This document shows positions 1-64,000 of a stretch of DNA of 64,000 nucleotides, one piece after another. The DNA comes from Nitrospirales bacterium. GTDB taxonomy: Bacteria > Nitrospirota > Nitrospiria > Nitrospirales > UBA8639. A program made the translations under genes and the position numbers. Location: contig JAJDBQ010000133.1 of NCBI GenBank assembly GCA_029261255.1, positions 42,805 to 106,804 on the forward strand. Direction: 5' to 3'. Positions within the stretch are counted from its first letter, which is position 1, and every line of letters starts with the position of its first letter. The notes under the pieces were generated by a model. The model was not told the DNA's origin and did no database searches. It saw nothing but the letters and a program-made list of their open reading frames with translations.

Positions 1-1
1 C

Positions 2-142
2 CAATACACAGATGCCATGGCCGAACTTCCTGATGTCCGTGAAGACCGAATCGTTCAGATACAAGCCGCCATAGAATCAGGCACCTATTCTGTCTCTTCT
101 CAAAACCTTGCCGATAAACTTATTCAAGACCTCTCAACATAA
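2..142 (+). CDS. flgM: FlgM-like anti-sigma-28 factor, C-terminal fragment (truncated by window edge)
   Basis: Frame 2 reads QYTDAMAELPDVREDRIVQIQAAIESGTYSVSSQNLADKLIQDLST*, typical FlgM C-terminus (VReeRV..I..AI..G.Y.v....A.k). Confidence 0.8.
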   Translation, partial: QYTDAMAELPDVREDRIVQIQAAIESGTYSVSSQNLADKLIQDLST

Positions 143-339
143 TTCATCCCTACTCCATCATCCACTGAATCCAGTCATACCGAGAACATTTCAGAAAAAT
201 ACGCCTCTACTCATTCCCGACATTCTAGTTTTTTTTTGGAGTTGCTGTATATCTTTGGAGATTCGTACTGATTGGTTAGATCACGGCTTGTTTCTTTCTT
301 TTTGGCCTTGTAACCTAAAGCTCCACAACCGACAAAAGA

Positions 340-1002
340 ATGATGAGTATGACCTCTCTCTACCCCGCCATGGGCTCAAATGTTCTCTGGTTAACCATCT
401 CATCTCAGCCAGAAAATCTATTAATTAAATCATCCCTGCTAGGATTAGGACCTGATCATTCTCTTCTGTGTGCGATACCAAGCGATCAGCCGCTCGAATT
501 AATCACCAAAGGATTAACATGTAAGGGCCGCTCATACATTGACGGAGAAATTTATGAATTTGAAACCATGATTCAAGAATTCCTCACACGTCCTCCGGCC
601 ATACGGTTAAAAGCTCCTCTCAATATCGCCCATCAAGCACCACGCTCATTTCCTCGCCTGACAGTCGATCTTCCCGGAGCCGTTCGGCCTCTTAGAAGAA
701 ATGGTGATATTCTTGCCGTGCTTCCTGTACAACTGATCAATCTCTCACCAGCCGGCTGTCAATTCAGCATCGACCCACAGGCCTGGCCAAGAGTTTCTTC
801 CCTGCATCTCTACCTCAGTTGCCGGTTGCCGGGCTCCAATCACCAGTCAAAATTCCACGGAACAATCGAGTCGGTGCATCCCACACAGAACCTCATGGTT
901 GGCATACAATTCATCTTTGAATCAGACCACGATGTTTCCAGGCAAGATGTGTTTCGATGGTTTACCTCTCAACAAGCTAAACTCGTCAATACCACGGCCT
1001 AA
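340..1002 (+). CDS. PilZ-domain / flagellar-brake (YcgR-like) protein
   Basis: 220 aa ORF; RSFPRLTVDLPGAVRPLRRNGDILAVLPVQLINLSPAGCQFSID resembles the PilZ core; sits next to flgM. Confidence 0.6.
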   Translation: MMSMTSLYPAMGSNVLWLTISSQPENLLIKSSLLGLGPDHSLLCAIPSDQPLELITKGLTCKGRSYIDGEIYEFETMIQEFLTRPPAIRLKAPLNIAHQAPRSFPRLTVDLPGAVRPLRRNGDILAVLPVQLINLSPAGCQFSIDPQAWPRVSSLHLYLSCRLPGSNHQSKFHGTIESVHPTQNLMVGIQFIFESDHDVSRQDVFRWFTSQQAKLVNTTA

Positions 1003-1314
1003 CCCGCCTTTACCCAACACCCTGCCCGCCACCCCAAAAGGACATTCTGCACACCTCCATATTGCCTCTTTCTGTTTTTCTCCAGACTCAGACCTATCCA
1101 ATACTCTCAGCTTCGACCCTACTGAGTCGCTTATTCTTTCGACGAGAATCATGAGGTGGCGCCTCTTTTCGTCACCCACGCCTACCGTGCATGAGCCAGT
1201 TGCCTGCTCAGGAGACTTCTGATTACAATAAACACCACTATTCCTTGAATTTTAGCTGTACTATTTGACTGGGATCAGATTTCTTGATCGTGCCATTTAC
1301 CGAGGACGTGTCTC

Positions 1315-2391
1315 ATGACTGAGCGCATTAACAACCAAAATATTATTGACATCACCCCGCTTCCTGCCCCAAAGCACATGCAGGAAATACTCCCCCTACC
1401 ACACGAAACCGGACAAATGGTGCTGAAGGCACGACAAGCCATCAGAAGCATCCTTCGTGGCGACGATACCCATCGTCTCGTCGTCATCATTGGCCCCTGT
1501 TCCATTCATGATCCGGAAGCTGCAATCGAATATGCCGAACAGCTCAAGCGCGTCGCTGATCGAGTACAAGAACATCTCCTCGTGATCTCACGAACGTATT
1601 TTGAAAAACCGCGTACGACCGTGGGGTGGAAAGGCCTGATCAATGATCCCACTCTCGATGGATCATGTGATATCGGTGCTGGATTTGAATTAGCCCGTTC
1701 AATCTTACTGAAAATCAATCAATTGGGGATGCCCTGTGCCACAGAGTTTCTGGATCCCGTCACTCCTCAGTATATTTCAGATCTGATTAGCTGGTCAGCC
1801 ATTGGTGCGCGCACCACTGAAAGCCAAACCCATCGAGAAATGGCGAGTGGCCTCTCTATGCCTGTCGGGTTAAAAAATGGGACGGACGGAGGGCTCCAAG
1901 TTGCACTCAATGCCATGATTGCTGCTCGACACCCCCAAAGTTTCATTGGGGTGAATGCTGATGGTCTCACTTCTATCATTAAAACCAACGGAAATCCCGA
2001 ACGACACATCGTTCTTCGCGGTGGAGGCGGACGCGTTAATTACAATCCTGAAGACATTTCTGAAGCTGTCCGTTGTCTCTCAAAAGAAGACATCAGCCGT
2101 CCCGTCATGGTTGATTGTTCCCATGGGAATTCCGAAAAAGACCACACACGGCAGGTACCCGTTGCTCAATCAGTGGTCAAGCAATTCATCGAAGGACAAC
2201 AGGCCATTATGGGCCTGTTGATCGAAAGCAATCTTAAACCCGGAAATCAGAAATGGGAGGCTGGAAAATCGTTGGAACGGGGAGTATCAATTACCGATGC
2301 CTGCATTGGATGGGAAGATACAGAGCATCTCCTTGATGAATTGGCAGAGTCCTTAGATAAATCAACCAAATCGACTTCTGTTTCTGGTTAA
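1315..2391 (+). CDS. aroG: 3-deoxy-7-phosphoheptulonate synthase (class I DAHP synthase)
   Basis: 358 aa; IGPCSIHDPEAAIEYA, RTYFEKPRTTVGWKGLINDP, GARTTESQTHREMASGLSMPVGLKNGTDG motifs. Confidence 0.95.
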   Translation: MTERINNQNIIDITPLPAPKHMQEILPLPHETGQMVLKARQAIRSILRGDDTHRLVVIIGPCSIHDPEAAIEYAEQLKRVADRVQEHLLVISRTYFEKPRTTVGWKGLINDPTLDGSCDIGAGFELARSILLKINQLGMPCATEFLDPVTPQYISDLISWSAIGARTTESQTHREMASGLSMPVGLKNGTDGGLQVALNAMIAARHPQSFIGVNADGLTSIIKTNGNPERHIVLRGGGGRVNYNPEDISEAVRCLSKEDISRPVMVDCSHGNSEKDHTRQVPVAQSVVKQFIEGQQAIMGLLIESNLKPGNQKWEAGKSLERGVSITDACIGWEDTEHLLDELAESLDKSTKSTSVSG

Positions 2392-2439
2392 TAGGACGAC
2401 GACCCCTTGAAAAGAATGTTGACTTGTTTTGTTACAAAT

Positions 2440-2958
2440 TTACGAATGTGAAGAAAGATCCGGGATGGGATCTGTTTTAGGCGATGTTGCTTCACCCGCA
2501 TGCTCATGAGTATGACAGCCGAGGTGATGACAAAGTCGGCGATTCCAAAAACCTGCCCACGCGATTAACGACGCCCCTAATACATCGAGAAAAATTTCCG
2601 TTCTACTACTCGGCTCTACCCAAAGATGGGAAATGACTAAGACAATAAGACCAAGAATCGTCAACACTGCTGGACGGATATCACGATGACGAGGATATGT
2701 AGCCAACAAGCCAAACCCTGCTAAGAGCGCAATGACACCCACGAACACCCACTCCGTTGTCTGTGCCAAAAACACGCCTAAGATTCCATCCAAGCCATCC
2801 CAGGAATGAGCCGCGATTACAGGAAGTGCTAATAATGCCAAAGGTGTCACGGCACAATGAACAGCACAAATCAGGGAAGCAATAGATCCCGCTTTAGAAA
2901 GTTTGGGACCAAACGTACTCATTCTCTGAGGTTCTTCGATTATTGGCATTGTGGACAA
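2440..2958 (-). CDS. MerC-domain membrane protein (copy 1)
   Basis: SLICAVHCAVTPLALLALP and FWNRRLCHHLGCHTHEH motifs; multi-TM; overlaps the 3' end of the upstream fur-like gene. Confidence 0.8.
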   Translation of the reverse strand: MSTMPIIEEPQRMSTFGPKLSKAGSIASLICAVHCAVTPLALLALPVIAAHSWDGLDGILGVFLAQTTEWVFVGVIALLAGFGLLATYPRHRDIRPAVLTILGLIVLVISHLWVEPSSRTEIFLDVLGASLIAWAGFWNRRLCHHLGCHTHEHAGEATSPKTDPIPDLSSHS

Positions 2959-3362
2959 AATCCTGTAAATTCCAAAGTATGATCACCCACCACAAATTTT
3001 GTTCGCTCTTCAATCAATTTTGTCAATTTCTTTAGGGGGCATAAGAGTAAATCCACAATTTTCCCACACACCTGGCACCGAATATGATGATGATGCTTGC
3101 GCCCCTCTTTCAATTCATAGCGTGATTGGCCTTCATGATGAAGGTCCAATTGGGCAACAAGACCAAGATCTTTCAAGACATTAACCGTTCGATACACCGT
3201 CACCAAATCAATCGCCACCTGGTCTTCCTGTAATTGTGCGAAAATCTCAGAAGCACTCAATGGCTCGTGCGTTCGTTCGAGCAAAGACAACACAGCCTTT
3301 CTCGTACGAGTCATCCTCCGCCCCGTCGCCTTCAACCCTTGACTAATAATCTTCTCTAACAT
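2940..3362 (-). CDS. Fur/Zur-family transcriptional regulator (copy 1, canonical metal ligands)
   Basis: MLEKIISQGLKATGRRMTRTRKAVL..IDLVTVYRTVNVL..KHHHHIRCQVCGKIVDL..GFCPQCQ; ATG at 3362 preferred over track start because the operator-like palindrome lies at 3411-3429. Confidence 0.9.
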   Translation of the reverse strand: MLEKIISQGLKATGRRMTRTRKAVLSLLERTHEPLSASEIFAQLQEDQVAIDLVTVYRTVNVLKDLGLVAQLDLHHEGQSRYELKEGRKHHHHIRCQVCGKIVDLLLCPLKKLTKLIEERTKFVVGDHTLEFTGFCPQCQ

Positions 3363-3410
3363 TGAATCTTCCTTCACTCCGCAACTCTGAAGATTAACAG
3401 CATAACCTTT

Positions 3411-3429
3411 ATTGCAAGTCTCTTGCAAG
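3411..3429. promoter_or_regulatory. Candidate Fur/Zur-like operator (ATTGCAAGTCTCTTGCAAG), with an overlapping second half-match to its right
   Basis: 16/19 identical to the perfect palindrome at 13214-13232; ~50 bp upstream of the fur start codon. Confidence 0.6.
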
Positions 3430-3784
3430 TAACATTGCGCGGTAGCGTGGTCAATATCTTCGGCATAATCGTAGTGGCTTCAATCTCTTGAAGCTGCCTT
3501 CTTGAGCTACGCCGATAGGAACATATTGAAGGATTGCTTTATCAACAAGGAGATATGGAGATCACCACGGCGATACCATGCCTGTCAGCCAGCATGCCTC
3601 GAAAATAACAAGCCATTTCACAGAGACACAAGATTAATCCTACTTGGAGGAAATGCAGTAGAGAAGAACAGGTACCGAGAAGAGGACGGCCTTTACAACT
3701 TTATGCAGATACTGGCGGGCTCAATCAGTCAATTTTGAGCTGAAGACTCTTAAGAGCAAAAGTCATCAAAGAAGGAAAGATAGT

Positions 3785-4339
3785 TTATTCCAGTAGCAAA
3801 TCAGCTCGTCGATTAAACTGATGACAGCGACTCTCATCATCAACATCACAAAGAACAAGTAGATTACCAAAAGATATAATACGAACCCGTGTTCGGGGAA
3901 TGCCAAGATTAGCCAAGTACTCTTTTACAGCTTTTGCTCTCTTGACACCTAGGACCATGTTATAACTCTCACTCCCTCGAACGTCTGCGTGTCCCTCAAT
4001 CGTCAACTCATAGCGTGAAAAATGTGTCATCCATTTTGCTGTGGCATCCAAACGATCCTTGACTTCGGGTGTGATTTCCCAGCTATTAAAAGGAAAATAG
4101 ATCGTGGGGAATGGCTCTGCCTCTGCTTGCAGAGTAGAGGCACTCTCTTCTGTATCCCCAGGTACAACCATACGTTCTGAGAGATGTGAAGGCTCTAAAG
4201 TAGGAGGCGCAGTAAGAGAAGTTAATGTCGGGCTTAGTTGCCCTGGTTGGATAGCCTCAGAGCTCTGGTGATTCATCGAGAGGGATTCACAGCCCCAGGC
4301 CGCCAATAGCATAATTGATACAATCAGTCGTAGAAACAT
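3785..4339 (-). CDS. OmpA-family (Pal-like) lipoprotein
   Basis: LLAAWGCESL lipobox-like N-terminus; YFPFNSWEITPEVKDRLD..LTIEGHADVRGSESYNMVLGVKRAKAVKEYL OmpA motif. Confidence 0.88.
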   Translation of the reverse strand: MFLRLIVSIMLLAAWGCESLSMNHQSSEAIQPGQLSPTLTSLTAPPTLEPSHLSERMVVPGDTEESASTLQAEAEPFPTIYFPFNSWEITPEVKDRLDATAKWMTHFSRYELTIEGHADVRGSESYNMVLGVKRAKAVKEYLANLGIPRTRVRIISFGNLLVLCDVDDESRCHQFNRRADLLLE

Positions 4340-4505
4340 AAAGCAATTCCCCCCGTTTTCATGTGTTTTTCGGTTCCGGAAGTTCAGGACTTAAGGATCG
4401 CTCAAGGACACTGTGGATTATCGAGGTGGGTCAGTAGCAACCTAAAACGCTAAAAACTACCTATTTTCTACAATGATCAATAAGTGGGGGGGGGGAAGGC
4501 CGGAT

Positions 4506-4709
4506 TTAACTTTCTCTCTCAACACGAGAGTTTTGTTTACTTTCAATCACTTGCACTGGTGATAATCCTCCCTCAACCGAGGAAAAAGCATCAACCAAAC
4601 TCCCACTGATCAGATGAAGTCCGCCTGCCAGCACGAGTCCGATAAGCGTGATCAACAGTGAATACTCAATTGCTGCTGTCCCTCGTTCATCGCTAAGAAA
4701 TTGTCCCAT
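4506..4709 (-). CDS. Flp/Fap-type pilin subunit
   Basis: MGQFLSDERGTAAIEYSLLITLIGLVLAGGL: Flp prepilin motif; inner ATG chosen. Confidence 0.8.
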   Translation of the reverse strand: MGQFLSDERGTAAIEYSLLITLIGLVLAGGLHLISGSLVDAFSSVEGGLSPVQVIESKQNSRVERES

Positions 4710-5173
4710 CTCAAACGCCTCCTTTGTGACTCTCATGCATACTGAATGCTTGAGAGTTCTTACTATGCAAGGGACAAACCACACACCTCTGCGAGTCCTC
4801 TTCCCTTTCATTCACTTCACTTGTTGAAGGTCACCGATGTGGTCTAGTTCTTTAGAGCGATACGACAATTTGGTCTAGACCCTACACCGACAAAGATACC
4901 AACAGTTTCTATGTAAATGAGTGGTATCAGCCCAAAATCCGAATAGAACGTAACTAGAGAAAACAAAAACGACTAGAACCATGTTCGCTACAGCGACAAA
5001 AAATCAATGAATGCCTCAAAAGTCCTACCCCAAACAGCTGTACTTTGTGCCAGAAACACTCGAAGTCTCGAGAACACCTCATGTAGGTATAGACTGGCCT
5101 CAAAAAATCCTAGTGATTTAAAAAAATGAACTAAGCCAAGCGTTCATTGACTCCTTGAGCAAGACATGTCAAC

Positions 5174-5194
5174 ATACCCTAACCCATAGGGTAT
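5174..5194. promoter_or_regulatory. CsoR-type operator: perfect inverted repeat ATACCCTA-ACCCA-TAGGGTAT
   Basis: 8-bp perfect arms, 5-nt spacer, directly upstream of the csoR-like gene. Confidence 0.8.
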
Positions 5195-5234
5195 GGGTAC
5201 TTCACGGAAATTCATTAACCCAGGAAGGAAGGCC

Positions 5235-5498
5235 ATGAAGCCCGACATTCGTGCTGCTGCAGTCAAACGTTTGGCCTACATTGAAGGCCACTTGAATGGA
5301 GTCCGTAATATGTTGGAGGAAGACCGATACTGTGTCGACATCCTGAAACAGACACACGCCATTCGAAAAGCCATCGAAAAATTTGAAAGCCTCCTTCTAG
5401 ATGGACATCTCCGCACATGCGTCGTGGATGGCATTCAAAAAGGAAAAGCAGAAAAAATCATTGAAGAACTTCGCTCACTCTATACTGTTGGACGATAA
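5235..5498 (+). CDS. csoR: CsoR/RcnR-family (DUF156) metal-sensing repressor
   Basis: KRLAYIEGHLNGVRNMLEEDRYCVDILKQTHAIRKAIEKFESLLLDGHLRTCV; ATG at 5235 rather than 5193, which lies inside the operator. Confidence 0.9.
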   Translation: MKPDIRAAAVKRLAYIEGHLNGVRNMLEEDRYCVDILKQTHAIRKAIEKFESLLLDGHLRTCVVDGIQKGKAEKIIEELRSLYTVGR

Positions 5499-5604
5499 AG
5501 AGGGTGTTAAATACTGAGAATATCAAAGAGCAAGCAAAATCAGGAACATATTGACTAGCAGCGGCTTCGTGTCGGTTCAAAAAATCCGTTCAGCAAGGCC
5601 ACTT

Positions 5605-5649
5605 CGGCAGGCATGGAACCACTAGTCTGTCAGCCGTAGCCTTGGCGAA
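5605..5649. repeat. 45-bp dispersed repeat, copy 1 (copy 2 at 61002-61046)
   Basis: CGGCAGGCATGGAACCACTAGTCTGTCAGCCGTAGCCTTGGCGAA; 43/45 identical to copy 2. Confidence 0.9.
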
Positions 5650-5703
5650 AATTGGCGGCCTTTTGCAACACCCCGTAAACAATTTCAGAAAAGGAGATGT
5701 AGA

Positions 5704-5925
5704 ATGAAGGTAGCACAACATTTTCCCATTGAAGGAATGACCTGCGGCAATTGCGTACGACACGTGGAGCAGGCGCTAAAGAGTCTCTCCGGCATTTCAC
5801 AGCTTGAGGTGAATCTCGAAAAACATGAAGCTCTGGTTGAATACGATTCAACACTTCTCACACGTGAAGCCATGGCATCAGCACTTAAAGATGCTGGGTA
5901 CACGATGGGGGAACCTGTCGATTGA
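5704..5925 (+). CDS. copZ: Copper chaperone, HMA domain
   Basis: FPIEGMTCGNCVRHVEQALKSLSG..LEVNLEKHEALVEYD. Confidence 0.9.
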   Translation: MKVAQHFPIEGMTCGNCVRHVEQALKSLSGISQLEVNLEKHEALVEYDSTLLTREAMASALKDAGYTMGEPVD

Positions 5926-5937
5926 CGATGGTTAACT

Positions 5938-8442
5938 ATGAGTATTGAATTAACACATGCCTCCTTCCCCGTCCGTGGGATGACCTGTGCTGCTTGCGTG
6001 AATCATGTTGAACGAGCATTAACAGCCACGCCCGGTGTGACTGAGGCATCAGTAAATTTCGCAACAGAAACGGCCTCCGTCGATTTCGATCCAACAATAG
6101 CAACATCTGAATTGTTGACCCATGCCGTGAAAGAAGCTGGCTATGAAATTCCAGTTCAGTCGCGCACAGTAAAAATTGGAGGAATGTCCTGTGCCTCCTG
6201 TGTGAGCCATGTAGAAAAAGCCTTACGCACAATACCCGAAGTACTATCAGCAGACGTCAATTTAGCGACACATACAGCCAGATTTTCATCCTGGCCGGAT
6301 ACCGTTGCACATGCTGCCCTACAGCAAGCAATTACGAATGCCGGATACACCATCATTCCAGATTCAGAAACAGAGCGATCCGCCAAAATAGCATCCGTAC
6401 AATCCGAAGAAGACAAGGCTCCACTGCTCTTGAAAAAAGCCATTCTCAGCGGGATCGCTGGGTTACTAGTGATGATGGGGAGTATGAATCTCCTTCCGGG
6501 CTTCTCTGCCTTCACTCTCCAGACACGTCATGTAATCTTATTCTTTATCACCAGTTTGGTCATTTTTTGGGCCGGACGATCAATCTATACGGCTGCCTGG
6601 AATGCCGCACGTCACCAAGCTGTCAACATGAACACGCTCATAGCCGTCGGCACCATGGCTGCTTTTGGCTACAGCACGCTTGCAACATTCTCACCTTCGT
6701 TTTTTGAAGCAAGCGGAATACCAGCAGCGGTCTACTATGACACGTCAATTATCATTATCGCCCTGATCCTTTTTGGTCGTTACTTGGAAACTGGGGCCAA
6801 GAATCAAACTTCCTCAGCTATTCACAAGCTCATGAACTTACGACCAAAAACAGCCAGAATTCGGCGAGGGGCTGAAGAGCAAGATATCGAGATCGAAATG
6901 GTTCAATCAGGCGATATGATAGTCGTTCGTCCAGGTGAGCAAATCCCAGTCGATGGCGTCGTCACAGAAGGACAATCTTCCGTCAATGAAGCCATGCTGA
7001 CAGGCGAAAGCTTACCGGTGGAAAAAGAGCCAGGGTCCAAGGTCTTTACGGGGACAATGAATGTATCTGGAAGCTTTCTTTTCCAGGCATCCGCCATTGG
7101 GAAAGATACGGTGCTCGCGCGCATTGTTCATCTTGTGCAGGAAGCCCAGGGGTCAAAACCCCCAATTCAACGCGTTGCAGACTATATTGCGAGCATCTTC
7201 GTTCCAGTAGTTTTAGGTATAGCCACAATAGCTTTTTTTCTGTGGTGGGGCTTGGGTCCTGACCCTTCAATGACATACGCGGTACTGACATTCGTCGCCA
7301 TACTGATAATTGCCTGTCCTTGTGCTTTGGGCTTGGCCACACCCACAGCCATTATGGTGGGAACTGGCCGAGGAGCCGAACAGGGCATCTTGATTCGTCA
7401 TGCCGAAGCATTGGAGACGGTGCATCAGGTCGACATCATTGTCTTAGATAAAACCGGGACATTAACTCAAGGGGTCCCCACCGTCACAGACATCGTCTCT
7501 CCACGATGGAATCAGGAAGAACTCCTTCGTCTTGCGGCATCGTTAGAACGCCGATCGGAACATCCCCTCGCTCAGGCCATTGTCGAACATGCCACCCAAC
7601 AATCCCTCCGACTTGATGAGCCTGAGAATTTCGAGAACACACCTGGGCAAGGTGTCAAAGGCAACGTCACAGGAGAAGTCGTGATAGTTGGCAATACTAC
7701 ATTCATCATCAATCTCTTAGGGAGTCAAAGCTTAGACGGATTTTCTGACTCAATGACATCACTCGCACAAATGGGAAAAACTCCAATCCTAGTCGCCATC
7801 AACGGACATGTTGAAGGAATCATTGGTGTCGCCGATACGATTCGACCCGAATCAAAAGAAGCCATTCAACAACTCACTAACGCTGGATTAGAAGTCGTGA
7901 TGTTAACGGGAGATCATCATGATGTGGCCGCAGCCATTGCCTACGAACTAGGCATTATCAATTTCTTAGCTGAAATACTACCCGATCAAAAAGCTGCAGA
8001 AATTCAAAAACTTCAACAGAATGGAAATAGACGCGTGGCCATGGTGGGAGACGGGATCAATGACGCCCCTGCGCTCGCTCAAGCAGATGTCGGGATCGCA
8101 TTGGGAACGGGAACCGATGTGGCCATGGAAACCGCTCAGATCACGCTAATGAGTAGCGACATTCGAGGCATTTACAAGGCCATTCAATTAAGTCGAGCAA
8201 CGATGCGGACGATTCATCAAAACTTATTTTGGGCATTTGCCTATAATATTGTCCTCATACCTCTTGCAGCCGGCATTCTTTACCCGCTTTTTCAGTCAAT
8301 AGGCGGTGTACCCAATGAACTACAATGGCTGTTTGGCGAATACGGCTTTCTCCAACCCATCATGGCTGCAACAGCCATGGCCTTGAGTTCAGTCAGTGTC
8401 GTCAGTAATTCGCTCCGCCTCAAAAATGTCTCTTTCACCTGA
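5938..8442 (+). CDS. copA: Copper-translocating P1B-type ATPase
   Basis: Two GMTCAAC/GMSCASC HMA domains, [52 protein letters not shown]. Confidence 0.97.
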
Positions 8443-8476
8443 ACCATTTTGCACGCTCTCTTTGACCATCTCTAAA

Positions 8477-11400
8477 TCATGCTGGACTGCTCGACATCTT
8501 TTTTAGTAGTGCCGCTTGAATGGCTCGAGCCATATCATCCATCAGCACTGGCTTTGTGAGATACGCTTGAAGCCCCATCGCTTCGGCTTTCGTCTCATTC
8601 ATCGTGTAGCTGAACCCAGAACACAAAATCACTGGAAAGTTTGGCTGCAATCGCATGACGTGTTGAGCCAAGAGTTCTCCAGTCATCCCAGGCATAGTTT
8701 GATCCGTCACTAAGACATCATAGTGAGCTGAATTCTTCTCAAAAGCTTCCAAGGCATCAGCGGCATTCGTAAAAACAATGACACGATAGCCTAACGCTTC
8801 CAGCGTATCTTTACCCCAACGTGCAATAGAGAGCTCATCATCCACAAACATCACGGTACCTTGTCCAAAAGAAGAACCACGCGTCACCGAAACGGTTGCC
8901 CCCATGCTTGGCATTGATGTCGAACAAGGAAGATATACAAAAAACGTTGTGTTCTCCCCTTCATGACTTTCCACCTGAATGGTCCCTCCATGACTCGTAA
9001 TGACGCCATGAATGACTGAAAGTCCCATTCCTGTTCCCTCACCCACCGCTTTTGTGGTAAAGAATGGGTCGAATATTCGCTTTTGAATATTAGGAGAAAT
9101 ACCCTTACCAGAATCAGAAAAAGTGAGACGAATATATGAGCCAATCGTGAGACCATCCTGCAAGAGACTGTTTCCTTCGTCGACTCGAATCTGATCAAGT
9201 TTGACAAATAAGGTCCCGCCCGATTCACGCATAGCGTATTCAGCATTAGCCCCAAGATTCATCACAACTTGATGAATTTGCGTCGCATCAGCCAGCACCG
9301 GAGACGTTGTCGCATCCAAATCTACTTCTAAGGAAATTGTGGAGGGAAGGGATGCCCGAAGTAAATTCGAAGCTTCCGCCACAATAGACTGAAGAAACAG
9401 GACTTTTTTCCCTGATTCATCTTGTCGACTAAATGTCAATATTTGACGAACAAGCTTCTTGGCTCGATAGCCTGCCTTGAGAACTTCTCGCAAACGAGGG
9501 ACCACGCCACTGGTGCCACTACTTTGTGCCATGGCCAATTCGGTGTAGCCAATAATAGAAGACAAGATATTATTAAAATCATGAGCAATCCCACCGGCCA
9601 AGGTCCCGATTGCTTCCATTTTTTGGGCTTGGCGCAATTGCTCTTCACTTTTCCGCAAGGCTTCTTCCGTCTGACGCCGCTCTGTTAAGTCACGGACAAA
9701 TCCACTAAAAAGAAACGTGCCTTTTGAGCGTACGGCAGTCATCGCAAACTCAAGAGGAAATTCATGACCATCGCGATGTAAGCCAGATAACTCCGTCCGA
9801 TGGTTTAAGACCTCACTCAACCCCGTTCGAACATACTGTTGTAAGCCCTCAAGATATCCTTCTCGATAGGATGGAGGAATGACCGTGTCGACCAAGGATA
9901 GACCAATGATCTCTTCACGAGACCACCCAAACATTCGCTCTGCCTGCGAATTCCAACTCAGAATATGTCCGGTCTCCTTAAAGATGACCACTGCATCAAG
10001 TGCCGTATCCAATACCATGCGAGTCTGTTCCTCACCTTCTCGCAAGGCCATTTCCGTATTTTTTCGTTGCATAAACTGCCCGATTTGGCTACTCAGTGAT
10101 AACATTTGATGAAGGAGAGCTTGATCGGGCTCTTGAATTTCCCGGCTAAAAAATTCCATGACACCGAAAATAGCCGGACCTAACTGAATCGGAAAGGCAA
10201 AAGCGGCATGCAACCCTTCTTTTGAGGCCATTGGTGCACGAGGAAAATTGGAATCTTGGACAGCGTCCGTAATCCAAACTGGCTGGCCTTCGTCCCACGT
10301 CCGACCCGGCAGACCAACACCTTTTGCAAATGACATCTGCTGCGTCAAATTCACAAAACGAGAAAACCGATCTGGCGAAGCCTGCCAAACTTCGACGCAA
10401 CGTAACACCGGTGACTCTTGATCAACTTGCCAGAGAATTCCCACCTGCCAGCCTATACTTTCACAAACAGCTCGAAGAATTTCCGGCGTCGCCTCATGAA
10501 TCGTCATACATTCTGCCAAGACTTGAGCCACAGCATATTGGGCAGCCAAGCGACGTTCAGCCATTTTCTGCTCAGTCATGTCCCGTAACAACACCGTAAA
10601 GAGTCGATGCCCCCAAAGAGGCGATTCCGTCAACGTCAACGTGAGTGGAAAAACCGTCCCATCTTTTCTCTGGGCCTGAAATTCCTTCACGACAGCGGCC
10701 ATTTTGGTCGTGCCCTGGGAGCGGTAGGTCAATAAAAACGTATCACACGGATTATGATCAGATGAAACAAACAAGGTCTGAAAGGGTTGCCCGATCATTT
10801 CATCCTTGTGGTAGAGAAACAAGGACTCTGCGGCTGCATTAAACGTTTCAATTGTTGAATATTCATTAAACGTCACGATGCCCTCACCAGCACTGGCAAC
10901 AATAGCCCGACTGGTTGCTTCATCATCTGGAATATTTTGAGGTCCTGAATCCTTGCGAAAAAAAATAAATATGCCACCCAACAACATGGCCAGCAATTGC
11001 ATGAGCCCGATTCCCACACCAGACTGCAAGTAGGGCAATCGTATTTCTTGAAGATCCAGTGTGGCGGCCACACCGAAAGACTCGCCAACAAATGGGACAT
11101 AGACGGCAAGGACGGTTCTCCCCTGTTCATCGGAGAGAAGCGTCGGCTCCTCCTGCCCCGAAGTATTCGATTGCACGAGAATGTGTTTCCCGCTGACAAA
11201 AATTATTCTCCCCGTTTCTCCAAAGCGATGAAATCCTGATTGAGCATCAAAAATATACTTCATTCGATCTGCCCTTTGGACCTCAACTCTAGGGGCATCC
11301 CTCTCTTCAATGGTGCTGATGATTTCTAGCTGTTGAGCATGGACGAGAGCGAGATCCAGTAAACGAACTCTCTCCCGTTCGATTGATCCCAAATACAACC

Positions 11401-11485
11401 AATACAACAACAGACCAGTGGCAGCCATGAGCAGGCTTGCTAACACAAAAAAGATTCGCCGACTTTTTAGCCAACTTGCGATCAT
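8477..11485 (-). CDS. Hybrid sensor histidine kinase (TM-PAS-GAF-PAS-HisKA-HATPase-REC)
   Basis: GTLAGGIAHDFNNILSSIIGY H-box; GTGMGLSVIHGVITSHGG; C-terminal receiver VMFVDDELSI..DVLVTDQTMPGMTG. Confidence 0.95.
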   Translation of the reverse strand: MIASWLKSRRIFFVLASLLMAATGLLLYWLYLGSIERERVRLLDLALVHAQQLEIISTIEERDAPRVEVQRADRMKYIFDAQSGFHRFGETGRIIFVSGKHILVQSNTSGQEEPTLLSDEQGRTVLAVYVPFVGESFGVAATLDLQEIRLPYLQSGVGIGLMQLLAMLLGGIFIFFRKDSGPQNIPDDEATSRAIVASAGEGIVTFNEYSTIETFNAAAESLFLYHKDEMIGQPFQTLFVSSDHNPCDTFLLTYRSQGTTKMAAVVKEFQAQRKDGTVFPLTLTLTESPLWGHRLFTVLLRDMTEQKMAERRLAAQYAVAQVLAECMTIHEATPEILRAVCESIGWQVGILWQVDQESPVLRCVEVWQASPDRFSRFVNLTQQMSFAKGVGLPGRTWDEGQPVWITDAVQDSNFPRAPMASKEGLHAAFAFPIQLGPAIFGVMEFFSREIQEPDQALLHQMLSLSSQIGQFMQRKNTEMALREGEEQTRMVLDTALDAVVIFKETGHILSWNSQAERMFGWSREEIIGLSLVDTVIPPSYREGYLEGLQQYVRTGLSEVLNHRTELSGLHRDGHEFPLEFAMTAVRSKGTFLFSGFVRDLTERRQTEEALRKSEEQLRQAQKMEAIGTLAGGIAHDFNNILSSIIGYTELAMAQSSGTSGVVPRLREVLKAGYRAKKLVRQILTFSRQDESGKKVLFLQSIVAEASNLLRASLPSTISLEVDLDATTSPVLADATQIHQVVMNLGANAEYAMRESGGTLFVKLDQIRVDEGNSLLQDGLTIGSYIRLTFSDSGKGISPNIQKRIFDPFFTTKAVGEGTGMGLSVIHGVITSHGGTIQVESHEGENTTFFVYLPCSTSMPSMGATVSVTRGSSFGQGTVMFVDDELSIARWGKDTLEALGYRVIVFTNAADALEAFEKNSAHYDVLVTDQTMPGMTGELLAQHVMRLQPNFPVILCSGFSYTMNETKAEAMGLQAYLTKPVLMDDMARAIQAALLKKMSSSPA

Positions 11486-11750
11486 CTTCAGTGCCTAGGG
11501 AGAAAAATCGATGTATCTGGAGGAAGTAAAGAGAATGCGGGAGAGGCTAACGCAAGACCGACATTGTAGAGGACATCCATATTCCCTACACCAGATTGAA
11601 AAGAATACTTACGCGTGACGCTTGAATGCCATTTAAGAATACGTGTTTCTAGTATATATGTCTATATTTGGAGAAAAAGCAATCTAGCGGAGGAATAGGC
11701 GGAGACTTCAGTCCAGGAGTAGGTCAGAACAAGACGTTCATGACAAAGAC

Positions 11751-12071
11751 TTATTGACTACGAAAATGTATGCGAATGGAGACTTCACCATCGACAGGAT
11801 TGTCGCCCTGCATTTGCGGCAAAAATGTCCATTGCTTGAGGACTTGCAACGAGGCTTGTGTCAGCTCATGCTGCGCAGCAGGTTGAAGGATAACCACCGT
11901 GGCTTCACCTTCTTTGTTGACCAGAAACCGCGCCTTCATCCAATCATCCAATTCGCGCCCCTCAAGCTCTGTTGGGATTGTGAGCCAAGGGGGTTTTTGC
12001 GGGACAGGACCATGCTGCTGATCTTTATTCAACCGCGACCCATGGTCATGGACCATAGGAAGTGTTTCCAC
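11751..12071 (-). CDS. TonB C-terminal-like domain protein (N-terminus unresolved)
   Basis: FLVNKEGEATVVILQPAAQHELTQASLQVLKQWTFLPQMQGDNPVDGEVSIRIHF; frame open ~35 codons upstream with a hydrophobic stretch (IHWLIFSSYIFLISP) but no ATG. Confidence 0.6.
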   Translation of the reverse strand: METLPMVHDHGSRLNKDQQHGPVPQKPPWLTIPTELEGRELDDWMKARFLVNKEGEATVVILQPAAQHELTQASLQVLKQWTFLPQMQGDNPVDGEVSIRIHFRSQ

Positions 12072-12171
12072 CAGAGCATCCTCATCATGATCAGATCGGA
12101 CAGCATTAGGACTAATGAGGAAAATGTAGCTACTAAAAATCAGCCAATGAATTCTTTGTAACCTTACTCTT

Positions 12172-12876
12172 GGGGCTGTCGTAGATTAATCACAACTGAC
12201 ACCACTTTTCAGGGAGACCAAATGGTGATGATGCGATCCATAATTAAATCAAAACTACGCTTCTTTTAAGAATTCATGAAAATGGTGGACTGGAAGGCCA
12301 TTGTATTTGCGCAAAACACGTTTGGCTTGGTCCCAGAAATTTCCGATCCCATTGAAATGATTGCTCCCGTAAGCAAACACCGCTGAATGATTCATCCGAT
12401 AATGTTTGAATGCTGAAATATCTCAGGCATTGCATGAACGATAGCTACCTGTGTACACCATGTCATCAGTCTCGATTTTACTGCGAATAGTGGGCACGAG
12501 CGTTGCCGTACGCGTGTGAATGATCATTTGGGCATACACGTTCCCGCCTCGCTTCAGGATCCCAAATACGGGAACTTTCCCTGCCCACCTCGGCCTCGTT
12601 TCCCTTTCCGCATGCCACCGAGATCTTTTCATCCAATTCAATTTCTCCAGCAACCTCGGAGGCCGCGGCCTCGAGTTTCGCCATAATGATAAGACGTATT
12701 GTTCGATAAAATTGCGCAGTCGTATTAGTCTGGAGACCCAGCAGGTCTGCCGCTGCACGTGCCGTGACTTCCGGGACAAAATACGCAAGCAGCGTCAGTT
12801 GGATTGCATACCTTCATTTGCAATACTTTAAGCCCATACGCCATCATCAATTAGCTTTTTTATCTGCGACAGCCTC
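12172..12876 (-). mobile_element. Derelict IS1595-family (ISXO2-like) insertion sequence
   Basis: 15-bp terminal inverted repeats GGGGCTGTCGTAGAT / GAGGCTGTCGCAGAT (13/15); reverse-strand fragments GKVPVFGILKRGGNVYAQ and NHFNGIGNFWDQAKRVLRKYNG in different frames. Confidence 0.8.
12240..12830 (-). pseudogene. IS1595-family transposase, frameshifted
   Basis: Transposase motifs split over frames with internal stops. Confidence 0.75.
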
Positions 12877-13213
12877 TTAGTTTTTCAAAAATTTTTAATT
12901 AGTTTGGGTTTTTCTTTTTTTCACTTTTCAACTCTCACCAGGGCATCACTATCCTCAGTCCTCCGTACGAAGAAAGGAATCTTTGCCCTGCCTGAAACCT
13001 AAACTTGCTCTATTGAGACCTTTTGATCTTTAAACAAAAAACGTCCATTTGTAAAATATGAACTGATAATAAATCGTTGCTTTCTTTATCCAAAAAGCGT
13101 GGCTCGTTTCAAAATCCGTATGAGTTTGAAGGAAGAGATGCGAAGTTTTTGAAAAAATTTATGGCGTCACGATGGGTGAAGCAGGGATAATGTTCAGAAA
13201 AATAAAATTCTCT

Positions 13214-13232
13214 ATTGCAAGTAACTTGCAAT
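13214..13232. promoter_or_regulatory. Perfect 19-bp palindrome ATTGCAAGT-A-ACTTGCAAT, candidate Zur-like operator
   Basis: Perfect 9-bp arms; ~70 bp upstream of the small HDH-protein/znu operon; near-identical sites at 3411 and 58431. Confidence 0.75.
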
Positions 13233-13300
13233 TTACATTGACTGCACGCGTTCTTCTTGTTAGATTCTGTTCTCAAATCACTGAAAGTGCACGCGAGTCT

Positions 13301-13624
13301 ATGTCCGCTAAAAGATCCCTCCGAACTCAACTTGCCTTTGTCTTCGTGCTCCTGCTCGGCGGAGTGCTCCTTTTCTCTATCCCAGTCGGGTTGGCCCTTG
13401 AAGTTCATCATCTGTTTTCTGAAATTGACCATGATGGGCATGAACATGCCGAGCATGACCTCTGTACTTGGGTGGAGCACCAGGTCGGAGGATCCTACGT
13501 TCAGGATTGTTATAGGACTAGCCTCCCTGTCGATCTACAAGATTTTCTCTCCCAACGTCATGTCGAATGGGTGTATTCTCTAATTATCCCTATTGATCAG
13601 TCCCGGGCACCTCCCCTCTCCTAA
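13301..13624 (+). CDS. Small secreted/anchored protein with EVHHLFSEIDHDGHEHAEHDLCTWVEH motif
   Basis: Signal-like N-terminus; paralogous to 58144-58383; leads the znu-type cluster. Confidence 0.7.
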   Translation: MSAKRSLRTQLAFVFVLLLGGVLLFSIPVGLALEVHHLFSEIDHDGHEHAEHDLCTWVEHQVGGSYVQDCYRTSLPVDLQDFLSQRHVEWVYSLIIPIDQSRAPPLS

Positions 13625-13751
13625 ATTTTCCCTCATCATATTCAATCATCAGTTTCTTTTTTGACCTGCTGGGGAAGAGTGATCCTTTGGGCTCTGTTTC
13701 CCGACGTTATTCAAAAAAGGGAAAAATTTAGGAAAATTTGGAGGAACAGCT

Positions 13752-15479
13752 ATGTTTTGTGCAAGAAGGCCTTTTCCGCTATATCTGAGAATTGGGTTGC
13801 CATGCCTTTCTCTCGTTTCTACATTCGTTTTTGTTTCACCGGAAATACACGCTGCAAACATCAATGAGAATCTCAAAGGACTACATGGCCACAAGGGTGA
13901 AATTCATCGGATGCAAATATCCCAGGATTTACGCTTGGCAGCGGCCAAATCCCAAGATGAATCTGGAAATTCCTCGCCGGATTCTTCATTAGAGAATCGA
14001 TTTCCTGGTGCAAAGTCTTCTGCGGAGCCCAAGGATTTACTTAATCGAACAGGTGGTATGCCGATGGACAACCCACCTGTTCTGGACAATGGGAAGACCG
14101 CTGAATCTGACACTTCCATATATGGGCCTAAGTTGGAGAGTAGATATCCAGGGGCGAAGTCTTCTACTCAGCCCAAAGATATATATAATCGAACAGGGGG
14201 TATGCCCTTGAACGTACCACCAAGTCTGGACATTGGAGAGACGCCAAGAGAAAAAGGCATTCTCCGACGACAGCAAATTTTGAATCGTTTTAACCCAGCA
14301 TTGGGATTTGTGTTTGAATCGATAGCGGGCTATACGCAGCGACGCATGCGATTTGTGGATGGGGATGGAGCTGATGCCGGTGGTGAAGTTGGAACCAAAC
14401 TCCCTGCCGGTTTTTCTTCAGCCCTTCGAACCATTGAATTATTCGCAGCTGCAGATGTCGATACATTTGCCAGGGCCTACCTCATTGCCTCCGGACACGC
14501 CGAAGCGGTGAATTCGCGCGGATCAGAAGAATTTGGGAAAGCGTTCTTCGAGATTGAAGAGGCGGCCATACAGACCACTTCCTTACCCTATAACCTATCC
14601 ATCCGTGGAGGTCGATTTTTTGCGGATTGGGGATATTTAGGGCGACGGCATTCCCATGATTTACCACAGATTGATCCGCCACCAAGCTTAGCGTTATTTA
14701 TGGGCCAGGCGAATCGAACAGATGGGATAGAACTGTCTTGGTTGGCGCCCACGGATACCTATTTGGCACTGACCGCTGGATATGGGTTTAATTTTGGGTG
14801 GGTGGGGGAAGGCCCATTAAGTAATATTCGAACCCAGCCGATTCAGGGAAACACCGTCTTTGGCTCGGTTCGTACCTATAAAGATCTCACGGATGATCAC
14901 AATGTAGAGTTAGGGTTCTCCTTCCTCTATACCCCGCAATCCCGAGCTGCAGAGGCGGGCGAATTGGCATTCCTGCCCGGGGATGAGGACGATCCGATTG
15001 AACGGCGTACCTTTAATGTGGATTTCCATTACCGCTGGTATCCCTTAGGACGAGGGTTACGGCAAAGCCTTTCATTGCATGGGGAAGTCCTCTATGATTA
15101 TGGACAAGGTCGCAGAAGTGTTTTGGGTAAAACCAAATCCCGGGGGGCTTGGGGAGGCTATGCGTATGCAGAATATCGGCTCAACAAACTATGGAGACCA
15201 GGTTTCCGATTTGATTATCACCAAATGCCGAGCGAACCTGCTTTATTCACCAATTCAAAAACGGGGAACCCTGGCAGTACGCCCAACACCTCAGGAAGTC
15301 GCATCACGGCCGTGACGTACTCTCCTTACATTACATATTATCCAAGTGAGTTTCACCGTTTGGTGTTGCAATATAATCATAGCCGTTACGGCAATACCGT
15401 TGATCCGCAAAATCAAGTGTTGCTGCAATGGCAAGTGGTCATCGGCAGTCATCAACATGGGTTTACGGAACGGCAGTAA
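13752..15479 (+). CDS. Predicted outer-membrane beta-barrel protein with two N-terminal tandem repeats, zinc-cluster associated
   Basis: Signal-like N-terminus; repeats (ENRFPGAKSSAEPKDLLNRTGGMPMDNPPVLDNG / ESRYPGAKSSTQPKDIYNRTGGMPLNVPPSLDIG); C-terminal alternating aromatic strands ending in a charged residue. Confidence 0.7.
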   Translation: MFCARRPFPLYLRIGLPCLSLVSTFVFVSPEIHAANINENLKGLHGHKGEIHRMQISQDLRLAAAKSQDESGNSSPDSSLENRFPGAKSSAEPKDLLNRTGGMPMDNPPVLDNGKTAESDTSIYGPKLESRYPGAKSSTQPKDIYNRTGGMPLNVPPSLDIGETPREKGILRRQQILNRFNPALGFVFESIAGYTQRRMRFVDGDGADAGGEVGTKLPAGFSSALRTIELFAAADVDTFARAYLIASGHAEAVNSRGSEEFGKAFFEIEEAAIQTTSLPYNLSIRGGRFFADWGYLGRRHSHDLPQIDPPPSLALFMGQANRTDGIELSWLAPTDTYLALTAGYGFNFGWVGEGPLSNIRTQPIQGNTVFGSVRTYKDLTDDHNVELGFSFLYTPQSRAAEAGELAFLPGDEDDPIERRTFNVDFHYRWYPLGRGLRQSLSLHGEVLYDYGQGRRSVLGKTKSRGAWGGYAYAEYRLNKLWRPGFRFDYHQMPSEPALFTNSKTGNPGSTPNTSGSRITAVTYSPYITYYPSEFHRLVLQYNHSRYGNTVDPQNQVLLQWQVVIGSHQHGFTERQ

Positions 15480-15499
15480 TTTCGATAAGGAACGACCTA

Positions 15500-16435
15500 G
15501 TGAGAGAAATATTCAAGAACCTTTTTCTTGTGGTACTCCTGGGCTGTTCACTCGGGATGGCTGAACGCCCTGTCCTTGAAGAAGGGGGGAAAATTCAGGT
15601 TGTAACTTCTATCCCCGACCTGGCGGACTTTACCGCCAGGATCGGGGGAGATTTTGTATCGGTCGAAAGCTTGGCCAAAGGCGTGGAAGATCCACACGGT
15701 GTGCCGATCAAACCAAGCTTTGTTCCGAAACTGAATCGTGCAGATATCCTGGTGGTATTGGGCCTGCAAGCCGAACATTCATGGTTACCGGCCTTAGTTG
15801 ATGTGGCCAGAAACCCTAAAATTCTTCCAGGAAATGAGGGATTGATCAATTGTGGACTAAACATCAAACCTAAACAGATTCCCAAGTCATTACTTCGTCG
15901 AGAAGGTGATGTGCATCCACTCGGGAATCCACATTTCAACCTCGATCCCGTCTATGCCAAGGTGATTGCACAGACGATTGCTGATGGACTCTCAAAGGCC
16001 TTTCCGGAGGCGAAACCTCATTTTCAAGCCAATGCAAAAAAACTCCAAGCGCATCTTGATCAGAAGCTCATTGAGTGGCAAGAACTGGCAGCGCCACTCC
16101 GTGGGGTCAAGTTTGTGTCGTACCATCAAGATACCATTTATTTTGCGGAACGATTCGGATTACAGGAAGTCGCGCAAATTGAAATTAAACCAGGGATTGA
16201 ACCGACTCAAGGGCATTTAGTCTGGTTGATCGACCGTATGAAAGAACAGCAGGTTAGCCTTATACTGCGAGAACCCCATTACCCTGAACGGCTTCCAAAT
16301 TGGGTAGCTGAACGCACTGAATCAAAGGTCGCGAAATTTCTCATTATGGTCGGAGGAAATCCAGGCGTTGACACATATGAAAAGCTCATTGAATTTAATC
16401 TTCACTCTATTCGGAATGCACTCAGTATTCCCTAG
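15500..16435 (+). CDS. znuA: Zinc/manganese-type ABC transporter substrate-binding protein
   Basis: IQVVTSIPDLADFTARIGGDFVSVESLAKGVEDPHGVPIKPSFV..GNPHFNLDPVYA..VSYHQDTIYFAERFGL; GTG start at 15500. Confidence 0.85.
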   Translation: MREIFKNLFLVVLLGCSLGMAERPVLEEGGKIQVVTSIPDLADFTARIGGDFVSVESLAKGVEDPHGVPIKPSFVPKLNRADILVVLGLQAEHSWLPALVDVARNPKILPGNEGLINCGLNIKPKQIPKSLLRREGDVHPLGNPHFNLDPVYAKVIAQTIADGLSKAFPEAKPHFQANAKKLQAHLDQKLIEWQELAAPLRGVKFVSYHQDTIYFAERFGLQEVAQIEIKPGIEPTQGHLVWLIDRMKEQQVSLILREPHYPERLPNWVAERTESKVAKFLIMVGGNPGVDTYEKLIEFNLHSIRNALSIP

Positions 16436-16454
16436 TCTCTTCTGAATTCTTCCC

Positions 16455-17141
16455 ATGCCGCCCCCCCTGATCTCTCTGAACAATGTGACGATTGGGTATC
16501 CAGGTGTGCCGATTTTGGAAAAGGTCTCTCTGGAAATTTTTTCGGGAGATTCGTATGCCGTGTTAGGCCCTAATGGTTCTGGGAAAACAGCGTTGCTTAA
16601 AACGCTTGCTGGGATCCTCTCCCCAATAGACGGCAGACTGCATCGTCAGACTTCAGAGGGGAATCATACGTTGCGGGTCGGGTACGTCCCACAGCGAGCC
16701 TCGTTAAATGGCTTGCTCCCTCTAACCGTTGGAGAGGTGATTCGGATGGGGACATATGGGAACGTCAAGCCTTGGCAACGAGTAGGAAAAGAGGATCAGG
16801 AGCGAATCGAGTGGGCCAAACAAGAAGTAGAAATTGAGGACTTGGAACAGAACCGATTTTCAGAATTATCCGGTGGTCAACAACAACGCACGTTAATCGC
16901 CAGAGCATTGGCCAGTGCCCCCGCAATGTTAGTGTTGGATGAACCATTGGCCAGCCTCGACAAAAAGACGGTTCAAACGATGTTGCGGTTATTGATCAAA
17001 CTGAAGTCTGATACAGGCATCACCTTATTATGGGCCGATCATTTGATTCCTGAAATTCTCCAAGTCGTGCAGGACGTTCTCGAGATTGAGGATCGGACTG
17101 TGCTGACACAATCTGTAGAACATTATGTTCGACATGGGTAA
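16455..17141 (+). CDS. znuC: Metal ABC transporter ATP-binding protein
   Basis: GPNGSGKTALLKTLAG, LSGGQQQRTLIARALASAPAMLVLDEPLASLD. Confidence 0.92.
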   Translation: MPPPLISLNNVTIGYPGVPILEKVSLEIFSGDSYAVLGPNGSGKTALLKTLAGILSPIDGRLHRQTSEGNHTLRVGYVPQRASLNGLLPLTVGEVIRMGTYGNVKPWQRVGKEDQERIEWAKQEVEIEDLEQNRFSELSGGQQQRTLIARALASAPAMLVLDEPLASLDKKTVQTMLRLLIKLKSDTGITLLWADHLIPEILQVVQDVLEIEDRTVLTQSVEHYVRHG

Positions 17142-17171
17142 AGAACGTTTGTTCACGAATAGCTAAGGTGT

Positions 17172-18050
17172 ATGGAAGAACTCTTCACCATTCTTCATCC
17201 ATCATACGTGTTACGGAATGCCTTGTACGGAGGAATTGTCACGGGGATGGTTCTTCCCCTCATTGGGGTCTTCATGTATTGCAGAAGGATGGTGTTCTTG
17301 GGGGTTACCCTTCCTCAGTTGTCGACCGGCGGAATCGCGGCGGCGGTGTTTTGGCATTTGACGACTCATCAACAGCAACCAAATCATAGTGATTTTCTTC
17401 TCGCCCTCTTAGGGTCAACGATCGTGACCACGGGAACGTTGTTGCTCCTTGCCGCACTTGAACGGCGAGGGCATGAGATGGTGGAGAGCCGGATAGGAAC
17501 GGTCTACGTGTTCGCAGGAGCCGCGACCATTTTATTACTGGCTTCCGAACGAGTTCCAGAGGTAGGCATCGTCACACTGTTACGAGGCCAGATCATCGCC
17601 ATTTCCGATATGGATATGGCCATTCTCCTGATAGCTTATACGGGTATTGTCCTGCTGATTGCTCTGTTTCGCAGGGAGCTCTTATTGGTTTCGGTCGATC
17701 GAGACCTGGCTTTGTCTCTGGGCAAAAAGCTTTGGGTGTGGGACATACTCTTGTACGGGTTGGTGGGATTAGCTATCTCGTTAGGCGTGCTAATGGTCGG
17801 ACCGTTACTGACCTTTGCCTTCCTTCTCCTCCCCACGATGATGGCCATGCAACTCGCCAAAAGATTTTATCTTGTCCCGCTCCTTGGAGGTATGTTGGGG
17901 GCAGGCATTGCGCTCATCGGATTTATTGTTTCATTCTTTATGGATTGGCCTACCGGTGCGACTGATTCATTGTTAGCGTGTATCTTTCTTGGCGTTATTA
18001 CATTGGGGCACTGGCTGCGTCGACTGGTGTCTCGACCCATTTCGAGATAA
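17172..18050 (+). CDS. znuB: Metal ABC transporter permease
   Basis: ABC-3 family layout: VLRNALYGGIVTGMVLPLIGVFMYCRRMVFLGVTLPQLSTGGIAAA. Confidence 0.9.
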   Translation: MEELFTILHPSYVLRNALYGGIVTGMVLPLIGVFMYCRRMVFLGVTLPQLSTGGIAAAVFWHLTTHQQQPNHSDFLLALLGSTIVTTGTLLLLAALERRGHEMVESRIGTVYVFAGAATILLLASERVPEVGIVTLLRGQIIAISDMDMAILLIAYTGIVLLIALFRRELLLVSVDRDLALSLGKKLWVWDILLYGLVGLAISLGVLMVGPLLTFAFLLLPTMMAMQLAKRFYLVPLLGGMLGAGIALIGFIVSFFMDWPTGATDSLLACIFLGVITLGHWLRRLVSRPISR

Positions 18051-18124
18051 GGGGTTTTTCTCGAGCGAGTTCTTAGAACCCGGACCGTGAGCCTAGACGT
18101 GCTTGTGATGGCTCTTGCGCACAT

Positions 18125-18913
18125 TCATTCTTGGAGTTGTGGAGGGCTATCTGTTTGAAGTTGGTCCTCTAGACGTTCGATTTTGCGATGTTGCTGCTGG
18201 AGAGATTCACGCAACCCTTTCAATTCCTTATGAATGGATGGGGACTGAGGAGAAATGGAGGGGGCATTATTCTTTATCGTTTGAGTCAAAGTAGGAAGAT
18301 GGATCGCAAAGTGAAAAGGAAACGATGTCTGGGAAGTGAGATCCACCTGATCGCTAGCTAAGGCCCTCATTGGTTGAAAGGACATTTTCCACATTTTGGG
18401 CCGAGCAAATGAGGACGACGGCCTGGAAAGTAACGGAGGTCTCTTAGAGGGCTTATGATATCCGTGAATAATGACATGGGCCGTGGAATCCGAATAATAC
18501 AAGGAACCGGTTGTATAGTGGGTATTGGAGGATTGGCTTGACTGCAGTTGAAAGATAATCTCTTCTTCTGGAGTGGCTTTTGCCAGTCCAGCAATCACGT
18601 GTGGAATTAAAAAATGAATTTCTTCTCGCGTAAAAGCCTGGACCGGAGGGTGATCGTTCGTTAGCGCTGATGCAAGTATGGTTTGGGTATCTTGAACATA
18701 CAAGCCCGTGAGCACCTCGCGTATAATCTGAGGTTCCAGTGCAATGGGATGTTGAGCTCTTTGCCTTGGCTCGGCAAATACTCGTAATGAAATTGCCCCT
18801 TGTCGTCCTTCGAAGAGAGGAGTCGTCACCCTGGGAACAGTCGCACAACTTGATATACCACAACCAATGCAGATCAGAATTAAAAGGATAGTATGTCGAA
18901 AAGTTGAACCCAT
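18125..18913 (-). CDS. Putative lipoprotein of unknown function
   Basis: LILICIGCGISSCATVPR lipobox-like; C-terminal coiled coil. Confidence 0.65.
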   Translation of the reverse strand: MGSTFRHTILLILICIGCGISSCATVPRVTTPLFEGRQGAISLRVFAEPRQRAQHPIALEPQIIREVLTGLYVQDTQTILASALTNDHPPVQAFTREEIHFLIPHVIAGLAKATPEEEIIFQLQSSQSSNTHYTTGSLYYSDSTAHVIIHGYHKPSKRPPLLSRPSSSFARPKMWKMSFQPMRALASDQVDLTSQTSFPFHFAIHLPTLTQTIKNNAPSISPQSPSIHKELKGLRESLQQQHRKIERLEDQLQTDSPPQLQE

Positions 18914-19303
18914 GAGCTTATCGGCTTTCTGATGAATTTCAATCCATTCTCATCGTTGAAATATACCAAGACTATGAACAATAGGATGTTTGACCGTCAA
19001 TAGAAAATGGGATGATTCAATACTCACGACCATCAAAAGCCTCTTGCTTCAAGCCCATGTCGACCCTCTGAGATCTTGAATGTGATGAAAAATTAGACTC
19101 CGCAACATCACGGATCACTCGTTTCTCTCAATGAAGATGAGCTATGTATTGATAGGGTATGTCATGGGAGTATACCAGCACAGCACCAAAGGGGATACGC
19201 ACCGTTGTCTTTTCCATCTTGAAGAATGGCCCAAGTGTTTTCAATAGAATCCCCCGAAGAGCAGAACATCGACAGGGAACGTTCTCGACAGTAAACGAGA
19301 TGT

Positions 19304-19906
19304 TCAGGTTGTCGATGAAATTTCTATGGAAGCTTCTCGAATGATAGAAATAGCTGACCGAACGAAAAGGGTGGCGATCAAAAGACCGATCACAATATCT
19401 GGCCATGGAGAATGAAAGAGGTAGACCGCAAAAGCCGCAACAAGTACGCCTGCATTGCCAATGACATCATTCCGAGAACACATCCACGCGGATCGCATAT
19501 TGATATCATCGCTACGGTGTTGCCGAAGGAGCATAAGACAAATGAGATTAGCAATAAGGGCCATCATACCTACTACGCCCATCATCTCTGCGTTTGGCAC
19601 TAATCCATGGGCAGTCTTGAAGACAACGTGAGCAAGTATACCTATGCCAAATGCGCCCATAATGACACCTTTCAGCAAGGCCGCACGCCCTAGCCACACC
19701 GAACCCCGTCCAATCACATAAAGACTAAACCCATAGACAATGGCATCGCCTAACATATCAACTGAGTCGGCAAGAAGTGAGGTCGAATGGATCAGGAGGC
19801 CTACAATGGCCTCAAGAAGAAACATACTGATGTTAATCCAGAGTACAGCTTGAACCACACGACGCTGCTGTTCAGAAACGGTTGTGACCTTGCAACATTC
19901 ATCCAT
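19304..19906 (-). CDS. Cation diffusion facilitator-like transporter (short)
   Basis: FLLEAIVGLLIHSTSLLADSVDMLGDAIVYG..RSAWMCSRNDVIGNAGVL..WPDIVIGLLIATLFVRSAISIIREA. Confidence 0.85.
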   Translation of the reverse strand: MDECCKVTTVSEQQRRVVQAVLWINISMFLLEAIVGLLIHSTSLLADSVDMLGDAIVYGFSLYVIGRGSVWLGRAALLKGVIMGAFGIGILAHVVFKTAHGLVPNAEMMGVVGMMALIANLICLMLLRQHRSDDINMRSAWMCSRNDVIGNAGVLVAAFAVYLFHSPWPDIVIGLLIATLFVRSAISIIREASIEISSTT

Positions 19907-20487
19907 TGATGAACTCTAGCATTCAATGCTCCTGAAAATCTTGAGATTAAACGAGTCTTCTGCTCCCTAGGTATTGCGCTGATCTCGAACAAAAACGCTA
20001 GTATCTTGAATGTCCCAGGAAAATTGATCTATGAAACTACATTTAATTGGAATCGGTTCAAGAAAAGTGTTGAGTCGGCGACCAACAACCTAATTTTTAA
20101 GATCTAACAGTTTTCAAGGCAAGGAATAATTTTGAACTGTCCATTGAACCACAGAAATATTAAAACCTGACTTAAGGACGGAAAGTATGACTAAGACGAT
20201 TAACCAGCGAAGATTAATGATCATAGCTGTGCCTGGACAATGATAGTCACACCACTCTATTGGCAGTAATGATTTGTCTATTCATTCGACCTTCGAATCA
20301 TCTCAAATAAAAAGGGAAACCGAGGAAAAGAGTGATCATGGAAAGTGTCTACGACAATCTAATAAACGGGAAGAATGACCATTCGTGGAGAAAAAACAAC
20401 CATTCATGAGGAGAACTTCGAAGAATTTTCGTATTTGAGGGTAAGATGCGTTGAGGTCCTCAGGGAAAGTAATTCATTGGGTTTGAC

Positions 20488-22602
20488 ATGCTGATTGATA
20501 CACCAGAAATTTCGACCGTTTTTATTGCACATGTCAGCGGCTATGTGATCGGGATCACTCTGTATTTCATGCTGTTGGGATTAGTCTTTCAGTCACGCCG
20601 TACGTCGTCACAAAGGACGAAAGGAGATCTCAGTCAATCATCACCTCGATGGCTTGCCTTATGGACTGGAATCTTGGGCTTCGTGTGGAATGTTGGGGCA
20701 TTACTGGCCTTTTTATTACCCCACATACAACTCACCTCCCCGCTACCTGCCCTATCAGCGCTGTCAGTGACGGCCTTGGGATTTTTGCCTGCCGTGGTCA
20801 TTTTGGCGATGGCAGATACTCATTCCATGGGAATTTCTGCCTTGGGGCGACGTGTCATTTCAGGGATAGGATTTCTCTTGAGTGGATGGGCAGGGCTCTG
20901 GCACGTGAGTGGAGTCTGGATTGAACGGTCGGATAACCATGCCGGAGCAGCCCTTGAAATGATGGCTTGGGGGTTCTTGCTGCTTCTTGGTGGTCTTCTC
21001 GCCGTTCATGTCTGGACAAAAGGCTGGGATCAAATGGGGCGGATTGTCGTATTTACCGGAGCAGCAATCGCCGCCCTCCCTTTTAGCCAACATCAAACGG
21101 GGGACTATTCATGGGGTATGGAATTGATAGGACATCACTCAAATCTCTTCCTCGCAGTGGCCATTCTCTACCATGATTACCGATTTGCCTTTTGCGATCT
21201 CTTCTTGAAACGAGCCTTATCATTCTTGTCGCTAGCAATAGTGACATTGGGAGTATTGCTTGTCGTAGGAATTCCCATGTTGAAGACAGAGCAGAGCAAC
21301 AACATGGCTCAAATAGCGGTCTTTCTTACTCTTTGGATTGCGACAGCTTTGTGCTATCCGTATTTGCAACGAGGCGCAACCTGGTTGGTGGATACCGTGT
21401 TGCTGCAACGCCCAGACTACGAGAACCTTCGACAGTCTCTAGCTATGGCGATCAATAAACAGGAAGAACCTCAGCAGATTCTCAGAACTACGGCCTCCCT
21501 TCTCCAACCTACCCTGCTGTCAACCCACATCAGCTGGAGAGAAGACCCCCAAGATCCGAGAGCAGCATTCGAAAATCAAGAGGACAAAAAAGAATGCTCG
21601 TTGATTCCTGATACGCCTGCGGCCATGAATAGTGTCGAGCATAGGAAGAGAGATTCTACACAACACGCGGAGCCATCGCCTGCGTTGAGTCAGACTATAA
21701 AGTCAGAATATCTCGTCCATATTCCGACTGTAGGCGGGCCTTACTTTACCTTCGTCATTGACGGATTACTGCATGGAAGACGATTACTTTCTGATGATTT
21801 TGTGCTGCTAGAAGCCGTGGGGCATTTAGTCGCTCGGCGAATCGATACCGTACGCTCAGCTCACGAACGGTGTGCGATCACGATACGGGAACAAGAAATG
21901 AGAAAGCTGACCGTAGAAGCGGAGCTCAGGGCGCTTCGTGCTCAACTCAATCCTCATTTTTTATTCAATGCCCTCACCACCATAGGATATTTGATTCAGA
22001 CGACACCGGCCCAAGCACTGGACACTCTTTTGAGATTGACAGAATTATTGAGAGCAGTCTTGAAACGCCTGGAAGGCGAGTTTTCTACCTTGGGCCAAGA
22101 GGTGGATCTCGTGCAGTCGTATTTAATGATTGAACAGGCTCGGTTCGAGCAACGATTAATCTATCACATTGATGTCCCCTCAAACTTACGGGGCTGTTCA
22201 GTCCCCGCCTTACTCCTGCAACCGTTGGTCGAGAATGCGGTCAAGCATGGCATTCAACAATCTAGCAAGGGAGGAGCCATCAAAATTTCCGCAAAGCTAC
22301 AAACGGAACAAACCAACAACCAGGATTCCCCATCCATCGTCTACTCTCTACTGCTGACTGTTCACGATACAGGATCTGGATCGGAATCGATCATATCGGA
22401 CCGCGCACGTGGGATGGGGGTTGGGTTATCCAACATACGCAAGCGTCTCCACTTGCATTATGGAGCCATGGCCTCTTTTGACATACATCGTCCTTTAGAG
22501 AATGGCACCATGGTACACATCCAACTACCGATCTCAGCTACTGAACACCCTACCGAAGAAGCCTTTTCGTCTACCTCTTCCAGCCAAGGTAAATGGTCGT
22601 GA
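20488..22602 (+). CDS. LytS-type sensor histidine kinase
   Basis: LRALRAQLNPHFLFNALTTIGYLI; LLLQPLVENAVKHGIQ; multi-TM N-terminus. Confidence 0.92.
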   Translation: MLIDTPEISTVFIAHVSGYVIGITLYFMLLGLVFQSRRTSSQRTKGDLSQSSPRWLALWTGILGFVWNVGALLAFLLPHIQLTSPLPALSALSVTALGFLPAVVILAMADTHSMGISALGRRVISGIGFLLSGWAGLWHVSGVWIERSDNHAGAALEMMAWGFLLLLGGLLAVHVWTKGWDQMGRIVVFTGAAIAALPFSQHQTGDYSWGMELIGHHSNLFLAVAILYHDYRFAFCDLFLKRALSFLSLAIVTLGVLLVVGIPMLKTEQSNNMAQIAVFLTLWIATALCYPYLQRGATWLVDTVLLQRPDYENLRQSLAMAINKQEEPQQILRTTASLLQPTLLSTHISWREDPQDPRAAFENQEDKKECSLIPDTPAAMNSVEHRKRDSTQHAEPSPALSQTIKSEYLVHIPTVGGPYFTFVIDGLLHGRRLLSDDFVLLEAVGHLVARRIDTVRSAHERCAITIREQEMRKLTVEAELRALRAQLNPHFLFNALTTIGYLIQTTPAQALDTLLRLTELLRAVLKRLEGEFSTLGQEVDLVQSYLMIEQARFEQRLIYHIDVPSNLRGCSVPALLLQPLVENAVKHGIQQSSKGGAIKISAKLQTEQTNNQDSPSIVYSLLLTVHDTGSGSESIISDRARGMGVGLSNIRKRLHLHYGAMASFDIHRPLENGTMVHIQLPISATEHPTEEAFSSTSSSQGKWS

Positions 22603-23378
22603 GCAACAAACTTCGGGTTATTGTTGTTGATGATGAACGGCCGGCACGGTCATTTCTGACAACGACCTTAAAAACCCTGGATGATGTCGACATTGTCGGA
22701 GAAGCAGAGAATGGTGAGGACGCAATTAGCCTGATTCAACAGGAACAACCCGACTTGGCATTATTGGATCTCCAAATGCCTGGACTGGATGGCCTCTCCA
22801 TGGTGAAAGCGATCAAAAAAGGACATATTCCATTGATTGCGTTTGTCACAGCGCATAATGAATATGCCATTGAGGCTTTTGATATTGAGGCCATCGACTA
22901 CTTGCTAAAGCCGGTCGACCGCACGCGATTGCAAAAAACCATCAAGCGAGCAAAGGAACGCCTGGAGCGAGAAGATGCCATCGCCAATGAATTGGAAGCT
23001 CAACCGCGCGCTCAAAAGATCGTCTCTCCTGACGATTCGGATTATATTGACCGTCTTCCGATCAAAAAGAAAGAAGAGATCATTTTTTTGCCAGTCAACC
23101 AAATTGCTTCCATTGTTTCGGATGGGGAATTGATGCATATCACCACGCTTCGCAAGGAACGTCATACCATCAGTCACCGCCTCAAGGCGCTTGAGGCAAG
23201 ACTGGATCCCAGGCGATTTGTCCGATTGGGTCGCGGGACACTGGTCAATGTGGAGACGATCAGCAGGGTAGCGAATATGCCGGGAGGGTCGTATTTAGTC
23301 ACCTTGTCCAATTCCCAGCAGCTCAGGGTCAGCCGTAGTCAGTCCCGATTCCTACGGCATGATATCTTGAGGTTGTAA
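22593..23378 (+). CDS. LytTR-family response regulator
   Basis: VIVVDDERPARSFL receiver; C-terminal LytTR (RFVRLGRGTLVNVETISRV..LRVSRSQSRFLRH). Confidence 0.93.
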   Translation: MVVSNKLRVIVVDDERPARSFLTTTLKTLDDVDIVGEAENGEDAISLIQQEQPDLALLDLQMPGLDGLSMVKAIKKGHIPLIAFVTAHNEYAIEAFDIEAIDYLLKPVDRTRLQKTIKRAKERLEREDAIANELEAQPRAQKIVSPDDSDYIDRLPIKKKEEIIFLPVNQIASIVSDGELMHITTLRKERHTISHRLKALEARLDPRRFVRLGRGTLVNVETISRVANMPGGSYLVTLSNSQQLRVSRSQSRFLRHDILRL

Positions 23379-23648
23379 AAACCTCCCTGATGGGATCGGT
23401 TTCTCTCCGCCGCCCCTTTTTTCAAATAGTCGGTCATTCAGGCCAGTCAGTTGATCCAACACGTCTTCCCTCCCCGCTATCAGTTCATTCATGCGATTAT
23501 TGAGGAGTCTCGAGGGAACAATGTTGCCATTCATGAGATTGTGATTGCTGTTGTTGGGAAATCGGTTATCTTTCAGGTCCTGATTATGTTTCGCTTTGAA
23601 GTGATGTAAGGTGACATGGCCGTCCGGGTAAGGTTCTCCTCTTGCCCA

Positions 23649-23713
23649 TGGGAGTGCTGGGGTGAAGGTGTTAGGAATTACGACCTCCTTGTCCTTTATC
23701 CCAGCAACACCCA
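23649..23713 (+). other. Conserved nested-hairpin element, copy 1
   Basis: TGGGAGTGCTGGGG...TCCCAGCAACACCCA; inner stems GAAGG/CCTTT and AGGA/TCCT; partner at 49996-50058 with compensatory changes. Confidence 0.55.
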
Positions 23714-24000
23714 TTTCGCAAGTGCGTCACTAACGTCGGTGGGACAGTTTCTCTAGCCGCTAACGCAAAAAATTCCTCTGTTCTCTTCGACTAACGACTA
23801 ATTCAGCGACTAAGAGGTAAGCAATGAGCAACGATTCTGAGAGTACCCCACTGATAGAGCAACCAAGAAACACAGCATCGGTAAGGGACGGTCGCAATCG
23901 TCCGAAGAGCGGTGCTCAGATATCTTTCAACAAACCAGGGTCGACTTGAAGGTATGGCACAAGGAAGAGTTGTTCTTCGGCCATTCTATGGAATAGGACG

Positions 24001-25332
24001 TTAGAGCGCTTCCCGAAATTGCACGGCTTGGCCGCTTGGAGGACCATGAAGTTCATCGTCCCGCATAATGATATTTCCGCGTAGGATGGTGATGATAGGC
24101 CAGCCTGTGACCTCCATTCCATCATACGGCGTCCATTTTGATTTGGAGTGTTGTTGGTTGTTCGTAATGGTACGCTTGGATTTCAAATCTACAACGGTAA
24201 AATCAGCATCATACCCTCGTGCAATGCGACCCTTGCAAGCAATTTGGTGAATACGCTGTGGTCCATAACAGACAAGATCAACGAAACGTTCTAATGTGAC
24301 ACGCCCCTCATTGACGTGATTGAGCATAATCGGGACCAGTGTCTGCACGCCAGGGGTACCACTTGGGGATTGAGGATACGGAAGGTTTTTGTCTTCAAGG
24401 GTGTGGGGAGCATGATCTGATCCAACAATATCTACGACCCCTTCATTTAGAGCTTTCCATAAAGCGGTTTGGTGCTCTTTTTCACGAATAGGCGGGTTTT
24501 GCTGTGCCTTGCTGCCAAGGCGCTCATAGCAGTCGGGAGCATGCAGTGTCAGGTGATTGGGTAAGAGTTCAACGCTGGCAATATCTTTATGCTGCGAGAG
24601 AGTATCCATTTCTTCTTTGGTTGTAATGTGTAGGACATGGACTCGTCGCTTAGCGAAGCGGGCAAGCTTTAACAGCCTATTGGTTGCCGAGATACAGGAC
24701 TCAGCAGAGCGCCATTCTGAATGAAGTCTGACATCAGTTCGATTGCCTAGAATATCAATCTTATTTTTATTCATGATCATTTCATCTTCAGCATGGACAG
24801 CAACAACTCGTTTCCCATGTTGAAGTATGGCTAAGATTTCCTCATCTGAAGAAGACAATAACTTACCCGTACTCGCACCCATAAAAATTTTAATGCCACA
24901 GACGCCTGGCAAATTTTCCCAATTGGCCAGATGCTCTGCATTTGAAGCGGTGCCGCCTAAATAAAATGCGTAATCGACAAAAGCCTGCTCTCGTGCGCGT
25001 GACATTTTATCGGCAAGGGCATCTGGTGTGGTTGTCAACGGGTCAGTGTTTGGCATGTCAAAGATAGATGTCACCCCTCCTGCAGCGGCAGCCTTCGTTC
25101 CCGTTGCAAGTGTTTCCTTGTGGTCTGCGCCTGGGTCACGAAAATGTACTTGGGTGTCTATAACGCCTGGAAGAATATGAAGGCCTGTACAATCAATGAT
25201 TTCCGAAGATTCACTCGTATCGAAATTTCCAATGGCGGCAATTTTACCATCGTGCACAGCTATATCTGCCAGCCCTGTATAGCCAGGTAATACAGCTGTC
25301 CCTTTTTTAAGAATAAGATCAAAATGACTCAC
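24001..25332 (-). CDS. Dihydroorotase-like amidohydrolase (PyrC paralog type)
   Basis: PGVIDTQVHFRDPGADHKETLATGTKAAAAGGVTSIFDMPNT..GIKIFMGAS..VHAEDE..HVLHITT..GSDHAPH; GTG at 25332 proposed start. Confidence 0.88.
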   Translation of the reverse strand: MSHFDLILKKGTAVLPGYTGLADIAVHDGKIAAIGNFDTSESSEIIDCTGLHILPGVIDTQVHFRDPGADHKETLATGTKAAAAGGVTSIFDMPNTDPLTTTPDALADKMSRAREQAFVDYAFYLGGTASNAEHLANWENLPGVCGIKIFMGASTGKLLSSSDEEILAILQHGKRVVAVHAEDEMIMNKNKIDILGNRTDVRLHSEWRSAESCISATNRLLKLARFAKRRVHVLHITTKEEMDTLSQHKDIASVELLPNHLTLHAPDCYERLGSKAQQNPPIREKEHQTALWKALNEGVVDIVGSDHAPHTLEDKNLPYPQSPSGTPGVQTLVPIMLNHVNEGRVTLERFVDLVCYGPQRIHQIACKGRIARGYDADFTVVDLKSKRTITNNQQHSKSKWTPYDGMEVTGWPIITILRGNIIMRDDELHGPPSGQAVQFREAL

Positions 25333-25514
25333 GAGACGATCCTTAACGTTAGATATTTTGGGTGAGTAACGATTTTCCAATATGCCACTACCAGAGTCAA
25401 AGATCACTAGGCAAGCAACTGGAAAAAGTTTCAAGAATTGAAGGGTCTCGATGACGAATTTGCAAGTAAAGGAGGTGAAGAACTAAGCAATATGACGAGT
25501 CTGTCAAAAGACCT

Positions 25515-25640
25515 CTTGTTTTTTTCGCAACTTTTTTATGACCGGTTAATTTTCAATCATGAACAGTTGATTGTATACACGAAGCGCCTTCAGCAATGGG
25601 GTTTCACGCTTCACCACAAAATCTGAGTAGCCTCGCCATT
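25515..25640. repeat. Intergenic repeat, copy 1 (partner ~40805-40935)
   Basis: CAACTTTTTTATGAcCGG...GTTGATT...CACGAAGYGCCT...AAgATCTGAGTrGCCTCrCC conserved in both. Confidence 0.7.
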
Positions 25641-25838
25641 TGCAACGCAACAGAAACTGTTGGATACCTATTTTCCCTCGAATCTGGGAACTTCTAGACC
25701 GTTCATGAAAAAGTGTTTGAACTGTCTGAATTGGTACACCATAATTCATTCCCCAATTAGAGGGTGGACTGGGAGTCGGTCATCTGACTCCTATGTTCGA
25801 AATGCAACCAGACAATTTGCACAAACCCTTCTGTCCTT

Positions 25839-26294
25839 TTGAATAGTCGGTCAAAAGAGATTCTTGCAATTGGTTTACCACTAGGAAAAAAGCGGCGAAG
25901 TCGTAGTCTTTTTTTATTGGAGAGGAGGAGGATTGTGAGGTTTCCTCAGGATGCGGGATATGATGATGAGTATGTGAAAAGAAAGAAGGTGAGTCAGGGT
26001 TCCCCGTCGACAAGGTATAACACAGTGCGCCTTGAACGCGATGGGGAGAGTGAGAGTGAATGGATCGTATTTGTCATCTATTATCAGCAAGCTTGGGAAT
26101 TCGCGCAGAATCATCACAGCATTGGAGAGCGTCTGCGGTGGGCCGCTCGAGCCGAAGCCCTAGCCGATGCCATTGGTCATCACATGCTGTGTACCAATAA
26201 TCCCAAGGCCTTCGACTACTGGAGCACCCGTCAGTCGGAGGCTTGGCATTTGGTTCAGGCCATGCTGGTCTCTTTGCAGTCTGAAATCAATTGA
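25839..26294 (+). CDS. Hypothetical protein
   Basis: 151 aa ORF; no recognised family. Confidence 0.4.
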   Translation: MNSRSKEILAIGLPLGKKRRSRSLFLLERRRIVRFPQDAGYDDEYVKRKKVSQGSPSTRYNTVRLERDGESESEWIVFVIYYQQAWEFAQNHHSIGERLRWAARAEALADAIGHHMLCTNNPKAFDYWSTRQSEAWHLVQAMLVSLQSEIN

Positions 26295-26364
26295 TTAGAA
26301 ACGATAAGGGGAATAGCCCGTGCGCCCTGAACGACGCACGGGTGGCTCACTGAGCATTCAGATA

Positions 26365-26712
26365 CTAGCCGACGAGAAGCAACCCGTGATCATCACAATG
26401 GGTTTCATGAGGATGATGTAAATGACCGTCCACAAGGTAATCGATATGATCGCCATGTGGGATCGCTTCATGTCCACATGACGAACCATGAACATGAGCG
26501 GTATCGTGAGAACCGCATGAATGATTGGGGGTACAAGCAGCAGGGTTCATCTCTCCAACAGCAATAACATGTTCATCCACATGTCCGTCGTGTGGAAAAT
26601 GGAGATGGCCATCGTGCAGATAATCATGATGATCCTCGTGTTTGATTGCGGTATGACCACAAGCTGGGCCGTGAGTATGTGGATGATCATCATGAATGAG
26701 GTGTTCGTTCAT
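26365..26712 (-). CDS. His-rich tandem-repeat metal-binding protein
   Basis: Two repeats: HGPACGHTAIKHEDHHDYLHDGHLHFPHDGHVDEHV / HGSSCGHEAIPHGDHIDYLVDGHLHHPHETHCDDHG. Confidence 0.85.
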   Translation of the reverse strand: MNEHLIHDDHPHTHGPACGHTAIKHEDHHDYLHDGHLHFPHDGHVDEHVIAVGEMNPAACTPNHSCGSHDTAHVHGSSCGHEAIPHGDHIDYLVDGHLHHPHETHCDDHGLLLVG

Positions 26713-26916
26713 AAGAGATCCTTTCCTATGAGGTAAGTAAGGCTCAAGGCCTTTTTACTCTAGGAAATTTCCCCTACCATGTCAAATGACAAAGTGAGAG
26801 GCAGGAGGCAGTTCATCTCTTACTTTTAACCGTTGGATGACGAGAATCACCTACTCATTGGATGGAACTTGTTCAATTAGTTGAAGCAAGGTATTCCTAC
26901 AAATAAAGGGAAGCGT

Positions 26917-27231
26917 ATGCCCATCTATGAATATCAAGCCGAATATTGCTTACAGTCTTTGTTTTGTCCCAAGCGGTTTGCCTTTTGGCAAAACATACAT
27001 GATGCCCCGGTGACGTCGTGTCGCGAATGCGGGGTACCGTTAGAAAAGGTCCTCTCAGTGTTTTCAGCAGGGGCTGATGTCATAGCTCAAAGCCGCGCGG
27101 CGTCGGATCCTCCACCAGGCTCGACGGCTCCTCCTCCTACGCTCAAAAACATTTACGGCGGCGGGCTTGGCATAGAAGGCTGTGGCCATGATTGTCGCTC
27201 ACATGGAAAACCGTCAGATGGCAAGCACTGA
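26917..27231 (+). CDS. FmdB-like zinc-ribbon protein
   Basis: MPIYEYQAEYCLQSLFCPKRF..SCRECGVPLEKVLS. Confidence 0.7.
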   Translation: MPIYEYQAEYCLQSLFCPKRFAFWQNIHDAPVTSCRECGVPLEKVLSVFSAGADVIAQSRAASDPPPGSTAPPPTLKNIYGGGLGIEGCGHDCRSHGKPSDGKH

Positions 27232-27495
27232 GGTTTCCGATATGCGGGTAATAAGATGACACGTCACATTCAATTCAATATTCAAAGCAGGATATGGAGC
27301 CACTTCAAGGCTTGCCATATCAGATCTCCCCAGAAAGACTTCTGCAGTTTCGACTCGACGCCCACTCGTTTCTCTCCTTGCGAATCAGGCGACGAGGAAT
27401 ACCTCATTGGAGATGGATTGCATTGATACAGGTGGAGGCCGCCATCTCAATTTCAACGGCTGTTGGGATATCTCTATGATCACAGGAGGCAGAGA

Positions 27496-29073
27496 ATGGT
27501 CATGAAAGCTACAAACGATGACGGCAAGCTGCCCGTCACCGTCCTCAGTGGTTTCTTGGGCGCAGGTAAAACGACCTTGTTGACACACATCCTGCACACC
27601 AAGCACTCGGAAACCAAACCTTTTCGATGCGCGGTCATCGTCAACGACATGGCCGAACTCAATATCGATCAATCATTGGTCGAACAGAGTTCTATCGTTC
27701 AATCCGACACAGTCGTGGCCATGCAGAACGGTTGCGTGTGTTGCAGCCTGCAAAACGATCTCTTGGAACAAATCACAAAGCTGGCAGCCTCAAAGAACTT
27801 TGACTACATGATCATTGAAGGCTCTGGCGTTTCGGAGCCAGCTCAAATAGCCAAGTTGTTCGCCGATTGTGAGGACGACCATGACCACGAAAACGCACAC
27901 GCCGAAACGCCTATGTTGGGGCAAGTCGCTCGATTAGACACATGCGTCACCGTCGTCGATGCTTCCAGCATGCTGGAAGACACACCCCTCTGGCTCGGAC
28001 CCTCCAAGGAGAACCTGTCGCAACTCTTGGCCGAGCAAATCGAACACTCCAATGTGGTCTTGCTCAACAAGATCGACTTGATCGATGAAACACAGCTCCA
28101 GGGCATTCAAGACCGCATCTCATTGTTAAATCCTGAAGCCACGCTGATACCGTGTCGAAACTCGCAAATCCCGGTCATGGAGGTTGTTGACACTCGTCTA
28201 TATAACCCGAACTCTTTTGATGAGCAATTGACGCGTCTTGAAGGAAACTTCAACGTCGAAAACCAGACAGAGCGGCAAGAAGCTGTACAAGAGGACTGTT
28301 GTGCGGCCAAGAAAGCCGAAGGGCTAGATCCGTGTTGCGAGACAATAACCCTTCAGCCTCGTACGCTTCGATCAAACGTTTCGAAAGTTGTGCTTCCCGT
28401 GGCAAGTGAAACCCGGCATTCCTCTCGTTTTGGCATTACCTCCTTTTTGTATAGGGCCCGTCGCCCCTTTCACCCCGACCGTTTCGGCGAGGGGTTTCTC
28501 CACAAATTTTTTGTGTACTATGATCCTTATGGCGATGACTCGGAGGGGCAACACAATCAGGCTTCTGATATCACCAGCAACGAGAAGACGGAGCATGATG
28601 ATGCCGTGAAACAAGAGGAGGGGGAGAACCTTGAGCCAAAACGCTCCACCGAAGTGTTCCAAACAATGGCACGTGATCGTCAAAACACCCGCACCAAAGA
28701 ACTGGGGCAATTGATCCGTGCCAAAGGATTCTTGTGGCTAGCCGATACGCATGACCTGATGACGACATTCAGCCACGCGGGCAACCTCGTGACGATGACT
28801 GCGGGGGGTCCTTGGAAGGCGCTAGAATTGAAAGCCTACCGTGGCACAGAGGAAGAGAAATCCAAACTCTGCAAGGATTGGGTGGCCCCTTGGGGGGATC
28901 GCCGACAGGACCTCGTTTTTATTGGCCAGAATCTCAATCACCAAGTCATTCAGGCGTTGCTGGATGAGTGCCTGCTTTCTGATGAAGAGTTTGAAATGGG
29001 CATCGACTACTGGAAGGCAACCATGGGCGATGTCGTACTCGACATCAATCCCGAGGAATCAATCGCGTCATGA
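27496..29073 (+). CDS. COG0523 / CobW-family GTPase, putative zinc metallochaperone
   Basis: VTVLSGFLGAGKTTLLTHIL, NDMAELNID, NGCVCCSL (CxCC), NKIDLID, CobW C-terminal domain. Confidence 0.95.
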   Translation: MVMKATNDDGKLPVTVLSGFLGAGKTTLLTHILHTKHSETKPFRCAVIVNDMAELNIDQSLVEQSSIVQSDTVVAMQNGCVCCSLQNDLLEQITKLAASKNFDYMIIEGSGVSEPAQIAKLFADCEDDHDHENAHAETPMLGQVARLDTCVTVVDASSMLEDTPLWLGPSKENLSQLLAEQIEHSNVVLLNKIDLIDETQLQGIQDRISLLNPEATLIPCRNSQIPVMEVVDTRLYNPNSFDEQLTRLEGNFNVENQTERQEAVQEDCCAAKKAEGLDPCCETITLQPRTLRSNVSKVVLPVASETRHSSRFGITSFLYRARRPFHPDRFGEGFLHKFFVYYDPYGDDSEGQHNQASDITSNEKTEHDDAVKQEEGENLEPKRSTEVFQTMARDRQNTRTKELGQLIRAKGFLWLADTHDLMTTFSHAGNLVTMTAGGPWKALELKAYRGTEEEKSKLCKDWVAPWGDRRQDLVFIGQNLNHQVIQALLDECLLSDEEFEMGIDYWKATMGDVVLDINPEESIAS

Positions 29074-29223
29074 AATCCTCAACGAAGAAAAAGGGTCCTG
29101 ACGCCGGCTCTCACTCATGCCCCGATTTTCAGCTGCTCGAGCGAACCAGATACTCCGTAGGCAAGCGGTCAAGCTTATAGTCACGTAGCCCGCGCGCGGA
29201 TTGAAGCTCAGTTGCAGTTAAAT

Positions 29224-29355
29224 TCAGCTCGAGGCCTTGCAGCACTCACTCCAGCAAGGCCCGCATGAGCATGACGCATCACAGCGACAAGCTTTAGTTC
29301 CACAACAGCAGCCACACGCCGTGGTCTTGCATGCACACTGACCATTTTTTAGCAT
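29224..29355 (-). CDS. Metallothionein-like Cys-rich small protein
   Basis: MLKNGQCACKTTACGCCCGTKACRCDASCSCGPCWSECCKASS: 13 Cys in 43 aa. Confidence 0.65.
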   Translation of the reverse strand: MLKNGQCACKTTACGCCCGTKACRCDASCSCGPCWSECCKASS

Positions 29356-29459
29356 TGACAGGCCTCTTTCATGGCTTTCTCCTCCTCTTTTTTCGCGGCA
29401 CTCGAAATTGTTTTCAAAGCAATCCAGGAGGCTGCATTCAGTCATTCAACTCGTCACTT

Positions 29460-30290
29460 TCACAGATTCGGGATAACTCGTGGAGCACTTGACGGTTGAA
29501 TGTGGGAGCTGGCTTGCCTCGGTTCCGACTCGCGCAGTAAAAACCGCCTTTTCTCACCATCAAATACGACGTCCGCGCTGTCGAAGGCCTTGGCGATTGA
29601 TCCGTCTGCGATGAGTTGATCCGGCGCGCCAGAGATGAGGACGCCGTCATCAATGATCCAAAGATCGCGGGCGAGTTCCAGACTAAGCTCAAGATCGTGG
29701 CTGGATAAAAGGACAATCTTACCTGACGACTCGGCATAGCGGCGCAAAAGTGCCATGATCTCAATCCGGCCCGGCAAGTCCAGAAAGGCTGTGATTTCGT
29801 CAAGCACCATGATCGTCGAGGATTGCGCGAGCGCACGCGCGATCATGACGCGCTGACGTTCGCCGTCGGAAAGACTATCGAACGCCTTGGGCGCAAACTG
29901 TTCTGCGCCCGCCTGCCGCATGGCGTCCACGACCATCGCGCGATCCTGGGCTGAAAGCCCGCCGCGCCAGCCGGTATAGGGCTGTCGACCGAGTTCCACG
30001 ACGTCCCGCGCGAGAAGGCCTGGGCTGGAGACCCGATCGGTGGTGACCACCGAAATCGCTCGGGCCCGGTCTTGGGCGCTCATCTCGGCGACCGGCCTGT
30101 CCGCCAAAATCGCAGCGCCAGAAAGCGCAGCCTGCAGACCGCAAATCGTCCGCATCAAAGTCGATTTGCCGGCCCCGTTACGGCCTATGACGCAGACGAA
30201 TGATCCGGATAGAAGAGAAAGCGTCACGGCCTCGACGACAATCCCCCGAGCGCCGGGATACCCGGCCGTCAATCCCGTCAGTTCCAGCAT
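29460..30290 (-). CDS. FecE/BtuD-type ABC transporter ATP-binding protein
   Basis: GRNGAGKSTLMRTICGL, LSDGERQRVMIARALAQSSTIMVLDE; TGATG overlap with upstream permease. Confidence 0.92.
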   Translation of the reverse strand: MLELTGLTAGYPGARGIVVEAVTLSLLSGSFVCVIGRNGAGKSTLMRTICGLQAALSGAAILADRPVAEMSAQDRARAISVVTTDRVSSPGLLARDVVELGRQPYTGWRGGLSAQDRAMVVDAMRQAGAEQFAPKAFDSLSDGERQRVMIARALAQSSTIMVLDEITAFLDLPGRIEIMALLRRYAESSGKIVLLSSHDLELSLELARDLWIIDDGVLISGAPDQLIADGSIAKAFDSADVVFDGEKRRFLLRESEPRQASSHIQPSSAPRVIPNL

Positions 30291-31351
30291 CACGCGCTCC
30301 CGCGCAGTGACGGACTGAACAACAAGAGCGCGATGACCACAGGCGCGCCGACCAGCGCGAGGATGGCGTTCAGATGCAGAAAATGCTGCTCCCATGGTAA
30401 GTGGACCACAGCGTCGGCGCTGATGGCCAACAGTGCGCCGCTCAGCGCCGCAAGCGGAATAAGCGGTAATATTTGAGATGTGCGGGCGATCGCCCGCGCG
30501 AAATGCGGGACGATCAGACCGATAAATGTCACCGGGCCGCAATAGGCGGTGACCGGCGCGACCAGCAGCACCACCGCGCCGAGGGTCAGCCACCGAAGAC
30601 GCCTCACATCCGTCCCCAGGCTCCGTGCATACGTCTCGCCGAGCAACAAGGCGCTGAGGCCCTTGGCGCTGGCGATGGCCACGATGACGCCAAGGCCGAT
30701 CGGGACAATCATGAAGCCCAGATCGGCAAAGGTGGTCGATGCGAAAGTGCCGTCGTTCCAGCCGGAATACACCCGTCCGCCGACGCGATTTGCAAAATGA
30801 ATGATGATGCTGACGAGCCCTTTCATGGTGAAGCCAAGCATGAGCCCCACCACCAGAAGCGTGATGTTCCCGACCCGGCGCGACAGCGACGCTATGGCCA
30901 CAGCGAACACCGCAACGCCGACGAGCGCCCCTGTCGTCAAGCCAATTCCCTGGAACGCGGTCAGAAAGGCGATGGCGGCCGGTCCGGCAAAGGCAGCGGC
31001 GGTTACAATAAGGGCGACGCCAAGCTGACCGCCGGCGAGGAGCCCGAGCGACCAGGCGTCCGCCATGGGATTTCGAAAGAGTGCCTGCATCAGGACGCCG
31101 GAGACGCCGAGCGCAGCGCCGGCGAGAAGGCCCGTCACGACCCTGGGCAAACGCATGCCACGTACAATTTGCGCCGCGACCGGATCGCTCTCCGGCGAGA
31201 ACAAGGCTGCCATTAATTGTTCGAAACTCAAAGCGACTTGCCCATAGGACAAGGTAAAGCCCATCACCCCCAAGAGCGCAAGCAAAAAACCGAGCACTGC
31301 GTATTTCGTCACGTTTGTCTGCGGCGCGACGGGCGCTGCCTCTACGGTCAT
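30290..31351 (-). CDS. FecCD-family ABC transporter permease
   Basis: LRLPRVVTGLLAGAALGVSGVLMQALFRNPMADAWSLGLLAGGQLG; GPVTFIGLIVPHFARAI. Confidence 0.95.
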   Translation of the reverse strand: MTVEAAPVAPQTNVTKYAVLGFLLALLGVMGFTLSYGQVALSFEQLMAALFSPESDPVAAQIVRGMRLPRVVTGLLAGAALGVSGVLMQALFRNPMADAWSLGLLAGGQLGVALIVTAAAFAGPAAIAFLTAFQGIGLTTGALVGVAVFAVAIASLSRRVGNITLLVVGLMLGFTMKGLVSIIIHFANRVGGRVYSGWNDGTFASTTFADLGFMIVPIGLGVIVAIASAKGLSALLLGETYARSLGTDVRRLRWLTLGAVVLLVAPVTAYCGPVTFIGLIVPHFARAIARTSQILPLIPLAALSGALLAISADAVVHLPWEQHFLHLNAILALVGAPVVIALLLFSPSLRGSA

Positions 31352-32526
31352 GATCTCGGAGTCTCGCTATCGGGCTGAATATATTTGAAAGGCGCGCTTG
31401 ACGCGTCCGGGTGCAGCATACGGACGAGATCCCGCAGAACATAGTCCGGACGAATGGGGCCGGTTTCGTAGTAGTCGAAGGCGTCGGCTTCGGGTTTGGT
31501 CGAGCCATCCGAGGCAAAGAGGCATCCGTCCCGCCAAGCCTTGAAGTGTTGGAGAAAGTCTTCGTCTATAAAGGCTTGCGAGTGCGTGTCACGGATGATC
31601 CAGCAGTCGACATCGCGCCCGTGCGCGAGAAGAGTTTCAGAACCGATGCGCGTAAAGTCGTCGAGCCGGATATCATCCTGAAGCGCCATGGGGTTCACCC
31701 CGCCCGCGTCGGACAAGAGTTGATTCTCGGCATTCCGGATCGTGACCATCCAGCGGCCGCTGCCGGCAAACCACGCACTCAATACTTGCTTCTTTGGCCT
31801 ATCGGCGACGCGCGTTTTCAACACGGCGACGTTCTCGGCGACCATGTCCGCGTAGGCGTTCGCCTCGTCTTCCTTGCCGACGAACATGCCCAAAAGCCGC
31901 ACATAATCGACGGGGCCCATATACGTCGTTTCCGCTTCCAGGAAGATCGGAACGATTGGAACGCCAAGGCCCTTGATGCGTTCGTAATGCTCCGCATGCC
32001 CTAAGTCGCCGAGGACGGTGAAAAAGACGTCCGGCTGCGCGCCGATCAGCGTATCGATCGAAGGCGGCGCGTGCCATCCGTACCCGACTTGCGCAACGTC
32101 GCCCGATCGCGCGCGCGCGCGTATTCCATCATTATAGCTTTTGACGCCACCGACTGCGACAAGCCGATCTTCAACGTTGAGCGTCGTAAGAATCGCTTCC
32201 AGAAAGCCGTAATTGACGGCGACCCGTTCGACGGGCGTGCGGACGATCACGGCGTGTTCCAGGTCGCCTGTCAATTCAGGCGGATCGAGTGTTTTTGGGA
32301 CAAGGACGACGCGCGCCTGCTGAGCGGCTCCTTTCGCGTCGCCGCCCCAACTGACGACGGGCGCTTTGAAGTCGACGATGCGATAGCCGTCTCGTTCATA
32401 GACTCTAAACGTCTCGGCGTGCGCCATCTCTAAGACAGTCGCCCCCACCAGGTCGCGGTCAGCGCCAGGTTGTCCCTCACAGGCACCGAGCGAGACGAAT
32501 GCCAGAAAAATGGCGATTCTGATCAT
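31348..32526 (-). CDS. Periplasmic (FecB/BtuF-type) substrate-binding protein
   Basis: RVAVNYGFLEAILTTLNVEDRLVAVGG..IDTLIGAQPDVFFTV..VPIVPIFLEAETTYMGPVDYVRLLG; lipobox-like SLGACEGQ. Confidence 0.9.
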   Translation of the reverse strand: MIRIAIFLAFVSLGACEGQPGADRDLVGATVLEMAHAETFRVYERDGYRIVDFKAPVVSWGGDAKGAAQQARVVLVPKTLDPPELTGDLEHAVIVRTPVERVAVNYGFLEAILTTLNVEDRLVAVGGVKSYNDGIRARARSGDVAQVGYGWHAPPSIDTLIGAQPDVFFTVLGDLGHAEHYERIKGLGVPIVPIFLEAETTYMGPVDYVRLLGMFVGKEDEANAYADMVAENVAVLKTRVADRPKKQVLSAWFAGSGRWMVTIRNAENQLLSDAGGVNPMALQDDIRLDDFTRIGSETLLAHGRDVDCWIIRDTHSQAFIDEDFLQHFKAWRDGCLFASDGSTKPEADAFDYYETGPIRPDYVLRDLVRMLHPDASSAPFKYIQPDSETPRS

Positions 32527-34850
32527 CAAAACCTCTTGGTTAGCGCCACTCGGAATTGGCGCGGCGGGCCTGGCATGGCGAATTGCGGGTCGGTGCGCCC
32601 GCCGAAAAAGGAATAATATGTTGCATCGAACGCGTTATTCAGCGTCAGGTCAAGCGTGAAACCTTTCAAAAAATCAGGTTCAAGACGCGCGGCGAAGGTG
32701 ACAATCGTGTAACCGCCATCTTTGAACGCATTATCGTCCGTGTAGAAATAATCACTGTAATATTCAAGAATACCGCGAAGTGTGAACCATTCAGAAAGTT
32801 GCTGATCAGCTTGCAGATAGAGGAGGTGGTCCGGCACGCCACGGGGTGCGTTGCCTGAAAAATCCAGCCGGCCGGAGGAGGTCTTGATGATGAATTTTTT
32901 CCACTCCGCATCAAGATAGGTGTAGTTCAGCCGTAGCTTCGTTGTATCAGTCGGCGCAGCATTCAACGAGAATTCGAGGCCGCGGCTACGATAACGGTCC
33001 CCATAAGCGATCAGATTGGAAGGTTGGGAAAAATCGGTCGCCGCCGCTGGGTTGTCGACAATCTGGCGCCGGTTGCGTTGTTCGCTGTAGAAGACGTTCA
33101 CCTCGGCCGACAATCGATTGTCGAGGATATTGCCTTTGACGCCTGCTTCAACGCTGTCGATCTTGGTCGGGCGTTGTTCTGGCCGTGCGTATTGAACGGG
33201 ATCCCACTCGAATGTCGCCCCGAAATTCGAATTAAATCCACGTCCATATGCGACGTACACCTGGCCCCAATCGGTCAGGTACAATAGCGACGCTTTCGGC
33301 GAAAAAGCGTCTGCTTTCCCTGATTGCTTTCCGCCCGCGCTCACGCCGGCTATCGATGCAAAGGTGGCCTTCCGGCTGAAGTCGTCATAACGCAGTCCGA
33401 GCGTCAGTCTCAGGCGATCGGTGAGCGCAATTTCGTCCTGAACAAAGAGGCCCCAGAATGTGTTGTCGAATTCGCTGTCGGTGAGCCGATCGTTCCGGGC
33501 GAAGCAGGGATTGTTCTCGTTCAACACGTTACCGCTGGAGATATCGACTTCAATGGCATAGAACGTGAACCCACATGCCGCGGTAAAGCCGTTTTGCCCC
33601 GTCCATAAATCCACGACTTCAGTGTCCGATTGTTCAACGGTGACGCCAGCGATGATGTCATGACGTCTAGTCCGCCATCGGGTCGTGGCTTCACCGTAAA
33701 ACACGTCCTGCGAGGTATCGCTTTGCAGGCCGTTATAGCCGACGATCCCGGCGGCGAGATTCCGTCCGAAGCGATCAAAGAGATTGTTGAAAACGTCTCG
33801 TTGAATGTTTCTATACGATCCTTTGAACGCGAAGACGAGATCATCGGAGACGCGATGCTCAAGGGTCATCGCCGTGAAAATGTTTTTGGTCTTGTTATTC
33901 GGATTCCCGAACCCAATAAACCCTTCGTTGCCGCCCTCAAAGGCAAGGATTTCGCCTTCGGAGCCAAGTACACGCCCGGTTGTCGACTCCACATCGCGAT
34001 CATTATAGTTGCCGTAGACGGTCAAGGTGGTTTGTGGGGTGAGATCGTAGCGCGCTTTGGCGAAAAGATTAAAGATCTCGCGCTGAGAATGCTCACGCCA
34101 GCCGTCGTAGTTTTGGTAGGCGCCGGCGAGAAAGAGACCGCCATTCTCGCCAAGCATTCGTTCTACTGACGCGTTCGCTCTGGAGAAGCCATCGCTGCCG
34201 CCGGCGAACCGGGTGATCACGGCGTTTTCGTTAGGGTTGCGCGTGATATAGTTGGTCGCGCCGTAAAGCGCGCCGCGGCCGTAAAGCGCTGAGACAGGCC
34301 CTTTCACGACCTCAATCCGCTCAATTGCGTCGTAGGGAATTTCATTAAGCTGCAATTCCTCAAAGAGACCGATGAACGGAATGCCGTCAATGAGGCTGAT
34401 TGCGCCTTCAGTTCCGGTCGACCCGCGGAAAGAAACCCATGGGAATTCGTCGGCGCCACCCTCGCCCCGTCGGAAGAAGACGCCCGTCACACCGCGGAAT
34501 TCGTCGGTACCGACGGCGAATCCGTTGCGACGCAGCTCGCCGACGTCCTGGACGGCGATCGAGGCAGGCGTATCAATAAGACTTTTCTTCGTCCGAGTGG
34601 CCGTGACGACCATCGTATCGAGTTCGTCGATAGTCTTCTCGGCGGCAATTGTATCGGCTTCACCGAGGCCCTTCTCCGACACTTCGGGCAACGTCTCGAT
34701 AGGCGTACGCTCGATGGGATCCGCCGTCTCCGCTCCTAGCTCGCTTTGCGCCCATGTGACCGTTGCTCCTCCGACAACGGCGAACACGACACACCACACC
34801 ACGCCCCACACAAGAAGTGTGCGGGCTTCACCCCAACCTGACATGATCAT
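32526..34850 (-). CDS. TonB-dependent outer-membrane receptor
   Basis: MVVTATRTKKSLIDTPASIAVQD plug; ERIEVVKGPVSALYGRGALYGATNYIT; C-terminal FRVALTKRF. Confidence 0.95.
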   Translation of the reverse strand: MIMSGWGEARTLLVWGVVWCVVFAVVGGATVTWAQSELGAETADPIERTPIETLPEVSEKGLGEADTIAAEKTIDELDTMVVTATRTKKSLIDTPASIAVQDVGELRRNGFAVGTDEFRGVTGVFFRRGEGGADEFPWVSFRGSTGTEGAISLIDGIPFIGLFEELQLNEIPYDAIERIEVVKGPVSALYGRGALYGATNYITRNPNENAVITRFAGGSDGFSRANASVERMLGENGGLFLAGAYQNYDGWREHSQREIFNLFAKARYDLTPQTTLTVYGNYNDRDVESTTGRVLGSEGEILAFEGGNEGFIGFGNPNNKTKNIFTAMTLEHRVSDDLVFAFKGSYRNIQRDVFNNLFDRFGRNLAAGIVGYNGLQSDTSQDVFYGEATTRWRTRRHDIIAGVTVEQSDTEVVDLWTGQNGFTAACGFTFYAIEVDISSGNVLNENNPCFARNDRLTDSEFDNTFWGLFVQDEIALTDRLRLTLGLRYDDFSRKATFASIAGVSAGGKQSGKADAFSPKASLLYLTDWGQVYVAYGRGFNSNFGATFEWDPVQYARPEQRPTKIDSVEAGVKGNILDNRLSAEVNVFYSEQRNRRQIVDNPAAATDFSQPSNLIAYGDRYRSRGLEFSLNAAPTDTTKLRLNYTYLDAEWKKFIIKTSSGRLDFSGNAPRGVPDHLLYLQADQQLSEWFTLRGILEYYSDYFYTDDNAFKDGGYTIVTFAARLEPDFLKGFTLDLTLNNAFDATYYSFFGGRTDPQFAMPGPPRQFRVALTKRF

Positions 34851-35020
34851 AAAATTCCTTCCTTCTGTACCTTCTCTACCTTCTGTACAGTGAGTGCCTT
34901 CACCACAAATAGAAAGCCGGCCGTCACGCGGCTCCTGGATCGGATTCGATCCGATCTCGGGCGCATGCACAGGCGGCTGAACTTCCGGGTGTGAGCGACA
35001 GAGCGCCCATCCCGGTCGGC

Positions 35021-35182
35021 TTAGCTGACTGACGAACTGACCGCTTTATTCAAGAGCAGCTTGTCTTGTTTCGTAAGCACGAGCACATATCGCTTCCCGT
35101 TATACACAATGGCCAGAGGCAGCCGTTCCTTCGTCACCGCCATGGTTTCGTTGGTGATCGCCCCCGAAATACTTGATCTCAT
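35021..35182 (-). CDS. HemP-like small protein (53 aa, not in the ORF track)
   Basis: MRSSISGAITNETMAVTKERLPLAIVYNGKRYVLVLTKQDKLLLNKAVSSSVS*; HemP pattern (hNGxxYxLxxTxxxKLxLxK); same strand, upstream of the TonB receptor. Confidence 0.65.
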   Translation of the reverse strand: MRSSISGAITNETMAVTKERLPLAIVYNGKRYVLVLTKQDKLLLNKAVSSSVS

Positions 35183-35224
35183 AACCCCCTCATTGATCTA
35201 TTCACAGCAGGTCTCTTGATCTAA

Positions 35225-35385
35225 CAATGGATTCATAAAGACTTGACGAACCAGCTCATTTCATAGTCGTCCGCGAACCTCCCGTCTGTGGCTCTGACGG
35301 CTTGAGCACACCGTCCTTCCACAGCAAATCCCAATTTCCTGTAGAGCACCAGGTCACGCTCATTGCCGCCCAAAACCTGCATAGT
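35225..35385 (-). pseudogene. GNAT acetyltransferase C-terminal remnant
   Basis: Reverse strand reads ..VLGGNERDLVLYRKLGFAVEGRCAQAVRATDGRFADDYEMSWFVKSL. Confidence 0.5.
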
Positions 35386-35686
35386 GACTTTTCGCAGTGC
35401 AGTGATACTGCCCCGATTTCGTCAACATGACGCCAAACACCGTGCCTAATAAACCAATCGACGGTGCATGGGCCGCGACTGTCCCAATCACCACCAAGCG
35501 CTTAGTTAACGTCGATTCCAGGTTATTGAGAGAAGCCAATCGAGAAAGGTTGATTCGGCGGAAAAACATCCACCGTTCAACGACAACCGCAAAGGCCCAC
35601 ACACTTAGCAGCACTAACAGCCCGATGACGCCATAATCGATGAGTGTTGTTATATGACCCATAATGGCCAGTCCCTGTTGATACAC
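35360..35686 (-). pseudogene. ExbB/TolQ-like protein, truncated
   Basis: DYGVIGLLVLLSVWAFAVVVERWMFFRRI..IGTVAAHAPSIGLLGTVFGVMLT, then family similarity stops. Confidence 0.7.
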
Positions 35687-36672
35687 ATTCAGATAATTTC
35701 ATGCCGATAGAGAAGAGGAAATTGGAACTACACTCACCACATCTCTACGCCCTCCACTGTAGTTAGTCCGGCCTGAAATAAGACATCGGTTTCTCACTCA
35801 CGTTGAGCTGGTATTGAGGGGCAGCACCCACAGCCCCCACTTCACCTCCATCTGCTCTTCCAACGAAGACCCAGGGCTTCGGATCACTTCCTTTAACTTG
35901 GCTCACTGGTGGGCGTACTGCTTCACTGCCTCTTCTCGTGTTTTATTTTTTATGATGCAACTTTTTTTGGCCATAGGACTTTCTTTTCCTAAAGGTATGA
36001 AGCATTCTCCATATCCTCTTTTTTGGGCACCATTGTTTTGGGTAATTCGCCCCCTAATCTCGACCAATCAATCGCTTCCTGAATGCACTTGATAGATGGC
36101 AGCAAACTAATTTGCACAGTGAAAAGAATCAGCTGATGAGTTGGCAATGATTTGAAATGCTAGCTGAAGTCTCGCTCACCAGCGCGTGTTGCTGCGGCCT
36201 ATGCTTATACAAGGAGAGTTCGCGTTCATGAATCACTTTTCAATGAACAGCTAAAATTAGCCAATGGGGCGGTGTTTCTTCTTGGGTCAATTGTATGACG
36301 AAGAGGGATGGTCGAACCAAGAACGGTTGAAGGTCGGACGTTACACGCAGAGCAGGTGATGACGGAGCATGTGGAACCGGCCGCGAGTGACGCGTATTGG
36401 CTGGGTATGAGTTAATGTGACCAAATGCGACCCACCAGACATTGAGGTAAATCCTGATGGTAGCAAGGCTCACGAAACCCCTGAAGCGAATACACCGCTA
36501 GGGTCCAGCTTCGCTTCTAGGGTCGCGCGGTAATAGTTGCATGGGATAGCGATCTTTTTGCATTGTGAGTGAAAAAAAACCTGGCAGCTGTTTCATCTCG
36601 CAGCCAAACGACCTGCCACCTTCAAAGCCAATATCGAACACCACTGGCAAAACTCGCTGCCACCCTGGCCTT

Positions 36673-37143
36673 TTAGTAGACATACTCCTCAAGCTTCTCG
36701 ACAACCATTTGGAATCCAGCCGCCCCATACTGACTGTCGGCTTTTTCAATTTTCAAAATTCCCGTTATCCAAGCCGGATTGAATACTTTATCCGAACTCA
36801 AAGGTGTCGCAAGTTTTGATTGGACGATCATATTAGGAGGTGGAGGGGGGACATGAATACATGATTGAGCATCTGGAACCAAAAGAAATTCATCTACTAC
36901 ACTATAATTGTCAGAAAGAGGTACCACGAAACCAGCAATCTTCACTCTTTTTCCGTCGTACACCTTCAGTTCTTTTGGAGCCTTTCCAGTTTTATAGTCT
37001 AACGTGTAAAGCTGTTCCCATTTGACCTCTACCGGTGGCTTGCTAGGGATCTTCGCTGATTTTTCCTGATTTGATAGCACGAAGAACCCAACGGCTAACC
37101 CGAAACAAACCGCTGCGATGATTCCTATCTGTTTACATCGCAT
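36673..37143 (-). CDS. DUF3299 protein (Zrg-type operon)
   Basis: KWEQLYTLDYKTGKAPKELKVYDGKRVKIAGFVVPLSDN..EFLLVPDAQSCIHVPPPPPNMIV. Confidence 0.8.
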   Translation of the reverse strand: MRCKQIGIIAAVCFGLAVGFFVLSNQEKSAKIPSKPPVEVKWEQLYTLDYKTGKAPKELKVYDGKRVKIAGFVVPLSDNYSVVDEFLLVPDAQSCIHVPPPPPNMIVQSKLATPLSSDKVFNPAWITGILKIEKADSQYGAAGFQMVVEKLEEYVY

Positions 37144-37150
37144 GGCAATC

Positions 37151-38416
37151 TCAAAGCCGCACGATCAAGCCATCAGAGAGTGCGCGTTTATAGGCACCCC
37201 ATGCTGGCAAAGCCCCCATCAACAGGGCTCCCACAAAAACGATACCCGTGTAGAACACATCCATAGATGTGAAAGCAAAAAGACCAACTGTCAGGCCCAA
37301 TTTTTGTTCGAGCAAAGGCTGAGCAATCATTGAGGCAACATAAAGAGAAAGTATTCCGAACACAATTCCTAAAACTGCTAGAAGACCCGATTCAATAATC
37401 ATGAGGGAAAAAATAAAACCCGGTCTCGCCCCAACGGATCGTAAAATCGACATTTCTCGACGCCGCTCGTTCAATGTTGTGAATAACGCCAACAGCATAC
37501 TCACAAGACTCACGACAAAAACGAAAAAACTTACAACCCTCAGGATTTCTTCCGCCATTCCGAGTGTCCGCCAGAGTTGTTGTAGACTCACCCCTGGCAA
37601 TATCGCTGACATAGCCTCTTCTTCAAATTCGTTCACTTCCCTTTGCAATCGAAAAATTCCGATCTTAGATTTTAGCCTTACAAAAAACGCCGTCACTGTA
37701 TGGGGCCGTAAGCTCATCTTGAGAAGTTCACGTTGAGAGGTTTCTTCTCCTGATCGGGGGGGAGCTCCACCTTTCCAGTCAATGTGCAAAGCCTCGATAG
37801 CCTCCAGAGATACATGCACGGAACGATCCACCGGCGTTCCCGTTTTATCCAAGATGCCAACGACGATAAAGGGGCGGTCTTTGTGGTCTTGAAACACCGC
37901 TTGACTCGTCCCATGTGAAAGAGTGATCTCATCTTCAATCTTGTAGTCGAGATTTCGTGCAGCGTCGGCCCCTAACACGACATCAAACAGACCAGAAAAC
38001 ATCTTTCCTGATGAGAATTCAAGCTCCTGATTCCCTGCAAAGCGATAGTGCTTGAAATAGTTTTCGTTTGTTCCTACGACTCTATAGCCTTTATGCGAAT
38101 CACCAAGAGAAATTGGGATCGACCACTTCACATCTTTATGCTCAGAAATTTTTTTGTACGATTCATAAGAGACGTTATTGGTCGCATCGCCAATGTGAAA
38201 AACTGAATACAGCAAAAGGTTAATCGGTCCACTTCGCGCACCAATGATCAAATCCACCTGAGATACAGTATTTTCAAAGCTCGCTCTCGTGCCATGACGA
38301 ATTCGCTCGACACCTAGTAACAACACCATGCTGAGCGCAATCGTAAAAACAGTTAGGCTCGTTGTAACTTTTCGATTCCAGAGACTTTTCTTGGAGAGTC
38401 GAAGAACCTCAAGCAT
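37151..38416 (-). CDS. MacB/FtsX-type ABC transporter permease
   Basis: N-terminal TM + periplasmic domain, NERRREMSILRSVGARPGFIFSLMIIESGLLAVLGI. Confidence 0.92.
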   Translation of the reverse strand: MLEVLRLSKKSLWNRKVTTSLTVFTIALSMVLLLGVERIRHGTRASFENTVSQVDLIIGARSGPINLLLYSVFHIGDATNNVSYESYKKISEHKDVKWSIPISLGDSHKGYRVVGTNENYFKHYRFAGNQELEFSSGKMFSGLFDVVLGADAARNLDYKIEDEITLSHGTSQAVFQDHKDRPFIVVGILDKTGTPVDRSVHVSLEAIEALHIDWKGGAPPRSGEETSQRELLKMSLRPHTVTAFFVRLKSKIGIFRLQREVNEFEEEAMSAILPGVSLQQLWRTLGMAEEILRVVSFFVFVVSLVSMLLALFTTLNERRREMSILRSVGARPGFIFSLMIIESGLLAVLGIVFGILSLYVASMIAQPLLEQKLGLTVGLFAFTSMDVFYTGIVFVGALLMGALPAWGAYKRALSDGLIVRL

Positions 38417-39132
38417 TCAGCGACTCCGACGGTTTGAAGGCTTGGTTCAGCTCTTTGAGGTAAACGGTTCGATCAAACTTCTTCCCAAGCTCGGTATCGT
38501 GGCTCACGAATAACACAGTAGAACCGCTGTTTTTACATTCTGTAAATAGTAAATCAATGAACGCATTGCGAGTATCAGCATCCAGCGCTGAAGTGGGCTC
38601 ATCAGCTATAATGAGGGCAGGCATTCCCATTAGTGCTCTTGCCGTCGCAACCCTCTGCTGTTGCCCGACACTTAATTCGGTCACTGGACGGTCTTTTACT
38701 CTATCCACATCAATTCTAAGATGAGACAGGAGTCTCGTTGCCTCTTGTTCTAACGTCAAACCAGCCTCCAGAATTCTCCTTTTCTTTAACTCTGAGAACC
38801 TGCCTGGTAACACGACATTTTCGACGACCGACAAATAAGGGATGAGATTGAACATTTGAAAAATAAACCCGAGGTGATCGCCGCGAAGACAGTCTCTTTT
38901 TATGGAACTCAAATCCGCCAGGTTTTTAATCAAGGATTGATAAGTAACCAGAAGCTGGCGAAAGAACTCCTCCAATGAGATTCAACAACGTAGACTTACC
39001 TGAACCACTTGGCCCGCATAAAAAAACCTTTTCCCCTCGTGCAACCTCAAAAAAAGCAATATCCAGCAACGGAGCCTCATTTGGCTTCCACGAAAAAACC
39101 AATTCTGAAATTTTCACGATACTTCCAGGCAT
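38409..39132 (-). CDS. ABC transporter ATP-binding protein, interrupted by an apparent 1-nt insertion at 38926-38930
   Basis: [30 protein letters not shown] | [38 protein letters not shown].. split across two frames. Confidence 0.85.
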
Positions 39133-39134
39133 TG

Positions 39135-39674
39135 TTACTTGAAAAACGTAAAAGTGTTCTTTCGCGACGTGAGTTCCATACTGAACTGTCCATCCATCGT
39201 GACAGCCTGACCATGGAGCTCCTTCAAGCGAGGAAAGGGTGTAAAGACATTGAGTGTCACCCAACTGAGAAACTTAGGGACCTCACAACGAAATGTATAG
39301 GAAACATGAAACTCCGCATGAGACTCTTCTTCGGCCTCATCATGATGATCATCCTCGTCTTCGCTGAGCGAGGACTTCACATCAACGGCCGTGGCTTTAC
39401 AACGAGATTTTTTCGGCAATAAAACGATTTCGGCAGCCTGCTTCAACTCACTTTCGGCTCTCTTGACCTTTTGCTTCTGCTCTTCGCTTTTTGCTGTATG
39501 TTCAAACCCAACAATATCATCGGCTGGAATTTCCATCTCGATCTCAAGTGCATGTCTTTCAAGCACTAAAGTGAACTTTCCTTCGCCGTGAACATGAGCC
39601 GCATGAGATCTTTTCTTGGCTAGTGATGGGAGGCAGAGGGCCAAGAGTAAGAACAATACTAGAATAATCTTCAT
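39135..39674 (-). CDS. DUF2796 (ZrgA-like) zinc-binding periplasmic protein
   Basis: [37 protein letters not shown]; acidic/His stretch [20 protein letters not shown]. Confidence 0.88.
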
Positions 39675-39719
39675 AAAGTATGATTAACCTACCAAGGGCC
39701 GCCCCGAGGAAAAAATGGG

Positions 39720-40420
39720 TCAATGCGCCAGGAAAAACATCAAATGTGAGGTCGGTCGAACCAACGCATTATTCTCGTCGCCAAATGGCTTCTTTACACG
39801 AATTTTTTTGACTGTCACTTCCCCAAGTAATCCAATGAAATTAAGATCGTCCAAATTCCCCATCTGAACGCCTCCACCAAAACCGCTACCATCCAGGGAT
39901 TATGGGTCAAGAAATAGATTAAAGATGACCCCACCGTGCCCTTGAAGATTATTCCCCAAAAAGGGATCGTCGAACACTTCGGCCGTCGTATTGTCGAGGC
40001 TCAGTCGGCGTTTGTCTTTCACCAATTCAGAATTCCCTCTGACTAAACAGAATCCAACTTCGTCTTCACCTTCTTCAATTGCCCCGAGGACACCGTTCAG
40101 CACAAAGTGGCCACCTCCCATGTGAGTGATACCGAGTTCCAACGAACTTGGGTTATCACCCAGACTAGGAATCGACACATCCCAACAAACATTACCCAAA
40201 AATTTTACCGCCTTACGATGCACGCATCTGCCACCGAAACAATGAGATTTTTTTCTGAGTTGTTTGAACGTGTCATACTCCGAAGAGGAGATGAGTCAAC
40301 GGAAGCATCCTGATCGGATAATTTCCAAGAATCGGTGGCGTTGGCTGGCACCGTCAACGTGACAAAGCTCAGCAACATGACTGCCAAGACAAAACACATT
40401 ACGCGCTTCCGAGACCACAT
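39720..40420 (-). pseudogene. Decayed exported protein (frameshift plus in-frame TAA)
   Basis: Signal peptide MWSRKRVMCFVLAVMLLSFVTLTVPANA in one frame, body in another; TAA at 39900-39902 followed by same-frame SLDGSGFGGGVQMGNLDDLNFIGLLGEVTVKKIRVKKPFG. Confidence 0.55.
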
Positions 40421-40804
40421 AGCTAAACTTCCTTTGGGGGTAGTGCTAAAGAAAGATGCGGTTTACACACAAAAAATATTTCCTGGAAGACTGATGGTAA
40501 CCTTCGTCATCGGGAGAGAAGACACCTTGATTTTGCGGTATGGCCCTTGCCCATAAGAGACAAGGGGCAAAGTCCGATCTACTGCAATGACGAAAATGAA
40601 GCTCTGCCTAGAACAGTTTGACGAGCTTTGGCAAGAGGGCGATCGCCCCTTCGAAATGCCATACGTCAAATCTGCTATCAGGTATCCATGCCTATCCACC
40701 AATCATGTTTATGCAAACGATGTTCACTCTCCAAAAACTAAGGGCTAGGTTCTTGTGGTGCAGGAATTGAAGCTATCCACAGGAGGATAACCAGTTACCC
40801 TACT

Positions 40805-40935
40805 TTTTGTTTCCTTCTTACAACTTTTTTATGAACGGCCAGTTTTCTATCATGGTTGGTTGATTTTTTTTCACGAAGTGCCTCGAACGATGTGTTTTCT
40901 CGCTTCCACCATAAGATCTGAGTGGCCTCACCGTT
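40805..40935. repeat. Intergenic repeat, copy 2 (partner ~25515-25640)
   Basis: Same conserved blocks as copy 1. Confidence 0.7.
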
Positions 40936-41564
40936 ATTAAAATGAGTGATCCGCCTCCGGAGAAGCCTCCTCAGCTTCCAGGGCAGGCACAGTACACTCA
41001 CGGTCCCCGATCTGAGCTCTAATAAATGACTCATGACGGGTTCATTTCATGAGGTAAAAAAGACATCTACCCAGAAAAAAAATACCAATGGTGCGTTTTT
41101 CATTGAGGACGAAGAGGGGCTAGCTTACAAAGCATCATTGTAAATTCCCGTGGCAATCAAAAAACTAGGGATCAAGGGGAATGATCTCACCTAATGTGAA
41201 ATCTTCAAGTCTCCCCATTTTGAGGTGATTGTGACTCAGCAGTAAGGCAAAGAATGGATCTATTCTACTTCCGTTGCACTCACCTACCGCTCAGATTCAT
41301 TCGATTATCATCTACTAAAGCGCACTTAGGAAATGAGTAGTGCCTTGAGATTGATGGACGAATTAACTCAGGCAATGGTTAATCCAAAAAATGATATGCA
41401 CTAACTTCCCACATTGAAGGAACAAGCTCCTGTGATCAAAAAAATTTGCACTGTAAATAATAAAAAATGAAAAGAGGTGATGAAGCATTGCGCCGCCAAC
41501 GAGCCAATTTATTAATGTTCATAGACCGCAACCTCGACCGCGATCGGCTGGTCGAAGGGTTCCA

Positions 41565-42635
41565 GTGATGCCTAGCTTAGTGCAACCTCTGGCAAAAATT
41601 CGCTTGCAGTCGAACGGGGCGTTTCAATTGGATGAATGCATCCATGCCGTCATGTTCTCCCCAGACGGCAACCGGTTGGCGGCTGCAGATGCCAGTGGCC
41701 GTGTTGCGCTGTGGGATCTTGAGTCTCTGCGGTGGATTTCCGGCGACCGAAAACATCAGGGCGCTGTCCTGGCGGGGGAATGGCATCCCGGAGGGAAAAT
41801 TCTCGTAACCGCCGGGAAAGACGGAGTGGGGCGCGTGTGGGACATTGATTCTGGAGAAGAGCGTGCGGTGATTCCGGTTGGAGATGGAAAAGGCTGGGTG
41901 GAGCACCTGGCGTGGGAGTCCGGCGGCGAACGCTTGGCGATAACAGCTGGGAAAACCCTCCGGGTCCTGAAATGGTCGGAAACAGACGGGTGCACTGTGG
42001 AATGGGAGACCTCTGATCATAAGACTTCTGTGTCTGATCTTTGTTGGCGAAAGGGGTATCCAGGCCAAATCTTTACCTCCTGTTTCGGAGGAGCGACGCT
42101 GTGGCAAGTTGGGGTGGATTCTCCTGTGCATACATTTCCGTACGAGGGTGTACTCCAGTCGTTATCAATCAGCTCGAACGGACAGTATCTGGCGGCGGGA
42201 AGTTTGGATGGGTCAGTCCACTTATGGGATATCTTGACCGAACGAAACTGGCAGATAGGCGGTTATCCCTATAACGTCAGACATGTCATCTTTGATCCCT
42301 ATGAAGAATCTTTGTGGATGGCCGCCGGTCCAAATTTAGTGACGTGGTTTGCACAAAAATTCGAAGGCTCCAGTGGCCTCCTTTTGAATCGCCATCTGGG
42401 GTGGATTCAAGCAATTGCCTTTCACCCCCGTCAGCGGGTGGTGGTCACGGTAGGGGAAGACGGGTTGCTCTGCTTGTGGGAACTAGGGCAGGAGAAGCCA
42501 AGGGTGAGTCAGCAGCTACGTTTGTCGGTAGGATTGTCCTGTGCGGCATGGAGTCCTACCGATGTCTCTCTGGTGGTAGGAGGCAATGACGGAACCGTAG
42601 CACTATTCGGCATGAAAAATGTGGAAGAAACTTAA
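41565..42635 (+). CDS. WD40-repeat protein
   Basis: Repeated ..LAAADASGRVALWDLES.., ..LVTAGKDGVGRVWDIDSG.., ..LAAGSLDGSVHLWDI.. blades. Confidence 0.92.
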   Translation: MMPSLVQPLAKIRLQSNGAFQLDECIHAVMFSPDGNRLAAADASGRVALWDLESLRWISGDRKHQGAVLAGEWHPGGKILVTAGKDGVGRVWDIDSGEERAVIPVGDGKGWVEHLAWESGGERLAITAGKTLRVLKWSETDGCTVEWETSDHKTSVSDLCWRKGYPGQIFTSCFGGATLWQVGVDSPVHTFPYEGVLQSLSISSNGQYLAAGSLDGSVHLWDILTERNWQIGGYPYNVRHVIFDPYEESLWMAAGPNLVTWFAQKFEGSSGLLLNRHLGWIQAIAFHPRQRVVVTVGEDGLLCLWELGQEKPRVSQQLRLSVGLSCAAWSPTDVSLVVGGNDGTVALFGMKNVEET

Positions 42636-42963
42636 CGAATTTATTTGGATGGCCCCGCGACATGGATCCGGATCAGGCGGATCGCATGAAAGCTTGGGCG
42701 CATTCAGCCAGATCTTTGCCGTATGAGATCCCTGTCATGGTGACCGAGAGTGACCGGAGCCTGGATGGCGACAGGTGTCCACTCCTTACGTGATAGCCTG
42801 CTTTTCGCTAGATGGTCTAGTCGGTGATCGGGATAGAAAGTTATGTCAACGAATTTGTAGAGGTGACTGGTATCTGAATTCCGGTGTTCCGGCCCGTATC
42901 ATTCGGAGAGAACGGTGGAGTCAATAGAGGAATGATTATCTTATCGAACCATGAGGTGGTGGA

Positions 42964-43542
42964 ATGAGTCAGACAGACAGTGCAACCATGGAAACATCAG
43001 ACCTTAAAAGAGCCGGCCTCAGCGTAGGGGTAGCAGTCCTGACGGTCTCAGATTCCCGAACAATCGAAACGGATACGAGTGGATCCACTATTGTTGACCG
43101 TTTGACGCAGGTGGCACATCGCGTGGCCGACCGCAAACTGTGTCAAGATGACTATGAAACCATTCGACAAACAATCGCCGCCTGGGTGGCGAACCCGACA
43201 GTTGAATTCGTGATCGTGACCGGCGGAACTGGCGTAACCCAACGGGATGTAACGCCGGAGGCCGTCTGTTCGCTGTTTACCAAGCCGATCCCGGGATTCG
43301 GTGAACTATTTCGCTGGCTGAGCTACCGTGAAATCCGGACTTCTACCATTCAATCCCGAGCGGATGCTGGAGTGTGCGGCGACACGATTGTATTTCTGTT
43401 ACCAGGCTCGACCGGAGCCTGCTGCTTGGGCATGGACCAGATCATCCTGCCACAGCTCGACATAAATCATCGCCCTTGCAACCTCACCGAATTATTGCCA
43501 CGTGTCAAACATGAACTGCCACCGGTCCATCGACATGGCTAA
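42964..43542 (+). CDS. MoaB-like molybdopterin biosynthesis protein (copy 1)
   Basis: [59 protein letters not shown]. Confidence 0.9.
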
Positions 43543-43629
43543 TGCCGAGTAGGTTTGGAATTATCATTGTCAGTCTGTTGCCCTGACCAGATCTAGCACA
43601 TTGCGTGAACATGCACCATAAATCCGTAT

Positions 43630-44395
43630 AGATGTTTGTCATCTTGATGGGCTTGCTGGGCAGCCTGGGCGCCTTAGTACCTGCCTGCCTGGTGCTATTT
43701 ATTACGGATATGTGACGGCAATGGATGATATCGAAATTGCTGAGTGTTATGACCGGCGCAATGCTGGCGACAGCGACCATTGGACTGCTTCCCGAGGCAC
43801 TCAAAGACTTTTTGATTATTGCGGCAGACATCGTTTTGTTGACCGGGCTAGTCCTGTTCTTTATTCGAAGATAGCTGGGGATCTGGCATCATACGCAACG
43901 AGATAATGCTAAGTCCCAGTCTCATGGGCCTGCAAAGAGGTCGACGGTTCACCAAGAAGTCGGAACATTCATCCTAGTTGGCGATGCTGTTCATAACTTT
44001 GCCGACGACATTACCATCAGCGTGGCCTGTGTCGTTTCCCCTGCACTGGGCCTGGTCACGACCTTGGCAGTTCTGGGTCATGAAATTCCGCAAGAGTTGA
44101 GTGACTTCACCATTCTGCTGTCGAGCGGATTCTCCCAGTAGCAGGCGTTTTAGGCCAATACCCTGACGGGTATGGCGACCTTCGCCGAGGTGGTGTTGAC
44201 GTTTCGAGGCTTGGCCTATGCGGAACCAATCGTGCCCTAAGCCCTGATGTTAGCCGCCGCCAGTTATTTGTACATTATTAGCCTGGCGGATCTGATACTC
44301 GGCCTTCATAGCCGGCATGGAGCAGCAAATAGAGCCGGACCGTTTTCCATGGTGCTGGCTAGGAGTGTGCCGATCGGCATGCTGACCGTCCTTCA
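43630..44395 (+). pseudogene. ZIP-family metal transporter, decayed
   Basis: Frames give MFVILMGLLGSLGALVPACLVLFI, MTGAMLATATIGLLPEAL, VGDAVHNFADDITISVACVVSPALGLVTTLAVLGHEIPQELSDFTILLSSGFSQ*, AASYLYIISLADLI..; several stops/frameshifts. Confidence 0.8.
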
Positions 44396-44411
44396 GAAAT
44401 CGGAGGTATCC

Positions 44412-45002
44412 ATGAGAGCTTCTGCCGACATATTTATTATTGAACAAGCGGTGAACTTGCTCAACCAACAAGCATGGTGTTGGGGGCGGGACATTATGCG
44501 AGCGGAAGGCAATTGGCTAATCGATATCGGTTTTGATCGCATCGAGCCACCCGTCAATCGCAAGCACTGTTCTAGCCTGTATGCCTTGGCGTTGCCACAG
44601 AGAAGATGTGTTGTGCTGCGCGGCTTTGGTGTGTTCTACGGAGATAGTCAGTGGGGAGGCATCTTCCTGCCTCGCTACGAGTTTCAACCTCGATATACCA
44701 CACATGCGACGTTAGCTTGCCCACCCTGGTCCAAGGCCGATCTTCCGGAGTTGAACCCGCCGACTGAATCCCAGCAACATGCGTGCGCAATGTTGACCTT
44801 GGATTTGATCGATTGGATACAGAGTTACGAGGTAAACATCGTCGAGAAATTGGGAATCGAGTATCGACGATCAACCCTGCTTGAGTGGGACAACGGCACG
44901 CAACCAGTCGTGTCAGCCGAAGATTTTGCGTCGGCCTGGCGTGAGCTGTCGTTACGAGTGGCATCAAATTTCAATGCGTTCCTGGGGGTAAGTCACACAT
45001 GA
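44412..45002 (+). CDS. Uncharacterised protein X of the WD40/MoaB/ZIP cluster
   Basis: 196 aa ORF; 4-bp overlap with downstream ORF; no recognised family. Confidence 0.65.
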   Translation: MRASADIFIIEQAVNLLNQQAWCWGRDIMRAEGNWLIDIGFDRIEPPVNRKHCSSLYALALPQRRCVVLRGFGVFYGDSQWGGIFLPRYEFQPRYTTHATLACPPWSKADLPELNPPTESQQHACAMLTLDLIDWIQSYEVNIVEKLGIEYRRSTLLEWDNGTQPVVSAEDFASAWRELSLRVASNFNAFLGVSHT

Positions 45003-45229
45003 GCGATGACATCATTCCTCTTTCGTACGAGCAATGGCGACACTGCATCGAGGTCCGTTGCAAAATCCGGTTGACGCCGATGTTTATTCGCGAACGCTTG
45101 GCGGAATTACAAGATGACAAGCATGAAAAGACCAGAGATTTTGCAAAGCTCTATGGTGCCGATCATCTACAGCGAACGATCGCCTGGTTCTGTCGTGCGG
45201 CCGACGAAATGAGTGAGGATCGAACATGA
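44999..45229 (+). CDS. Uncharacterised small protein Y, translationally coupled to X
   Basis: MSDDIIPLSYEQWRHCIEVRCKIRLTPMFIRERLAELQDDKHEKTRDFAKLYG..; ATGA overlap. Confidence 0.65.
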   Translation: MSDDIIPLSYEQWRHCIEVRCKIRLTPMFIRERLAELQDDKHEKTRDFAKLYGADHLQRTIAWFCRAADEMSEDRT

Positions 45230-45355
45230 TACGAAGACTCCCTGTCACCCTACTGTCAGGGTTCCTCTTCAGACGGAAAGCGCTAATGTTGATAGCTATA
45301 AGAGAAGTTTTTCATCAGACCAAGCAGTCGACCTCCTCTCCATTTGCCGACATGA

Positions 45356-45781
45356 TTAGGCGGTATGATGAGAATGGCAGGCGCAATGTTGGATTAATCG
45401 TCGATTCAGCATCCCAGCCCAAATCATAATCCCTGTTCCTACGAATGTGATCAGTATTTCAATGAGCGAATGTTCAAGTGGACCTAGTCGGCTAAACAAT
45501 AAGATACAAAATCCGATGGCTAAGATTATCACAGGCTTCCATTGTTTATGGGAAGCAAATGTAAACGCGACTCCACTAAAGGCGAAGAGTCCAACAAATC
45601 CAATCATGACCCATTCAAAGAAATGAGCTGGCTCCGATGGTTCCATTCCAGCATGCCATTGGGCGCCCCCTGTGACAAACGGGAGAACCATGAGAAGAAC
45701 AGGTGTGATGGCACATTCGATGGCGCACAAGGTAGAGGCTACAATACCTATTTTCGCCAGCTTGACCCGCAAAGATTTCAT
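45356..45781 (-). CDS. MerC-domain membrane protein (copy 3)
   Basis: STLCAIECAITPVLLMVLPFV..IWAGMLNRRLIQHCACHSHH. Confidence 0.8.
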   Translation of the reverse strand: MKSLRVKLAKIGIVASTLCAIECAITPVLLMVLPFVTGGAQWHAGMEPSEPAHFFEWVMIGFVGLFAFSGVAFTFASHKQWKPVIILAIGFCILLFSRLGPLEHSLIEILITFVGTGIMIWAGMLNRRLIQHCACHSHHTA

Positions 45782-46656
45782 TTTGCTTCTAGCTCTACAG
45801 TCTGTAGTGAAGGGTTCAGCCGAAGTTAACGTAATCGAAACCCAACATGTATGAGCATGAGACCGAAGAAGGACAGCCCAAATGCAGGCCGCACAATCGA
45901 AAGCAATAGGAGAAGGTCAACAAACAAACTTAATTTCATCTTGAGGGAATAACTGGATTGGTAATGTGTGACTATTAGTTAATATCGGAAGAAAAGAAAA
46001 AAGGCTTAAGCCGTAGCAAGGGCTAGAATCTTGAAGCAATTCGTTTGAAAATACTGACTGTTCGTCTGAATAAAACAACCATTCACGAGGAACCGATTGA
46101 AGGAGGAGTTCTCCTCCTCGTAAGTTGTCACGAAAGTCTATGAGATTTTGATATTGATACAGCCAGTAGAAACGATGCGGTGATCAGTCTTCTTGTGCGG
46201 CCGCCTGGATGTGTGTCCGGATCAACTGCCTTGCCTCAGATGTATCCTCCTGTTCCTTTTATTAGGCAAATGCAACGAAACGTATTTTCATCTGTAGAAG
46301 GCAGAGATGTCTGTTGTGGCGAGTGACTGTCCATTGCCAGTTTGAGTATAAAGCAAAAGGGCAAATTGAAAAGGGCCAATGCTTTTAGGAAAAGACAACT
46401 GCTCTTAGGCTAGATGGGTATCAACCTAGGTGGTGATTATATGGGTTGCTAGCGGTGACCTTAACCAAGAGGCCGAGGGCTCATTCTCTTCCTTTCCACT
46501 TGAGCATACTCCTTTCTTGAACAATATCCCAAACGAGTTCGGCTCTGTTCTTTCATGACGTTCCTGTTTGTGAACGTTGGTCCTGAAGATGCAGAGGCGG
46601 TGGCGACAAAAATTCAATAACCCTCATTCGATTTCAACTACGGTCCTGACTTAGTC

Positions 46657-47391
46657 ATGCAGTCTTATTTGCTTGCTGGCCTCGCGGCCATCATTACGTT
46701 GGGTGCAGGATTTCTTGCGTTGCAGATGCGGGCGCACAAGTCCCTCCGCTTGACATTTTGTGCAGGCGCCTTAATCGCAGGTGCGCTATTGAATGTGTTA
46801 CCTGATGTGTTGGTGATGCTGGAAGCAGAAACCAGTCATTGGCATCACCATCATTTATTCTTTTCGTGCATCGTCGGGTTCCTTGGTTTTTACTTTCTAG
46901 AATACGCGACACCGCATAGTGAAACCCATGAAGGTCCCACACATTATCGCCATCGGCATCAGACAGGTATCTGGGGAAGTGTTGGAATTGGGCTACACAG
47001 TTATTTTGATGGATTTGTCCTTGGCCAGGCGTTTCAGGCTGGAGAAAAAACAGGTATGGCTATCGCCATGGCCGTCCTTCTGCATAAATTAGTCGATGGT
47101 ATCAGCACTGTGGGAATTATGGTGAGTACACACCATTCGGTGTCCTCAACGCGTGCGGTTCTTATTCTCATTGCCTTAGCCCCATTGCTTGGAGTGAGCA
47201 CCCAAGAGTTTTTCGTGTTGACTAAACCATGGTTAGCTCTATTGTTGGCATGGTTTGCTGGCGGCTTTCTCTATCTTGGTGCCTGCAGCCTTTTGCCGGC
47301 TGCCCACGAAGGTCATCAGCCTCAATGGTTGCCGTTGGTTACGTTACTGGGAAGCGTGTTTATTTATGGCATTCATTTGTTAGCGGATTGA
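46657..47391 (+). CDS. ZIP-family metal transporter
   Basis: FCAGALIAGALLNVLPD.., GIGLHSYFDGFVLGQAF.., LLHKLVDGIS.. ZIP helices IV/V; His-rich loop HWHHHH. Confidence 0.88.
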   Translation: MQSYLLAGLAAIITLGAGFLALQMRAHKSLRLTFCAGALIAGALLNVLPDVLVMLEAETSHWHHHHLFFSCIVGFLGFYFLEYATPHSETHEGPTHYRHRHQTGIWGSVGIGLHSYFDGFVLGQAFQAGEKTGMAIAMAVLLHKLVDGISTVGIMVSTHHSVSSTRAVLILIALAPLLGVSTQEFFVLTKPWLALLLAWFAGGFLYLGACSLLPAAHEGHQPQWLPLVTLLGSVFIYGIHLLAD

Positions 47392-47703
47392 TCGAAAACA
47401 CATTCATGTATTGTCAGTCTTGTTACTGCTGATACGAAGAGAAGAAGATGGGATTGGAGATTTGAACCCAATCACCGGATTTCTGGGTAAGTTTTTTGAC
47501 TGGCAACCTGCTTTCCCCTCACCTTAACTTCAGGCGGTAGAATCAAAGAAAACTTCTAGCAGAACTGTCCACTTCGATCAGCACAGCGACGTCAATCGAC
47601 AGTTGGCTGGAAGAAACAGCCATTCATTTACATTGACGTGCGGATGATAAAAATTTGCACTACTGTGCATTATTATCTCATTCACAATGTAGAGTTTCTC
47701 AGT

Positions 47704-48144
47704 ATGAGCCAAAAGCTAAAGCTCGCAGCCGTACAATATAGACAACAATTGCGGGATTTGGGGTACCGCTTCACGCGACCGCGTGAAGCAGTCCTACGTA
47801 CGGTCTTCGAGGCTGATCATCCCATGACCGCGTCTGAGGTATTTGAACAACTTCAGCAAAATAATACGAGAATTGACTTAGCCACGGTATACCGGAACCT
47901 ACACGTATCATTAGATCTGGGATTAGTGGTGCAATTGGGTTTTGCTTATGAAGGCCAACTTCGATATGCCTGGTCTAAACAACAAGATCACACACAGTAT
48001 GTGCGATGTGAACAATCCGCTGACATCGTCTCCTTGCCAGTACCCTACCTAAAACACCTGCAACATTTCATACGAGACAAAACGGGGTTTTTGGTCAATC
48101 TCCAGTCTTTTGAACTCAGCGGATTATGCCCAGACTGTCAGTAA
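47704..48144 (+). CDS. Fur-family regulator (copy 2) with divergent metal-site residues
   Basis: GYRFTRPREAVLRTV..TASEVFEQLQQNNTRIDLATVYRNLHV..DHTQYVRCEQSADIVSL..GLCPDCQ. Confidence 0.88.
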   Translation: MSQKLKLAAVQYRQQLRDLGYRFTRPREAVLRTVFEADHPMTASEVFEQLQQNNTRIDLATVYRNLHVSLDLGLVVQLGFAYEGQLRYAWSKQQDHTQYVRCEQSADIVSLPVPYLKHLQHFIRDKTGFLVNLQSFELSGLCPDCQ

Positions 48145-48148
48145 GCCT

Positions 48149-48568
48149 ATGAACTCGATTGGGAATCGCTTGTCGCAAGTGGGGTCCTATGCATCGTTGG
48201 CGTGTGCTATTCATTGTGCACTGACTCCAATAGTGATCTTGACCTTACCGATCCTTACGACACATTTCTCTACAGAATGGAATACCGCTTTGAGTTCAAT
48301 ATTGGGGGAGACGGCTGAATGGTTGTTTCTCGGAGTGATTTGTTTGTTCGGAGGATTCGGCCTGCTGACCACCTATTCTATCCACCAAGATAAACGCCCC
48401 GGTTATCTTTCTGCAGTTGGGTTACTCTTGTTGCTACTCGCGAGATTCACGACGAATCATCTCAGCGCAGAGGAAATCACACTGGATGTACTAGGTGCGA
48501 GCCTCATCGCCTTGGCAGGATTCTGGAATCGTCGTCTATGCCAATGCTATAGCTGCAAGGGTGATTAA
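48149..48568 (+). CDS. MerC-domain membrane protein (copy 2)
   Basis: ASLACAIHCALTPIVILTLPIL..LDVLGASLIALAGFWNRRLCQCYSC. Confidence 0.82.
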   Translation: MNSIGNRLSQVGSYASLACAIHCALTPIVILTLPILTTHFSTEWNTALSSILGETAEWLFLGVICLFGGFGLLTTYSIHQDKRPGYLSAVGLLLLLLARFTTNHLSAEEITLDVLGASLIALAGFWNRRLCQCYSCKGD

Positions 48569-49257
48569 AAATCTAGAAAGGTGGACCACAGGCCCAAAAG
48601 AAACGATCATACGATTTAAGATTCGGTGAACACTTTCGTGAACAGGCGATGACAAGTAGCCATTGCTTCAACACTACATTCACGGCCACCACCACCTTCA
48701 GGCCGCTATGCTACAAAAGTATGGAAGCGAAGGATACCAGGTAGATGAAAACCGTGAAGAGCGGTGTCATGGCTAGTGAGATTACGGAGCGTTTCAGTAA
48801 AAATCAATTTCATCAAAATGCAGCTTGAGAGCATTAAATAAGAATTCGACAGAACATCCGTAACCGTCCTCTTTATTCCGTCACTCAGGTCAAAACAACC
48901 AGTCATGAAGATCATATTGTCGAAATCTAAAATAGGTACTCTCGGCAGTATGAACGTTTGCACACAACACATCATAGTTTGTAAAGCAATATAGGTTGAC
49001 GGCTAGGAAAGACTCTCGCCTCATCTTTTGCCTTCAAGTGCGCCTCATCCTGACCTGATTTATTCCATCCCTGAGGACATAATCCGAGAGGCTATCCCAG
49101 CGCAAGATGACAATCGCTTGACGGTTCAATTTTTCTACGATGCTTGAGGAAAGGGTGAAAATAAATCTGGGAAGCCAACAGAATCTGTGCTTGGAGAGAT
49201 AGAAATAAAAAATATAGTGCCTAGTCACTTGCCGTCTAACAGAAATAACAAGGAAGC

Positions 49258-49596
49258 ATGAAAAAGGAACACGCACAACAGAAACCTCGAAACTCAAGAA
49301 CGGGTGAATGCACTCAGGTCTTGCGAATCGGAAGGCAAGACCTAAAGCGACAGACTCGTACTGCCAGTTACGAGCACTCTGAACGAAAAAAATCGGCTAC
49401 CTCCCACACTTGCCCCCGGTGTCAGGGTTTTTTGGTCCAAGCATACTTCATGAATTCATTCGATTTGAGTTGTCTTTGGGGAACTGGGTGGCGTTGTCTT
49501 AATTGTGGGGTACTCATAGATTCGGTCATCATCGCAAACAAAACCTCTGCCGATCCAATCAAATCCTCACGGAAGCGTCCTCGCCCACTGAAGTAG
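49258..49596 (+). CDS. Hypothetical small zinc-ribbon protein
   Basis: TCPRCQGFLV..WRCLNCGVLIDSVI paired CxxC knuckles. Confidence 0.6.
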   Translation: MKKEHAQQKPRNSRTGECTQVLRIGRQDLKRQTRTASYEHSERKKSATSHTCPRCQGFLVQAYFMNSFDLSCLWGTGWRCLNCGVLIDSVIIANKTSADPIKSSRKRPRPLK

Positions 49597-49995
49597 CACA
49601 TTGCAATTTCACTGCAATGATTCGCTGAAGGCTGATGGCAGCCAAACGTCTCACACATACAAATCAAGAATTATCATTCAATATTTTTGGCGACATATTT
49701 TTCCATCACATGTTCTGCAACTTGAGATGACAGGCGTTTCATTTTGCCTAGAGCCTTTGACGCAAGAATTATGAGCACACAAAGGAAATGCTCAAAAAAA
49801 TAGAACACAAGACGTTGAATGATAGACCTCAGTTTATGCCAACATTTGGGACCATCGAATAAATAATTCTGCCATTCATGAAAAAGTCATTGCGGATATT
49901 GTGCGACTAACTATATTCAAGCTTTATTCATCAGTAGATTCAGATCAACCGCGATGAATGAAGGGCCACCAACAGGGAAGAAAAAATATTTTCCG

Positions 49996-50058
49996 TGGGA
50001 GTGCCAGGGTGAAGGTTATTAGGAGTAGCGACCTCCTTTCCTTTGCCCTGGACACCCA
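49996..50058 (+). other. Conserved nested-hairpin element, copy 2, ~90 nt upstream of the PEP-CTERM gene
   Basis: TGGGAGTGCCAGGG...CCCTGGACACCCA; inner stems GAAGG/CCTTT and AGGAG/CTCCT. Confidence 0.6.
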
Positions 50059-50150
50059 TTTAACGAGGAGCTAGGAGAGCGCATGTGAGAGACGAGAAGC
50101 TACAGGTGAATCGAGAAATTACAAATTTTTACCACAAAAGGGGGTTCGTG

Positions 50151-51017
50151 ATGCCGATCCGTTCATTTCAAGTGTTTTGTATGATGTTGGTTTTCTGTAC
50201 AACAAACATGATTCTAGGTAGTAATGCCATGGCAATCTCTACGGATTTCTATGTCGCAATAGATAATCGTCCGTTGATTTCGTTTGGCGAATATGCGGGA
50301 CTTGCGAATCCCAATCAAGGACGTTTGACGTTTCTTTTGGCGCATCCTAACCAGGATCTCGCACGCAGTCATTTTCATCCGATTGGCGCATATGCTTATA
50401 CCGGACCAGTGGCAGCGCCAGTCGTGCAATCGACGAACAGTAATAATCGTATTCCTGAAACCTTTACAGGTCAGTCTCCTCTTCCCCTCGTGCCAGGAAC
50501 AGGGACCTACACCGATCAGCTCGTTAGTCAACATATACCCGGGCTGGAATACAGCAACCAGGCGATCACGTCGATTCAATCGCTGAATGGTTTTCCTGTC
50601 GGCTCAGTAGAATCATTTCTGTTCAATAGTTCTGGCGGAGGATATACGTCGAACCTCGATGGCGCCATCATCGCATTGGAGTTAGTTGATGTGACGGCCG
50701 GGTTGAGTGTCTACGATGAAACTGGCCAAAATATTTTCTCCAATCCGAGTGAACCGTATATCCTGGGAGACGGAAATTCTTTTCGTTTCACACCAACGTT
50801 TGGGGTAAATGCTGCTGCACCTCCCTCTTCTTACTCTGCCTCATTTCGATTATTGGATCTCGGCAGTGGGCCTACATATACAACGCTACCAGGTTCGGGG
50901 ACCTACAACGTTGATTTCCAGGCAGCGCCCGTTCCTGAGCCTTCAACGATGCTAATGTTGGGGACAGGTCTTATCGGCTTAATCAGTTGGCGATGGTCGA
51001 AACTCAAAACCGTCTGA
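50151..51017 (+). CDS. PEP-CTERM exported protein, all3515 (Zur-repressed) family type
   Basis: TDFYVAIDNRPLISFGEYAGLANPNQGRLTFLLAH..HFHPIGAYAYTG; C-terminus VPEPSTMLMLGTGLIGLISWRWSK. Confidence 0.85.
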   Translation: MPIRSFQVFCMMLVFCTTNMILGSNAMAISTDFYVAIDNRPLISFGEYAGLANPNQGRLTFLLAHPNQDLARSHFHPIGAYAYTGPVAAPVVQSTNSNNRIPETFTGQSPLPLVPGTGTYTDQLVSQHIPGLEYSNQAITSIQSLNGFPVGSVESFLFNSSGGGYTSNLDGAIIALELVDVTAGLSVYDETGQNIFSNPSEPYILGDGNSFRFTPTFGVNAAAPPSSYSASFRLLDLGSGPTYTTLPGSGTYNVDFQAAPVPEPSTMLMLGTGLIGLISWRWSKLKTV

Positions 51018-51559
51018 ACTGGACAACATAGAAACCGTTTCTGAGAGCCGCTTGTCATTATTGATGAGCGGCTCTTATCGTTTGCTTCGCGCTTCACGCG
51101 TATTGTTCCACCTATAGGCAGGGCCTTTTCCAAGAGGTTGAACACATCCTGCTCCATTTCATTGCTCACGAGTTTCTTCGTGTATCAGACGAACATACTT
51201 CGTTATCAGGTAATCCTTTTCCTCAAGATCTAGATCATGCAGGGACATGGATTCGTTATCTATCTAATGAAACAAAGGACGATTTTTCATAGTAGCGTGC
51301 GCATTATATTCATTCCCTACTAGGACCAAAACAAAAAGGTATATTGGATTGGGTAGATGGCCTGGTTAGTGGCAAAGCGACCGTCGGAGAAACTAACCAC
51401 TTGTGTTTTAAATTTGAATTGATTGAACGAGAGTGTGTGAAGCTGAATCGACTGACGTTGAAAGCGGACTCGGTAAACCTCATACGGCACGCAGAGGCGA
51501 TTATCTCTTCTATTTATTCACCCATCGGTTTCCATTGGGCCTCAAATCCTAGCGCCACG

Positions 51560-52470
51560 CGTCGAGTATACCCGTGACGCAAGCCCCAGACCATCGGAAT
51601 GGCGTGGATTGGCCCCATTTCTCGCGACTGATACTCTCGCGCATCTTGTGTATCCTTATTGAGAAAACGATGAGTCCGACTCCTGTGGTAGTAGGCTAAA
51701 TAGCTTCGTAAGATTCGATGAAAATGAGTGGCGCTCAAGATGATCAGGCGGTCGAGACACTCTCGACGAATTGAGCCGATGATGCGCTCCACATAGGGGT
51801 TCTTCCAAGGAGATCGGGAAACGGTGCACATTTGCTCAATCCCCATCCCCTCAACTTTGCGCTGAAATTCATTCCTTAAATTCAATCTCGATCCCGCAAG
51901 ACATACTTTGGAACCGTGTCATAGGGAAAGGCCTCAACCATCTGTTGAGCCGTCCATTCCGCTGTAGGATGTTCTGGGATAGCGAAATGCAAAACTGCAC
52001 GCCGGTCAAGAGACAACACGAGAAAGACAGAGCGGACACGAAACGTCGCCGTGGGCCACGGTTAACAATTCAATGAAGACCATGTCAGACGCATGATTTC
52101 TCAGAAAGGTCTTCCATGATTGAGAGAGAGGCTTCCGATGCTGAATCATGTATTTGGATACAGTGGCTTGCGAAACATGACTGTCGAGTTTCAGCAGCTG
52201 CCCTTGAATCCGCTGAGCGCCCCACAACGGATTGGCTGGACTCATCGTTCGAATGAGACCTCATACCACTGGATCAATGAAGGGATATCCGGGCTTTTCA
52301 CTTTGGCTTTTCTAGGTCCAATAAAGTCAAAACCCCTGCCAGTGCTATCGAAGAACGGTCTCTGGTTGCACAAGGATACGAGCCTTTGCCCCGTGCAGCC
52401 GTACACGTAAGACCGTAACCCAGAAGAGGCGATCAAGACGAGTCAATTGTGGTCGTTTGGCCGAGTGATT
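51560..52470 (-). pseudogene. Integrase-core (rve) transposase remnant
   Basis: Reverse-strand fragments NPLWGAQRIQGQLLKL, WKNPYVERIIGSIRRECLDRLIILSATHFHRILRSYLAYYHRSRTHRFLNKDT in different frames. Confidence 0.75.
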
Positions 52471-53311
52471 CAATACCACCAAAAATTGCCAAAGCGCGAG
52501 GTTTTCGAAGAGTGGCTACTTCTGAGCCTAACAGACGGAGAGAAGCATGTTTCCAGCCCATTTCATTGTTCTCATCATAACTGGAAAGGGTTCCTGGATA
52601 GACGAAAATTTCCAAACGTTTCAACGCGGATGAATAGAAGGAACAGGTTCATCACCACCAAACCATCCGTTCGTTATCAATTATTGACTGTTCATGAAAA
52701 AAAAATGGTAATCCATGCCCTTCACATTGTAAAAGCTCCCGCGACGACAGACCAGATGGCCTACCAGTCTGTCTTCTTTGGCTAACACCCAATATCCAAC
52801 AATTATATTCGAGGCGAGCTTGCGGACATTCGAAAGAGAGACGTTTTCTTTTTGTGTAATCAGGGACATCGAACGTTTCTCTTAGCGTTCAATATCCCGA
52901 TCTAATTTATTTAAACAGTTCAACGAGAATAAGACAAACGCCAATATGGGATTCCTGAACATATTCATGAGCGACAGGTGGATAATGAATCCTAGCGTGG
53001 GCCGCGCGAGAACTGATTACCAGCCTTTTGCTAGTTTTCATCTTGTCATACCTTGGATTCTCAATTCCAAAGAGCATTACCTGAAACATGACTTGCCGTT
53101 TCTTTCCCTCCACTCCATACAATTCGACCGCTCATCGGCCGAACAACCTGCCCAAAAATCTGGGAATGTAGCATGCATGATTAGAACGGCTTTCAAGCCT
53201 TATGGGATCTTTCCCCGCTTGTTCGTTTGCCCCACTACATAGGCTTCCCGAAGAAATTATTTAAATATTTATTTTCTATACTTGTTTAGGTGTAAAGGAG
53301 AGAAGAAAGAC

Positions 53312-55459
53312 ATGAAGAAGTTTGGTGTATTCTCGACCTCGCGTGTGTATTTGGTATTATTGACGGTGATCACCTCTCCGTCCTTCATCGCATTTCCGGC
53401 GTTCAGTGAAACCACTAAAGGAGAAAGAGATACCCCAATGCCGACGGCGGCCTTGCAAGATAGCGTGAATGAGTCTCCTTCCTCCAACACAACCGACAAT
53501 TCGTATTTCACGCTTGGCGAAGTTGTGGTCACAGGATCCGCGACAGGACCTCTCAAGAGCCAGGACGTCCTCACATCCGTCGACATCTTAGGAGCCGACG
53601 TCGTGGAAAAGCAGAATGTCGACTATACATGGCAACTCTTTCGGCAAGCCCCGGGAGTCATGACCACGAATTTCAATCAAGGGGGCATCTCAGGAGAATT
53701 CTCCTTTCGCGGGTTTAACGGGGAAGGAGAAATCAATGGCATCAAACTCTTGATTGACGGCATTCCCAGCAATACGAATTCCGGAGATATGGAATATTTA
53801 GATATGATCTTCCCGTTGGATATCCAATCGATCGAAATCATCCGAGGGACCAACGATGCCCGATATGGGCTCCACAATATTGCGGGCAATGCCAATGTCT
53901 TCACCCAGACCGGAGGCAATTACACCAAGGCACGCGTGAGTTACGGAAGTTTCGGAACCGTGGATACCCAAATCTCGTCTGGCTTCGAGACTGGCGGATT
54001 TTCCCAAAACTATATTGCCGCCTATCGCGAATCTGATGGCTATCGGGATCATTCGGATTTGAGCAGGTACACCTTCGCCGGCAAATGGCTTTACTCTCCA
54101 CCAAGCGCTAGCTACAAAGTCGGCCTCATTGCCCGCCTCTATGAAAGTGAAGCGGACTCGCCTGGGTATCTCACCATGGACGAGTCACGCAGCCGCCCCA
54201 AAAAGTCTCCCTCGTTTAGCAATTTTGACGGCACCGAACGAAAAATCAAGACCGTCAGCGGCCACTTCGATAGCGACGTGACGTCGGATCTCTTCTTTTC
54301 TCTGAAAAGTTATGTCAATAAGTTCGATCAAACCCGCTTTGTGCAATTTACGGGCGCCGGGTCTCAACAAGAGCGCATTGCGAACGAATTACACTACGGG
54401 GCCATTGCCACACTGACCTACCGACCGTATCTCCCATGGTTTGATGATTTTGTGCTGGAGGGAGGGCTTGATTTCCAGCAACAAGAGAATGAAAGTATTC
54501 GTTATATCGGGAACCAACGGCGTCGACAAGAGCTCAGGCGCAATCAGGAATTCGACTTCTTAATTTATGGAGGATTCGTACAAGCCGTCATCAAACCCGT
54601 GCATTGGCTCAAACTGGTTCCTGCCGTGCGAATCGATTCCGCAGATGGGGAGTTGGTCAATCGCGGGACGGATGCGAGCCCCAATAGTACCGTCTTAGAT
54701 CTCAATGATTATGATGCGATCTGGCAACCAAAATTTAGTGCCGTCATTACCCCCATTGACGGATATAGTCTCTATGGGAATTGGGGACGCACGTTTCAAG
54801 TTGGGATTGGGGCCGGAGCCTATAACAGTGGTCGAGAACTCGAACCCTCCATTAATGATGGCTGGGAGATGGGCGTGAAGTTGAGTCCGGTCAAATGGGT
54901 TCAAGGACGCCTGGCGTATTGGGAACAAACCGCCACAGATGAAGTGCGACGATTGTTTACGGGCTCAGGCGATAGTGAGAACATTGGTGAAACCAAGCGC
55001 CGAGGATTTGATGCACAACTCCGCGCAAACCCCATCAATCCCCTGTCGATTTGGGGGGCATTTTCTTGGCAAGAAGGGATTATCACCAAACCCGGTCCCG
55101 CTGAAGCCGACAATAAGAATAATGAGATCGATCATATCCCTGACTATGTCGTTTCCGGTGGGATTGATTATGATATCACGCCTGAGTTACGGGGTTCCTT
55201 TTCGATCTTTGCACAAGGTGACTATTTCTTAGACAAAGCCAATAGTACACGCCAATTTGGCGATTATTATCTCGTCAACCTCGGACTGTTTTATCAGCTC
55301 AACCAATATGTCGGATTAGACTTTCAAGTGACCAATCTGACCGATAAATATTATGAATATGTATGGAACGCAGGAAACACTCTTCACTCACCAGCTGATG
55401 GACGAGCATTCTATGGCGCCTTAAATGTTGAATTCGACTTGTTAGACAAAATATTATAG
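53312..55459 (+). CDS. TonB-dependent outer-membrane receptor
   Basis: GEVVVTGSATGPLKSQDVLTSVDILGADVVEKQ plug; IQSIEIIRGTNDARYGLHNIAGNANVFTQ; C-terminal barrel. Confidence 0.93.
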   Translation: MKKFGVFSTSRVYLVLLTVITSPSFIAFPAFSETTKGERDTPMPTAALQDSVNESPSSNTTDNSYFTLGEVVVTGSATGPLKSQDVLTSVDILGADVVEKQNVDYTWQLFRQAPGVMTTNFNQGGISGEFSFRGFNGEGEINGIKLLIDGIPSNTNSGDMEYLDMIFPLDIQSIEIIRGTNDARYGLHNIAGNANVFTQTGGNYTKARVSYGSFGTVDTQISSGFETGGFSQNYIAAYRESDGYRDHSDLSRYTFAGKWLYSPPSASYKVGLIARLYESEADSPGYLTMDESRSRPKKSPSFSNFDGTERKIKTVSGHFDSDVTSDLFFSLKSYVNKFDQTRFVQFTGAGSQQERIANELHYGAIATLTYRPYLPWFDDFVLEGGLDFQQQENESIRYIGNQRRRQELRRNQEFDFLIYGGFVQAVIKPVHWLKLVPAVRIDSADGELVNRGTDASPNSTVLDLNDYDAIWQPKFSAVITPIDGYSLYGNWGRTFQVGIGAGAYNSGRELEPSINDGWEMGVKLSPVKWVQGRLAYWEQTATDEVRRLFTGSGDSENIGETKRRGFDAQLRANPINPLSIWGAFSWQEGIITKPGPAEADNKNNEIDHIPDYVVSGGIDYDITPELRGSFSIFAQGDYFLDKANSTRQFGDYYLVNLGLFYQLNQYVGLDFQVTNLTDKYYEYVWNAGNTLHSPADGRAFYGALNVEFDLLDKIL

Positions 55460-55464
55460 GACAA

Positions 55465-55900
55465 GATGCCAGGAAAACGGCGAAACAAGGCCCGAGAGTT
55501 ATGGCGGAATATGCACATGTCTTTCGGCCTTGTTGTTGGCCTCCTCTTGGTGTTGACGAGACTCACTGGGAGTCTCCTTGTGTCCTATATCGAAATTGGT
55601 GAATGACTGAACCCTGAAGTCACCTTCGCATCAACCTAAAAATCATGGCGATCCTATGAGGACAGATTTCAAGCGCTACAAACAGCGCACCCTACCCGCG
55701 AACATGCCTGACGGATGGTCTGGGTGAATACCCATACGGTGGAGATCGTCAGCCGCCGCCTGTGGGTCAGATCGCCCTTGAGACCACTGCGACCAAGAAG
55801 GTCGCGTAACAGAAATCCGTGAGCCGTGGGGAATTGCAACTCACATTGAGCTTGACTCCTTGCCGCAAGATGAAACCTGTAGGCCCCATATCTTCCCTAG
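55465..55900 (+). pseudogene. PepSY-associated TM (PiuB-like) protein, decayed
   Basis: MPGKRRNKARELWRNMHMSFGLVVGLLLVLTRLTGSLLVSYIEIGE*LNPEVTF then stops. Confidence 0.65.
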
Positions 55901-55951
55901 GGGTGGCCATAGCCAATCGCACCGTTTTTTTTAACGCGTTGAAGAAATACC

Positions 55952-57130
55952 ATGCCGAAAAATACCGTTCGCCTACACCATATCGATCTACTTCGTGGCT
56001 TGATTATTATTTTTATGATCCTTGATCATGCGATGGTGTATTGCCGCGACTATTTTGTTAATGATCCAATGGATGTTCCAGGTACGGAACCGATGATTTT
56101 TCTATCGCGTTTTATTTCCCATTTTTGCGCTCCTTTGTTTGTCTTTCTTGCGGGATTATCAGCAGCGTTGACCGAAAATCGTTTTGATCATAGCCGCGAC
56201 TTCGCAGCCAGCTTGATTCAGCGTGGCATCGTTCTCATTATGCTCGAATTCACCTTTATTTCTTGGTCATGGAGTTTTAATCCATTGTTCCCCATGCTCT
56301 ACGCGCAGGTCATTTGGGCGATCGGTTGTGGATTCGTTTTTTTGGGTATATTGCGACTACTCGATCTCAGATTAGTATTGATCGCTGGGGCGCTCATCGT
56401 CCTGGGTCACAATCTTCTCGATAGCATTCGTTTTCAGGACAATACCTGGCTGCACTATCTATGGTCTGTCCTGCATCAAAAAAATGTATTGGCGCTTCCT
56501 TTCGATTTCGAAGTCAGAACAACCTATCCTATATTGCCCATTATCGGGTTGATGTGTCTGGCCTTTATGGCTGGGCGTTACTACATATCACAGGAATTTT
56601 CTAAAAAAGTCGAAAAACAAGCGTTGGGAGCCGGTATCACTTGTCTACTTTCCTACGCGGTACTGAGAAGCTTTAATCTCTACGGAGACTCCGGTCAATT
56701 TGTCATTCAAGACTCGACCATGTTCACATTGATGTCATTTTTCAATCCTACGAAGTATCCGCTTTCTTTACAGTTTATGATGCTCACCGTCGGGGCTGGA
56801 TTAATTCTCTTGTTCTTTTTTAGACGTTTGAAACCGACATTTTCAGAGAGTTTTTTACAGGTACTAGGCAAGACGAGTATGTTTTCGTATATCGTACACT
56901 TGTACCTCTTGCATCTTATTAGCTGGCTATTAATTCCTGCACTTGGTTTTCAGCTTAGCGATATGACGTATGGCAAAACACTTATTGGCTTACCCGAGGG
57001 GTTTGGATTGTCTTATGGCGCCACGTATATTTTCGCGTCCGTTGTTGTGTTGCTCACAGTGTTGCTGGCCAAGCTGTATATTCCGTGGAAATACGCCAAT
57101 AAAAATAATCTTCTTTCTCGTTATGTGTAA
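55952..57130 (+). CDS. DUF1624 / heparan-alpha-glucosaminide N-acetyltransferase-like membrane protein
   Basis: RLHHIDLLRGLIIIFMILDHAMVYCRDYF..SHFCAPLFVFLAGLSAAL. Confidence 0.85.
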   Translation: MPKNTVRLHHIDLLRGLIIIFMILDHAMVYCRDYFVNDPMDVPGTEPMIFLSRFISHFCAPLFVFLAGLSAALTENRFDHSRDFAASLIQRGIVLIMLEFTFISWSWSFNPLFPMLYAQVIWAIGCGFVFLGILRLLDLRLVLIAGALIVLGHNLLDSIRFQDNTWLHYLWSVLHQKNVLALPFDFEVRTTYPILPIIGLMCLAFMAGRYYISQEFSKKVEKQALGAGITCLLSYAVLRSFNLYGDSGQFVIQDSTMFTLMSFFNPTKYPLSLQFMMLTVGAGLILLFFFRRLKPTFSESFLQVLGKTSMFSYIVHLYLLHLISWLLIPALGFQLSDMTYGKTLIGLPEGFGLSYGATYIFASVVVLLTVLLAKLYIPWKYANKNNLLSRYV

Positions 57131-58143
57131 CAAAGAGAGAATTGATCTTCCCCACACAACTAAGACTCAAGCCTAAGCTGTCTGCTCAAACACCATTGGT
57201 ATCCGCTCTCTAATCGCCGAGTGTTTTCTCTCGTGCCTGGCGAGTTCTAAATCATGCTGTCATTGGTGACTGAAATAATCCCCGACGAGGTGACTGCTAT
57301 ACAAAATGACTTGGATCTTTTGGTGGCATTGAGGCTTTCCCTACTTCTTCGGAAATTTTCTTATCCAAACGCTGATGGATTCGATTTTCATTTTACTACT
57401 CCTTAAACGCATCTCCCTTTCACTCCAAATCCTATTCATTCCAGAACAGTAATTAATCCAAATATTCTCGGCGAAGGGTGCCGATCAGTCATTCAACGAA
57501 CGGGTGGAGCACTGGCACATTCTGAATCGATTTCACCTCATGTATTCCTAATATTCTCAATATAAGCCTGCCACTGATGGAACCGAAATAGAGGATCATT
57601 ATCGAAGCTCAAGCAGCGAGGACACTTGTAGCGGTGTAATTGTCGGGAGAGGGTTCTTCCATCTATGAGAATAGCTGGGTGGACTCCGAACCTGATGATC
57701 CGACGCACGGATTGATTCGTCACAACAAGGACCCAATGCGTCTAGAGTCGAAGGGACTTACACAGGAAGGAATCAAGACTCCATAGACACTCTTTCGTCT
57801 AGCCGATGAAAGATAGCCATGTAAAGATGATTCATGGCGAGAAAGCGGCCCGTTGAAGAGAAATTCAGACGTAACGAAACTGAGCATTAGGAGCGTGAAT
57901 AAGGAATTCACCAAGGACAGGTGTTCCAGTCCATTGCAGTACTATCGTGCTGCTTGGATTAGGTGCCTGGGTAGGCGGAAATTTTCAAGAGTTTCAAGGC
58001 GGATGAATTAAGGGAAGGGACATTATGTGTCGAGATAATTTCTGCAGTGACTCGTCAAATTAGATTTATCGAGAATGAAGTAGACTGAAAGTGAAAGAAG
58101 AAGAAGAGGTGTCCGCATGAACATGAGGTAGCTAAGTATACAG

Positions 58144-58383
58144 TCATGACCGCTTCACGAATGGCAGAGGACCCCATGCTAAGCAACAGCTCGTGTGCTG
58201 TTGCACCCATTGGCACAAATCAGAATCGGAATGTTGGTGTCCATCATGATCGATGGCTGAAAAGATATGGTGAATTTCGAGGACATGCCCAAATGGCACT
58301 GAGGCCACAAGAAGCATGGCCAGAGAAAGGGTTAGACCCACAACCCATGAAGATGGCATGTAATATTTCGATCGGCTCATCAT
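58144..58383 (-). CDS. Small secreted HDH-motif protein, paralog of 13301-13624
   Basis: VLEIHHIFSAIDHDGHQHSDSDLCQWVQQHTSCC. Confidence 0.7.
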   Translation of the reverse strand: MMSRSKYYMPSSWVVGLTLSLAMLLVASVPFGHVLEIHHIFSAIDHDGHQHSDSDLCQWVQQHTSCCLAWGPLPFVKRS

Positions 58384-58430
58384 AACCTAAACGGCGAAAT
58401 TAGCAAAGCACTTCTGAACTGTCAGCATCA

Positions 58431-58449
58431 ATTACAAGTAATTTGCAAT
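58431..58449. promoter_or_regulatory. Candidate Zur-like operator ATTACAAGTAATTTGCAAT
   Basis: 17/19 identical to the perfect palindrome at 13214-13232; ~50 bp upstream of the 58383 start. Confidence 0.65.
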
Positions 58450-58654
58450 AATGAATCATGACTCAGATGACTCATCATGACGTAAACGCTGTTCTGCTGA
58501 AGAAGATCCACGAACGAGTCGAATAACCTGATTGATGACACTCACAAAATTTCTTCACTTCAAGAGTTTGCCTCTCCTCACCGAAAAGAAAGAGCAGGGC
58601 ATTCCCACTTACATGTACATATGTACCTGACAGAACCACCAAGGATCTTCCATT

Positions 58655-59197
58655 TTGGGGTCAAGTCGTTCTTTTATTGTGTTTGCACTTTGTATCATCG
58701 GAATTGCCGCTGGTGGTCAAGCCCTGCTTGACAAGGTTCCCTTAGACCAAGCCCTACTCAAATTAAAGCCAAAGATTCCAACTTCTCGAGCAATGACATC
58801 TGGCTCAGACGATTCAACGATTCAATTAGAGCGTTTTGGAGGAGTGTGGGTTGCCAATGTTGAACTCAACGATCTTCACCAAGCCAAACTCGTTGTTGAT
58901 ACTGGTGCATCACTGACGCTCATTTCTGAAGATTTGGCTTTTGACGCGGGTATTCAACCGGCCTTAAACAGTCCCACGGTCAAGATGCAGGGGGTGTCTG
59001 GAAAAGCTGAAGCCAAAATGGGCATTGTTCCAAGAATGCAAGTCGGTGATGCAGGACGTAAAAATGTGCGTGTCTTTATCTACACCATGCCTGGTTTTTC
59101 TGGCGTCGATGGTCTTCTCGGGTTAAGCTTTTTTGATGGATTTGTGGTTCAGCTTGATCATGCTCAGGGTTTACTCCATCTAACTCCAAAGAGCTAG
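58655..59197 (+). CDS. Retropepsin-like aspartic protease
   Basis: AKLVVDTGASLTLISEDLA (DTGAS) and GVDGLLGLSFFDGFVVQLDH. Confidence 0.85.
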   Translation: MGSSRSFIVFALCIIGIAAGGQALLDKVPLDQALLKLKPKIPTSRAMTSGSDDSTIQLERFGGVWVANVELNDLHQAKLVVDTGASLTLISEDLAFDAGIQPALNSPTVKMQGVSGKAEAKMGIVPRMQVGDAGRKNVRVFIYTMPGFSGVDGLLGLSFFDGFVVQLDHAQGLLHLTPKS

Positions 59198-59369
59198 CGA
59201 TCCTCTTTTTTTTCCTGCCTCAAACCTCAAACACATCATTTTTCCGTAGGATTTCCAGAACTCCTTCCCAACGAGTAGAACAAACAGCTGTAATCTCCAT
59301 GCGTTCCTTGACAGTCCGAGAAGGCAGTATGGTAATACTACCTGTTGCTTAAACGAACAGGATACTATT

Positions 59370-59813
59370 ATGCGATTCTTCATGTATGCAGACAATCTCA
59401 ACCCGACCCAATTAAAACAACGTGCACCGGAGCATCAGCTTCTCTTCAAGGCCTACATTCCTGACCACACCATCACCTTTGGGCGATGGTCCAATCAATG
59501 GCGATGCGGGCTGGCCACCATCACACCTTCTGCTGGTGAGCGAGTCTGGGGTGCTGTATTTGAACTCACGCAGGAAGACGTGAAAGAGCTGGACAAATTT
59601 GATGGTGACATACCAGAAGAAGCGTTTCGGCATGTTGAGATCAATGTCTTTACAGAAGACGACCAAAAAGAGTTTGTCACCACACATGTTGGACAGGCCA
59701 TTGGAAAATTTAAAGCTAAAGAGCATTATATTGATTGGGTCATGGCCGGCGTGCGACATTGGAAATTACCAGAAGAATGCACTGATATGTGGGATCTCGT
59801 CCGCGCCAAGTAA
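59370..59813 (+). CDS. Gamma-glutamylcyclotransferase (AIG2-like) protein
   Basis: MRFFMYADNLNPTQLKQRAPE..VWGAVFELTQEDVKELDKFDG. Confidence 0.8.
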   Translation: MRFFMYADNLNPTQLKQRAPEHQLLFKAYIPDHTITFGRWSNQWRCGLATITPSAGERVWGAVFELTQEDVKELDKFDGDIPEEAFRHVEINVFTEDDQKEFVTTHVGQAIGKFKAKEHYIDWVMAGVRHWKLPEECTDMWDLVRAK

Positions 59814-59883
59814 CCTCAGAACACCCAAACACGTTTTAGCGTATCCCAATATTTTTCACACCATCTTGCAGGAAGGATAATCT

Positions 59884-60210
59884 ATGCCTAAACCAAAATA
59901 TCATATTCTCGTATGTACCAATTCTCGCCCGCCGGGACATCCAAAACCTTCTTGTGGTTCAGCGGGTGCCCAGAATTTACTCATGGCTTTAAACATGGGC
60001 TTAATTGAACGGGGTGTTCAACCAGGAGAAGTGCTTGTGACAGGAACCACCTGCCTTGGGCCGTGTGAAACAGGGCCAAACGTTGTGGTCTACCCAACCG
60101 GCACGTGGTATTCGCAAGTCAAAGATGCTGATGTGGCTGTCATCTTAGACGAACATATCAAAAAAGGTGAGCCTGCCGCACAACTCAACCCTGACGCTAT
60201 CTGGTCGTAA
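59884..60210 (+). CDS. Thioredoxin-like [2Fe-2S] ferredoxin
   Basis: HILVCTNSRPPGHPKPSCGSAGAQNLL..TGTTCLGPCETGPNVVVYPTGTWYSQV. Confidence 0.92.
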   Translation: MPKPKYHILVCTNSRPPGHPKPSCGSAGAQNLLMALNMGLIERGVQPGEVLVTGTTCLGPCETGPNVVVYPTGTWYSQVKDADVAVILDEHIKKGEPAAQLNPDAIWS

Positions 60211-60237
60211 GTCGTTTTTTTAGGACGATTTGCCAAC

Positions 60238-60783
60238 ATGGGTGAACATAGTCATCATGATTCGCATGCGCATCATGGCCAACCGTCGCATGTCTCTCAT
60301 AAGGCTCATGCCGTATCACTAGGATGCGTCGTTGTCACATGTAGTGACACGCGCACCAAAGATACCGACACCAGCGGAAAATTGATTTGCCATCTCCTCA
60401 AAGAGCAGGGACATTCAATTAACAAATCGCATCTGATCAAAGATGAACCAGCAGACATTACCCAGCTCCTAGAAGAAACCTACCAGCAACCGGAAAATGC
60501 CATTATCATCATTAATGGCGGAACCGGGATTTCCCGCCGCGATTCGACATTTGAAGCCGTAGATAGATTTTTACAAAAACGGTTGGATGGCTTTGGTGAG
60601 TTATTTCGCTACCTGAGTTATAAGGATATTGGTTCAGCCGCCATGCTCAGCCGTGCGACAGCTGGCATCTACGAACATATGGTGATTTTTTCTATCCCCG
60701 GCTCACCAGGCGCCGTTCAACTCGCGATGGAACAGTTAATTCTCCCTGAAATCGGGCATATTGCTGGAGAATTAGCGAAATAG
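60238..60783 (+). CDS. moaB: MoaB-like molybdopterin biosynthesis protein (copy 2)
   Basis: VVVTCSDTRTKDTDTSGKLICHLLKEQGH..IINGGTGISRRDSTFEAVD..GFGELFRYLSYKDIGSAAMLSRATAG. Confidence 0.93.
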   Translation: MGEHSHHDSHAHHGQPSHVSHKAHAVSLGCVVVTCSDTRTKDTDTSGKLICHLLKEQGHSINKSHLIKDEPADITQLLEETYQQPENAIIIINGGTGISRRDSTFEAVDRFLQKRLDGFGELFRYLSYKDIGSAAMLSRATAGIYEHMVIFSIPGSPGAVQLAMEQLILPEIGHIAGELAK

Positions 60784-61001
60784 TTTTTACTGAATATCCG
60801 TGCCCAATGCTTGCGATAAACAGGAATGATTAAAAGATTCCTTCCAACGAGGCCGCAGCCGTTCCCGGCGTTCGTAGCTCACTTCCGCCTACGGAGGCCT
60901 AAGCCTTCGGCGGAGGACTCGGCGGAGTAGGCTTGGCGCGAAGAGCGTGCGACTAGTACGTGAACACGGGGAAAAGGCGACCCGCCTGTGCGAAGCCGCT
61001 C

Positions 61002-61046
61002 CGGCAGGCATGGAACCGCTAGCCTGTCAGCCGTAGCCTTGGCGAA
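61002..61046. repeat. 45-bp dispersed repeat, copy 2
   Basis: CGGCAGGCATGGAACCGCTAGCCTGTCAGCCGTAGCCTTGGCGAA, 43/45 identical to 5605-5649. Confidence 0.9.
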
Positions 61047-61072
61047 GCCTGATAGCTTTTTTCAACAGTCCA

Positions 61073-62005
61073 CTAATACATCATCTTTCCTTCTGCAACC
61101 ATAACAACCTGTCCACCAACCTTGATGTTCTGAATGATATCGTCATCGGAAAAAACCTGAACGAGAATCCGAGAAGGACGATTCATTTCATAGCCTTGCT
61201 CGATCACCACTTCGGTGGTTGGTCCCACTTCCACCACTCCGTTTTTCACCAAGTACGCTCCTAACGCACCACCAGCACTCCCAGTCGCTGGATCCTCCGG
61301 AATCCCAATGGGATCGGCAAACATACGGGTATGCACAGTAGAATTTTCTTCGAGTGTCATACTCGTATAGACCATAATGCCATTTGTGCCTAAGCGGGCA
61401 CAGATATCTTGAATAGCGGTATGATTCACTTGCATGGACTTGACCGCAGTCAGCGTTCGAATCGGCACAATTAACACAGGGAGTCCGGTTGAGACCACCT
61501 CTACAGGAAATGGAGAATCAGTGATCTGCGATTTTTGTACGCCTAAGGCTTTCGCTAACTCATAAATGATCTCAACCTGGCTCACCACTTCTGGAAACTC
61601 TGGAGCGGGTTGAGACATCACCACTTGCTCAATGTGTCCTTGCAAGATAATGAGCTCAAGCGGAAACACCCCTAAATGACATTCATAGAATACATGCGTC
61701 ACTGGCTCGTGCAGGGGAAGGCGCTTGAGTGTTCCCAGTACATAGAATGTCCCTAACACCGGATGTCCAGCAAATGGAATTTCCTGGGAGGGTGTAAAGA
61801 TACGGATCTTCGCAACGGCACGAGGATCCGTCGGTGGCAAGACAAACACAGTCTCGGAAAGATTCATCTCCCTCGCGATTTGCTGAAACTCGCGATCAGT
61901 CAGATCACCAGCATCAGGAAACACGGCAAGGGGATTCCCGCCAAACGGTTCATTCGTAAAGACATCGGCTTGATAAAACTGGAGCCACTTTCGAGTTGTA
62001 TCCAT
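61073..62005 (-). CDS. PhzF-family isomerase
   Basis: [71 protein letters not shown]. Confidence 0.93.
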
Positions 62006-62063
62006 TACAATTGCAGGCAAGACATGAATGGAGAGTAACTCTTACTCAAAAAATGATCTCCTC

Positions 62064-63302
62064 TTACGCGGTCAAAGGAAAGGCTTCATATGAACGGGTG
62101 AGTGGATTTCGCACATAGTCTTCAACATAATTCTGTAAAGAGCCATTACGAAATAAACGATTATTGGCAAATTTTGTATTAATTTTTCGTAACATCCTTA
62201 CTTTGACACCAGTCATTTTCATGAACTCATCCACATGCACACCAGCAATGTCTCGACCCGGCCCTCGTCCCGACTCCACAATACATTGAGGGATATAGAC
62301 GTATTTCTGAGTAGTCAGTCGTTTAGCAATATCATTGAGGGTCAACAACACGGTGCAGTCTGAATCTCCGCCCAAGGTGGCATTGGGCACATGCAAAAAT
62401 TTGGCGCGATTTTTTCGAAACATCGTCAAGACACGATAGACACTTCCTGCCATCACAACAGGATCACGTTTTTCTAACTCTAACGAATCAAATAAACTGA
62501 CGATTCGTCCTCGATTGAGAAAAGCCGTGACATAGGCTTCGGTATGAATGGTGGTCGAATTCGGCAGACCCGCATCATAGATTTTTTCGGCTTCAACAGG
62601 TAGATGCTGTCGGCCTTGCCGCATCATGGTCTTTGTGGATTCATTAATGCCACCCACTGGCGTCAGGCAACCCATCCATAACACACACTTCGAATTGATT
62701 TTGGAAATGGTTTTCGCATCTTCAGACATCGTATTCTGATCAAAGGCATAAAAATTCGCAGAAGAAACCGCTGGCCCATCCAACACTTTCATGAGATGCT
62801 TCACTGAGGGAGCATGCGGCATCATTTTCTGTCGATATTCACCCAGTGTAATGACGGACAATTCAAAATTGATGCGTCCTGGATATTGATCAACTAAACG
62901 ATGAATCTTTGGCACATGCACAAACCCAACCGTAAAGAATTGAACATTCTTATCGGTGTGTATCAAAAAATCTTCCAGCCATTCCATTGATTTAGGATGC
63001 AGAAAGAGATCCGTCCACTCCATAAACTCATTCCCACCTAAACACCAAAACTGCAGCGGGTCCGTCGGTAGGGAATTAATATAGTTCAACATAAATTCCC
63101 AGTCTTCTTGAGTCGTCTTGGGAGGGTCGAGAGTTTCCCGATAGGAGTGATCCAATTCATAACAAAATTCGCATTTGACGGGGCAGGCCTTCCCTAGGCT
63201 CAGGGGAATCTTCCCTGCATCCATCTCCCGCTTCAACACATCACGGTAGTTTTGCTGAGCGAATAACTGAGGAGCTTCTAAAAGGGGGAGTTCGCGTGAC
63301 AT
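62064..63302 (-). CDS. Radical SAM protein (possibly DUF512-like)
   Basis: KACPVKCEFCYEL = CxxxCxxC; LGGNEFMEWTDL; 412 aa. Confidence 0.75.
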   Translation of the reverse strand: MSRELPLLEAPQLFAQQNYRDVLKREMDAGKIPLSLGKACPVKCEFCYELDHSYRETLDPPKTTQEDWEFMLNYINSLPTDPLQFWCLGGNEFMEWTDLFLHPKSMEWLEDFLIHTDKNVQFFTVGFVHVPKIHRLVDQYPGRINFELSVITLGEYRQKMMPHAPSVKHLMKVLDGPAVSSANFYAFDQNTMSEDAKTISKINSKCVLWMGCLTPVGGINESTKTMMRQGRQHLPVEAEKIYDAGLPNSTTIHTEAYVTAFLNRGRIVSLFDSLELEKRDPVVMAGSVYRVLTMFRKNRAKFLHVPNATLGGDSDCTVLLTLNDIAKRLTTQKYVYIPQCIVESGRGPGRDIAGVHVDEFMKMTGVKVRMLRKINTKFANNRLFRNGSLQNYVEDYVRNPLTRSYEAFPLTA

Positions 63303-63423
63303 AGTATTTCCAATCCAAATAGCCGCTTCATTCGAATTATCAAGAAAAATTGATTGACAGGAATGGGGATCCTCTGAAAAACTTCAAGCCAGTCGATTGA
63401 AGACCTTGGAGACGTCCTTCATC

Positions 63424-63690
63424 ATGCCTTCCCAACACAACTCATTGCCTTCGACAGATATTGCACAGGCCCTTGATTTATTCAACCTCAGCACACCATT
63501 TTCCCAAGAAACGTTGACTCAACGATATGAGGAAGCCCGTCGAACGTGGTATCCCTCTCGTTATGCAGGTCTCACAAATAACCCTGGGAAATACATGGAA
63601 ATGTACAAAAAAGGAGAGGCGAAAACTAAAGAAATACACGCAGCCTATCAATTACTCCTGACCTACCTGAGCACCCAGCAAGAAACCTAG
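63424..63690 (+). CDS. Hypothetical small protein (J-domain-like spacing)
   Basis: IAQALDLFNLSTPFSQETLTQRYEEARRTWYPSRYAGL..KEIHAAYQLLLTYL. Confidence 0.55.
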   Translation: MPSQHNSLPSTDIAQALDLFNLSTPFSQETLTQRYEEARRTWYPSRYAGLTNNPGKYMEMYKKGEAKTKEIHAAYQLLLTYLSTQQET

Positions 63691-63759
63691 CCATCGCCTC
63701 CTTGAGACATTCAAATCCTATCAGGGCTTCATTGATCAAGGTTGCCCCAGTAGGCCGGA

Positions 63760-64000
63760 CTAATCGGATTGCGGCGCAGCATGGCTCACAACACGAGACA
63801 TACCTGACTCCCCAGTCGTATCGTCAGCAGGCGAATGTGCCACCGGCCAGGTAACCAGGCCTTGCACTCCATCAGTTCGTGGTTCTTCTTGCCCAGCTTC
63901 CGTGGCATAAATTTGAGGGAGATAATTGGTGCCATATTTCGAAATATAGAGAAAGACATGCTCCCGAGCGTTCACGCGAACCGCCCAAGGTTCAAAGTCT
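63760..64000 (-). CDS. Protein of unknown function, C-terminal part (truncated by window edge)
   Basis: Reverse frame open to the edge: DFEPWAVRVNAREHVFLYISKYGTNYLPQIYATEAGQEEPRTDG.. Confidence 0.5.
   Translation of the reverse strand, partial: DFEPWAVRVNAREHVFLYISKYGTNYLPQIYATEAGQEEPRTDGVQGLVTWPVAHSPADDTTGESGMSRVVSHAAPQSD

Follow-up and report, generated by a model that had tools for sequence, protein, structure and literature searches.

A hairpin family with a constant CCUCC loop, apparently a new structured RNA, in zinc and probable copper loci of Nitrospirales

Two nested hairpins in the window, the 64,000-nucleotide stretch of Nitrospirales DNA analysed here, belong to a real and apparently new structured-RNA family, the function of which we infer. 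About 60 copies were found in one Nitrospirales clade, as stand-alone units, 5' leaders or 3' UTRs inside metal loci. By its sequence, the loop motif CCUCC(U), found in the main hairpin and often in a second one, is an anti-Shine-Dalgarno motif, and it stays constant while the stems around it diverge. The reading we prefer, with a probability of about one half, is that these are anti-Shine-Dalgarno regulatory RNAs which would pair, independently of Hfq, with the ribosome-binding sites of metal-uptake mRNAs; the family probably tunes the amount of metal-uptake protein made.

Nitrospira-type respiration depends on metalloenzymes, and the family offers a concrete, testable RNA layer for metal acquisition in these bacteria. 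It is now tied to leader proteins resembling CruR, and to ZepA (all3515), which has been characterised in Anabaena as an exoprotein for zinc uptake (PMC10957091).

Results

Each copy in the window consists of a strong nested hairpin, P2, preceded by a second hairpin, P1. Scores below are those of R2, a covariance model of the P2 core.

23626..23647, + strand: P1 hairpin of copy 1, GGGTAAGGTTCTCCTCTTGCCC
23648..23714, + strand: P2 nested hairpin, copy 1; core 23657-23704; loop region CGACCUCCUU; R2 60.9 bits, E 1.5e-12
49975..49994, + strand: P1 hairpin of copy 2, GGGAAGAAAAAATATTTTCC; a fold prediction, weaker than in relatives and without CCUCC
49996..50058, + strand: P2 nested hairpin, copy 2; core 50004-50051; loop region GACCUCCUUU; R2 56 bits, E 2.7e-11

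Alignment of the two copies (78 columns, 88% mean column identity) and folding against shuffled sequences confirmed the two nested hairpins of the original prediction. Folding energies of the + strands were -35.5 and -34.9 kcal/mol (z = -5.3 and -5.1), and none of 200 shuffles folded as well; the - strands were less stable, with z about -3.4. Compensatory changes had been claimed in the main stem, where two pairs indeed differ at both positions: C-G in one copy is replaced by T-A in the other, and A-T by G-C. A main-stem G is bulged in one copy and paired in the other, and the outer TGGG/CCCA stem is the same in both. The all3515-type gene probably starts with the ATG at 50151, 93 nt from the end of P2 in copy 2 (50058), where about 90 had been announced; the longest ORF call for this gene starts at a GTG, at 50085.

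A first model recovered two extra copies in the window's own genome (contig C186), and showed that most genomes of the genus have homologues. R2 matched 18 of the 22 genomes of this genus, all five genomes of g9, a sister genus, and a single one from a third genus, g6; phylum-wide, 11 of 399 genomes gave matches. With a later model, R3, built from 54 copies, likely members were also recognised in one more genus of the same bacterial family (G040), and in G340 and G455 from another family of the order, which was already represented by G211. These were accepted on the presence of two hairpins with CCTCC and, for most, on their neighbour genes. Weak R3 matches at four loci (L116, L117, L119 and L120) were not accepted, being judged other repeats or lying amid unrelated genes, and reverse-strand matches at the same places, being the mirror of the hairpin, were excluded from the count. 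In total, 59 copies were gathered and read out. A pattern scan of 85,488 named species matched Nitrospirota records exclusively, for example Nitrospirales NPIRA03, 04 and 06, using a pattern that does not reach divergent forms and on a collection in which the genome of the window, and genomes very close to it, are possibly missing. Rfam gave no match for the whole window at the gathering threshold, nor for 49850-50110 at E 10, nor for six relatives at E 5, and we found no description of the hairpin family in the literature searched for Nitrospira small RNAs and riboswitches.

Among 51 distinct P2 sequences, 93.4% of pair cells hold standard pairs, and two-sided changes are found in 9 of the 16 pairs. 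Over these nine pairs, 45 two-sided cells were counted versus 15 expected, counts that ignore phylogeny. None of 500 shuffles matched the observed covariation or percentage paired, and pairing fell to 37–55% when partners were slid by 1–3 columns. Covariation in P2 is thus strong in spite of phylogeny-uncorrected counts, lying above all shuffles and all slid controls, and together with the further copies it supports the structured element originally proposed. Non-Watson-Crick cells are more often G-U than A-C when read on the + strand (37 versus 18, p = 0.014), which points to the + strand as the RNA. P1 lies directly 5' of P2 in most copies, and its position is kept also in L083, L109, L076 and L080. 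The P2 hairpins of a zinc subclass, named for its neighbour genes, have an additional outer stem, itself variable: TGGGAGTG/CACCCA in the window, GGGTTC/GAACCC in L080, and ATGGGAGTC/CGATACCCAT in L083.

A reverse-strand ORF at 23352-23714, which overlaps copy 1, had been named as another possible cause of the conservation. It is absent from copy 2 and from the other copies, loop lengths vary by 1, 3 and more nt, and the same excess of + strand G-U cells over A-C cells speaks against it. A coding origin was also rejected: the 45- and 48-nt forms hold one frame open (QGEGIWT...), which is broken in the window copies and in L008.

CCUCC is the core of the 16S rRNA anti-Shine-Dalgarno sequence. 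CCTCC is present in 45 of 53 distinct P2 cores, where shuffling of the apical part leaves it in a mean of 1.1 and a maximum of 6. It recurs in 25 of the 26 P1 hairpins of the CCAAGG/CCTTGG class, and is retained in L115, L118 and L121, where P1 stems are unlike the common type. The shortest P2 forms (L084:6888, L115, L118, L121) are a plain stem with a CCUCC(U) loop. P1 hairpins of the zinc subclass, both window copies included, and of a GGAGCGG subclass are devoid of CCTCC. According to the predicted fold, the UCC of the motif is engaged in most copies in a three-pair helix with GGA, with an unpaired probability of 0.2–0.3; the motif would therefore be partly masked, and would have to open to bind. 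Kissing through a palindromic TTGCAA loop was considered and rejected, because the palindrome is not kept in the family.

The window copies lie in a zinc context, with the following features.

20379..20408, + strand: LytTR-like direct repeat, 21-bp period, ahead of the kinase gene
20488..22602, + strand: sensor histidine kinase of a LytTR two-component system (PF06580)
22593..23378, + strand: LytTR response regulator (PF00072 and PF04397), candidate activator of both copies
23527..23572, + strand: predicted promoter of copy 1, CCATTCATG-N12-CTGTTGTTG, -10 TATCTT
49872..49917, + strand: predicted promoter of copy 2, LytTR-like direct repeat CCATTCATG-N12-CGGATATTG, -10 TATATT; spacing fixed in five loci
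50085..51017, + strand: all3515 (ZepA) family PEP-CTERM protein gene, downstream of copy 2 (NF040463, E 1.4e-80)
50136..50144, + strand: likely Shine-Dalgarno AAAAGGGGG of this gene (ATG 50151), complementary to CCUCCUUU of P2

Copy 1 is found 3' of the LytTR two-component system, flanked by the response regulator gene on one side and by a gene of the opposite strand on the other. In L083, from another genus, the order kinase, regulator, small protein, element, all3515 is repeated; an all3515 gene again lies 3' of the element in L109, and a CobW-type GTPase gene is near it in L080. The zinc group includes all3515/ZepA, ZIP and the LytTR two-component system. In Anabaena, ZepA is a zinc-uptake exoprotein under Zur control (PMC10957091).

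Most of the family is located in a second regulon, the metal of which is probably copper. Its neighbours are ExbB, ExbD, TonB receptors, BNR-repeat proteins, cytochrome P460, DsbA/VKOR and small DUF2946-like proteins. Two clusters (c1 and c6) of small proteins encoded in loci L065-L115 have RAPP or RGPP at their ends in 22 of 23 and 18 of 18 cases, 40 of 41 in all. RAPP is the arrest motif of the copper-responsive leader protein CruR (PMC9426467), and by this likeness copper is the likely metal of the second group; this is a lead and not a proof, because the CXXC of CruR is mostly absent from the RAPP/RGPP proteins.

In five zinc-subclass loci, a 9-bp LytTR-like repeat of the CCATTCATG type sits 127–136 nt 5' of P2, with a second repeat 21 bp on, degenerate in some of them, and a TANNNT exactly 40 nt after the start of the box. 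Known LytTR sites are two 9-bp direct repeats about 12 bp apart (PMC6193735), and the predicted sites of all five loci have this arrangement. Best box scores in 20 block-shuffles of the window had a mean of 16.3 and a maximum of 18.2; four window sites score higher, which counts as supporting evidence only, because these four also trained the matrix. Similar boxes are seen on the + strand at 46058-46087 and 52667-52696, the latter ahead of a TonB receptor gene, and another, outside the training set of the matrix, at 25586 on the - strand, ahead of a dihydroorotase gene. The LytTR-like repeats could possibly delineate a LytTR zinc regulon, next to the Fur-family gene at 47638-48144.

In the second group, at least 16 copies have a different box, TGTWGCA...CAGYA...GTAGA, at -135 to -144 from P2, followed by a TATA-like -10. 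The box contains partly repeated 10–11-bp units (e.g. L065 about 9183, L068 about 8065). Copies just past cytochrome P460 or cluster 4 genes have no second-group box close upstream, and look like 3' UTRs. Downstream of the stem, a T-run (6 or more T within 10 nt) follows 21 of the 59 copies, for a background of 2.9%; the remaining 38, both window copies among them, fall short of that number. A subset of copies has sequences resembling a promoter or a terminator, and for the window copies the promoter-like elements predict transcripts of ~140 nt.

Relative to genes, many copies are situated 23–99 nt past a stop codon, and several roughly 100–460 nt 5' of same-strand genes. In L065, L097 and L098, element, box and -10 are kept, though the next downstream gene is on the opposite strand. 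These three loci and window copy 1 thus have a promoter-like box and no gene to lead, for which a trans-acting RNA is the simplest reading.

Discussion

Fold, covariation, likely strand, family, motif conservation and genomic context are computed results; from them we infer promoters, transcripts, pairing, sign of regulation and targets. In the mechanism that we propose, each copy is a short RNA element, made of a strong P2 and usually a 5' P1. A regulated promoter of its own would produce it, as a separate unit or as a 5' leader; otherwise it would be the 3' UTR of a metal-locus operon. By pairing with the ribosome-binding site, its CCUCC(U) loop would block translation of metal-uptake mRNAs encoded next to it, and probably of others as well, resulting in feedback on the acquisition of zinc and probably copper. 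Among gene clusters, all3515 and cytochrome P460, both adjoining elements, are among those with Shine-Dalgarno regions most complementary to the motif (means of -14.5 and -11.6 kcal/mol, respectively, versus -6.9 for other genes). These values agree, weakly, with feedback on neighbouring genes, whether in cis or in trans; as evidence for targets they are weak, because any strong Shine-Dalgarno sequence matches the motif, start codons are guesses and orthologues do not count as independent cases. A search for Hfq in the 22 genomes of the genus found none, so that any chaperoning would have to come about in some other way.

The strongest competing reading is an attenuator acting in cis from the leader. 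P2 would then be a terminator, or a hairpin sequestering the Shine-Dalgarno sequence, in the 5' UTR of a metal operon, switched by P1, by a ligand, by a protein or by translation of a leader peptide; riboswitches are included. We consider it possible but rather unlikely, and both readings may hold for different copies. P2 with a T-run is encountered 148–152 nt 5' of the BNR gene in several genomes, 145–244 nt 5' of the RAPP-leader gene, and 34–105 nt 5' of the ORF starts called for all3515 genes. P1 loops or 3' arms are, by eye, complementary to the P2 5' arm in many copies (ACCUUGG with CCAGGGU; CCCUGA with UCAGGG), these loci encode RAPP/RGPP leader proteins, and the copies roughly 100–460 nt ahead of same-strand genes fit a cis leader equally well. 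However, the stand-alone and 3'-UTR copies lack a nearby gene on the same strand on which they could act in cis, and the T-run is lacking in 38 of 59 copies, including both of the window. As for riboswitches, leader position in some copies and T-runs in 21 of 59 would suit that class, but stand-alone and 3'-UTR copies also exist, no conserved aptamer-like core is seen beyond the loop, Rfam is silent even at E 10, and no evidence of a ligand-binding aptamer was found in the hairpin family.

The same T-runs, and the many copies shortly past a stop codon, would suit ordinary terminators or 3'-end stabilising hairpins, duplicated inside metal operons and with no regulatory role. This is unlikely: most copies lack the T-run, and a terminator needs neither a conserved CCUCC loop (45 of 53), nor a partner hairpin, nor a dedicated promoter at a fixed distance. 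It is more improbable still that the conserved GGA of the hairpin binds CsrA, as a leader site or as a sponge. CsrA is encoded in 20 of the 22 genomes of the genus, and most P2 copies have GGA apically, as one P1 class also has it, but it is predicted to be base-paired and not in a loop, and the P2 subtype of P460 3' UTRs, as well as L115, lose GGA yet keep CCUCC. Finally, a mobile palindromic repeat, REP or MITE-like, is hardly credible: several similar copies do occur per genome, but with about 10 matches per genome at most, mostly in metal loci, at positions conserved among orthologs and at fixed promoter distances.

The anti-Shine-Dalgarno reading has a precedent in the multi-hairpin alpha-r14 / NfeR1 (cuckoo) sRNAs of alphaproteobacteria, which silence mRNAs by covering the ribosome-binding site (PMC10746234). 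Shared with them are several hairpins, differing stems and a constant anti-Shine-Dalgarno loop; their own promoter and regulated expression (PMC10746234) are predicted here. The feature by which they work, a constant anti-Shine-Dalgarno sequence on divergent stems, is present here. Membership in alpha-r14 goes with a 9-nt motif, CCUCCUCCC, in the unpaired regions of three hairpins, whereas the Nitrospirales family has CCUCC(U), partly paired with GGA, in one or two hairpins. It also differs in belonging to another phylum, in its link to metal loci, and in a genus where no Hfq was found. P460-linked copies may come from the 3' UTR of a protein gene, as do the CcsR1-4 RNAs of Rhodobacter sphaeroides, which are processed from one (PMC8625941); compared by description only, CcsR1-4 differ by their origin in the ccaF1 mRNA and their induction by oxidative stress. 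CruR regulates TonB-dependent receptors via its nascent peptide and Rho (PMC9426467). As in CruR (DUF2946) loci, DUF2946-like small proteins with C-terminal RAPP/RGPP are encoded here beside TonB receptors; unlike there, the hairpin RNA is a separate element and the CXXC is missing from most of the RAPP/RGPP proteins. In its proposed function, the family would work like anti-Shine-Dalgarno hairpin RNAs, while belonging to none of the described families.

In its widest form our proposal is tentative: an Hfq-independent anti-Shine-Dalgarno RNA family would provide Nitrospirales with a layer of feedback on how zinc and copper are acquired, its module being used as stand-alone sRNA, 5' leader and 3' UTR, beside RAPP/RGPP leader-peptide regulation and under two metal-linked promoters.

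Other sequences of the window were recorded on the way. Between the all3515 and TonB receptor genes, on the - strand (51514-52245), ORF translations read by eye contain fragments resembling a broken IS3-type transposase. A 93-nt direct repeat, 72% identical, is present at 52551-52643 and 57924-58016, near the TonB receptor. A dispersed GC-rich repeat at 5593-5670 and 60990-61067 is 82% identical between its two copies; a similar stretch is found just 5' of the L080 element, and it is probably a genome-wide repeat.
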